Shown here: one piece after another, positions 1 through 36,679 of the stretch
Position numbering within the stretch: position 1 is the stretch's first letter
Layout: each line of letters opens with the position of its first letter
Source: Methanomicrobiales archaeon
GTDB lineage: Archaea > Halobacteriota > Methanomicrobia > Methanomicrobiales > Methanospirillaceae
DNA: 36,679 bases
NCBI GenBank assembly: GCA_025350045.1
Contig: JANXYM010000096.1
Location: forward strand, 1 to 36,679
Reading direction: 5' to 3'
Notes under the pieces: model-generated
The model's input: the letters and a program-made list of their open reading frames with translations, nothing else
The model's database searches: none
Told to the model about the DNA's origin: nothing
Made by a program: the position numbers and the translations under genes

Positions 1-37
1 TCGGATAAACCTGATATTCCGGCTCGCTGATTTCTTA

Positions 38-82
38 ATTGTCTCCTTGCTTTTTGAGCACACACTCTGGTAAGGAGACAAT
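38..82. repeat. Inverted repeat, 11-bp perfect arms
   Basis: ATTGTCTCCTT at 38-48 is exactly complementary to AAGGAGACAAT at 72-82, with a 23-nt spacer. No gene is visible in 1-142. It could be a regulator site, a hairpin, or part of an element that extends left of the window. The arms are certain; the function is unknown. Confidence 0.5.
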
Positions 83-142
83 GTACCTTAGATCTTTCGG
101 TCATTGGTACCGTCTGTTTTGGATAGGATTTCTACAGAGCAC

Positions 143-190
143 AAAATTAAAAAAAAAAAGCACCAGCCTTTAAAAGAGGTCTTATTAAAA
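143..190 (-). terminator. T-rich transcription end of the moaB-like gene
   Basis: On the minus strand, just past the stop codon of the MoaB-like gene, there is a T7 run (about 183-189) and then a longer pyrimidine stretch containing eleven Ts (149-159). Archaeal RNA polymerase stops at such U-tracts without a hairpin. Confidence 0.5.
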
Positions 191-204
191 AAGGAAAGTA
201 GAAA

Positions 205-693
205 TTACCGGTTTGCATGGGAGAGAATATGGGCAATTTCAGGAAGAATGAGCTCTTTTGTTGCAAGCGTGACTGCTGGAGTTGATCCCGGGATGCAGAA
301 TATTGCTTTTCCCTGGATAACACCGGCAATTGCCCGAGACAGCATGGTAGAAGTGCCAATTTCCTGAAGACTTTTCATCCGGAAGAGCTCCCCAAATCCA
401 TCCATCTTTTTTTCCAGCAGCGGTGAGATTGCCTCAATTGTACAATCATCATGAGTGAGCCCTGTACCACCGTTGAAAATAATGCAGTTTGCAGATTTCA
501 TTGCAGTATAGAGCTCATTACGGATTGCGTCTATCCGGTCAGGAACAATGACATAATGCTGGATGGAGATTCCCTGATCCTTAAAAAGAGTGGAAATTGC
601 TGTTCCACTGGAATCATTTTCTTTCTTTCTTGTGCTGGATACGGTAATGATGGCTCCAGAGATTTCAAGTGATTTTAAGTGATTCTTGTTCAT
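205..693 (-). CDS. moaB: MoaB/MogA-family molybdenum cofactor protein
   Basis: This 162-aa protein belongs to the MoaB/MogA/CinA fold family that binds and adenylylates molybdopterin during molybdenum or tungsten cofactor synthesis. The diagnostic segment FNGGTGLTHDDCT lies at about residues 74-86 and carries the GGTG loop and acidic residues of the MPT/nucleotide site. A second conserved stretch, IPGSTPAV, lies near residue 134. Length fits stand-alone MoaB. Methanogens need the cofactor for formylmethanofuran and formate dehydrogenases. The gene points away from the putative origin at 694-1244 and is followed by T-tracts. No Shine-Dalgarno precedes ATG 693, but TTTTATTAAT at 721-730 is well placed for a leaderless transcript. 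MoaB versus MogA cannot be separated by eye. Confidence 0.85.
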   Translation of the reverse strand: MNKNHLKSLEISGAIITVSSTRKKENDSSGTAISTLFKDQGISIQHYVIVPDRIDAIRNELYTAMKSANCIIFNGGTGLTHDDCTIEAISPLLEKKMDGFGELFRMKSLQEIGTSTMLSRAIAGVIQGKAIFCIPGSTPAVTLATKELILPEIAHILSHANR

Positions 694-720
694 GTTGATA
701 AAAAGTACTGTGAATTAAAC

Positions 721-730
721 ATTAATAAAA
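721..730 (-). promoter_or_regulatory. TATA box of the moaB-like gene
   Basis: TTTTATTAAT on the minus strand lies 28-37 nt upstream of ATG 693. That is the archaeal TATA spacing for a leaderless or near-leaderless start, which agrees with the missing ribosome binding site. Confidence 0.4.
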
Positions 731-770
731 CCCTCAACTACCTAATGTCTTGTCTGTTTTATATGCCGTA

Positions 771-799
771 GGAACCCCCCCTTTGTTTCCAGTGGAGAG
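771..799 (-). repeat. Origin recognition box (ORB-like) 1
   Basis: Read on the minus strand this is CTCCACTGGAAACAAAGG followed by more Gs: a dyad core plus G-string as in archaeal ORBs. It is the best match in the window and sits on the left edge of the AT-rich core. Confidence 0.7.
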
Positions 800-968
800 T
801 TTTTATCTATGGCTTTATAATCAATTCATGTTCCAATTTAATTTTCTTCTTTCCAGATTTTAAAAAAAATCAAAATGTTGTTCGATCATTATATATGTAA
901 ATAATTTTAAATTATAAAATGGCTGTTTTTATTAGATATAAAAAAATACCAGAAGGTGTTTCTTTTTT

Positions 969-994
969 ATTTCCACACGAAACAAAGGGGTCTC
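969..994 (+). repeat. Origin recognition box (ORB-like) 2
   Basis: TTTCCACACGAAACAAAG followed by GGGTCT on the plus strand shares the GAAACAAAGGGG part with ORB 1. It lies on the right edge of the AT-rich core in opposite orientation. Confidence 0.65.
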
Positions 995-1017
995 TCCCTC
1001 TCTTTATTTCGATCTGT

Positions 1018-1042
1018 TTCTTTTGGTTTCGAGTGAGAAAAC
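1018..1042 (-). repeat. Weak ORB-like element
   Basis: On the minus strand TTCTCACTCGAAACCAAAAG resembles the ORB dyad core but lacks the G-string. It may be a mini-ORB or chance. Confidence 0.3.
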
Positions 1043-1154
1043 TCCTTAAAAATTGCGTAAAATGAAAAATAACCCCTCTCATTACTGATAAAAATAATAA
1101 AAATGAAATCAGGTATTTTTGTCATATTTTTTGTTTTAAAGTGTTTTCTTGCTG

Positions 1155-1179
1155 ATTTCCAATGGAAGTAATGGGGTTT
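1155..1179 (+). repeat. Origin recognition box (ORB-like) 3
   Basis: TTTCCAATGGAAGTAATGGG followed by GTTT has the dyad core TTCCAATGGAA and a G-string in plus orientation. It lies 66 bp before the orc1 start, so initiator binding here could also autoregulate orc1. Confidence 0.6.
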
Positions 1180-1244
1180 ATAAACCAGACATACCGATCG
1201 TTTTTTAGGGTATTCGCACCAATTCTGAACACCACAGTGTAACC

Positions 1245-2537
1245 ATGCCCGAAACAGAAGACTCATCAACCGGACTATTCAAAAAATATCTCACCAATAA
1301 CAGGATATTTAAGGACAGGGAAGTGCTCCGACACTCTTATCGCCCCCAGATCCTTCCTCACCGCAAACCCCAGATTGAGGAAGTTGCATCAATTTTAGCC
1401 CCCTCCCTCAGGAATGAAACCCCTTCAAATATCCTCATCTATGGAAAGACCGGTACTGGTAAGACTGCGTGTGTCAGGTACGTAGGAACGGAACTCGAAA
1501 AGGCGAGCAGCAAGATGGGTCCGGTCTGCCGACTCGTTCACCTGAATTGCGAAGTGATCGATACCCAATACCGGGTGCTTGCCCAGATTGCAAAAAGTCT
1601 TGATGTCTCTGAAGAACTGGGAAGCGATAAAACCCGCACACACATCCCCATGACCGGATGGCCCACCGATCAGGTGTACGCGGAGCTCAAAAACCAGCTT
1701 GAAGTCAGTGGCGGTGTACTGGTCATAGTACTTGACGAGATTGACAAACTGGTGAAAAAAAGTGGAGATGACACCCTCTATAATCTTACCCGGATCAATT
1801 CGGATCTGAAAAATTCCAAGGTCAGTATCATCGGGATCTCAAACGATCTGAGCTTCAAGGATTTTCTTGATCCCCGGGTACTTTCATCCCTGTCAGAAGA
1901 AGAGATCGTCTTCCCTCCCTATAATGCACCACAACTGGTGGATATCCTTGCACAGCGCGCTGACGGGGCGTTTATTGCAGGAGCACTGGCAGAGGGGGTC
2001 ATCCCTCTCTGCGCAGCACTGGCTGCTCAGGAGCATGGTGACGCCCGGAGAGCACTTGACCTGTTCAGGATCTCCGGAGAACTTGCCGATCGCGATGAAT
2101 CTTCGCAGGTTACTGAGGCACACGTCAAGCAGGCCCAGGCAAAGATCGAGACTGACAGCATGATCGAATGCATAGCGACGCTACCTACCCAGAGCAAGTT
2201 GATTCTCTTCTCTATGCTGATATTAGAAAAATTGGGTCAGAATATCTTTACGAGTGGTGAAGTCTCACGAATCTATCAGGATATTGCTCCTACAATTCAG
2301 CTCGATATACTCACCCACCGCAGGATAACCGATCTAATCTCAGAGTTAAACATGCTTGGTGTGATCAACACCCGGGTCGTGAGTCGTGGACGGTATGGCA
2401 GGACAAAAGAGATGTGGTTTGATTCCAACACAGACAAGATCCGCGAGGTTGTCTTAAAGGACACTCGCCTCAACGGGCTTAAGGATCTTGATGTGTCCCA
2501 GATGGAAGCGAAGTGGTTGAAGACTTGGTTCAGGTGA
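1245..2537 (+). CDS. orc1: Orc1/Cdc6-type replication initiator
   Basis: This 430-aa AAA+ ATPase binds origin recognition boxes and recruits the MCM helicase. Walker A GKTGTGKT lies at residues 67-74 and Walker B LDEID at 163-167. The sensor-1 segment IIGISNDL follows, and the C-terminal part after about residue 330 has winged-helix character. Length is typical of archaeal Orc1/Cdc6. The ATG at 1245 has no clear Shine-Dalgarno and follows the ORB-bearing region, so the transcript may be leaderless. The stop codon TGA overlaps the ribosome binding site of the next gene, which suggests a common transcript with the Lrp regulator and aminotransferase. Family assignment is secure. Confidence 0.97.
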   Translation: MPETEDSSTGLFKKYLTNNRIFKDREVLRHSYRPQILPHRKPQIEEVASILAPSLRNETPSNILIYGKTGTGKTACVRYVGTELEKASSKMGPVCRLVHLNCEVIDTQYRVLAQIAKSLDVSEELGSDKTRTHIPMTGWPTDQVYAELKNQLEVSGGVLVIVLDEIDKLVKKSGDDTLYNLTRINSDLKNSKVSIIGISNDLSFKDFLDPRVLSSLSEEEIVFPPYNAPQLVDILAQRADGAFIAGALAEGVIPLCAALAAQEHGDARRALDLFRISGELADRDESSQVTEAHVKQAQAKIETDSMIECIATLPTQSKLILFSMLILEKLGQNIFTSGEVSRIYQDIAPTIQLDILTHRRITDLISELNMLGVINTRVVSRGRYGRTKEMWFDSNTDKIREVVLKDTRLNGLKDLDVSQMEAKWLKTWFR

Positions 2538-2544
2538 TTTGAGG

Positions 2545-3036
2545 ATGGATGAAAAGGATCTCGAACTCCTCCGGATTCTTGAGGAGAACAGCCGGTTATC
2601 AGCAGACGAAATTGCGATTATGACGAACCTCTCAAAAGCAGATGTTGAGAATCGTGTTCACGCACTCGAAGCTGCACAGGTGATCAAGCGCTATTCCACC
2701 GTTATCAACTGGGAACGGGCGGGTAATGGTGAGGTCTCAGCAATCCTTGAACTGAAAGTCAGTCCTGAACGCGACTATGGGTATGACAGGATTGCAGAAC
2801 GACTCTCGCGGTTCCGGCAGGTAAAGACCCTCCGGCTCATGACTGGTACTTATGACCTGCAACTTGTTGTAACTGGTAAGAATATGCAGGAGGTCTCACG
2901 GTTTGTATCGGAGAATGTTGCTCCTATGGATCGTATCCGCGAGACTACCACACACATCATCATGAAGTCATACAAGGAAAACGGCCACACGCTCTTTGAG
3001 CAGCAGGAGGCAGAACGCCTCCCCTATTCCTTCTGA
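2545..3036 (+). CDS. Lrp/AsnC-family transcriptional regulator
   Basis: This 163-aa protein has an N-terminal helix-turn-helix (about residues 5-50, with LSADEIAIMTNLSKADVENR) and a C-terminal ligand-binding RAM domain (about 65-145) typical of Lrp/AsnC proteins, which sense amino acids. ATG 2545 is preferred because AGGTGA at 2532-2537 lies 7 nt upstream. A TTG at 2539 would leave that site too close. The site overlaps the orc1 stop codon. The gene directly precedes an aminotransferase (9-bp gap), so it may regulate amino-acid metabolism. That target is inference. Confidence 0.93.
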   Translation: MDEKDLELLRILEENSRLSADEIAIMTNLSKADVENRVHALEAAQVIKRYSTVINWERAGNGEVSAILELKVSPERDYGYDRIAERLSRFRQVKTLRLMTGTYDLQLVVTGKNMQEVSRFVSENVAPMDRIRETTTHIIMKSYKENGHTLFEQQEAERLPYSF

Positions 3037-3045
3037 GGTAGAGAA

Positions 3046-4203
3046 ATGCGCAATTTTGTATCTGAGCGTGCCCAGTCGATTCCCCCCTCAGGAATCAGGA
3101 AATTTTTCGATCTGGCTCTCACCATGGAAAACGTGATATCGCTGGGTGTAGGGGAACCGGATTTCCGTACCCCTTGGAACATCTGCGAATCGAGTATCTA
3201 CTCCATAGAGCAGGGAACCACGTCATATACCTCCAATAAAGGTCTCCCGTCACTCAGGGATGCGCTGTCCCGGTATCTTGGGCAGCACTATAATCTGCCA
3301 TATACCAGCAGCGATGAGATCATCATCACCAGTGGCGTGTCCGAGGGGCTTGATATTGCAATACGCTCAGTCATAGATCCGGGTGACGAGGTGGCCATTG
3401 CACAGCCCAGCTATGTCTCGTACGCCCCTTGTGTAACTCTCTCGGGAGGTAAGCCGGTCCCGGTCAGGTGCACGGAAAAGGATCGTTTCAAGCTCAGTCC
3501 CGAAGCCCTCCTGGAACAGATCACGCCAAAGACGAAAGCATTGATTATCAATTTCCCCAATAATCCGACCGGCGCGATCATGAACGGGAACGATCTGAAA
3601 GCGATTGCAGATATTGTGATTGATAAGGACATCCTGCTGATCAGCGACGAGGTCTATGCAGAGCTGACATATGAGAGCACCCACGTTTCGGCAGCAACGG
3701 TCAGTGATTTATGGGAGAGGACAATCACGCTGAACGGCTTTTCCAAGGCATATGCGATGACCGGATGGCGTGTCGGGTACCTGTGTGCCCCCAAAGAGCT
3801 CTGCGATGCTGCGCTCAAGATTCACCAGTATATCATGCTCTGTGCTCCGGTGATGGGTCAGGTGGGGGCGCTCGAAGCACTCCGGTCAGCCGAGGAGGAT
3901 AAGAACAGCATGGTCAACGAGTACCGTCTCAGGCGCAACATGTTTGTCGCAGGTTTAAACCGGATCGGCCTTTCCTGCCATGTTCCCGAAGGAGCGTTCT
4001 ATGCCTTCCCCTCAGTGAAAGAGACCGGCCTTTCTGATGTGGAATTTGCCGAACGGTTGTTAAAGGAGCATAAAGTAGCTGTGGTTCCAGGCAGCGTTTT
4101 TGGTGTTGGCGGCGAGGATCATCTCAGGTGCGCGTATGCTGTTTCCAGAAAAGATCTATCTGAAGCGCTGGGTCGGATGGAGACATTTATCAGCGGACTT
4201 TGA
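3046..4203 (+). CDS. PLP-dependent class I/II aminotransferase
   Basis: This 385-aa fold-type I aminotransferase moves amino groups between an amino acid and a 2-oxo acid. The Schiff-base lysine is K234 in LNGFSKAYAMTGWRVGY. The NFPNNPTGA and SDEVYAEL segments contact PLP, and SVFGVGGEDHLRCAYA is the C-terminal substrate-arginine region. Archaeal relatives act on aspartate, aromatic amino acids or alanine; substrate cannot be read from sequence. A GAGGTAG ribosome binding site precedes ATG 3046. It follows the Lrp gene closely. PLP supply genes pdxS/pdxT lie 3 kb downstream. Confidence 0.93.
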   Translation: MRNFVSERAQSIPPSGIRKFFDLALTMENVISLGVGEPDFRTPWNICESSIYSIEQGTTSYTSNKGLPSLRDALSRYLGQHYNLPYTSSDEIIITSGVSEGLDIAIRSVIDPGDEVAIAQPSYVSYAPCVTLSGGKPVPVRCTEKDRFKLSPEALLEQITPKTKALIINFPNNPTGAIMNGNDLKAIADIVIDKDILLISDEVYAELTYESTHVSAATVSDLWERTITLNGFSKAYAMTGWRVGYLCAPKELCDAALKIHQYIMLCAPVMGQVGALEALRSAEEDKNSMVNEYRLRRNMFVAGLNRIGLSCHVPEGAFYAFPSVKETGLSDVEFAERLLKEHKVAVVPGSVFGVGGEDHLRCAYAVSRKDLSEALGRMETFISGL

Positions 4204-4271
4204 GCTGCATATTCTCAACTTTTTCCCCTCCCCCTCTCTGCTAAAAACAGGTACAAGGAGATAAGGGATAG

Positions 4272-4279
4272 TTTATTTT
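4272..4279 (+). promoter_or_regulatory. TATA box before purA
   Basis: TTTATTTT lies 31-38 nt upstream of ATG 4310 in the only sizeable gap (106 bp) of this block. This suggests that purA and its followers have their own promoter with a very short leader. Confidence 0.45.
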
Positions 4280-4309
4280 GCACTTCAACCTATACTACAT
4301 GAAACTAAT

Positions 4310-5320
4310 ATGAGCTGCACTATCATCGTTGGTGGATTTTTTGGGGATGAGGGCAAGGGCAAAATCGTTGCCCACATCGCCTTCAAGGATAAACCCGCAA
4401 TCATCTCCCGCGGCGGTGTCGGTCCGAATGCAGGACACACTGTTCAGGTCGGAGAAAACAAATACGGTGTCCGCATGGTCCCGTCTGGTTTTGTCTATAA
4501 GGATGCGAAACTCTGTATCGGGAGCGGTGTGCTCGTTGATCCTCGGGTCCTCAAATTCGAAGTCGACACTCTGGGGTTAAAAGGCCGGGTCTTCGTGGAT
4601 AAGCGCTGCGGGATTATAACTGAAGATCACATCGCACGGGATAAGGGAAGCGATCACCTTTCGAAGACGATCGGGAGCACAGGATCCGGATGCGGTCCCG
4701 CGAATTCCGACCGGGTCATGCGGGTCTCCCCGCAGGCAAAGGACGTGCCCGAGCTGGCTGAATATCTGCTTGATGTCCCAATGGCCATTGAAGAAGAGCT
4801 GAAAAAAGGCAGCAATGTCCTTTTAGAAGGTACACAGGGTTTTGGTATCTCCCTGTATTACGGAACCTATCCGTTTGTCACCAGCAAGGACACATCCGCT
4901 TCCCAGATTGCAGCTGATAACGGTGTCGGGCCAACAAAGATTGACGATGTTGTCGTAGTCTTCAAGGCGTACCCCACCCGTGTAGGAGAAGGTCCTTTTA
5001 GTACCGAGATGTCGTTTGAGAAATCCGATGGGATGGGGATCAAGGAGTTTGGGACTGTCACCCACCGGAAACGCCGTATCGGCGTCTGGGATGGGGAGAT
5101 GGCAAAGTACTCTGCGATGATCAACGGATGCACACAGGCAGCGATTACCGGTATTGATCGCGTGGATCAGGATTGTTTTGGCGTCAGGGACTATGCAAAG
5201 TTGTCCAAAAAGGCAAAGGACTTCATAAAACAGGCAGAAGAAGACATTGGCTGCGCTGTTGCCCTGATTTCAACCGGCCCCGAAGTCACGCAGATTATTG
5301 ATCTGAGGGATGAGCTGTAA
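4310..5320 (+). CDS. purA: Adenylosuccinate synthetase
   Basis: PurA condenses IMP and aspartate using GTP to form adenylosuccinate, the first committed step to AMP. The P-loop-like GDEGKGK lies at residues 12-18 with catalytic D13, and GPNAGHTV places the second catalytic residue at H43. The IMP-binding GSTGSGCGPA and EGTQGFG segments are also present. At 336 aa it matches the short archaeal form; bacterial enzymes are about 430 aa. No Shine-Dalgarno is evident. The stop TAA shares its last base with the next ATG, so the downstream Trm112-like gene is translationally coupled. Confidence 0.97.
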   Translation: MSCTIIVGGFFGDEGKGKIVAHIAFKDKPAIISRGGVGPNAGHTVQVGENKYGVRMVPSGFVYKDAKLCIGSGVLVDPRVLKFEVDTLGLKGRVFVDKRCGIITEDHIARDKGSDHLSKTIGSTGSGCGPANSDRVMRVSPQAKDVPELAEYLLDVPMAIEEELKKGSNVLLEGTQGFGISLYYGTYPFVTSKDTSASQIAADNGVGPTKIDDVVVVFKAYPTRVGEGPFSTEMSFEKSDGMGIKEFGTVTHRKRRIGVWDGEMAKYSAMINGCTQAAITGIDRVDQDCFGVRDYAKLSKKAKDFIKQAEEDIGCAVALISTGPEVTQIIDLRDEL

Positions 5321-5502
5321 TGAGACGTTCCTTGATGGATATCCTCTGTTGTCCCGTCTGCAAGGGAGCCCTCGTCCTTTCCGTTACCAAAGAGGACGAC
5401 AAAGAGATCCTGGAAGGCGGACTGCATTGTGCAGCATGCCGGGTGGACTATCCCATCAACGAAGGTATTCCTAATCTCCTGCCCCAGACTTACCAAGAAT
5501 AA
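5320..5502 (+). CDS. Trm112-like small zinc protein
   Basis: This 60-aa protein has paired cysteines, CCPVCKG near the N-terminus and CAACRVDYPI near the C-terminus, and ends with NEGIPNLLP. These are the hallmarks of the Trm112/YcaR family. Archaeal and eukaryotic Trm112 bind and activate several methyltransferases for tRNA, rRNA and release factors. The start overlaps the purA stop by one base (TAATG). Which methyltransferases it serves is not shown here. Confidence 0.85.
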   Translation: MRRSLMDILCCPVCKGALVLSVTKEDDKEILEGGLHCAACRVDYPINEGIPNLLPQTYQE

Positions 5503-5513
5503 CAGGAGGTGGC

Positions 5514-6083
5514 ATGTACTTCCCGATGCCCTTTTTTGTGTTGATCTCTTCAGGCACCGGGAGTAATGATTCAGGTTTTGAGATTTATCTCAATCGCAGC
5601 GGGATCAATTCGATCGACCTGCCACGGGGAAAGATCCAGGCAGTAACCGGTAATAACCTGAAGGTAAAATTTGTAAATCGCGGGGCCCCGATTCACATCA
5701 CCATCACATCTGCAAATGCCAGCATGTTCACCGATTTTTTTCACGAGAACCTGTATGTCGTTGATGAATCAGTGCTGACTATCCCTCTTTATACCGATAT
5801 CCAGGAAGGATCCTTTAATCTTGAAGTTATCGCAGGATACGGAGTAATGAAAACTACCGCGAAGGTGGATGTGATCCATCCGCCACAAAAGAAACCGATC
5901 ATTTTAGAAGAATCGCCGGTCCAACCGGTTGCCCACGGCCGCCCGCATCTCCTGATGGTGATGATGGGAATTGCACTTATTCTCTACACGGCCTGGCTTT
6001 ATACAGCGATTGAACTGTTAAATATCTCAGCGTTCATTATGCTCATCGTTGGTGCACTCTACACATGGTACCTTCAGCGATAG
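5514..6083 (+). CDS. Membrane-anchored protein with extracytoplasmic beta domain
   Basis: I do not recognise a named function for this 189-aa protein. Residues 1-130 look like a beta-sandwich or cupredoxin-like domain (alternating hydrophobic strands, VKFVNRGAPIHITITS, YGVMKTTAKVDV). A proline-rich linker (about 122-143) leads to two transmembrane helices (about 147-166 and 169-187). Haloarchaea and methanogens carry similarly built uncharacterised proteins. A strong AGGAGGTGG lies just before ATG 5514. Its 3' end overlaps cbiB by 19 bp, so it is co-transcribed with cbiB. Confidence 0.7.
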   Translation: MYFPMPFFVLISSGTGSNDSGFEIYLNRSGINSIDLPRGKIQAVTGNNLKVKFVNRGAPIHITITSANASMFTDFFHENLYVVDESVLTIPLYTDIQEGSFNLEVIAGYGVMKTTAKVDVIHPPQKKPIILEESPVQPVAHGRPHLLMVMMGIALILYTAWLYTAIELLNISAFIMLIVGALYTWYLQR

Positions 6084-7006
6084 CCCTTGTCGCCATAGTT
6101 CTTTTTGCCGCTCTTCTTGTTGACCGGCTGATTGGGGATCCCCATTCAGTCTGGCACCCCGTTGCACTTGTTGGCCGGTTCGTCGGCTGGTGGGGGAAGC
6201 CCGAATGCTATTCTCCTAATTATCAGCGCATTACCGGAGTTTTTCTCTGGTTGGTAACCGTCATCCTTTTTGCTGCCCCGTTTTACTGCTTTGCCGCTCT
6301 CGCCCCGTGGTATCTGTACCTGATTATTGCCCCGTTTCTCCTGAAGTGCTGTTTTGCGTGGAGATCCTTAGAAGAGCATACGCTTGCAGTCGTGAACGCT
6401 CTAAAGGATGGCGTGGAAAACGGACGAGATAAGGTCATGATGCTGGTCTCCCGCAGAACTGCAGATCTTGATTATGAACATATTCTTTCTGCAGGTTACG
6501 AATCTATGACGGAGAATCTTACAGATAGTATTATATCACCGCTTTTTTTCTTCTGCCTGTTCGGGCTTACCGGGGCTGCAGTGTTTCGTGCGGCTAACAC
6601 CATGGATGCGATGCTGGGATACCGGGACGAGCGTGAGCGTATCGGATGGTGCGCGGCCCGGATGGATGACATCCTCAATTACATCCCGGCCCGGATCACG
6701 GTTCTTCTGCTCCTGATACATTTCTTCCAGCGGGGGCGTCTTTCCTCCGCCCTCAGGATAATGCGGCGGGATGGCAGGAACCGGCCTGGGTTTAATGGGG
6801 GTATTGTGATGGCAGCGATGGCAGGTGGTGTTGGGATCTGTTTTGAAAAACCCGGTATCTATACCATAGGTGATAGCGATCGGACACTTGACGAGGGAGG
6901 TGCAGACATTCTTGAGGCAACACGGATGGTCACCCTGATGTTTGTACTGATTGCCGTGGGTACTCTGTTTTTATTGGGAACGCTGATCAATAGTACCGTC
7001 ATATGA
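6065..7006 (+). CDS. cbiB: Adenosylcobinamide-phosphate synthase, CbiB/CobD
   Basis: CbiB attaches the aminopropanol (phosphate) arm to adenosylcobyric acid in cobamide synthesis. This 313-aa integral membrane protein shows family signatures [17 protein letters not shown] near residue 15, VSRRTADLD near 130, and [17 protein letters not shown] around residues 145-160. The [17 protein letters not shown] segment, where the family has a conserved P-x-N-G-G region, lies near residue 240. Several hydrophobic helices are present. Methanogens need cobamides for the Mtr methyltransferase. The start overlaps the preceding gene by 19 bp and the stop overlaps pdxS by ATGA, so it sits inside an operon. 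Confidence 0.95.
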
Positions 7007-7899
7007 AACTCGAGGAACTGAGATTCGGTACCGAGCTCCTCAAGCGCGGCTTTGCATCCATGCAGAAAGGAGGCGTTATCATGGATGTGGTGAATGCTGA
7101 TCAGGCAAAGATCGCAGAGGAAGCCGGGGCCGTTGCAGTCATGTCTCTGGAGCGGGTGCCTTCCGATATCCGGAAGATGGGTGGCGTTGCCCGTATGGCA
7201 GATCCCCAGAAGGTTATCGAGATTATTGAGGCGGTATCTATCCCGGTGATGGGAAAAGTGCGGATCGGCCATTTCGTCGAAGCTCAGGTGCTCGAAACGC
7301 TGGGTGTTGACATGATCGACGAGAGCGAAGTCCTGACCCCGGCAGATGAGCAATACCATATCGATAAGAAACGCTTCAAGGTCCCTTTTGTCTGCGGTGC
7401 CCGCGATCTCGGAGAGGCGCTTCGCAGGATCAATGAAGGAGCCGCCATGATCCGGACTAAGGGTGAAGCAGGTACCGGTAACGTTGTCGAAGCGGTACGC
7501 CACATGCGAAATATAATGGGAGAGATCCGCATGCTCAAGGGCATGGACAAGCAGGAGATGACTGACTATGCACGGGAAATTGAAGCCCCTGCAGAATTGG
7601 TCATCGAATGTGCCGAGCGCGGCAGGTTGCCCGTAGTAAACTTCTCAGCCGGTGGAATCGCCACCCCTTCAGATGCTGCAATGATGATGCAACTTGGCGC
7701 AGATGGTGTCTTTGTCGGGTCAGGAATCTTCAAGTCCACCAATCCCGAGCTGATGGCAAAAGCAATTGTCGAAGCTGTCAACCACTTCAATGAGCCAGAG
7801 GTTATCGCACGGGTAAGCCGCGGGCTTGGTGACGCGATGCCCGGCCTCGATATCCACACCCTCAGGGAAGATGAGGTGCTGCAGACCCGTGGACGTTAA
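7003..7899 (+). CDS. pdxS: Pyridoxal 5'-phosphate synthase subunit PdxS
   Basis: PdxS is the TIM-barrel lyase of the deoxyxylulose-independent PLP pathway; it combines ribose 5-phosphate, glyceraldehyde 3-phosphate and ammonia from PdxT. The 298-aa protein is full length and almost canonical: [19 protein letters not shown] near the N-terminus, the pentose-binding lysine K85 in [29 protein letters not shown], and the phosphate loop [12 protein letters not shown]. It overlaps cbiB by ATGA and pdxT by 11 bp, so the two PLP synthase subunits are translationally coupled. Confidence 0.98.
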
Positions 7900-8479
7900 G
7901 ATCGGGGTTCTCGCGCTGCAGGGCAATGTGAGCGAGCACATCGATGCGTTTGTGCTTGCACTCGACCGCCTTGGCTGCGGGAGATCTTCAGAGGTTGTCA
8001 CGGTTCGTCACCCTGCGGATCTGGAAGGTTGTCAAGCCTTGGCACTTCCGGGTGGGGAGTCGACGACCATCTCCCGGCTCATCGATAAAAATCACCTCTA
8101 TGAGCCGATCCGCACCTTTCCCGGGGGGATTTTTGCAACCTGCGCCGGCATGGTGCTGATCGCGACTCACGTGGATGATGCCCGCATTCATACACTGAAT
8201 CTCATCGACATGACGGTCGACCGGAACGCATTCGGTCGCCAGCGCGAATCGTTTGAAACCGACCTCCCCATAGATAGCCTTGGGGGGGAATCGTTTCATG
8301 CAATATTCATCCGGGCACCGGTTGCTACCCATGCGGGTACTAGTGTCAAGGTGCTCTCCCGGCTGGATCAGGGGATTGTCGCCGTTGAGCAGGAAAAGCA
8401 TATGGCCCTGTCATTCCACCCGGAACTCGGCGGGGACACCCGGCTGCACGAGCGGTTTTTGAAAAAGATTGGCATTTAA
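7889..8479 (+). CDS. pdxT: Pyridoxal 5'-phosphate synthase glutaminase PdxT
   Basis: PdxT is the class-I glutamine amidotransferase partner that supplies ammonia to PdxS. The nucleophile is C85 in FATCAGMV, and the triad is completed by H177 and E179 in [20 protein letters not shown] is the characteristic glycine-rich loop. The preferred start is GTG 7889 ([13 protein letters not shown]), inside the end of pdxS, with GAGGTG upstream at about 7874-7879. ATG 7871 in the same frame is an alternative adding six residues. Homologues begin directly at the IGVLALQG strand, which favours the GTG. Confidence 0.95.
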
Positions 8480-8540
8480 CCGCGCATCTCCGGTTTATCC
8501 TCCTTATTTTCGCACGTTATCCATAGATCAAGTATCAATA

Positions 8541-8548
8541 TTTATTAT
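8541..8548 (+). promoter_or_regulatory. TATA box of the small gene at 8571
   Basis: TTTATTAT lies 23-30 nt upstream of ATG 8571. This places the transcription start at or beside the start codon and supports ATG 8571 over upstream in-frame starts. Confidence 0.5.
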
Positions 8549-8570
8549 CCTGCGCGTAGCACGTACCATA

Positions 8571-8825
8571 ATGACTATCAGAAAAACGCGCCGCAAAAAC
8601 GATGAAAAACCGTTTCATGAAGCAGTGACCGATCTGCTCTTCTCTTCTATGGCAAACCACGAGGATTTTGTCATGACCTATGAGGTCAACCCTTCCACGA
8701 ATAAAAAGGAAATTCATGTGATGGCAGGAAAATTAATCTCCTCCGATCTGCTGGTGAAGCTGAAGGAACATGTCGCAGAGCAGCTTGACGATGGGAGCGG
8801 ACACCATATCCGGCAGATGGAATAA
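8571..8825 (+). CDS. Small hypothetical protein
   Basis: This 84-aa protein is not recognised. It begins with a very basic stretch (TIRKTRRKNDEKP). A mixed alpha/beta body follows, including VMTYEVNPSTNKKEIHVMAG and an amphipathic helix LLVKLKEHVAEQLDD, and the tail is GSGHHIRQME. No membrane segment or metal motif is seen. The reading frame extends upstream to 8469, but the TATA box at 8541-8548 and the lack of a Shine-Dalgarno favour a leaderless transcript starting at ATG 8571. It is followed by a T-rich stretch (about 8836-8842) before the convergent AlkD-like gene. Confidence 0.6.
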   Translation: MTIRKTRRKNDEKPFHEAVTDLLFSSMANHEDFVMTYEVNPSTNKKEIHVMAGKLISSDLLVKLKEHVAEQLDDGSGHHIRQME

Positions 8826-8916
8826 CGAGAAAAATCTTTTTTCATTGATCATCACGGGATATTGCCCGTGAGCTCCTTATCTCAATGGCAGGATGGGTGT
8901 CACTTTTATTGCCGGG

Positions 8917-9630
8917 TTACCAATCTTTCATCATTGCTGCTGCCTTGAGTTCTCCGGGCATCAGCTCGATTGCGTACCGTAACGCCGTCCGGGGCATTGC
9001 TTTCTTGTTTCTCATTACGTAATCGAACACCTTTTTCTGGTGCTTACGGCTCGCTTCCTTGAGGAGCCATCCGTAGCCTTTCTGCACCAAATCGTCCTTA
9101 TCAGTCAGTAACAGATCCGCAATTTCGACCGATTCAGAGAGAAACTTCCCGTGTTTTGCCGGAACGATGAGGGAAACGGCCGCTGCCCGCCGCACCCAGC
9201 GGTTCTCCGATTGAGTCCAGCGCTTCAGTTCATCGATGTATTCCGGGTATTGTTCGATGAAATCACCCATCGTGTGGTTGCAGAACCCGTCGCAGGAAGC
9301 CCAGTTGGTGATATAGGTATCAATCCAGTGCCGGAACACCGGGAGATCCTCTCGTTCATATCTTCCTGAGAGAGCATGCGCCCAGTTCGAGACGATGAAG
9401 GACTCTTCCATGTATCCCGAAAGGTAAAGCTCCTCGCAGAGGGCGAATATCTCCGGTTTTGGCCGCATTTTTACTATCTTCCAATACTTCTTTGCAATCG
9501 CTATCACGTTTGCCGTCTTTATGCCATGGCATGCAATCTCTTCCTTAAAGAACCGCTGCGAGGTTTTCTGGATCTCAGGGTCCGCCTGGCTTTTGAGTTC
9601 CTGCCGGATAGAGGAAATTACCGGGTCCAT
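8917..9630 (-). CDS. AlkD-like DNA alkylation repair protein
   Basis: This 237-aa all-helical HEAT-like-repeat protein belongs to the AlkD family of DNA glycosylases that excise N3- and N7-alkylpurines without base flipping. The four functional positions known from Bacillus cereus AlkD (W109, D113, R148, W187) have counterparts here: W110, D114, R148 and W188, in NWASCDGFCNH, RWVRRAAAV and KGYGWLLKEAS. The length is also the same, so it is likely active. It stands alone, convergent with the small gene at 8571. Confidence 0.93.
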   Translation of the reverse strand: MDPVISSIRQELKSQADPEIQKTSQRFFKEEIACHGIKTANVIAIAKKYWKIVKMRPKPEIFALCEELYLSGYMEESFIVSNWAHALSGRYEREDLPVFRHWIDTYITNWASCDGFCNHTMGDFIEQYPEYIDELKRWTQSENRWVRRAAAVSLIVPAKHGKFLSESVEIADLLLTDKDDLVQKGYGWLLKEASRKHQKKVFDYVMRNKKAMPRTALRYAIELMPGELKAAAMMKDW

Positions 9631-9856
9631 GCAGAGAGGTGAGCATGTATGCGGGATAAGGGAAACGGTATGCGGGAGGTAAAAATGACACTCCGCAGGA
9701 GCAGCTGCAACACCCTGCAGATTTCAGCCAGCAAACTTCCAAAAAAATGAATAATTTCCGGGATGACCAGCCGGCCCCGACCCGTTATTTCTTCTTCTTT
9801 CCGATTTTTGATCTCTTTTACGGCTTGCCAAAGACAGCGCTGATGGGAAGATAACC

Positions 9857-10015
9857 ATGGACGGAAAACCCGATTTTGCGGAGATTGACCCGCTCTTCCT
9901 GACGATGCCCGATAACCACTACTTGACACTCGGGACAAAAGCCGGTGACGCGTGGATTGCCGGAAAGAATCTGATACAAAAGGAACAACCAGTACCAGGA
10001 AAGGATAGTAAATAA
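9857..10015 (+). CDS. Short ORF of unknown function
   Basis: This is a 52-aa reading frame (begins MDGKPDFAEIDPLFLT, contains HYLTLGTKAGDAWIAGK, ends GKDSK). Its composition looks protein-like and its stop overlaps the next ATG (TAATG), as in coupled genes. I do not recognise it, and it may be the tail of a larger gene. Nothing firm is seen in 9631-9856 upstream. Confidence 0.35.
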   Translation: MDGKPDFAEIDPLFLTMPDNHYLTLGTKAGDAWIAGKNLIQKEQPVPGKDSK

Positions 10016-10092
10016 TGGCAACCATACTCGTTGATAAGGATCTCTGCACCCGGTGCGGGATCTGCTCCAGTAAAATCCCCGGTAAAGGATAA
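10015..10092 (+). pseudogene. Truncated 4Fe-4S ferredoxin-like N-terminus
   Basis: Twenty-five codons read MATILVDKDLCTRCGICSS and then run into KIPGKG and a stop. The start is the classical beginning of a ferredoxin domain, with three of four cluster cysteines in CTRCGIC. The expected CP-containing fourth ligand and second cluster are missing. In methanogens this N-terminus is common in ferredoxin-nitroreductase fusions, and a nitroreductase lies 0.5 kb downstream. I read it as a deletion remnant; a tiny functional protein is unlikely. Confidence 0.55.
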
Positions 10093-10165
10093 GAAAGTCC
10101 GGTAGGCCAAAGAAAACGGGGGATGCCGGAACGATTAAGTGTTCAGAGGAGAATTTTGCTCCATA

Positions 10166-10531
10166 GTGTCGCAGGTCACGAGTCAGTTTATCCCGGTAGC
10201 ACACACCCCGGAATTCCACAATGGGACTCTAAGGAAAGGGATGGCCGGCGATACTGGAATCCTTCTTGCGAGAGCAAACGGGCAATTTTATGCCACAGAG
10301 CTGCTTTGCCCCCATCTCAAAGCCGACCTGTCAGAGGGGACACTCAACGGCACCATCCTTACCTGTCCGATGCACAACTCACAATTCGATGTCCGGGACG
10401 GCCGGGTAATCCGGTGGACCGATCTTACCGGTGTGATACTCAACTTCGCCAAAAAGTCCCACCCGCCCCAGCCTCTGCTATGCTACCCGGTCCGGGTTGA
10501 AGGAGAGATCCTTCTCGTGCAGGTCCGGTAA
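10166..10531 (+). CDS. Rieske [2Fe-2S] domain protein
   Basis: This is a small Rieske ferredoxin of 121 aa from GTG 10166. The cluster ligands are visible as CPHL and, 17 residues later, CPMHNSQF (C-x-H and C-x-x-H). DVRDGRVIRW after the second motif is typical of the soluble Rieske ferredoxins of oxygenase or nitrite-reductase type. It would carry single electrons in the cytoplasm. GTG 10166 has AGAGGAGA about 13 nt upstream; GTG 10139 in the same frame is an alternative. The partner is unknown, but a nitroreductase follows 55 bp downstream in the same orientation. Confidence 0.88.
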   Translation: MSQVTSQFIPVAHTPEFHNGTLRKGMAGDTGILLARANGQFYATELLCPHLKADLSEGTLNGTILTCPMHNSQFDVRDGRVIRWTDLTGVILNFAKKSHPPQPLLCYPVRVEGEILLVQVR

Positions 10532-10586
10532 CAGTGGAAAAGGATCAACAATTGCCAAAACAGGAAAATTCAGGAGATTTCAGACC

Positions 10587-11153
10587 ATGGAAGCGATTGA
10601 TGCTATTATGAAACGCCGCAGTATCAGGAAATTTGAGAAGCGGCAGATACCCGACGCCATTCTTGAGAAGATCATTAAGACAGGGACGTACGCCCCGTCA
10701 GCCCTTGCCCTCCAGCCGTGGGGTTTTGTGGTGGTGCAGGATCAGGTATTCTTAAACCGGGTCTCGGATTACTGCAAACCCATCTTGATCTCGTTCATGA
10801 AGAATGCCCATGATGGGATGTCGGATGCCTTCCGGGCAGTACTGGAAGGTAAGGATTACTCGATCTATTACCATGCTCCGACAGTCATCATGGTCATTGG
10901 AAAAACCGGCAGCCGGTTCCGGGAAATTGATTGTTCCCTCTGTGCTGAGAACATGATGCTTGCCGCTCACGCTCTTGGTATCGGCAGCTGCTGGATAGGG
11001 TCAACGGAAGTCGCATACGACAACAAGGAACTTATGGCGGGGTTCCGGATACCAGAGGGCTACAGCCCGGTAGGGACGATTGTCTTTGGGTATCCTGCGG
11101 AGACGGTGGATGCCCATGACAAGAAAGCCCCGCTGCTGACGTGGATCCGGTAA
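10587..11153 (+). CDS. Nitroreductase-family flavoprotein
   Basis: This 188-aa protein has the FMN-binding start of the nitroreductase family, MKRRSIRKFEKRQIP, then TYAPSALALQPWGFVVV, and the later AAHALGIGSCWIG and PVGTIVFGYP. Such proteins reduce nitro compounds, quinones or flavins with NAD(P)H; the substrate is unknown. ATG 10587 is chosen because AGGAG at about 10572 precedes it and the family begins at the RRSIRKF helix. It probably forms a unit with the Rieske gene upstream. Confidence 0.9.
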   Translation: MEAIDAIMKRRSIRKFEKRQIPDAILEKIIKTGTYAPSALALQPWGFVVVQDQVFLNRVSDYCKPILISFMKNAHDGMSDAFRAVLEGKDYSIYYHAPTVIMVIGKTGSRFREIDCSLCAENMMLAAHALGIGSCWIGSTEVAYDNKELMAGFRIPEGYSPVGTIVFGYPAETVDAHDKKAPLLTWIR

Positions 11154-11180
11154 TCACCCCATTTTCCTATCCCGTCCTCT

Positions 11181-11753
11181 CTATTTTTCTCCAAACCCGT
11201 CGGGCATCCGGCCGCTCTTTGCATAGGTATACAGGCTGAAGAGCGAGATTCCACCGGCGGTTGAACCGATCATTGCCAGGGTAAACCATACGAGCATATA
11301 CAGGGCCGCACCTACGATCCACTCTGTTCCCGGGCGCCAGAACAACAGCATCTCAGGAGAAACAACGCCGTAGGCAAAGTGGAAGAGAAGGGAGGTTAAG
11401 GAAACTTCAAAGAACACGAGGCCAAACTGGAGGAAGCAGATGATTGTCTCCCCCCAGCACTTTTTTATCAGCCCGACCAATTCTGCAACCGCACCCGGCA
11501 GGCGTTTGTTCTCAAGGACCAGCATGGGAACAACGAACAGGGCGAGGATGTAGAGCAGGATGTTGATCCCCGAAAGGATCAGGGTCCTGATGCTCCCCAT
11601 CGCAATGCCAATTCCCCGGCCAAACCGTCCCGCTCCCCCGGTTCCAACGGATTTATCATAACCGGTGGAGTCGATAATAATATCGATACCGTGCGCATTC
11701 GGGCACCAGCCCATCCATTCATGAATCATTTCCGATATGCGTGTCAATGTCAT
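11181..11753 (-). CDS. Membrane protein, apparent DUF1673/DUF6159-like chimera
   Basis: The function of this 190-aa protein is unknown. The first 20 residues (ISEMIHEWMGWCPNA) resemble the start of DUF1673 proteins of methanogens. The remainder has two to three hydrophobic helices and the FVVPMLVLENKRLPGAV / LIKKCWGE pattern seen in DUF6159-like membrane proteins. That pairing looks like a fusion, and the DUF6159-like part is short for that family. ATG 11753 overlaps the stop of the upstream helix-turn-helix gene (ATGA), so the two formed an operon. Domain names are from memory. Confidence 0.55.
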   Translation of the reverse strand: MTLTRISEMIHEWMGWCPNAHGIDIIIDSTGYDKSVGTGGAGRFGRGIGIAMGSIRTLILSGINILLYILALFVVPMLVLENKRLPGAVAELVGLIKKCWGETIICFLQFGLVFFEVSLTSLLFHFAYGVVSPEMLLFWRPGTEWIVGAALYMLVWFTLAMIGSTAGGISLFSLYTYAKSGRMPDGFGEK

Positions 11754-12184
11754 ACTAACGCCCTCACTTTCGTAAAGAGTTCCTCCGCTATCTTCGTTGG
11801 ATCGGCAGTCTTCTCAATCCTGGTACTGAGCTCGGTTGCATAAATCCAGGGCAGCTTGATGCAATTAGTATATCGCTGGCATATGCCGCAGTTACCATCA
11901 CGCTCGTATCAGACCTGCATCCCGTGCTTTTCGGACAAAAAGATGATTGAGGGAGTCTGGAAGGGTACCGAACACCCGAACAGGATCCCCCGTTCCGGAT
12001 TGATCTTTTCGATCTCGATCTGGTTTGCGTGTGCCATCTCCCGGAGTGCCGCATCGATCTTCTCATCCATGACAAGAAGGGATTTGGACACCGCCTGCCG
12101 GGAGATGCCCAGCAGGTTGGCTATCGTGATATTGGGGGTACCGTTGCGCCGCATCTTTCAGAATCCGAACTGTTTTTCGTTCAT
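11750..12184 (-). pseudogene. Helix-turn-helix regulator with two in-frame TGA codons
   Basis: From ATG 12184 one frame runs 144 codons to a TGA overlapping the next gene, broken only by TGA at codon 9 (12158-12160) and codon 92 (11909-11911). The parts read continuously: MNEKQFGF-stop-KMRRNGTPN, then a helix-turn-helix (IANLLGISRQAVSKSL), EIEKINPERGILFG, EKHGMQV-stop-YERDGNCGICQRYTNC, and a C-terminal EKTADPTKIAEELF. Trp fits both stops by context (FGFWK and VWYE), so each is TGG changed to TGA. A TATA box remains upstream. Translation from ATG 12154 would give a shortened 81-aa helix-turn-helix protein. Confidence 0.75.
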
Positions 12185-12217
12185 GGGCAGAAGCATACGT
12201 CAACACATACATATTGA

Positions 12218-12227
12218 CTATATAAAC
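12218..12227 (-). promoter_or_regulatory. TATA box of the broken helix-turn-helix gene
   Basis: GTTTATATAG on the minus strand lies 34-43 nt upstream of ATG 12184. It is a near-ideal archaeal TATA box, so the promoter appears intact although the gene is interrupted. Confidence 0.55.
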
Positions 12228-12272
12228 AAATCAGAATGGGTTCGGATGTCAGCGGGAAAGACAAAAAGAGAA

Positions 12273-12824
12273 TTATTTTACCGGCTTTCGACCGGCCCAA
12301 TTCGACGGGAAGAGGGCGGGGTCCTGACCTGTGGAATAGAAATCGCCGAGCCAGGTCTGGTTGTCCGCCGCCATGGTCAGGGAGAATTTGCCGTCTTGAG
12401 CTTTCGTCCCGCACATTGTCGAAGCTGACCACGTTCCCGAGAGCGTGTTTTTGACAATCGCACCTTTGAAGGTTGCCTCACACTTAATCCCCTTGTCGAT
12501 AAATGTCCCTGCGACATCCCAGCAAGTCTGGATCATTTTCGCACTTGCCTCGTCCCCGTAGGCCCGGTCAGTATACTTTGTCCACGCCGTGCTGAGATCA
12601 TGGTTGCCTGCCATACCAAGGTAACGGGAGTCCCAGGATCCGTCCCAGACGAGCTTATCCGGGCAAGCCGGGGTGGTCGAGGGTGCCACAACTGCAGTTC
12701 CCTGTGCTGTCGGAGCAGCAGTTGCCGCACCAGGGGTCGAAACCTTGGTTGAAGTACATCCGGTTACACACACTGCGATACAAAGGCATACCAGTACTAC
12801 ACACAAAATACCTGAACCTTTCAT
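12273..12824 (-). CDS. Secreted lipoprotein, local paralogue family copy A
   Basis: This 183-aa protein has a signal peptide ending in the lipobox VTGC (Cys at about residue 23). A Thr/Ala/Pro-rich linker follows to about residue 50, then a repeated-family domain with DGSWDSRY, CWDVAGTF, KNTLSGTWSAS and GKFSLTMAADNQTW. These segments recur in the copies at 13338 and 14086, so it is a local lipoprotein family. The function is unknown. ATG 12824 has AAGGAAG upstream; the longer reading frame to 13265 is not the gene. It is the only copy on the minus strand. Confidence 0.8.
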   Translation of the reverse strand: MKGSGILCVVLVCLCIAVCVTGCTSTKVSTPGAATAAPTAQGTAVVAPSTTPACPDKLVWDGSWDSRYLGMAGNHDLSTAWTKYTDRAYGDEASAKMIQTCWDVAGTFIDKGIKCEATFKGAIVKNTLSGTWSASTMCGTKAQDGKFSLTMAADNQTWLGDFYSTGQDPALFPSNWAGRKPVK

Positions 12825-13040
12825 AATCTTCCTTCTACCGTGAGTATAATAAGACGTGCTATTTGATTCCGGGAAGCAATTGTGTTGTCTCCAGAGTGGA
12901 TGATAAAAATACTCAATTATCTCCCTGTACTCCCCTCCGGTTTCTGTGACCCTCGTGAGCTCTCTAGCGTCTCCAATAACCACATTGATCGCCCTGTTCG
13001 CCTTTACCAGCAGGTGTGAATGTTTGTTTAATAAATGAGG

Positions 13041-13304
13041 ATAGGTAAGACTGAAGTTAAGATGAGCCGGAAGTGCTGGGATGTAACCAGGTCGGTGACC
13101 TTCATCAAAGACCCGTAGTGTACAGGGACTATCACCGGCAAGATTGAGAAGAACCAACTTATTGGGACCTGAAGAGCAACGGGTTGTGAACCCGAAACGG
13201 GATCCGGTGAAGGAAAACTCTCCCTGACTATGGCGGGGGATAACAAGACCTGGACCGGCAAGCAAATCCCCATTCGGGATCTGGATTATCGGATCAAATT
13301 ATAA
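13041..13304 (+). pseudogene. Decayed lipoprotein paralogue, C-terminal remnant
   Basis: In one frame this stretch encodes KCWDVTRSVTFIKDP, a TAG (13116-13118), CTGTITGKIEKNQLIGT, a TGA (13170-13172), RATGCEPETGSGEGKLSLT and MAGDNKTWTGK. These match the CWDVTG, GRIEKNSLSG and FSVTM segments of the neighbours in order. The TGA stands where copy C has Trp (GTWKAY), and AGG (13089-13091) stands where the family has Gly. No N-terminal half or signal peptide is visible upstream, so it is a dead fragment. Confidence 0.75.
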
Positions 13305-13314
13305 TCCTTTTTTT
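13288..13314 (+). repeat. Duplicated promoter module, copy 1
   Basis: ATCGGATCAAATTATAATCC followed by a T-run lies just upstream of the lipoprotein pseudogene at 13338. It matches 14037-14062 at 23 of 26 positions; the three differences are all transitions. ATTATAAT could serve as the TATA box. Confidence 0.6.
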
Positions 13315-13337
13315 CTTATCTACATCCAGTATCTGGT

Positions 13338-13930
13338 ATGGCTTCCAGAGAGTACCTCATTATCCTGCTGATCCTTGCATGCATTGCCGTCTTTGTTACC
13401 GGATACAAACGACAACAACAATCGGAACACCCGCCCCGGCGCAGACAACAACGCCAGCGCCCGCTGCGGTTGCAACAAATACGGCTTCCGCACCTCAGGC
13501 AACTGCCGTAAAAACTGTAGTTCCCGCCGTTTCGGCCACGCCGGAATGCCCGGACAAGTACGAGAAGGGCATCTGGAATGGCAACTGGGACTCCCGCGAA
13601 GAGGGGTACGCCTCGAATCACGATGTCCGTGAGGTTGTATGGAGCGACGCTGCCCCGGTACCCGTGGGTCTCACCCAGAAATGCTGGGATGTGACCGGCA
13701 CATTCCATACCGGGGCTTGCAACGGGAAACTGACCGGAAGGATTGAGAAGAATTCGCTGTCGGGTGCCTATACCAATGTCTGCACCGGAGGGGCTGACAG
13801 CAGCACCGGGACCTTTTCGGTGACTATGACCTCTGACAACCAGTCGTTCATGGAATCCCTGTATAAATCCGGGGGCTATGGTCCCGAGAACGGTTTCCCT
13901 CCCAGCTGGTGGGCAAAGAAGATCGCATAA
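13338..13930 (+). pseudogene. Lipoprotein paralogue copy B, frameshifted at the lipobox
   Basis: ATG 13338 starts a normal signal peptide (MASREYLIILLILACIAVF-VTG), but it is followed by Tyr (TAC, 13404-13406) instead of the lipobox Cys and by a frame with no homology. The mature domain continues in the -1 frame from about 13406 (TTTTIGTPAPAQTTTP linker, GNWDSREEG, CWDVTGTF, IEKNSLSGAY, GTFSVTMTSDNQSF, SWWAKKIA). The lesion is therefore a single-base deletion near 13405-13409 plus loss of the Cys codon (TGC to TAC). A short start at 13379 would lack a signal peptide. Sequencing error could explain the deletion but not the Cys change. Confidence 0.75.
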
Positions 13931-13949
13931 ATCCTTTTTTCCTCCAGTA

Positions 13950-13966
13950 CCGGATACTGTATCCGG
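13950..13966 (+). terminator. Perfect inverted repeat after copy B
   Basis: CCGGATACTGTATCCGG has 7-bp perfect arms and lies 20 bp after the stop at 13930, just past a T6 run (13934-13939). It could be a terminator hairpin or a binding site. Confidence 0.35.
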
Positions 13967-14036
13967 GAACTCTGCATGTCAACCAATGAGAAGCAGCGAG
14001 TTCGATGCCTGCATGAACTGGCTAAAACCCTTGAGT

Positions 14037-14062
14037 ACCGGATCAGATCATAATCCTTTTTT
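14037..14062 (+). repeat. Duplicated promoter module, copy 2
   Basis: ACCGGATCAGATCATAATCC followed by a T6 run lies 24-49 bp upstream of the intact lipoprotein at 14086. It is the partner of 13288-13314 and shows that gene and promoter were duplicated together. Confidence 0.6.
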
Positions 14063-14085
14063 ACTGGATTCATCCTGTATGATGT

Positions 14086-14712
14086 ATGGACTCGAGAAAG
14101 TACCTTGTAATTCTGCTGGCGCTTGCATGCATTGCGATCTTTGCAGCGGGCTGCACCACGACTACAACAGTTGGAACTCCTGCCCCTGCGCCGACAGCGA
14201 CACCCGCCGCAGCATCGGCACCGGTGGCAGCCGCGAAAAGCTGCGTCGACGCCAGCGGGAAGGGCGTCTGGACCGGCTCGTGGGATACGTACTTCGGGGA
14301 CCGCTGCCAGGACAACCGGCACCACTTCTTTGCGGCAACTGCTGATAACCCGGATCCCTGGACAGGGACTGTGGCGACCGAGTATAACGCGCAGGGAACA
14401 CTCACCCAGAATAACTGTGATGTGACCGGTAGTGTGAAGATCATTGGCAATATTGAAAACCAGAACTGTCCGATATCCTTGACTGGGAAAGTGGATGGGA
14501 CATCGGTCAAGGGGACATGGAAAGCGTATTGTAACATAAGGACCGCGATCAACTCTGAATCCGCGGACGATTCCGGTATATTTACTATCAATATGGACCC
14601 GACCAACAACGGGTTCATCGGGGTCTTCCAGGGGAACGCTCCAGATATAGCAAAGCTCGTAGCATCGGACTGCCCGACCCAGAACGGAAACTGGGCCGGA
14701 AAAAAGATATAA
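14086..14712 (+). CDS. Secreted lipoprotein, local paralogue family copy C
   Basis: This intact 208-aa lipoprotein starts MDSRKYLVILLALACIAIF and has the lipobox AAGC with Cys at about residue 23. The linker TTTTTVGTPAPAPTATP is nearly that of copy B. The domain carries VWTGSWDTYFGD, NCDVTGSVKI, GTSVKGTWKAYC and GIFTINMDPTNNGF, parallel to copies A and B, and ends NWAGKKI (copy A: NWAGRKPVK). Paired cysteines suggest a disulfide-bonded extracytoplasmic domain. Function is unknown. It gives the reference for reading the damage in the remnants upstream. Confidence 0.82.
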   Translation: MDSRKYLVILLALACIAIFAAGCTTTTTVGTPAPAPTATPAAASAPVAAAKSCVDASGKGVWTGSWDTYFGDRCQDNRHHFFAATADNPDPWTGTVATEYNAQGTLTQNNCDVTGSVKIIGNIENQNCPISLTGKVDGTSVKGTWKAYCNIRTAINSESADDSGIFTINMDPTNNGFIGVFQGNAPDIAKLVASDCPTQNGNWAGKKI

Positions 14713-14830
14713 TTCCCTATTTACCTTTTTAAATTCGGATTAACGGTTCAAACCCGTACCATGCACCGGTAGTGTTGCTGGAATTCCTGTATTGATGAAA
14801 AGATTATACATTGGGGATCAGAGAGAATCT

Positions 14831-15004
14831 TTACTTGCCCAATCCGAGCCTCTTCCGGATCCTTCCCCAGCAGGATAACAACGGCTGCTTACAATAGGGC
14901 AGCATACCTTTTGCCACGCGGACGGCCTCGCACTCATCGCACAACGTATGGCGTTTGCATGTTGTTTTCGGGCAGGGGCAGTCTTTCCTGATGGTTGGGG
15001 GCAT
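14831..15004 (-). CDS. Small cysteine-rich protein
   Basis: This 57-aa protein reads MPPTIRKDCPCPKTTCKRH, then TLCDECEAVRVAKGMLPYCK, and ends with a basic tail (RIRKRLGLGK). Eight cysteines fall in the pattern C-x-C-x4-C-x5-C-x2-C near the N-terminus, then PYC and a later Cys-Trp. Short proteins with a CPCPK..C..H..C..C..GK.PYC layout are widespread in anaerobes and are presumed to bind zinc or another metal. The function is unknown. A different frame covers the same DNA without such a pattern. Confidence 0.65.
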   Translation of the reverse strand: MPPTIRKDCPCPKTTCKRHTLCDECEAVRVAKGMLPYCKQPLLSCWGRIRKRLGLGK

Positions 15005-15110
15005 CGGTGATCAACCTGAAACGGGCGGTGCCTTAATGCTTTTGTCGAAAAGCGGCGGGTGACCTGGAATAAACCCCAAGGTTCATGACGTATCATGATC
15101 CTGTCTCTGT

Positions 15111-15443
15111 ATGGATATACCGGTTGTTTATCCCTTTATCGGCTTGTGTGGTACCGTTCTTGGGATTATCGGTGCAGCCCTCATCATTTACGGGGGATTC
15201 AAGGCTGCAATAAAGGTGGTTTTACTGGGACTTTCAAAACCGGCGTTCACGTATAACCAGGTCCGGCGTGATTTCACCGACAAAATCGTTTTCGGACTTG
15301 AGTTCCTCATCGCAGCCGATATTCTTGCTACCCTGCTCTCCCCCAGCCAGCAGGATCTCATCAACCTTGCGGTGGTCGTGCTGATCAGGACCGTGATGGG
15401 GTATTTTCTTTCAAAAGAGGCAGCAGAATTCAATCTGCAATAA
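15111..15443 (+). CDS. DUF1622-family membrane protein
   Basis: This 110-aa protein has three hydrophobic helices (about residues 8-32, 61-77 and 82-100) separated by VRRDFTDKIVFGLEFLIAADIL. That arginine-rich loop and FGLEFLIAADI are typical of DUF1622, a small inner-membrane family of unknown function. The start is ATG 15111. No operon partner is evident, since the following flavodoxin gene is convergent. Confidence 0.75.
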   Translation: MDIPVVYPFIGLCGTVLGIIGAALIIYGGFKAAIKVVLLGLSKPAFTYNQVRRDFTDKIVFGLEFLIAADILATLLSPSQQDLINLAVVVLIRTVMGYFLSKEAAEFNLQ

Positions 15444-15492
15444 CCCAGAACAACTGTTTTTTTGTTAAACCTACCCATGGCAGTACAACCGG

Positions 15493-15995
15493 TCAGAGTT
15501 CCATCTTCCCCGGCAGCTCCCGCGCCCATGTGGCAATTGCATTCCAGTCCCGGAAGTCACCAACCGGGACTTCACCAGTTCGGTCAGCTTTCGCTGGATA
15601 AAAGAAAGTTTCGCAGGATCAAGCTTTCCGGCAAACAGGACCGATGATACCGGTGTGATGGGCTCAAGGGATTTTTTCAGGGCTGTCATTGCTGCGTCTG
15701 CTGCCCCGGGATCCGGATTTTTGGGAGCAAGCCCGACTACAAAAGCAGCGACTGGTATTTTTTGGAGTTGCTCGCGATTGTCTCCGACAAATTTTCCGAC
15801 TGTGCCGTCGACACTTCCCATATAGAGCGGCCCGCCAAGTACGATTGCTGTATAACCCGCGAGTGTTGAAACGGTTTTGATCTCGGTGACATCAGCAGCG
15901 AGTCCTGCGGTTGTTAGTTCCTTTCCGATTACCTGTGCGATTTCCGCTGTTGATCCATTCCGCGTTGCATATCCGACAAGAATCCGTGCTGGCAT
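15493..15995 (-). pseudogene. Flavodoxin (HemG/MioC type) with C-terminal frameshift
   Basis: From ATG 15995 the protein reads ARILVGYATRNGSTAEIAQ, the FMN phosphate loop of flavodoxin_5-type domains, then VLGGPLYMGSVDG and FVVGLAPKNPDPGA. After LTELVKS the reading frame changes. One base over, the DNA encodes PVGDFRDWNAIATWARELPG and stops at 15493-15495. This is the conserved C-terminus of the family. The lesion is the loss of one C in a C-run (plus-strand GGG, 15566-15568). As given, the frame would instead continue to 15471 with an unrelated tail. A homopolymer sequencing error is possible. Confidence 0.75.
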
Positions 15996-16094
15996 GGTGG
16001 TTCCTACCGGATATTGGTTTATCCGCAATAATAAATATCAGGACCCTTTGCGGCTTCCGTTGGAATATGTATACTTTTTCTCATATTCCGCCCC

Positions 16095-16811
16095 ATGATG
16101 CAGTTCCCGGCACATGTCACCCTTATCCTTCCCGGGGATGTGATCCATAATTTTCCGGTCATATCACTCATCTTTGCCAATGTTGTCACTATTGTGCTTG
16201 CGATCCTCGGGAACTGGGACCTTGCAACGGTATTGTTCATCTACTGGTCGCAAAGCATCATCCTCGGCCTCTTCACGGTCATATCCATCCAGGGCGCCGA
16301 TACCGATGCCCTTTCTGCCGATCTCAATAAACCCATTCTGGAGCAGAGCGGGACAGAAAGGTTCAGTCCGCGTCTGGTCTGGTTCTACAGGTGTGGCCTT
16401 GCCGGGTTCTTTACCCTCCATTACGGGATCTTCCACTGGGTATATTTCGGGTTCATTGTAGATTTCGGCATTTTCGGGGAGGTGAATTTTGCCGACCCCG
16501 GCATCTGGCTCTCCTGCGGTCTCTTCTTTGCAAACCACCTCTACTCGCATATCCGGTACCGGCACGAGAGTCTTACAGGGGCCAGTTTCATCAACGAGGT
16601 GTTTTTCAGCCCGTACCAACGGATAGTCCCGATGCACCTGACCATCATCTTTGGCAGTATCATGGTGCTGGCCCTGCAGGTATTCGGTATCCAGTCGACA
16701 ATGCCGGTGCTCGTGCTTTTCCTTGTCCTCAAGACACGGTCCGATATCTCTGCCCGCCTGATCAAACATGCACGGGAAGAGCGCCCGGACATGGCTGTGC
16801 AGTACCTGTAA
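16095..16811 (+). CDS. DUF6498-like multi-pass membrane protein
   Basis: This 238-aa protein has about five to six transmembrane segments. It shows the sequence LFIYWSQSIILGLFTVISI near residue 48, a cytoplasmic loop, and then LHYGIFHWVYFGFI and CGLFFANHLYSHIRYR. The YWxQSIILG and LHYGxFHxVY patterns resemble DUF6498 proteins of unknown function. Two Met codons lie in tandem at the start (16095 and 16098). Function is unknown. Confidence 0.65.
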   Translation: MMQFPAHVTLILPGDVIHNFPVISLIFANVVTIVLAILGNWDLATVLFIYWSQSIILGLFTVISIQGADTDALSADLNKPILEQSGTERFSPRLVWFYRCGLAGFFTLHYGIFHWVYFGFIVDFGIFGEVNFADPGIWLSCGLFFANHLYSHIRYRHESLTGASFINEVFFSPYQRIVPMHLTIIFGSIMVLALQVFGIQSTMPVLVLFLVLKTRSDISARLIKHAREERPDMAVQYL

Positions 16812-16901
16812 TAAACCAAAATGCGGATATTGTAGAACAAAAGAGGATAACACTTAAAGAAATAAACACGATTCTAGTACAGAATACCGAGGTAAATTGC
16901 T

Positions 16902-17084
16902 ATGGCCACCGATCCCGTCTGTCTGATGATAGTTGATGAAGAAGATGCAAAATTCACCAGCACCCATAAAGACCTGAAATATTATTTCTGCTGCAACTGG
17001 TGCAAGAAGCAGTTCGATGAGAACCCGAAGCGATACTCGCGGATCTCCAACGATGTAAGTGTGAACTTAAAAGAAGTCAGATAA
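16902..17084 (+). CDS. YHS-domain protein
   Basis: This 60-aa protein is a single YHS domain: DPVCLMIVDEEDAKFTST near the N-terminus, then YYFCCNWCKKQFDENPKRY. The family pattern is DPVCGM...FCS..C...F...P..Y and is thought to bind metal through the cysteines, often beside copper transporters or oxygenases. No such partner is adjacent here. GAGGT at about 16889 precedes ATG 16902 by 8-9 nt. Confidence 0.85.
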   Translation: MATDPVCLMIVDEEDAKFTSTHKDLKYYFCCNWCKKQFDENPKRYSRISNDVSVNLKEVR

Positions 17085-17228
17085 ACGCTTTTTGACCGGG
17101 AAACAACCTCCCGAGCTGACAGGATCCTGACTCCCCCGGAAAAGACTGCCCGGGAAATACGGATCGCGGATATCATTTTAAAGCCATGCGGGCGATACAG
17201 ATACAATAATCCATAGACTGAAGCGATC

Positions 17229-18035
17229 GTGAATCTGATGAAACCCCAAGATGATCCCTGGCTCAAAAACGCACATAAAAATGCCGAACTCCTGGACCAG
17301 GAGATCAAAAATCTGTCGTCATTGACCAATCCAATACGGGAGAATATCCCTGTCATTACCAAATACCAGGATTTCTGGAACCAGGCAAAACGGATCACTA
17401 CGTTATTCAAAGAGCTAAAACCGCTTTCCCAGAGTGACCGGGATCTGCTCTGGAAACAGTTCAATGCCCTCTGCTGGGAAGTAAAAGAGAAACAAAAGAC
17501 CGGATACGGAACTCTGGAATCCCTGTCACAGGGGCATCTCGATGAAATTATGAAATGCGTGGAACTGGCAAAACTTCCCCCCGGTGCCCCCGCCCCGGAG
17601 ATCCATGAACTGGTGGAACGTGGGCAGGCACTCAAAAATGCCGGTGACCTGCTGGGAAAGTTCAAGCACGAGATGATTGCAAAACACAAGAAAACCTGTT
17701 TTGATCATATCCAGAAGATTCGTATAATCCATGACGATGCCTGGATGTCGGTAAAAGCAGGAAAGCCCCGGGAGTCGGAAACAGAGTCCCGTATCCGCAA
17801 AAACCTTGACGCCAATTATGAGCGTTACCGGAAAGCGGCAAACGCCCTCGAGAATTTCCAGATCGGCAAAGGCCATATACGTAAATTTCTCTCCACATGC
17901 GAGGATCCCGAGAAGATCGCCCATGCAACTGCCAGGCTCGCTGAAACCGAGCAGCGGATAAAGGATATTGAAGAGGGTATCCGGAAGCTGGAAAAATGGA
18001 TTGAGGTTGATGAGCGAATTCTGAAGGGGAGCTGA
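17229..18035 (+). CDS. Coiled-coil protein, DUF349-like segment
   Basis: This 268-aa hydrophilic, almost wholly helical protein has no signal peptide or membrane helix. FWNQAKRITTLFKELKPLS followed by LLWKQFNALCWEVKEKQK resembles the repeat of DUF349 proteins. The C-terminal third (about residues 180-262) is a heptad-rich coiled coil with many Lys/Glu. The function is unknown. The start may be GTG 17229 or ATG 17238; neither has a clear Shine-Dalgarno. TTTTAAAG at 17177-17184 could be the TATA box. Confidence 0.65.
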   Translation: MNLMKPQDDPWLKNAHKNAELLDQEIKNLSSLTNPIRENIPVITKYQDFWNQAKRITTLFKELKPLSQSDRDLLWKQFNALCWEVKEKQKTGYGTLESLSQGHLDEIMKCVELAKLPPGAPAPEIHELVERGQALKNAGDLLGKFKHEMIAKHKKTCFDHIQKIRIIHDDAWMSVKAGKPRESETESRIRKNLDANYERYRKAANALENFQIGKGHIRKFLSTCEDPEKIAHATARLAETEQRIKDIEEGIRKLEKWIEVDERILKGS

Positions 18036-18102
18036 CCACTCTTTTTGTCCAATGGTTTGTGGCCTCAAGATTTATTGATTGATTTATCCCGGTCGACGCC
18101 CC

Positions 18103-18118
18103 TCCGGTCCTGACCGGA
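18103..18118. terminator. GC-rich palindrome between convergent genes
   Basis: TCCGGTCCTGACCGGA has 7-bp perfect arms and a 2-nt centre. It lies between the ends of the coiled-coil gene (18035) and the convergent CARF-like gene (18138). A terminator or transcription barrier role is inferred from position only. Confidence 0.35.
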
Positions 18119-18137
18119 TTTCAGCCCCTGCAGGAGA

Positions 18138-18950
18138 TCACGAGAGTCCGGAAGGGCTCCCGACACTCCTTTTTTTCATCCGTGCTGAATATACGAATAA
18201 TGCCAGCTCGCCATCCGGGGTGATGGTGTAGAGTTTTTGCTGGTTGTTGTCCGGATCGGTCTCCTCCCGGATAAGGTTCCACCGGACCAGGGTAGCCAGA
18301 AGTTGGGAGAATGCTGCCGGAGAGAGTTCCTTTCCTGTGGATCCCTCCTCTCCATCCCGGACCGGGATCTTCCAGACACAGGTCTCGTTGAACAAGGTCT
18401 CTTTTGGCACCAGAGTACTCGCCCCCTTCCCATGTTCCTGACCCCGGAAGAGAATGGTCAGGATCACGAGATAGTGCGGGTTGGAAGGCAGGGTCTTTGT
18501 GGGAAGCGATGGAACCGGCACTCTTCGGGAAGGGGAATTGCCGAATGCGTAATAGGAGTCCCCTTCTACCCAGAGTGACATGGAGAAAAGGCCCAGCGAG
18601 AGGCGTTTTGAGCCAGCGGAGATATCGAATGTATACCGGGCATCCGGGTGTTCGCTGAATATCCCCAGCACCGGGTCACGAATCGCATTGAACGTTGCCG
18701 CATCGACATAGACCAGTGCACAGGCTATATTCCGGGAGAGGGAGATGGAATTCACTTCATCAATCGCATCGCGGATGGTGCATTTCCACCCCTGTTTCTG
18801 GGCATCATCACGGGACGAGTTGGTATAGACCTCTTTTTCAGCAAAGATGAACGTGTGAGTGATGGTGTGGAGATCCTTAAGGACAGCAGGATAGGTTTTA
18901 TGGATACTGTCACCCGCGCTGATGATGTGGATGTGTTCCTGCGAATCCAT
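18138..18950 (-). CDS. CARF-like sensor with winged helix (DUF6293/Csa3-like)
   Basis: The N-terminal half (about residues 1-130) is Rossmann-like: EHIHIISAGDSIHKTYPAVL, then YTFDISAGSKRLSLGLFSM, a motif like the ligand loop of CARF domains that bind cyclic oligoadenylates. The C-terminal part (about 195-255) looks like a winged helix (AAFSQLLATLVRWNLI, YTITPDGELALFV). This resembles DUF6293/Csa3-like transcription factors. ATG 18950 is preferred over 18974 because a TATA-like TTTATGA lies 21-27 nt upstream. No CRISPR array or cas gene is in the window, so the signal it senses is unknown. Confidence 0.7.
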   Translation of the reverse strand: MDSQEHIHIISAGDSIHKTYPAVLKDLHTITHTFIFAEKEVYTNSSRDDAQKQGWKCTIRDAIDEVNSISLSRNIACALVYVDAATFNAIRDPVLGIFSEHPDARYTFDISAGSKRLSLGLFSMSLWVEGDSYYAFGNSPSRRVPVPSLPTKTLPSNPHYLVILTILFRGQEHGKGASTLVPKETLFNETCVWKIPVRDGEEGSTGKELSPAAFSQLLATLVRWNLIREETDPDNNQQKLYTITPDGELALFVYSARMKKRSVGSPSGLS

Positions 18951-18970
18951 GAATATTATCCGGATTTGGA

Positions 18971-18977
18971 TCATAAA
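18971..18977 (-). promoter_or_regulatory. TATA box of the CARF-like gene
   Basis: TTTATGA on the minus strand lies 21-27 nt upstream of ATG 18950. This fits a leaderless transcript and helps choose that start. Confidence 0.35.
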
Positions 18978-19030
18978 TGGTTGTCTTTGGATCCGGTACC
19001 ATTTTCCGGTAGAAATCCTCTACCAGAACA

Positions 19031-19050
19031 AAACTAAAAAAAAATTTTTT
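19031..19050 (-). terminator. T-tract terminator of hppA
   Basis: At the end of hppA the minus strand reads TAAAAAATTTTTTTTTAG, with a run of nine Ts directly after the stop codon. Confidence 0.6.
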
Positions 19051-21109
19051 AAATGAAGAGCGGCGCAAGCACGAGCGTTAAGGTAGCAAGGAGCTTGATG
19101 AGCACGTGGAGCGACGGCCCGGCAGTATCCTTGAACGGGTCGCCAACCGTATCCCCGATGACCGCTGCCTTGTGGGCCTCGCTCTTCTTACCGCCATGGA
19201 CACCGGTCTCGATGTATTTCTTGGCATTGTCCCATGCACCACCGCTGTTATTGAGAATGAGTGCCATGAGGATACCGGTGATGGTTGCTACCATGAGGAA
19301 ACCGGCGAGGGCTTCGTACTTCATGGTGACACCGATGACGATCGGGAACAAGATCACAAGGGCGCCGGGAAGGATCATGTTCTTCAGCGCACCCTGGGTC
19401 GTGATATCGATGACACGGGCATAGTCGGGCTTTTTGGTTCCTGCCATGATACCGGGATCCTTGAACTGGATGCGGACCTCTTCGATAACATATTGCGCAG
19501 TCTTGGAGACTGCACGGATGGCGAGGCTTGCAAAGAGGAAGACAAGCATTGCGCCGATGAGCGCTCCGACAAAAACGTTCACGTTTGCCAGGTTGACAAC
19601 ATCGAATGCCTTGCCGGTGAGCTTGGAAATGTCGGCCATATAGGCGTTGAAGAGCAGGAATACCGCGAGGGATGCACTGCCGATGGCATACCCTTTGGTA
19701 AGTGCCTTTGTTGTGTTGCCGGCAGCGTCAAGTTTGTCCATGCGATGCCTGACTTCGTCAGGGGCCTGGCTCATCTCGACGATACCGCCGGCATTGTCGG
19801 CAATAGGGCCGAAAGTGTCCATGGTAAGGACGTAGGCGCAGACCATCAGCATACCGATGGTTGCAACGGCAGTGCCATAGAGGCCGCCCTGGGGGATGCC
19901 GGTCATGGTCCCGCACCAGTACGAAGCGAGGAGGGAAATTCCGATAAGGACTGCCGGAACCGCGGTGGTTTCGAGACCGACCGAGAATCCCATGATGAGG
20001 TTGGTTCCCGCGCCGGTCTCAGAGGCGTCAGCGATATCCTGCACCGGCCGGTAGTGGTGGTCGGTATAGTAGAGGGTGACCCTGAGGAAGGCTACGGAAA
20101 GGGCAATACCAATGAAACCTGCAAGGACGAAGTACATCCAGCCGGGTGTTGCACCGAGGAGGAAATAGACACCGCCAGCGAGGAAGAATGCTGAGATGAG
20201 GGCGGTGATATAGTATCCGCGGTTCATGGCGTCCATCGGGTCGGCACCATCAACGCCCTTGACGGAAAGGATACCGATCATGCTCGCGAGGAGACCGAGC
20301 GAACACATGACGATGGGGAAAAGGATTCCGTTGACACCGAAGATGGGGAAGAGCGCGACACCGAGGATCATTGCACCGATGTTCTCGGCTGCAGTGGATT
20401 CGAAGAGGTCAGCGCCACGGCCTGCACAGTCACCGACATTGTCACCGACGAGATCTGCAATAGTGGCCGGGTTCCGGACATCGTCTTCAGGGATACCGGC
20501 CTCGATTTTGCCGACAATGTCTGCACCGACATCAGCGGCTTTCGTGTAGATACCGCCACCGAGCTGGGCGAAGAGTGCCACGAACGAGGCACCAAAGGCG
20601 AATCCGATGATGACGAACGGGGTATGGGTCGGGTCTGCACCGAGGGCGATATACGTCAGTGAGACACCGAGGAGTGACATCGAGGTGATGATCAGACCTG
20701 AGATGGCCCCGCCGCGGAACGAGAAGTCAAGTGCTTTCCCGTCGCTGGTCTGCGCTGCTGCTGCCGTGCGGATGTTGGTCCTTACGGCAATCCACATGGC
20801 AACGACGCCGGCAACTGCGCTGCAGGTTGCACCGACAATAAAAGCAGCTGCCGTAGCGAGGGCAATCGCCTGTTGTCCGGTGAGATAATAAATAGCAAAG
20901 ATCACCACTGCAGATACGATGGCAAGCACGGCGATAGTCGAATACTGGCGCTTGATGAATGCTTCTGCACCCACCCGGATCGCATCGGCAACCTCGCGCA
21001 TCTTGGGCGTACCCTCATCCTGTGAGAGGAGGTTACGCGTCAGGATTGCTGCAAGTCCCAGAGCGATGATACATATCGCAATTACGATGAGTAATACAAA
21101 GTCGATCAT
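19049..21109 (-). CDS. hppA: Membrane-bound ion-pumping pyrophosphatase
   Basis: This 686-aa protein couples hydrolysis of pyrophosphate to pumping of H+ or Na+ across the cytoplasmic membrane. The substrate motif DVGADIVGK lies at residues 193-201, followed by DLVGDNVGDCAGRGADLFES. GNTTKA lies at 464-469; Lys at 468, where K+-dependent enzymes have Ala, points to a K+-independent enzyme. About 16 hydrophobic helices are present. ATG 21109 (MIDFVLLIVIAI) is chosen because GGGAGGTC lies just upstream and the family starts there; the longer in-frame extension is leader. Ion specificity cannot be settled by eye. Confidence 0.96.
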   Translation of the reverse strand: MIDFVLLIVIAICIIALGLAAILTRNLLSQDEGTPKMREVADAIRVGAEAFIKRQYSTIAVLAIVSAVVIFAIYYLTGQQAIALATAAAFIVGATCSAVAGVVAMWIAVRTNIRTAAAAQTSDGKALDFSFRGGAISGLIITSMSLLGVSLTYIALGADPTHTPFVIIGFAFGASFVALFAQLGGGIYTKAADVGADIVGKIEAGIPEDDVRNPATIADLVGDNVGDCAGRGADLFESTAAENIGAMILGVALFPIFGVNGILFPIVMCSLGLLASMIGILSVKGVDGADPMDAMNRGYYITALISAFFLAGGVYFLLGATPGWMYFVLAGFIGIALSVAFLRVTLYYTDHHYRPVQDIADASETGAGTNLIMGFSVGLETTAVPAVLIGISLLASYWCGTMTGIPQGGLYGTAVATIGMLMVCAYVLTMDTFGPIADNAGGIVEMSQAPDEVRHRMDKLDAAGNTTKALTKGYAIGSASLAVFLLFNAYMADISKLTGKAFDVVNLANVNVFVGALIGAMLVFLFASLAIRAVSKTAQYVIEEVRIQFKDPGIMAGTKKPDYARVIDITTQGALKNMILPGALVILFPIVIGVTMKYEALAGFLMVATITGILMALILNNSGGAWDNAKKYIETGVHGGKKSEAHKAAVIGDTVGDPFKDTAGPSLHVLIKLLATLTLVLAPLFI

Positions 21110-21350
21110 TCCATGACCTCCCTGCTGTGCCAGAGGGAACCCTGCAAACCGACGGAACAGAACGTATTGACCGCTCGAGACTGAACCGCCCGAAAGAGGA
21201 TCCGGGTAACACACCAGGTATGATAAATTGGCATCGGCAGTATTCTGCCAGACCGGAACCAAAGGATGGCGCAACGGTTCCCGGGATATCCCCGATTTTT
21301 CCCACAACCCATCCTAAGAGATCATTAGTGCTTTTTTGAGACATTAAACT
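21110..21350 (-). promoter_or_regulatory. Long leader and promoter of hppA
   Basis: About 200 bp of non-coding DNA separates a TATA-like region (minus-strand TTTAATGT at about 21343-21350) from ATG 21109. Near the start codon CCCTCTG and CAGGGAGG can pair and would cover the Shine-Dalgarno. The same frame is open but bears no homology to pyrophosphatases. Confidence 0.35.
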
Positions 21351-21497
21351 TTTATCATTATTCCGGCAATGCACCACATCCCGGTATTATTCCTGCAGGC
21401 AAACGGTGCTCTTGTTTTTTGATTTTTTATCTGATTTTCCGCTTTTCCCCCATTTCCCGGCGTTTTTTCATGAATTATCGGATATTGTACTGGTTTT

Positions 21498-21512
21498 CTG
21501 GCATTATGCCAG
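21498..21512. promoter_or_regulatory. Perfect 15-bp palindrome upstream of echA
   Basis: CTGGCATTATGCCAG has 7-bp arms around one central T, 64 bp before the echA start and close to AT-rich promoter sequence (GATTAATAATGATAAA at about 21530-21545). It looks like a dimeric regulator operator. Confidence 0.5.
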
Positions 21513-21575
21513 TCACGCGCAATTCACTATGATTAATAATGATAAATTCTCATATTCATTGAGGGAGGGTATCTG

Positions 21576-23492
21576 GTGCAACTTGCGCAGCTGTTAATAT
21601 TTCTCATCCTGTTTCCGCTCATTGCCGCGTTCTTCCTGTTCCTGGCAAAAAAGGACATGGAACGCGCCTTGATTGTGAAATTGTCCGCACTGGCCATTGC
21701 TATCGTCAGTGTCTACCTGTTGATTTCGACCTATAATAAGGGGGCCCTGCTGGTTTCAGTCATCCCGGCCGAGCCGACCGGCATTCTCATGTTTATCTTT
21801 GAGATGCTGATTGCCGTCTTCATCCTGTATCTCGGTATCGTGCACAAGAAGTGGCTCGTTGTGGCACTTATCCTTGTCCAGTCCGTAGCGATGCTCTGGT
21901 TCGAACTGGTGTACGCCCATTCCGTCCATGTGCAGTCGAACCTGTTCATCGATGAATTCTCGAATATCATGGCACTCATCATCGGTATCATCGGCTGTCT
22001 CATCTGTGTGTATTCGCTTGGGTACATGAAGTTCTTCCATGAGCACCACCCCGAGATGCCTGACCGAAGGCCATGGTTCTTTGCCATCCTGTTCGTCTTC
22101 CTTGCCGCGATGTTCGGGCTGGTCTTCTCCAATAATATCCTCTGGGTCTATTTCTTCTGGGAGGTCACCACCCTTTGTTCATTCCTGCTGATAGGGTACA
22201 CGAAGACCGAGGAAGCCACCACTAACGCATTCAATGCTCTGTGGATGAACCTGCTGGGCGGTGTCGCGTTTGCCGGTGCTATCATCTACCTTGCCATGTT
22301 CGGCAACGGTATCATGGGACTTGACGCACTGCTCGCGTCCGGTAAAGTTATTGCCCTCATCCCGGCCGCTCTCATCGGATTTGCCGGTCTCACCAAGGCA
22401 GCCCAGCTGCCGTTCTCCTCATGGCTTGTTGGGGCAATGGTTGCTCCCACCCCGGTCTCGGCACTCCTGCACTCCAGTACCATGGTCAAAGCCGGTGTCT
22501 ATATTCTCGTCCGGCTTGCCCCCATTTTCCAGGCCACCTTCACCGGGTACATGCTTGCCATGGTGGGTGCACTCACCTTCCTTATTGCATCCGGTATTGC
22601 CATATCCCAGAGCAATGCAAAACGGGTGCTTGCGTATTCCACGATCGCAAACCTCGGTCTCATTGTAGCCTGTGCCGGTATCGGGACATACGAAGCGATC
22701 TGGGCTGCAATCCTCCTGATTGTGTTCCACGCAGTCTCCAAGTCCCTGCTCTTCCTCTCGGTCGGAACTGTCGAACACCGGATTAAGAGCCGCGAAATCG
22801 ATGATATGAACGGGCTCATAGTCCGGATGCCGAAGATCGCTGCGATGATGGTGATCGGTATTGCCGGTATGTTCCTGGCACCATTCGGCATGTTGATCTC
22901 CAAGTGGGCGGCAATTCGGGCGTTCATCGATGTGCCGTACGGTTTTCTCTTTGTAGTTATCCTCGCTTTCGGGAGCGCCATCACGTTATTCTTCTGGGCC
23001 AAGTGGATGGGTAAGATCATTACCGTCACTTCTGACAGCAAAAACATCGAAGGAGAGGTTGATCACAGTGAGTGGGCGGCCTTGGTTTCGCTTGCCGGAC
23101 TCTCGTTTATCACAACTCTGGTCTTCCCGCTGCTCTCGACAAAACTTCTTGAGCCCTTCCTTATGACAAATTATGGTCACGTGGCCCAGCTTTCGCAGGA
23201 CAATATCATTATCATGATCCTGATGCTCCTCCTCCTCGTCATCCTGCCGCTGAGCATCCTGATACCCCAGAGAAAGCACAAGCATGTTGCCCCTTACATG
23301 GGCGGCAGGACCACCACGCACGATATGCGGTTCTCGGGATCTCTGGGCGTCCAGAAAAAGACGGTGCTCTCGAATTACTATCTCCACGAGTATTTCGGCG
23401 AAACGAAACTCAGAACCGCAGGTGTCTGGATCTGTTCAGCCGTAATCGGCGTCATGTTTATTGCAACCGTACTGCGGGGGGTGATCCTGTGA
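21576..23492 (+). CDS. echA: Ech hydrogenase subunit A (NuoL-like ion pump)
   Basis: EchA is the large antiporter-like membrane subunit of the energy-converting [NiFe] hydrogenase, homologous to NuoL. The 638-aa protein has over a dozen helices. The signature region FAGLTKAAQLPFSSWLVGAM at about residues 268-288 carries the proton-channel lysine, followed by APTPVSALLHSSTMVKAGVY with a second conserved lysine. VFHAVSKSLLFL near 385 supplies a further channel residue. GTG 21576 has a strong GGGAGGG 7 nt upstream. It is the first gene of echABCDEF and its stop overlaps echB. Confidence 0.93.
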   Translation: MQLAQLLIFLILFPLIAAFFLFLAKKDMERALIVKLSALAIAIVSVYLLISTYNKGALLVSVIPAEPTGILMFIFEMLIAVFILYLGIVHKKWLVVALILVQSVAMLWFELVYAHSVHVQSNLFIDEFSNIMALIIGIIGCLICVYSLGYMKFFHEHHPEMPDRRPWFFAILFVFLAAMFGLVFSNNILWVYFFWEVTTLCSFLLIGYTKTEEATTNAFNALWMNLLGGVAFAGAIIYLAMFGNGIMGLDALLASGKVIALIPAALIGFAGLTKAAQLPFSSWLVGAMVAPTPVSALLHSSTMVKAGVYILVRLAPIFQATFTGYMLAMVGALTFLIASGIAISQSNAKRVLAYSTIANLGLIVACAGIGTYEAIWAAILLIVFHAVSKSLLFLSVGTVEHRIKSREIDDMNGLIVRMPKIAAMMVIGIAGMFLAPFGMLISKWAAIRAFIDVPYGFLFVVILAFGSAITLFFWAKWMGKIITVTSDSKNIEGEVDHSEWAALVSLAGLSFITTLVFPLLSTKLLEPFLMTNYGHVAQLSQDNIIIMILMLLLLVILPLSILIPQRKHKHVAPYMGGRTTTHDMRFSGSLGVQKKTVLSNYYLHEYFGETKLRTAGVWICSAVIGVMFIATVLRGVIL

Positions 23493-24352
23493 TTAATATA
23501 GTCTGGGCAATTGTCTTTATCCTCGTAGCACCCGTTGTCGGCGGACTGGTTGCCGGGATTGACCGGAAGATCACCGCACACATGCAGGGCAGGGTCGGGC
23601 CGTCCATCCTGCAGCCATTCTACGATGTGGGCAAGCTCTTCGAAAAGGAACAGACGGTTGTAAATGAGACGCAGATCTTCTACGCGATCTGTTACGTCAT
23701 CTTCATGATCTTCACCGGGGCGCTCTTCTTTGCAGGAGGCGACCTGCTGCTGGTCGTCTTTGCGCTCACGCTTGCACAGATCTTCCTTGTGCTGGGTGCG
23801 TTTGCCGCGAACTCCCCCTACAGTTACGTTGGAGCGGAACGGGAACTGCTCCAGATCATGGCCTATGAACCGATGGTGATCCTGACCGCAGTGGGAATGT
23901 TTGTCGCAACAAAGAGCTTCAATGTCAGTGATATTGCATCGAGTACGACACCAGTTATCCTTCTCATCCCCGGTATCTTCCTTGGTTTCCTCTATGTGCT
24001 GACCATCAAGCTGCGCAAATCGCCGTTCGATATATCAACATCGCACCACGCACACCAGGAAATTGTAAAGGGCGTTACCACTGAATTTTCCGGCCCGTCG
24101 CTCGGGCTCATCGAGATCACCCACTGGTATGAGACGGTCTTTTTACTGGGATTCGTTTACCTCTTCTTCGGGTTCAACCCGTTGATCGGTGTAGTTGCTG
24201 TTATCATAGTTTACCTGCTGGAGATCCTGATCGATAACACGAATGCCCGTGTGAAGTGGCAGCTTGTGGTGAAGAGCTCGTGGCTGATCGCCGCTATCGT
24301 GGGTATGGTCAACCTGGCTGCACTCTACTACCTGTCCGGAGGTGTTCCATGA
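23489..24352 (+). CDS. echB: Ech hydrogenase subunit B (NuoH-like)
   Basis: EchB is the membrane subunit that links the hydrogenase arm to the ion-pumping arm, homologous to NuoH. The 287-aa protein has about eight helices. Family segments include AGIDRKITAHMQGRVGPS near residue 25, with the invariant R-x-GP(S), NSPYSYVGAERELLQIMAYE near 115, and the later LRKSPFDISTSHHAHQEIV and KGVTTEFSGPSLGLIEITHW. GTG 23489 overlaps the echA stop (GTGA), and its stop overlaps echC (ATGA). Confidence 0.93.
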   Translation: MINIVWAIVFILVAPVVGGLVAGIDRKITAHMQGRVGPSILQPFYDVGKLFEKEQTVVNETQIFYAICYVIFMIFTGALFFAGGDLLLVVFALTLAQIFLVLGAFAANSPYSYVGAERELLQIMAYEPMVILTAVGMFVATKSFNVSDIASSTTPVILLIPGIFLGFLYVLTIKLRKSPFDISTSHHAHQEIVKGVTTEFSGPSLGLIEITHWYETVFLLGFVYLFFGFNPLIGVVAVIIVYLLEILIDNTNARVKWQLVVKSSWLIAAIVGMVNLAALYYLSGGVP

Positions 24353-24840
24353 CCTACCTTGCAAAATCCCCCTGGATCATCCACTACGATGCCTCGAGCT
24401 GCAATGGGTGCGATATTGAGATTCTTGCCTGTCTCACGCCGATGTACGATGTCGAGCGGTTCGGCATCATCAATACCGGCAACCCGAAACATGCGGACAT
24501 CTTTGTCGTGACCGGCTCGATCAATGAAGCGAATCGCGAAGTCATCCAGAACATCTACAACCAGATGCCGGATCCCAAGGTAGTTGTCGCCGTGGGTATC
24601 TGTGCCTGTTCAGGGGGGGTATTCCGGGAATGCTACAATGTTGCCGGGGGGATCGACAAACTCATACCGGTCGATGTCTATGTGCCCGGGTGTGCAGCGC
24701 GCCCCGAGTCCATTATCGATGGGATTGTAACTGCCTGGGGTATCCTTGAAGAGAAACTGAAAAATAAGGTGAGTTCACCCATGGTATCCGACCACGATCA
24801 TAAAGCACATCACAAGCACGCTCAAGGAGGTGCACAATGA
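24349..24840 (+). CDS. echC: Ech hydrogenase small subunit EchC (NuoB-like)
   Basis: EchC carries the proximal [4Fe-4S] cluster that takes electrons from the NiFe site. The 163-aa protein has the cluster cysteines C18 and C21 (SCNGCDIE), C85 (GICACSGG) and C115 (VPGCAARP), as in NuoB and hydrogenase small subunits. ATG 24349 overlaps the echB stop; upstream in-frame codons lie within echB. The last 20 residues form a histidine-rich tail (DHDHKAHHKHAQGG), an unusual extension that could bind nickel. Confidence 0.93.
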   Translation: MTYLAKSPWIIHYDASSCNGCDIEILACLTPMYDVERFGIINTGNPKHADIFVVTGSINEANREVIQNIYNQMPDPKVVVAVGICACSGGVFRECYNVAGGIDKLIPVDVYVPGCAARPESIIDGIVTAWGILEEKLKNKVSSPMVSDHDHKAHHKHAQGGAQ

Positions 24841-25214
24841 TGGAACCACAACTCATTACCCCCATCAGTATCGGGGATGTTGTAACGAAAGCCGAGCAGG
24901 CGAAGAAAGACGGTAAACGGCTGGTACAGATCGGGTGCACGAAGATTGAAGATAACTTCGAGATCATCTATGTCTACGATAAGAACTACCAGATGACCAG
25001 CTACCGCATCACCGTGAAGCAGGATGATGAAATCCCCAGCATCAGCGGTATATACTTTGGCGCGTTTGTGTACGAAAACGAGATCCACGACCTGTACGGC
25101 ATCCACGTAAAGGGGATCAATATCGATTTCAAGGGCACGTTTTACAAGACGACCATCAAGCATCCTTTCAGCGTGACCATTGTCAAGGAGGACGACACAT
25201 GTCAAAACAAATAA
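24837..25214 (+). CDS. echD: Ech hydrogenase subunit D (NuoC-like)
   Basis: EchD is the small NuoC-like subunit connecting the catalytic and membrane parts. This 125-aa protein contains VTVKQDDEIPSISGIY-like sequence and the family core ENEIHDLYGIHVKGINIDF near residues 80-100. That core matches the E-R/E-x-x-D-L/M-F/Y-G motif of the 30-kDa complex I subunit. An AGGAGGTG site lies 4 nt before ATG 24837. It overlaps echC by 4 bp and echE by 16 bp. Confidence 0.9.
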   Translation: MMEPQLITPISIGDVVTKAEQAKKDGKRLVQIGCTKIEDNFEIIYVYDKNYQMTSYRITVKQDDEIPSISGIYFGAFVYENEIHDLYGIHVKGINIDFKGTFYKTTIKHPFSVTIVKEDDTCQNK

Positions 25215-26278
25215 CGGTCCCGTTCGGACCCCAGCACCCGGTCCTTCCTGAACCCCTCCATCTTGATCTGGTGCTGGAAGACGAGAAGGTCGTGGATGTC
25301 ATACCGACCATCGGATATGTACACCGGGGTCTTGAGAAACTCGTGGAAAAGCGGGAATATACCGAGTATGTCTTTATCGCAGAACGGATCTGCGGCATCT
25401 GCAGTTTCATCCACAGCCAGACCTATGTGCAGGGCATCGAGCAGATCATGGGCCTTGAGATCCCTGAGCGGGCCCAGTATCTCAGGACTATATGGTCGGA
25501 ATACTCAAGGCTGCACTCACACCTGCTCTGGCTCGGCTGCTTTGCAGACAGCATGGGCTTTGAGAGCGTGTTTATGAATTCATGGAGGCTCCGCGAGCAC
25601 ATCCTCGATGATCTTGAAGCAACCACGGGTGGCAGGGTTATCCAGGGCGTTTGCAAGGTCGGCGGTGTCCGGCGGGATATTACCCCGGAGAAACTGGATG
25701 AGATGGTCAAAGGGCTCAAAGGAATTGAGCATGAGCTCCAGGATCTCACGAACGTGTTCCTGCATGACAGCTCGATCCAGCACCGGTTGAAAGGTATTGG
25801 TGTGCTCAGCAAGGAAGACGCCTATTACCTCGGTGCAGTGGGTCCGACTGCGAGAGGCAGCGGTCTTGCGATTGATATCCGTGAGACCGGCTATGCGGCC
25901 TTTGGGAAGATCAATTTCAAACCAGTTGTCGAGTATGACGGGGACTGCTATGCCCGCTGTGCTGTGCGGGCAAAAGAGATGTTCACCTCGATCGATATCA
26001 TCGAGCAGTGCGCAAAGAAGATCCCCGACGGCACGGTCGATATGAAAGTGACCGGAGCACCCGACGGAGAATATTTCTCACGGGCTGAGCAGCCCCGGGG
26101 AGAAGTCATCCACTACATCAAGGGCAACGGGAAGAAGAATCTCGTCCGGCACCGGGTAAGGACACCGACGTTTACCAACATCCCCCCGCTTGTCACGCTC
26201 TTAAAAGGGTGCGACCTCGCGGATGTGCCGGTGATCGTCCTGACCATTGATCCCTGTATCGGCTGCGCGGAGAGGTGA
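25199..26278 (+). CDS. echE: Ech hydrogenase large subunit EchE (NiFe site)
   Basis: EchE binds the NiFe centre. The 359-aa protein has both cysteine pairs: C65/C68 in AERICGICSFIHS and C353/C356 in DPCIGCAER. The protein ends three residues after the last Cys, so no C-terminal peptide for a maturation protease is visible. GPQHPVLPEP and RGLEKLVEKR near the start are shared with NuoD. It overlaps echD and is followed 6 bp later by echF. Confidence 0.96.
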   Translation: MSKQITVPFGPQHPVLPEPLHLDLVLEDEKVVDVIPTIGYVHRGLEKLVEKREYTEYVFIAERICGICSFIHSQTYVQGIEQIMGLEIPERAQYLRTIWSEYSRLHSHLLWLGCFADSMGFESVFMNSWRLREHILDDLEATTGGRVIQGVCKVGGVRRDITPEKLDEMVKGLKGIEHELQDLTNVFLHDSSIQHRLKGIGVLSKEDAYYLGAVGPTARGSGLAIDIRETGYAAFGKINFKPVVEYDGDCYARCAVRAKEMFTSIDIIEQCAKKIPDGTVDMKVTGAPDGEYFSRAEQPRGEVIHYIKGNGKKNLVRHRVRTPTFTNIPPLVTLLKGCDLADVPVIVLTIDPCIGCAER

Positions 26279-26284
26279 GGAGAG

Positions 26285-26680
26285 ATGAGCTTTTTCCAGA
26301 TGACAAAGACGGTGTTAAAAAGCCTCTTTTCCCGCCCGGCAACCCTGATGTACCCGGTAAAACCGGCCAAGAAGACCGATGCTACCCGAGGGCACGTGAA
26401 GATCAACCCGGACGGATGCATCACCTGCCGGTCTTGCCAGCGCAAGTGCCCTACCCAGGCGATCTGCGTTGAAGTCAAGGAGAAGACCTGGCAGATTGAC
26501 CAGATGCGCTGCGTTGTCTGCGCAGTGTGTGTGGATGTCTGCCCCACAAAATGCCTGACCATGGACAACCAGTATCGCCCAGCGATGACTGCCCGGGGCG
26601 GTCTTGAGAAATTTACCGTGGCAGGGCCAAAGAAGAAGGAACCGGTAGTGGCCGAGGCTGCAAAGCCGGCAAAAGAATAA
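26285..26680 (+). CDS. echF: Ech hydrogenase ferredoxin subunit EchF
   Basis: EchF is the 2[4Fe-4S] polyferredoxin-type subunit that passes electrons to soluble ferredoxin. The clusters are C45/C48/C51/C55 and C76/C79/C82/C86, each in C-x2-C-x2-C-x3-C-P form. The C-terminal 30 residues are a low-complexity Lys/Ala/Glu tail. GAGGAGAG precedes ATG 26285. It ends the ech operon; T-rich sequence at 26688-26693 follows. Confidence 0.94.
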   Translation: MSFFQMTKTVLKSLFSRPATLMYPVKPAKKTDATRGHVKINPDGCITCRSCQRKCPTQAICVEVKEKTWQIDQMRCVVCAVCVDVCPTKCLTMDNQYRPAMTARGGLEKFTVAGPKKKEPVVAEAAKPAKE

Positions 26681-26682
26681 GC

Positions 26683-26695
26683 CCCTCTTTTTTCA
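26683..26695 (+). terminator. T-tract after the ech operon
   Basis: CCCTCTTTTTTC lies directly after the echF stop codon in the 27-bp gap before the convergent polymerase D gene. Confidence 0.45.
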
Positions 26696-26707
26696 AAACA
26701 ATCGTTT

Positions 26708-28105
26708 TCACGCGAACGAAAACGTTTCAGGAATCAGCGTCTGCAGGTCAACGACTACCGCCAGTGCGGGTGTCGGGTTCACGTTCATCTGCTTCTGGAA
26801 CTTGGTCTGGGACTGCCAGGTACCGGCATTGATGCCGAGCACGCCCCGGTAGGTGGTGATACCCTTGATATGGACATGGCCGGTGTGCAGGATCTCGGGC
26901 AGTGGATCTATGATCATCCGGTCGACCCTTCCAGCAGCAATCGGGGTCCTGCGCCCGTAGGCTGGTGCCAGGTGGCGGCGCTGGAGCATCTCCTGCATCA
27001 TCTGCCCGCTCTGATCGTAGGATGCCCCGGGGATCAGTCCAATCATATCATCGATCGATCGCCCGTGATACATCAGTACCCGCACACCTTGCAGGTTGAC
27101 CATGGCCGGGTTCTCGACCAGAACACAGTTCTCCGGGAATTTCCGTATGAATGCATCCGGTAATACCGGCTGTGGCTCTGCACCGCGGACTACATCGTGG
27201 TTGCCCGGGGATATGATGATCTTCATCCGCGAGGGAAGATCGCGCATCATCACACCGAACGCCTCATACTGCTCGTAGATGTTTTTTATGGTCAGTTCAT
27301 TTTCATGCCCGGGATAAATACCGATACCGTCCACAAGGTCACCGGCAATTAACAGATAAGAATAATCCGAATCCGCAAGCCAGTTGGAGAATCTGCTCCA
27401 GCTCTCCGCTAAAAAGGTATCACTGCCTACATGGACATCGGATATGAAGACCGCTTTCCCCGGTGTTTCGCTCTTGAACGGGGTGTTGTCGATCCGGATA
27501 TCCGGGCGGTAGAGGAGCTCGGCAAAAAAAAGTTTCCCGTCGCTGGAGAGCTTGCCTTTCACGCCAATGACTTCATCGTGGATAATCCGTTCGGCATCGG
27601 AAAAGGCCGGGCGATCCTTCCGGAAGAGCACGGGAATATTCGCTGAGGTATCTTCGAGTTCTGCTATCCGGTGCCCGTTGGTGGTGGTCTTGACTTCAGT
27701 GACCATCCCGATGATGGTGCACTCTTCCTGACGGTACCGGTTGGACCTCGTCAGCGCCTCTATGGGCATGGTGCTGCACCGGCTCCGGATCATTCCCCCC
27801 AGCCGGGCGTAACGGTCGCGGAAATAGTGGAGATAATCACCGGTACCGTTTATGGGCCCGGAGGTTCCGGCAGAGCCACTCACCACTTCCACGCTGGGAT
27901 CCGTGAGGAACCGGGTCCCGTCCCGGGTCACGGTCATACCAGGGATGTGCTGCGCCGAGACCACGATCGCATGGTCCGGAACTCCTGCGATGATACGTTC
28001 TATCAGCTCGGGTTCACCCTGCTCCAGGATATACCGCACCACATCGGGATGTACCTGCAGTCGCGCCTCCAAAAAAGCAAGGGTGATCTGCTGTACATCA
28101 AGCAT
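26708..28105 (-). CDS. polB: DNA polymerase D small subunit DP1 (3'-5' exonuclease)
   Basis: DP1 is the small, proofreading subunit of the archaeal replicative polymerase PolD. The 465-aa protein has an OB-fold region (about residues 125-205) and a calcineurin-like phosphoesterase domain. Its metal ligands are in ISDVHVGS (D223, H225), AGDLVDG (D256), SPGNHD (N302, H303) and HTGHVH (H410, H412). All active-site residues are present, so exonuclease activity is expected. The N-terminal 80 residues probably hold the domain that contacts other replisome parts. The large subunit DP2 is not in the window. Confidence 0.95.
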   Translation of the reverse strand: MLDVQQITLAFLEARLQVHPDVVRYILEQGEPELIERIIAGVPDHAIVVSAQHIPGMTVTRDGTRFLTDPSVEVVSGSAGTSGPINGTGDYLHYFRDRYARLGGMIRSRCSTMPIEALTRSNRYRQEECTIIGMVTEVKTTTNGHRIAELEDTSANIPVLFRKDRPAFSDAERIIHDEVIGVKGKLSSDGKLFFAELLYRPDIRIDNTPFKSETPGKAVFISDVHVGSDTFLAESWSRFSNWLADSDYSYLLIAGDLVDGIGIYPGHENELTIKNIYEQYEAFGVMMRDLPSRMKIIISPGNHDVVRGAEPQPVLPDAFIRKFPENCVLVENPAMVNLQGVRVLMYHGRSIDDMIGLIPGASYDQSGQMMQEMLQRRHLAPAYGRRTPIAAGRVDRMIIDPLPEILHTGHVHIKGITTYRGVLGINAGTWQSQTKFQKQMNVNPTPALAVVVDLQTLIPETFSFA

Positions 28106-28211
28106 GGATCATATATCGTCCACTGAGAAATTATAGAATCCCATTGCGTCATATCGGGCACGCCCCCTCCCTCTCATTTCGGGGGATTTATTGCCCTCTC
28201 CAGCACACCGG

Positions 28212-28219
28212 TTTACATT
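28212..28219 (+). promoter_or_regulatory. TATA box of the LysE-family gene
   Basis: TTTACATT lies 23-30 nt upstream of ATG 28242 in the 136-bp gap between divergent genes, matching a very short leader. Confidence 0.4.
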
Positions 28220-28241
28220 GTTGTGATTAAGGACACACCTC

Positions 28242-28856
28242 ATGTATGACGTACTCCAGACCTTTCTTCTCGGGCTGGTGATCGGGCTCACCGGTGCCCT
28301 TGCACCCGGGCCCACGCTGGTGGCCACGATCAATGCATCGATTGCCGGTGACTGGAAGATCGGCCCGAAAGTGACCGTGGGTCATATGATCGCCGAGAGT
28401 GTCATTTTTCTCTTGATTGTCCTCGGGCTGGCCACACTCGCCCTCCCGTATACCACAATCATTGCCCTGACTGGCGGGACTGCCCTTATCGTATTCGGGG
28501 TGCTCACCATCACGGGAAGCCGGAGAGCATCCCTCAATGGCCCGGTAACGGGAACGGTCAGCAACCCGTACCTCGCCGGACTGGTCACCAGTGCGGCAAA
28601 CCCCTATTTCTGGATCTGGTGGCTGACAATTGGCAGCGCGATGGTGATTGCCGGGCTAACCGGAGGGATTGTCCTTGCAGCAGTCTTCATGGTGGGGCAC
28701 TGGTGTGCGGATCTCGGGTGGTTCACGCTGGTATCCACCGGTGTTTCGCAGGGAAAGACAATCCTCTCCGACTCTTCTTACCGCAGGATTATGGGCGTAT
28801 GCGGGATATTTCTCATTCTGTTCGGAGCATATTACCTCTCTATCCTGTGGGTCTGA
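28242..28856 (+). CDS. LysE-family exporter
   Basis: This 204-aa membrane protein has six predicted helices and the family start GLVIGLTGALAPGPTLVATIN, with the conserved A-P-G-P. SAANPYFWIWWLTIG around residue 116 matches the second conserved N-P region. LysE/RhtB proteins export amino acids or related solutes; a substrate cannot be assigned. It stands between divergent polB and the signal peptidase gene, which has its own TATA box. Confidence 0.88.
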   Translation: MYDVLQTFLLGLVIGLTGALAPGPTLVATINASIAGDWKIGPKVTVGHMIAESVIFLLIVLGLATLALPYTTIIALTGGTALIVFGVLTITGSRRASLNGPVTGTVSNPYLAGLVTSAANPYFWIWWLTIGSAMVIAGLTGGIVLAAVFMVGHWCADLGWFTLVSTGVSQGKTILSDSSYRRIMGVCGIFLILFGAYYLSILWV

Positions 28857-28880
28857 TGATCCGTAGTTAAGACCGGTGCG

Positions 28881-28890
28881 CTATATTAAC
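28881..28890 (+). promoter_or_regulatory. TATA box of the signal peptidase gene
   Basis: CTATATTAAC lies 28-37 nt upstream of ATG 28918. Confidence 0.45.
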
Positions 28891-28917
28891 AAAAAATCGC
28901 ATACAGAGTAGCAAGAG

Positions 28918-29871
28918 ATGGCAGACAACAACAAATCCCCGGATATCCGCACGCGGGTCAACCAGTTCCGGACAAGCGATCACTGGGCAGTATCCCTTGC
29001 CCGCGATCTGATCTGGGTGGTGGCGGTGGTCGGATGCATTGCGCTCGCTCTTTATTTGATCTGCGGCACCTGGCCTGCAGTGGTCACTATTGAATCTGAG
29101 AGTATGGTGTCCAATATGAACGTAGGCGACCTTGTCGTCGTCGTCCAGAAGGACCGGTTCGGCGATCTCCAGACCTGGGATGACGGGAAGCTATCCGGGT
29201 ACAGGAAGTTTGGTGATTACGGCGATGTGATCATCTACCGCCCGAACGGTGCCACCGATATGTGGGCATCGATCGGTCTTCTCCCGCTTTCGAGGGCGCA
29301 GCACCCGATCATCCACCGGGCTATGACGTGGACAGAAGCCGGTCAGCCGGTTCCCTCGTATCTCAACATCTACCGGGGGAAGGTGACCCCCACCGGCTAT
29401 CTCCCGCTCACGGTCAGCGGTGAAACTGCAAACGGGTACCAGATCCTCTCGGCCGGTACCGGCTCTCCCGCAGCCAATTTCACGCCCGGTACAACCGATC
29501 TCATCTTGAGGACCCCGCAGGGCACCTACGTCCTTCCCGTGGATGCCGTAGTCCCGAATTCAGGGTATGTCAGGGCTACCAATACTACAGCAACCCATGG
29601 CGGGTATATCACCAAGGGTGACAATAACAACTTCAGTGACCAGGGGTACCTCACGATCCCCGGGACGGGGACGGTTGAGCCCGTGGCAAAGGAGTGGGTT
29701 GTCGGCAAGGCCCTCTTCACCGTGCCCTATGTGGGACTACTCCCGCTCCATATCGGGGAAGTGATCATTGTCGTCATCATCATCATGGTGCTCCATGAAC
29801 TCTATCTGCGCAGGAAAGAGGAAGCGATACCTGCAAAACCGCAGAAAAAAAGCGGAAAGAAACAACGGTGA
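28918..29871 (+). CDS. Signal peptidase I (S26, archaeal/ER type)
   Basis: This membrane protease removes signal peptides from secreted proteins, such as non-lipoprotein substrates. One N-terminal helix lies at about 30-50. The catalytic Ser62 is in ESESMVSNM, and His133 in HPIIHRAM replaces the Lys of bacterial enzymes, as in archaeal and ER homologues. The conserved aspartates follow in TKGDNNNFSDQ near residue 240. At 317 aa it is longer than most archaeal homologues because of an insert after His133 and a second C-terminal helix (about 280-300) with a basic tail. cofH follows after 6 bp. Confidence 0.9.
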   Translation: MADNNKSPDIRTRVNQFRTSDHWAVSLARDLIWVVAVVGCIALALYLICGTWPAVVTIESESMVSNMNVGDLVVVVQKDRFGDLQTWDDGKLSGYRKFGDYGDVIIYRPNGATDMWASIGLLPLSRAQHPIIHRAMTWTEAGQPVPSYLNIYRGKVTPTGYLPLTVSGETANGYQILSAGTGSPAANFTPGTTDLILRTPQGTYVLPVDAVVPNSGYVRATNTTATHGGYITKGDNNNFSDQGYLTIPGTGTVEPVAKEWVVGKALFTVPYVGLLPLHIGEVIIVVIIIMVLHELYLRRKEEAIPAKPQKKSGKKQR

Positions 29872-29877
29872 GGGGAG

Positions 29878-30969
29878 ATGACAATAGCGAACATATCCAC
29901 TCTGCTGGCCGATGTGCTGGGCGGCCACCGGCTCAACGGGAAGGAAGCAGAACTCCTCCTGAAAACGAAGGGGCACGGGGTCCTCGCAATCACTGCAGCT
30001 GCGGATGAGATGCGGGAACGCCGGGTCGGGGACACCGTTACCTATGTACGGAACCAGAACCTGCACGTGACCAACATCTGCAAGAACCTCTGCGGGTTCT
30101 GCGGCTTTGGGAGGAAAGCGACGGATGACGGGGCGTACTGCCATGACAAGGCCGGGATCCAGGCACAGGCTGCGCTTGCATACGAGCGGAAGGTGACCGA
30201 GATCTGCCTGCTCTCGGGAGTGCATCCGGGTTTCACGCTCGACACATTCATTGACCTGATGCACTGGGTGCATGAGGCAGCGCCCGGTGTCCACATCCAC
30301 GCGTTCAGCCCGGATGAGGTGGCTCATGCAGCACACCGGGGGAAAATTACAACGCCGGGGGTGCTCGCCCGGCTCAAAGAAGAAGGGCTTGGGACAATAC
30401 AGGGAACCGCAGCGGAAATTCTCGTGGACTCGGTCCGTGAAGTGATTTGCCCCCGGAAGGTGCCCACCGCAGACTGGGTCCGGATTATCAGAGAGGCACA
30501 CGGGATCGGCCTGCGGTCAACGGCGACCATCATGTATGGATCGTATGAAACCGCAGCAGACCAGATCGAGCATCTTGGCATCCTGCGGAATATTCAGGAC
30601 GAGACGCATGGGTTTACCGAGCTGGTCACCCTGCCTTTTGTCCACACCAACACCCCGCTCTACCAGCAGGGGATCGCCCGGGCAGGGCCCACGGGTAGAG
30701 AAGATCTCCTGATGATCGCAGTATCCCGGTTATTTCTCGATAACTTCGACAATATCCAGGTTGCCTGGGGGAAAGTCGGGCTCAAGATGACCCAGCTCGC
30801 TCTCCTGTCCGGAGCCAATGATCTGGCGGGTACCATGTTCACCGATGATGTGACCGGTGATGCCGGGGCTTCCGGATCGGATTACCTGGATCCGAAGGAT
30901 ATGGAACGAATCGTCACCGATATAGGACGGAAGCTCAGGCAGAGGACAACGCTGTATGAACTTTTATGA
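29878..30969 (+). CDS. cofH: CofH, FO synthase subunit 2 (copy 1)
   Basis: CofH is a radical SAM enzyme that joins the diaminouracil intermediate to tyrosine; with CofG it makes FO, the chromophore of coenzyme F420. The 363-aa protein has the cluster motif C68-x3-C72-x2-C75 (ICKNLCGFC), then EICLLSGVHPGF, GTAAEILVDSVRE and SGANDLAGTMFTDDV, and ends LYELL. GAGGGGAG directly precedes ATG 29878. A second full copy lies at 31453. CofG is not in the window. Confidence 0.95.
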   Translation: MTIANISTLLADVLGGHRLNGKEAELLLKTKGHGVLAITAAADEMRERRVGDTVTYVRNQNLHVTNICKNLCGFCGFGRKATDDGAYCHDKAGIQAQAALAYERKVTEICLLSGVHPGFTLDTFIDLMHWVHEAAPGVHIHAFSPDEVAHAAHRGKITTPGVLARLKEEGLGTIQGTAAEILVDSVREVICPRKVPTADWVRIIREAHGIGLRSTATIMYGSYETAADQIEHLGILRNIQDETHGFTELVTLPFVHTNTPLYQQGIARAGPTGREDLLMIAVSRLFLDNFDNIQVAWGKVGLKMTQLALLSGANDLAGTMFTDDVTGDAGASGSDYLDPKDMERIVTDIGRKLRQRTTLYELL

Positions 30970-30978
30970 GATGAGCTA

Positions 30979-31030
30979 TAAAAACCGGCAAAAACCGGCA
31001 AAAAAACGTTTTTAATCTCTTTTTGTTTTT
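30979..31030. terminator. Bidirectional terminator region
   Basis: The gap between convergent cofH copy 1 and the DUF1805 gene holds two AAAAACCGGC units in tandem, an A7/T5 step, and T-rich sequence on both strands (TCTCTTTTTGTTTTT on plus, a T7 run on minus). This can end transcription in both directions. Confidence 0.5.
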
Positions 31031-31041
31031 CGATCAGAAGA

Positions 31042-31341
31042 TCAGAGCAGTTCCAGCGCAGCACGGCCCGTCATACCATTCTTGATCCCACGGCCCATGG
31101 CAGAGCGGTTTGCCTCTTTGACAATTCCTTTCAGGAGGTCATCGGTATCAACAATCGACGGGCCAATGGATGGTCTCACCTTTGCTGCCGGGTAGCTGAA
31201 TGAATCGAGCGCTGCGACATCGAACGCGCCGCACCCTATCATTCCCACATCCGTCTTGATAGCGACAAGGTTCGCCGGGCCGAGGGGAATGACAAACCCG
31301 ACCGCCACCTTTCTGGTCAGTTGAACGTTTTCCTGGTGCAT
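31042..31341 (-). CDS. DUF1805-family protein
   Basis: This 99-aa protein begins MHQENVQLTRKVAVG and carries GPANLVAIKTDVGMIGCGAFD, the signature of DUF1805 (COG3377), then AAKVRPSIGPSIVDTDDLL and ends IKNGMTGRAALELL. The family is small, conserved in methanogens and uncharacterised. ATG 31341 is chosen because AGGAGAG precedes it directly; the upstream reading frame lies opposite cofH copy 2 and is not the gene. Its place between two cofH copies is of interest, but no link to F420 is shown. Confidence 0.8.
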   Translation of the reverse strand: MHQENVQLTRKVAVGFVIPLGPANLVAIKTDVGMIGCGAFDVAALDSFSYPAAKVRPSIGPSIVDTDDLLKGIVKEANRSAMGRGIKNGMTGRAALELL

Positions 31342-31452
31342 ATCTCTCCTGTTATCATGGTTGGCGTGAGGAATAATAATCATGTGGCATGGGAATACGA
31401 TACAATCACAACTCTCCGGGAGTTCCCGACCGGAAATTGCATGGAGTAAATA

Positions 31453-32541
31453 ATGGATCAATACCTGCGGACCCTGATCAGTGATGTGAAAAGCGGCCAT
31501 AGGCTGAGTGAAGACGAATGCCTCACGCTGCTTTCCGTTCGCGACCGGCAGGTCTGGGAGATTGCTGCAGCCGCTGACGAGATGCGGGAGCAGCGTGCGG
31601 GCACTGCAGTCACGTACGTCCTGAACCAGAACATCAACGTGACCAATCTCTGCGTCAATACCTGCGGTTTCTGCGGTTTCTCCAAGAAACCCGGTAACGA
31701 GGGGATCTACTTCCATGACAGGGCAGAGATCCAGAAGAAAGCAGCGCTGGCAAAGTCACGCGGAGTATCTGAGATCTGCACAGTCAGCGGTCTCCACCCG
31801 GCTTTCACCGCACAATCCTATATCGATGTCTACCGGTGGATACACGAGGCGGCACCGGGAGTTCATCTCCACGCGAGCAATCCGATGGAAATCGCCTATG
31901 CGGCAGGACGCAGCGGGATGAGCACCCGGGACGTAATGCTTGCCATGAAAGAGGCCGGGCTTGGATCGATGTGCGGGACGGCAGCGGAGATCCTGGTTGA
32001 TTCCGTGCGGGATACGATCTGCCGCGAGAAGATCCCGACTGCAGAATGGGTGCGCATCATCAAAGAGGCGCACGGGCTGGGTATCCGCACAACTGCCACC
32101 ATCATGTACGGTCACTGCGAGACGGATGCCGATCGGGTTCGTCACCTTGCGATCCTGCGGGAGATACAGGATACTACGCATGGGTTTACCGAATTTGTAC
32201 CGCTCTCGTTCATCCACATGAATACCCCCATCTACCGTGACGGTATCGCGCGTGCGGGAGCGACCGGAAGAGAGGATCTCCTGATGGTTGCTGTCGCACG
32301 CCTGTTCCTGGATAACTTCACCAACATCCAGGTCTCGTGGGTGAAAGAGGGTATCAAGATGGCCCAGCTGAGTCTCATCGCCGGGGCCAATGATCTCGGC
32401 GGGACCATGTTTGAAGAAAGCATCTCCAAAGGTGCAGGTGCAGTCAATACCGATTATCTCGATCCCAAAGAGATGCAGCGCGTGGCAGAGGATGTGGGCA
32501 GACCGCTCCGGCGTCGTTCAACGCTGTATGAATTACTGTAG
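31453..32541 (+). CDS. cofH: CofH, FO synthase subunit 2 (copy 2)
   Basis: This second full-length CofH (362 aa) has cluster cysteines C67, C71 and C74 (LCVNTCGFC). The downstream motifs SEICTVSGLHPAF, GTAAEILVDSVRD and GANDLGGTMFEES parallel copy 1, and it also ends LYELL. All motif residues are kept in both, so neither looks decayed. Copies clearly differ in the substrate-side loops (for example FSPDEVAHAAHRG versus SNPMEIAYAAGRS). One may have a different acceptor or role; this is inference. GGAG 6-8 nt upstream supports ATG 31453. Confidence 0.94.
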   Translation: MDQYLRTLISDVKSGHRLSEDECLTLLSVRDRQVWEIAAAADEMREQRAGTAVTYVLNQNINVTNLCVNTCGFCGFSKKPGNEGIYFHDRAEIQKKAALAKSRGVSEICTVSGLHPAFTAQSYIDVYRWIHEAAPGVHLHASNPMEIAYAAGRSGMSTRDVMLAMKEAGLGSMCGTAAEILVDSVRDTICREKIPTAEWVRIIKEAHGLGIRTTATIMYGHCETDADRVRHLAILREIQDTTHGFTEFVPLSFIHMNTPIYRDGIARAGATGREDLLMVAVARLFLDNFTNIQVSWVKEGIKMAQLSLIAGANDLGGTMFEESISKGAGAVNTDYLDPKEMQRVAEDVGRPLRRRSTLYELL

Positions 32542-32586
32542 CACGCAGGTCGGGAAATCTCGATTTTTAAAAAACACGGGGTCACC

Positions 32587-33045
32587 ATGCGAAGACACGA
32601 TCGCGAGATTACCGATCGCACTGAAATTGAATTGATTCTCGCCAAAGCGACGGTGTGCAGGCTCGGGTGCGATGATAACGGCACCCCCTATATCGTACCG
32701 GTATCGTTCGGTTACCGGGAGGATGTGATCTATATTCATTCCGCTCCGAATGGCCGGAAGATCACCCTGCTAAAAAAGAACCCGGCGTGTTGCATTGAAG
32801 TCGATGAATGCCTTTCAGTTGTGCGCAATGAAAAACCCTGCAACTGGGGGATGCACTACCGGAGTGTCATCTGCACGGGAATCGCGCATTTCATTACAGA
32901 AACTAAGGAGAAACGGGAAGCACTGAACTGCATCATGCAGCATTATGGTGCAGAGTCACATCCTTTCTCAGAAGAAGAACTCTGGGGTGTCTGTGTTATG
33001 AGGATTGAGATAACTGAAATGACCGGTAAAAAGTGCGGGTGCTGA
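32587..33045 (+). CDS. NimA-like flavin nucleotide-binding protein
   Basis: This 152-aa split-barrel protein belongs to the pyridoxamine-phosphate-oxidase-like/NimA family. It shows the family start MRRHDREI, then CRLGCDDNGTPYIVPVSFGY and IYIHSAPNGRKITLLKKNP at residues 30-70, and CIEVDECLSV. Related proteins bind FMN, heme or F420 and include nitroimidazole-resistance reductases. In a methanogen an F420 or flavin redox role is plausible but not proven. It lies 45 bp after cofH copy 2 and may share its transcript. Confidence 0.85.
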   Translation: MRRHDREITDRTEIELILAKATVCRLGCDDNGTPYIVPVSFGYREDVIYIHSAPNGRKITLLKKNPACCIEVDECLSVVRNEKPCNWGMHYRSVICTGIAHFITETKEKREALNCIMQHYGAESHPFSEEELWGVCVMRIEITEMTGKKCGC

Positions 33046-33050
33046 TTTCG

Positions 33051-33605
33051 TCAGTGATGATTACGCTTGACCAGACGAACGATTTTATCCCCAATCTTTT
33101 GTGCTTTCTCCACTGCTTCCTTATCGGCGAGCACTTCCCCCTCGTGATACCCGTCGCCCTTGACCGAGCCCAGTGATGAGAACTCATGGGTGCTTAAGAA
33201 TCCCTCCAGCGTCTGGATCGTCCGGCTTGCACCTTTATTTGCCTGGACCGCTACAGCGATACCCTTTCTGCCTGCCAGTTTGCGGTCGTGGTAGAGGGAA
33301 TACGTGCGGTCGATGAAGTTTTTCAGATGACCGCAGACATCGTAGTAATAAGTAGGGGAACCGATCACAAGGACGTCGCAGTCCAGAATCTTCCTGGCAA
33401 TACTATCCCAGTCATCGTTCTCGATCACGCACCACTTCTTCTCTTTGCATTTCTCACAGCCCAGACAGGGGTGGATCTTCTTTCCTGCAAGCGAGACAAA
33501 CTCGGTCTTGATCCCCGCACCGTGACAGCGTTCGAGGATGACGTTCACCAGATCAGCGGTGTTGCCATCCTTGCGCATGCTCCCCGAAATCCCCAGCACT
33601 TTCAT
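33051..33605 (-). CDS. Iron-sulfur flavoprotein (Isf-like) of the NADPH-dependent FMN reductase family
   Basis: This 184-aa protein has the flavodoxin-like start VLGISGSMRKDGNTADLV (FMN phosphate loop) and the compact cluster C47-x2-C50-x2-C53-x5-C59 that defines Isf proteins of methanogens. The FMN-side GSPTYYYDVCGHLKNFIDR follows. Isf accepts electrons from ferredoxin, and family members reduce oxygen or peroxide. ATG 33605 overlaps the stop of the upstream DUF123 gene (ATGA), so it is the third gene of a minus-strand operon starting at 34652. Confidence 0.9.
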   Translation of the reverse strand: MKVLGISGSMRKDGNTADLVNVILERCHGAGIKTEFVSLAGKKIHPCLGCEKCKEKKWCVIENDDWDSIARKILDCDVLVIGSPTYYYDVCGHLKNFIDRTYSLYHDRKLAGRKGIAVAVQANKGASRTIQTLEGFLSTHEFSSLGSVKGDGYHEGEVLADKEAVEKAQKIGDKIVRLVKRNHH

Positions 33606-34057
33606 ATGGTATCCTTCGCGCCCGGGTTCATGATAGTTTTGGTGGCTGGTGTGAGCCCGAGGTGCCGGAACGCAGAGAGAATCTCATCCTGCGGATCTGC
33701 CTGCCGGTAAAAAAGGTGGGATCTGCAGGTGCAGTCACTGCACCCGAATTTCAGGATACCTCCATCACCCAATTCGCTGGCAAGCCGGCATTCCAGACGA
33801 TCGTTCGTGACTGCATAGACCGCATACACGAGAGAAAAGCAAGACGATGTGTGGAGATAATCCACATGCCATTTCGGGCGCTTGTCGCGCTGTGCGGCAA
33901 GGCTGATGTGGCGTTCGAGCCGTTTCAAGCCCCCGCTGCCCAGCGCGGAGCCGACATAGCAGTGCCAGCCCGGCCGGAACGCGATCTCACCGAGTGCACC
34001 GACCTGACCCGTGCAACCGGGATTTTTAAAAACGAGACAATAGATTCCCTTATCCAT
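33602..34057 (-). CDS. DUF123 (GIY-YIG-like) protein
   Basis: This 151-aa protein has GIYCLVFKNP near the N-terminus and WHCYVGSALGSGGLKRLERH around residue 31, the GIY-YIG-like core of COG1833/DUF123. The zinc-like HVDYLHTS and CSDCTCRSHLFY segments complete the fold. In other archaea the domain is sometimes fused to endonuclease III, suggesting a DNA role; activity has not been shown. It overlaps the MBL gene by 8 bp and Isf by 4 bp. Confidence 0.85.
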   Translation of the reverse strand: MDKGIYCLVFKNPGCTGQVGALGEIAFRPGWHCYVGSALGSGGLKRLERHISLAAQRDKRPKWHVDYLHTSSCFSLVYAVYAVTNDRLECRLASELGDGGILKFGCSDCTCRSHLFYRQADPQDEILSAFRHLGLTPATKTIMNPGAKDTI

Positions 34058-34652
34058 AACCGCTCTTGATAAGACTCAGTGCTGCTGCTATGTGGCGGCT
34101 CCCGCCCTCTTCCACCGGCTCCCCATGACCCGGGAAGAGGCCCTCGACATCCAGCTGGGCAAGACGTTCGAGCGACCGGGTGAGTTCCGCCCGGCTGCCG
34201 CCCATGAAATCATAGCGCCCGAACGCGCCATCGGTAAATACCGTATCGCCACTGATGAGGATGCCCTCTTTCTCGCAGAACAGGCAGATGCTTCCCGGGG
34301 TGTGGCCGGGTGTATGGATGACAGTAAAATCGCCAATAACATCTCCTTCTTTGAGCTGTATGTCCGGTATAACCCCGGGTGAACGGGCGCCAAAGTGCAT
34401 GGCGAGGTTCTGTGCTTCGTCCAGCATGCCCCGGGCATCGCTCTTATGGATCGCAACCTTTGCCTTGCACATGTGCGCGATCTCTTTTATGCGGGCGATG
34501 TGGTCGAAATGACAGTGGGTGAGGACAATGGTCTCGATCTGCTCCTTGTGGGGTGCGACTGCCATCGGCAAGACCCCGGCATCGACGAGAATATTTCCCA
34601 CAATATAGGAGTTTGCCCAGACATCACCGTTTGATAGCCACTCGACCTTCAT
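34050..34652 (-). CDS. Metallo-beta-lactamase fold hydrolase (glyoxalase II-like)
   Basis: This 200-aa protein has the two-zinc motif THCHFDH at about residues 66-72, then HTPGHTPGSICLF, the DTVFTDG acidic ligand and FPGHGEPV near the C-terminus. These fit the glyoxalase II-like branch, with all metal ligands present. The substrate is unknown. ATG 34652 (MKVEWLSNGD) is chosen because homologues begin there; the longer reading frame to 35114 lies opposite thiC. Its start codon overlaps the first possible ATG of thiC on the other strand (CATG). Confidence 0.9.
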   Translation of the reverse strand: MKVEWLSNGDVWANSYIVGNILVDAGVLPMAVAPHKEQIETIVLTHCHFDHIARIKEIAHMCKAKVAIHKSDARGMLDEAQNLAMHFGARSPGVIPDIQLKEGDVIGDFTVIHTPGHTPGSICLFCEKEGILISGDTVFTDGAFGRYDFMGGSRAELTRSLERLAQLDVEGLFPGHGEPVEEGGSRHIAAALSLIKSGYG

Positions 34653-34677
34653 GCACAATAATAAGGACTCCGCACAG

Positions 34678-35982
34678 ATGTTTCTTATGGATTTGCTGGT
34701 CCGCAGGAGTTCCCGCGGTGTTCCGGAAGAAGTGGCAGCGGCAGCCCGTATTGAGGGCATGGATCCCGCTCGCATGGCACGACTGGTTGCGGCTGGCAGG
34801 ATTGTCATCCCCGCTAACCCCAACCGCAGGCACCGGCAGTGTGCGATCGGCGAAGGGTGCACGGTCAAGATCAATATCAATGTCGGGACATCGGGCAGTC
34901 GGTGCGATATTGCAATGGAGGAGCTAAAGGCACAGGCCGCGCTCGATAACGGGGCCGATGCCATCATGGATCTCTCGACAGGTGGTGACCTTGTCGCGAT
35001 CCGGAAGAAGATGCTCGCGCTCGATACCACGGTCGGGACGGTGCCGGTGTACGAAGCGGTGCGCCGGGCCGGCAACGCGGCAGATGTGGACGGCGACCTG
35101 CTCTTCAGGGTCATACGGGAGCACTGCCAGCAGGGTGTGGACTTCTTAACGCTCCACTGTGGCGTGAACCGGCAGGCACTCGCGGCGCTCCGAAGCGATC
35201 CGCGCCTGATGGGCGTGGTGAGCCGGGGCGGTTCGTTCCACTGCGCGATGATGATGCAGCGCGACGAGGAGAACCCGCTCTATGCCGAATACGATTACCT
35301 CCTGGAGATCCTCGCGGAATACGACGTGACGGTCAGCCTCGGGGATGGGATGCGCCCCGGCTGCCTGCAGGATGCCGAGAAGCTTGCCAAGTCAGTCGAG
35401 TATATCACGCTCGGCACGCTGGCCAAACAGGCGCACGTAAAGGGGGTCCAGCGGATGATCGAGGGACCGGGCCATATGCCGCTTGACCAGGTGGGCTACA
35501 ATGTGCGGATGATCAAGGAGATCACCGACCATGCCCCGCTCTACCTGCTCGGACCACTGGTCACCGATATTGCGCCGGGCTATGACCACGTAGTCGCGGC
35601 TATCGGGGGAGCAACTGCGTGTCTCAACGGGGCCGACTTCCTCTGCATGGTCTCGCCCAGCGAGCACCTTGCCCTGCCGGACGTTGCGGATATCATCGAG
35701 GGGACCCGGGTGGCAAAGATTGCTGCGCATGTCGGCGATACCGTCCGGAAGCACGAGGGCTGGCGGATGGACCGCGAGGTGCAGATGGCGGAGGCCCGGC
35801 ACGAGCTGGACTGGGATGAGCAGTTCCGGCTTTCGTTATACGGGGATCATGCCCGGAAGATCCATGAGCGGGACGGGGAGACGGAGACCTGCTCGATGTG
35901 CGGGGATTTATGTGCGGTCAAGATGGTGAATGAGCTGTTCGGGACTGCACCTAAGGGCAAAGGGAAGAAAACGGGGAAGTGA
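34678..35982 (+). CDS. thiC: Phosphomethylpyrimidine synthase ThiC
   Basis: ThiC is the radical SAM enzyme that rearranges aminoimidazole ribotide to the pyrimidine of thiamin. The protein is 434 aa from ATG 34678, within the range of archaeal ThiC and shorter than long bacterial forms. Motifs include IEGPGHMPLDQV, LGDGMRPGC and the C-terminal cluster ligands in CSMCGDLCAVK (C-x2-C-x4-C). ATG 34651 in the same frame would overlap the divergent gene's start codon; AAGGA about 11 nt before 34678 favours the shorter form. No TPP riboswitch is visible in the small gap. Confidence 0.95.
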   Translation: MFLMDLLVRRSSRGVPEEVAAAARIEGMDPARMARLVAAGRIVIPANPNRRHRQCAIGEGCTVKININVGTSGSRCDIAMEELKAQAALDNGADAIMDLSTGGDLVAIRKKMLALDTTVGTVPVYEAVRRAGNAADVDGDLLFRVIREHCQQGVDFLTLHCGVNRQALAALRSDPRLMGVVSRGGSFHCAMMMQRDEENPLYAEYDYLLEILAEYDVTVSLGDGMRPGCLQDAEKLAKSVEYITLGTLAKQAHVKGVQRMIEGPGHMPLDQVGYNVRMIKEITDHAPLYLLGPLVTDIAPGYDHVVAAIGGATACLNGADFLCMVSPSEHLALPDVADIIEGTRVAKIAAHVGDTVRKHEGWRMDREVQMAEARHELDWDEQFRLSLYGDHARKIHERDGETETCSMCGDLCAVKMVNELFGTAPKGKGKKTGK

Positions 35983-36088
35983 ATTTCCTATCCGTCATCG
36001 TTTTATCCACGAATCTCGGAGTCTCATTTCCCTCGAAAAATATGACATCGGACAATTCTATCATCTATACTAAGAGAGATGCATCATC

Positions 36089-36409
36089 TTGTCCAGGATC
36101 AGTCCACCTCAGAATAGGCGGTCGTTTGACGAGATCCGGTAGGACCTCCGGTCACACCTGCCGGAACTCCGGGAACGGTATGGGGTTTCCTACCTTGGGA
36201 TTTTCGGCTCCTATGTTCGGGGCGAGCAGAAAAAGACAAGCGATGTTGACGTTCTTGTGGAGTTCGACCGCCCGGGAACCCTCCTTGATTTTATCCATCT
36301 CCAGAATGATCTTATGGACCTCCTTGGCGTCAAAGTGGACCTTGTTGAAAAGAATGGACTCAAACCGGCGATCAAACCCTATGTACTCGCAGAAGTTGTG
36401 CCGGTATGA
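36089..36409 (+). pseudogene. MNT nucleotidyltransferase (MntA-type antitoxin) with amber codon
   Basis: One frame from TTG 36089 reads LSRISPPQNRRSFDEIR, then TAG (36140-36142), then DLRSHLPELRERYGVSYLG and the nucleotidyltransferase core IFGSYVRGEQKKTSDVDVLV. The core has the G-S and D-x-D residues of the MNT family; it ends PYVLAEVVPV. MntA enzymes AMPylate and silence HEPN toxins. The TAG falls at codon 18, where homologues have a charged or polar residue, so a CAG or AAG has probably mutated. No ATG lies between the TAG and the core, so most product would be lost. The pair partner overlaps by ATGA. Confidence 0.7.
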
Positions 36410-36651
36410 CGAGCCCGAAAGAGAAACGTAGTGCAGGCGAATACCTGTCCGATATGCGGCATGCGATTCATGCCGCCCGCGAATTTTCGCGGGGCGTTTC
36501 ATTCGAAGAGTTTCAGGATAACCGGGAAAAACAATTTGCTATTATCCACGGCTATTTTTCTGTGAATCTTGAACGTTTATGGAACACTGTTCAGGAAGAT
36601 TTGCCTCATCTGAAGAGCCGGATATCCGGCCCGTCCCGGGAGGGGGGGTAG
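36406..36651 (+). pseudogene. HEPN (HepT-like) toxin with internal deletion
   Basis: The first part (EYLSDMRHAIHAAREFSRGVSFEEF) and the last part (HGYFSVNLERLWNTVQEDL) match the two ends of HepT/DUF86 HEPN RNases. The middle, which normally has the long helix and the arginine of the R-x4-6-H catalytic motif, is missing: NREKQFAI joins directly to IHGYF. The remaining 81 aa stay in frame, so it looks like an in-frame loss of roughly 40-50 codons. A toxin without the catalytic arginine should be inactive, which fits the broken antitoxin gene. Confidence 0.65.
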
Positions 36652-36679
36652 GAGCCTGTCCAAACTTTGAGGGGGGGTA
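36640..36679. repeat. G-run direct repeat at the window end
   Basis: GAGGGGGGGTA occurs at 36640-36650 and again at 36669-36679, separated by GGAGCCTGTCCAAACTTT. The first copy supplies the stop codon of the toxin remnant. The GGAGCCTGTCC part resembles ends of some IS5-like elements, but no transposase is visible in the window. An assembly edge is also possible. Confidence 0.35.

Follow-up and report, generated by a model that had tools for sequence, protein, structure and literature searches.

Probable recent inactivation of a redundant Tfx-like regulator, with two in-frame TGA codons at conserved tryptophan positions, in a Methanoregula-like genome

In the stretch of DNA analysed here (the window, 36,679 nucleotides), a gene for a helix-turn-helix (HTH) regulator that is coupled to a membrane-protein gene contains two in-frame TGA codons. 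Is this gene read through, with TGA serving as a tryptophan codon, or is it a gene in decay? An earlier note on this DNA had found the two codons, had expected Trp at both of them, and had regarded a recently killed gene as the simplest view and a conditional read-through switch as the more exciting one. The two codons are present as described: the minus strand from 12184 to 11750 translates as MNEKQFGF*KMRR...HGMQV*YERD...RALV*, and the plus strand shows nothing. This frame does not arise by chance, since it has strong matches in dozens of genomes, with E values down to about 1e-80. Alignment with 56 intact homologues bears out Trp at both positions: codon 9 is TGG in 55 of them (TTG in the remaining one), and codon 92 is TGG in every one. 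The third Trp codon of the window regulator is retained as TGG. Because the homologues begin MLLPMN or MLLPTN, and several have no inner ATG, the gene probably starts four codons upstream of the start first assigned (Table 1).

Table 1. Coordinates of features at the regulator locus (codons of the regulator are numbered from 12184)
Feature	Position	Strand	Remarks
Probable pseudogene of a Tfx-like HTH regulator	11750..12196	-	148 codons from the probable ATG at 12196; earlier start 12184
In-frame TGA, codon 9	12160-12158	-	TGG (Trp) in homologues
In-frame TGA, codon 92	11911-11909	-	TGG (Trp) in homologues
Possible restart fragment, Met11 to codon 91	11909..12154	-	81 aa; open between both stops
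TATA-like box TTTATATA	12226-12219	-	inside a 17-nt block identical in the syntenic relative
ATGA stop/start overlap, regulator to membrane gene	11750..11753	-	same overlap in relative G034
Coupled membrane-protein gene, shortened	11181..11753	-	190 aa; C-terminal half matches DUF6159; 365 aa in the syntenic relative
Junction of in-frame internal deletion, membrane gene	11568..11576	-	about 164 codons gone, residues 68-231 of the relative's protein
DNA alkylation repair gene, downstream of the module	8917..9630	-	common to the window and syntenic relative G034

Pfam gives no confident family for the regulator, and a sequence search of solved structures returns no useful match. The Tfx family model TIGR00721 matches the intact homologues weakly (E 1.7e-4, 21.5 bits), below its cut-off of 60.25. 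The predicted model of an intact homologue (mean pLDDT 89.6) runs from a short pair of helices through a long third helix and a part of four strands to helices at the C-terminus. This is the order of elements in the eighth-note fold (HTH, long third helix, alpha+beta head), and a similar order of parts has been described for EnfR (PMC10570040). EnfR is the top Foldseek match of the model, but this match is weak (prob 0.95, E 0.042, TM about 0.37). Compared with the Tfx family (EnfR of Thermococcus onnurineus, PDB 8HNO; Tfx of Methanothermobacter), the intact homologue has a similar length, an N-terminal HTH and, as predicted, a like long third helix and C-terminal alpha+beta part. In contrast, three cysteines are invariant in the family of the window regulator, which is accompanied by a membrane gene coupled through ATGA; the copy in the window is also broken. 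The family is here called Tfx-like, not Tfx.

The host genome (2.53 Mb in 121 contigs) has relatives in the named collections that are mostly Methanoregula. Of 108 genomes examined from the family, 50 have the regulator gene; among the matches listed from them, no copy other than that of the window contains internal stops. The nearest intact regulator, 83% identical, is found in relative G034; the DNA alkylation repair gene that both loci have downstream supports the orthology of the two. The host itself has an intact paralogue (G000:C64:95120-95545) that is 68% identical to the window copy. Downstream of this paralogue, two full-length membrane genes of 386 and 373 aa stand in tandem (G000:C64:88000-102000, 7091-9833), and an overlap of the ATGA type joins each of them. 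Two to four copies of the regulator are often found in relatives. In a relative from Lac Pavin (JAPKXV010000103.1, 1453-1856) the regulator is frameshifted near its 3' end, and thus other copies of the family are also decaying. In another relative (G022:C42) the coupled membrane gene is interrupted, with split matches and an internal TAA, which may be a further sign of module turnover. (Upstream of the window regulator, at 12273-12825 on the minus strand, lies a probable lipoprotein gene, whose signal sequence contains a VTGCTS lipobox as judged by eye; the start at 13265 given in the ORF list lies too far upstream.)

The history of selection on the regulator has been followed with a codon model of 18 sequences, in which the TGA codons are treated as missing, and relaxed purifying selection of the window copy is seen independently of its stops. 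Omega on the window branch is 0.253 versus a background of 0.084 (2dlnL 8.95, P about 0.003); it is the one branch of 18 that is raised, as the other 17 terminal branches have values of 0.04-0.13 with no significant rise. The relaxation is uneven along the gene, with an omega of 0.63 for codons 10-91, which is not distinguishable from 1, and of 0.18 for codons 93-141. When changes are polarised, the window branch has 21 missense, 11 synonymous and 2 nonsense changes, and the counts for its sister are 5 missense and 7 synonymous. At 7 of 53 near-invariant columns the window copy differs from the usual residue (A35S, A79S, H95R, E110K, D114I and the two stops); the intact copy with the most such departures has 4. 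An omega of 1 over the entire window branch is nonetheless rejected (2dlnL 10.3), which argues that the regulator was constrained for most of the branch and that its decay is recent. The frame has accumulated no frameshift.

The coupled membrane gene is itself shortened. Compared with the syntenic relative's membrane protein, positions 11577-11753 match residues 1-67 and positions 11184-11567 match residues 232-359, so that the middle has been lost in frame; full-length relatives of this protein have about 341-386 aa. Relaxed constraint was looked for in the retained half of the gene and none was found, omega there (0.237) being equal to the background. Therefore, either the deletion happened recently or some function remains to the shortened protein, and death of the whole operon is not claimed. 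In Haloferax volcanii, premature stops in an upstream gene have served as a test of translational coupling (PMC6728339), and by analogy the stops in the window regulator probably lower expression of the coupled membrane gene too.

Could the two TGA codons be read? Within the host, TGA is the commonest stop, ending 119 of the 219 long non-overlapping ORFs in 444 kb sampled, and in the window it ends orc1 and cbiB, as the earlier note had said. This stop usage rules out a genome-wide reassignment of UGA to Trp. Selenocysteine insertion is ruled out by the lack of tRNA-Sec and SelB above cut-off in the host genome, together with homologues that have Trp, not Cys, at the TGA sites. A tRNA-Trp with a 4-bp anticodon stem has been linked to UGA read-through (PMC13092985); TGA stands at Trp positions both there and in UGA-to-Trp reassignment, as it does in the window, but the window host uses TGA as its main stop and its tRNA-Trp combines a CCA anticodon with a 5-bp anticodon stem (ACGGG/CCCGT), which rules out the 4-bp-stem mechanism. 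This tRNA-Trp is the single one found, and no suppressor form with a UCA anticodon or a 4-bp stem was found in a genome that is 95.9% complete. The gene for this tRNA (G000:C46, 1-169) lies at a contig end, is missed by the Rfam tRNA model, and has an intron of about 94 nt with ATGATGA and CTGA motifs. With these motifs the intron resembles the box C/D introns that archaeal tRNA-Trp is known to have. A scan of codon usage for further internal stops, run at a strict threshold and with low power, gives 6 candidates in 444 kb; of the three in the window, one marks where a gene ends next to the following one, and the other two lie in frames that overlap annotated genes.

With the code and the tRNA set described, a more limited form of read-through can be weighed, in which a near-cognate tRNA-Trp reads the TGA codons usefully and a low or conditional level of full-length regulator tunes the coupled membrane gene. 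At both stops, a tRNA-Trp that mis-reads TGA would put back the very residue that is expected there; neutrality over the whole window branch is rejected; and persistent in-frame stops under purifying selection have been reported for bacteria (PMC7918605). However, constraint is relaxed on the window branch only, neither position is a stop in any of the relatives listed, and the tRNA-Trp has its normal anticodon and stem. RNA structure downstream of either stop is nothing unusual (z -0.37 and +1.42), two stops in series would multiply a low rate, and the supposed target is itself truncated, with 164 of its roughly 365 codons gone from the middle. The conditional switch of the earlier note thus finds no support, and useful read-through is highly improbable. 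It is just as improbable that the two UGA codons form a low-rate, tRNA-Trp-dependent gate that would limit the regulator and, via the ATGA coupling, a shortened membrane protein whose retained half looks constrained. If read-through were true, an archaeon whose main stop is UGA would provide a rare example of control that depends on this codon.

The TGA codons might instead come from an assembly or base-calling error, or from a mixed-strain consensus, and the fragmented assembly would be in keeping with this. Yet two independent errors would be needed at conserved Trp codons of one gene, and decay of this locus shows itself independently in the surplus of missense changes and in the 164 codons missing from the neighbouring gene, so that an artefact is very unlikely, if perhaps a shade less so than read-through. 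A further alternative is that a truncated product is still made, a short DNA-binding protein running from a restart at Met11 to codon 91 and comprising the HTH and the long helix. An ATG stands at codon 11, just beyond the first TGA, the frame from there to the second stop is open, and the HTH region precedes that stop. Nonetheless, it is precisely codons 10-91 that have the highest omega on the window branch, near-invariant A35 and A79 are changed within them, and the fragment would be without most of the first helix and without the C-terminal part; there is very little likelihood that such a protein accounts for the locus.

Recent decay is much the most probable explanation: the window very probably holds a recently inactivated, redundant copy of a multi-copy module of Tfx-like regulator and membrane protein in a Methanoregula-like genome. 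Four observations count against it, namely the rejection of omega = 1 for the whole branch, the absence of a frameshift, the unrelaxed retained half of the membrane gene, and a draw of two TGA codons with a chance of 1-2%. As to the last of these, given two nonsense mutations, simple mutation models put the chance that both change Trp to TGA at about 1 to 1.6%. G-to-A is the commonest change on the window branch (11 of 34, the two stops included), and stops made by G-to-A on the coding strand arise from Trp codons only; the coincidence, which was chosen post hoc, is mild. The window is like ordinary prokaryotic pseudogenes in its disabling stops, its relaxed constraint, its intact homologues and paralogue, and its neighbouring deletion; it differs in having TGA in place of a Trp codon for both of its stops, a slightly unusual feature that needs no special mechanism. 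The simplest view of the earlier note, a recently killed gene without reassignment across the genome, is thus supported by the homologues, the branch dN/dS, the host stop usage and the tRNA set.

In this very probable reading, conserved Trp codons became TGA by two G-to-A changes, the regulator has started to gather missense changes, and an in-frame deletion has removed the middle of the translationally coupled membrane gene. Translation of the regulator should now end at codon 9, which is codon 13 counted from the probable start, and any ribosome restarting at Met11 would be halted once more after codon 91, with a presumed loss of regulator function and reduced expression downstream. The intact paralogue elsewhere in the genome may make loss of the regulator tolerable through redundancy. 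A tempting claim of recoding is in this way settled, with high probability, as gene decay, and a module of regulator and membrane gene, of which this methanogen family has several copies, is seen being lost at one site.
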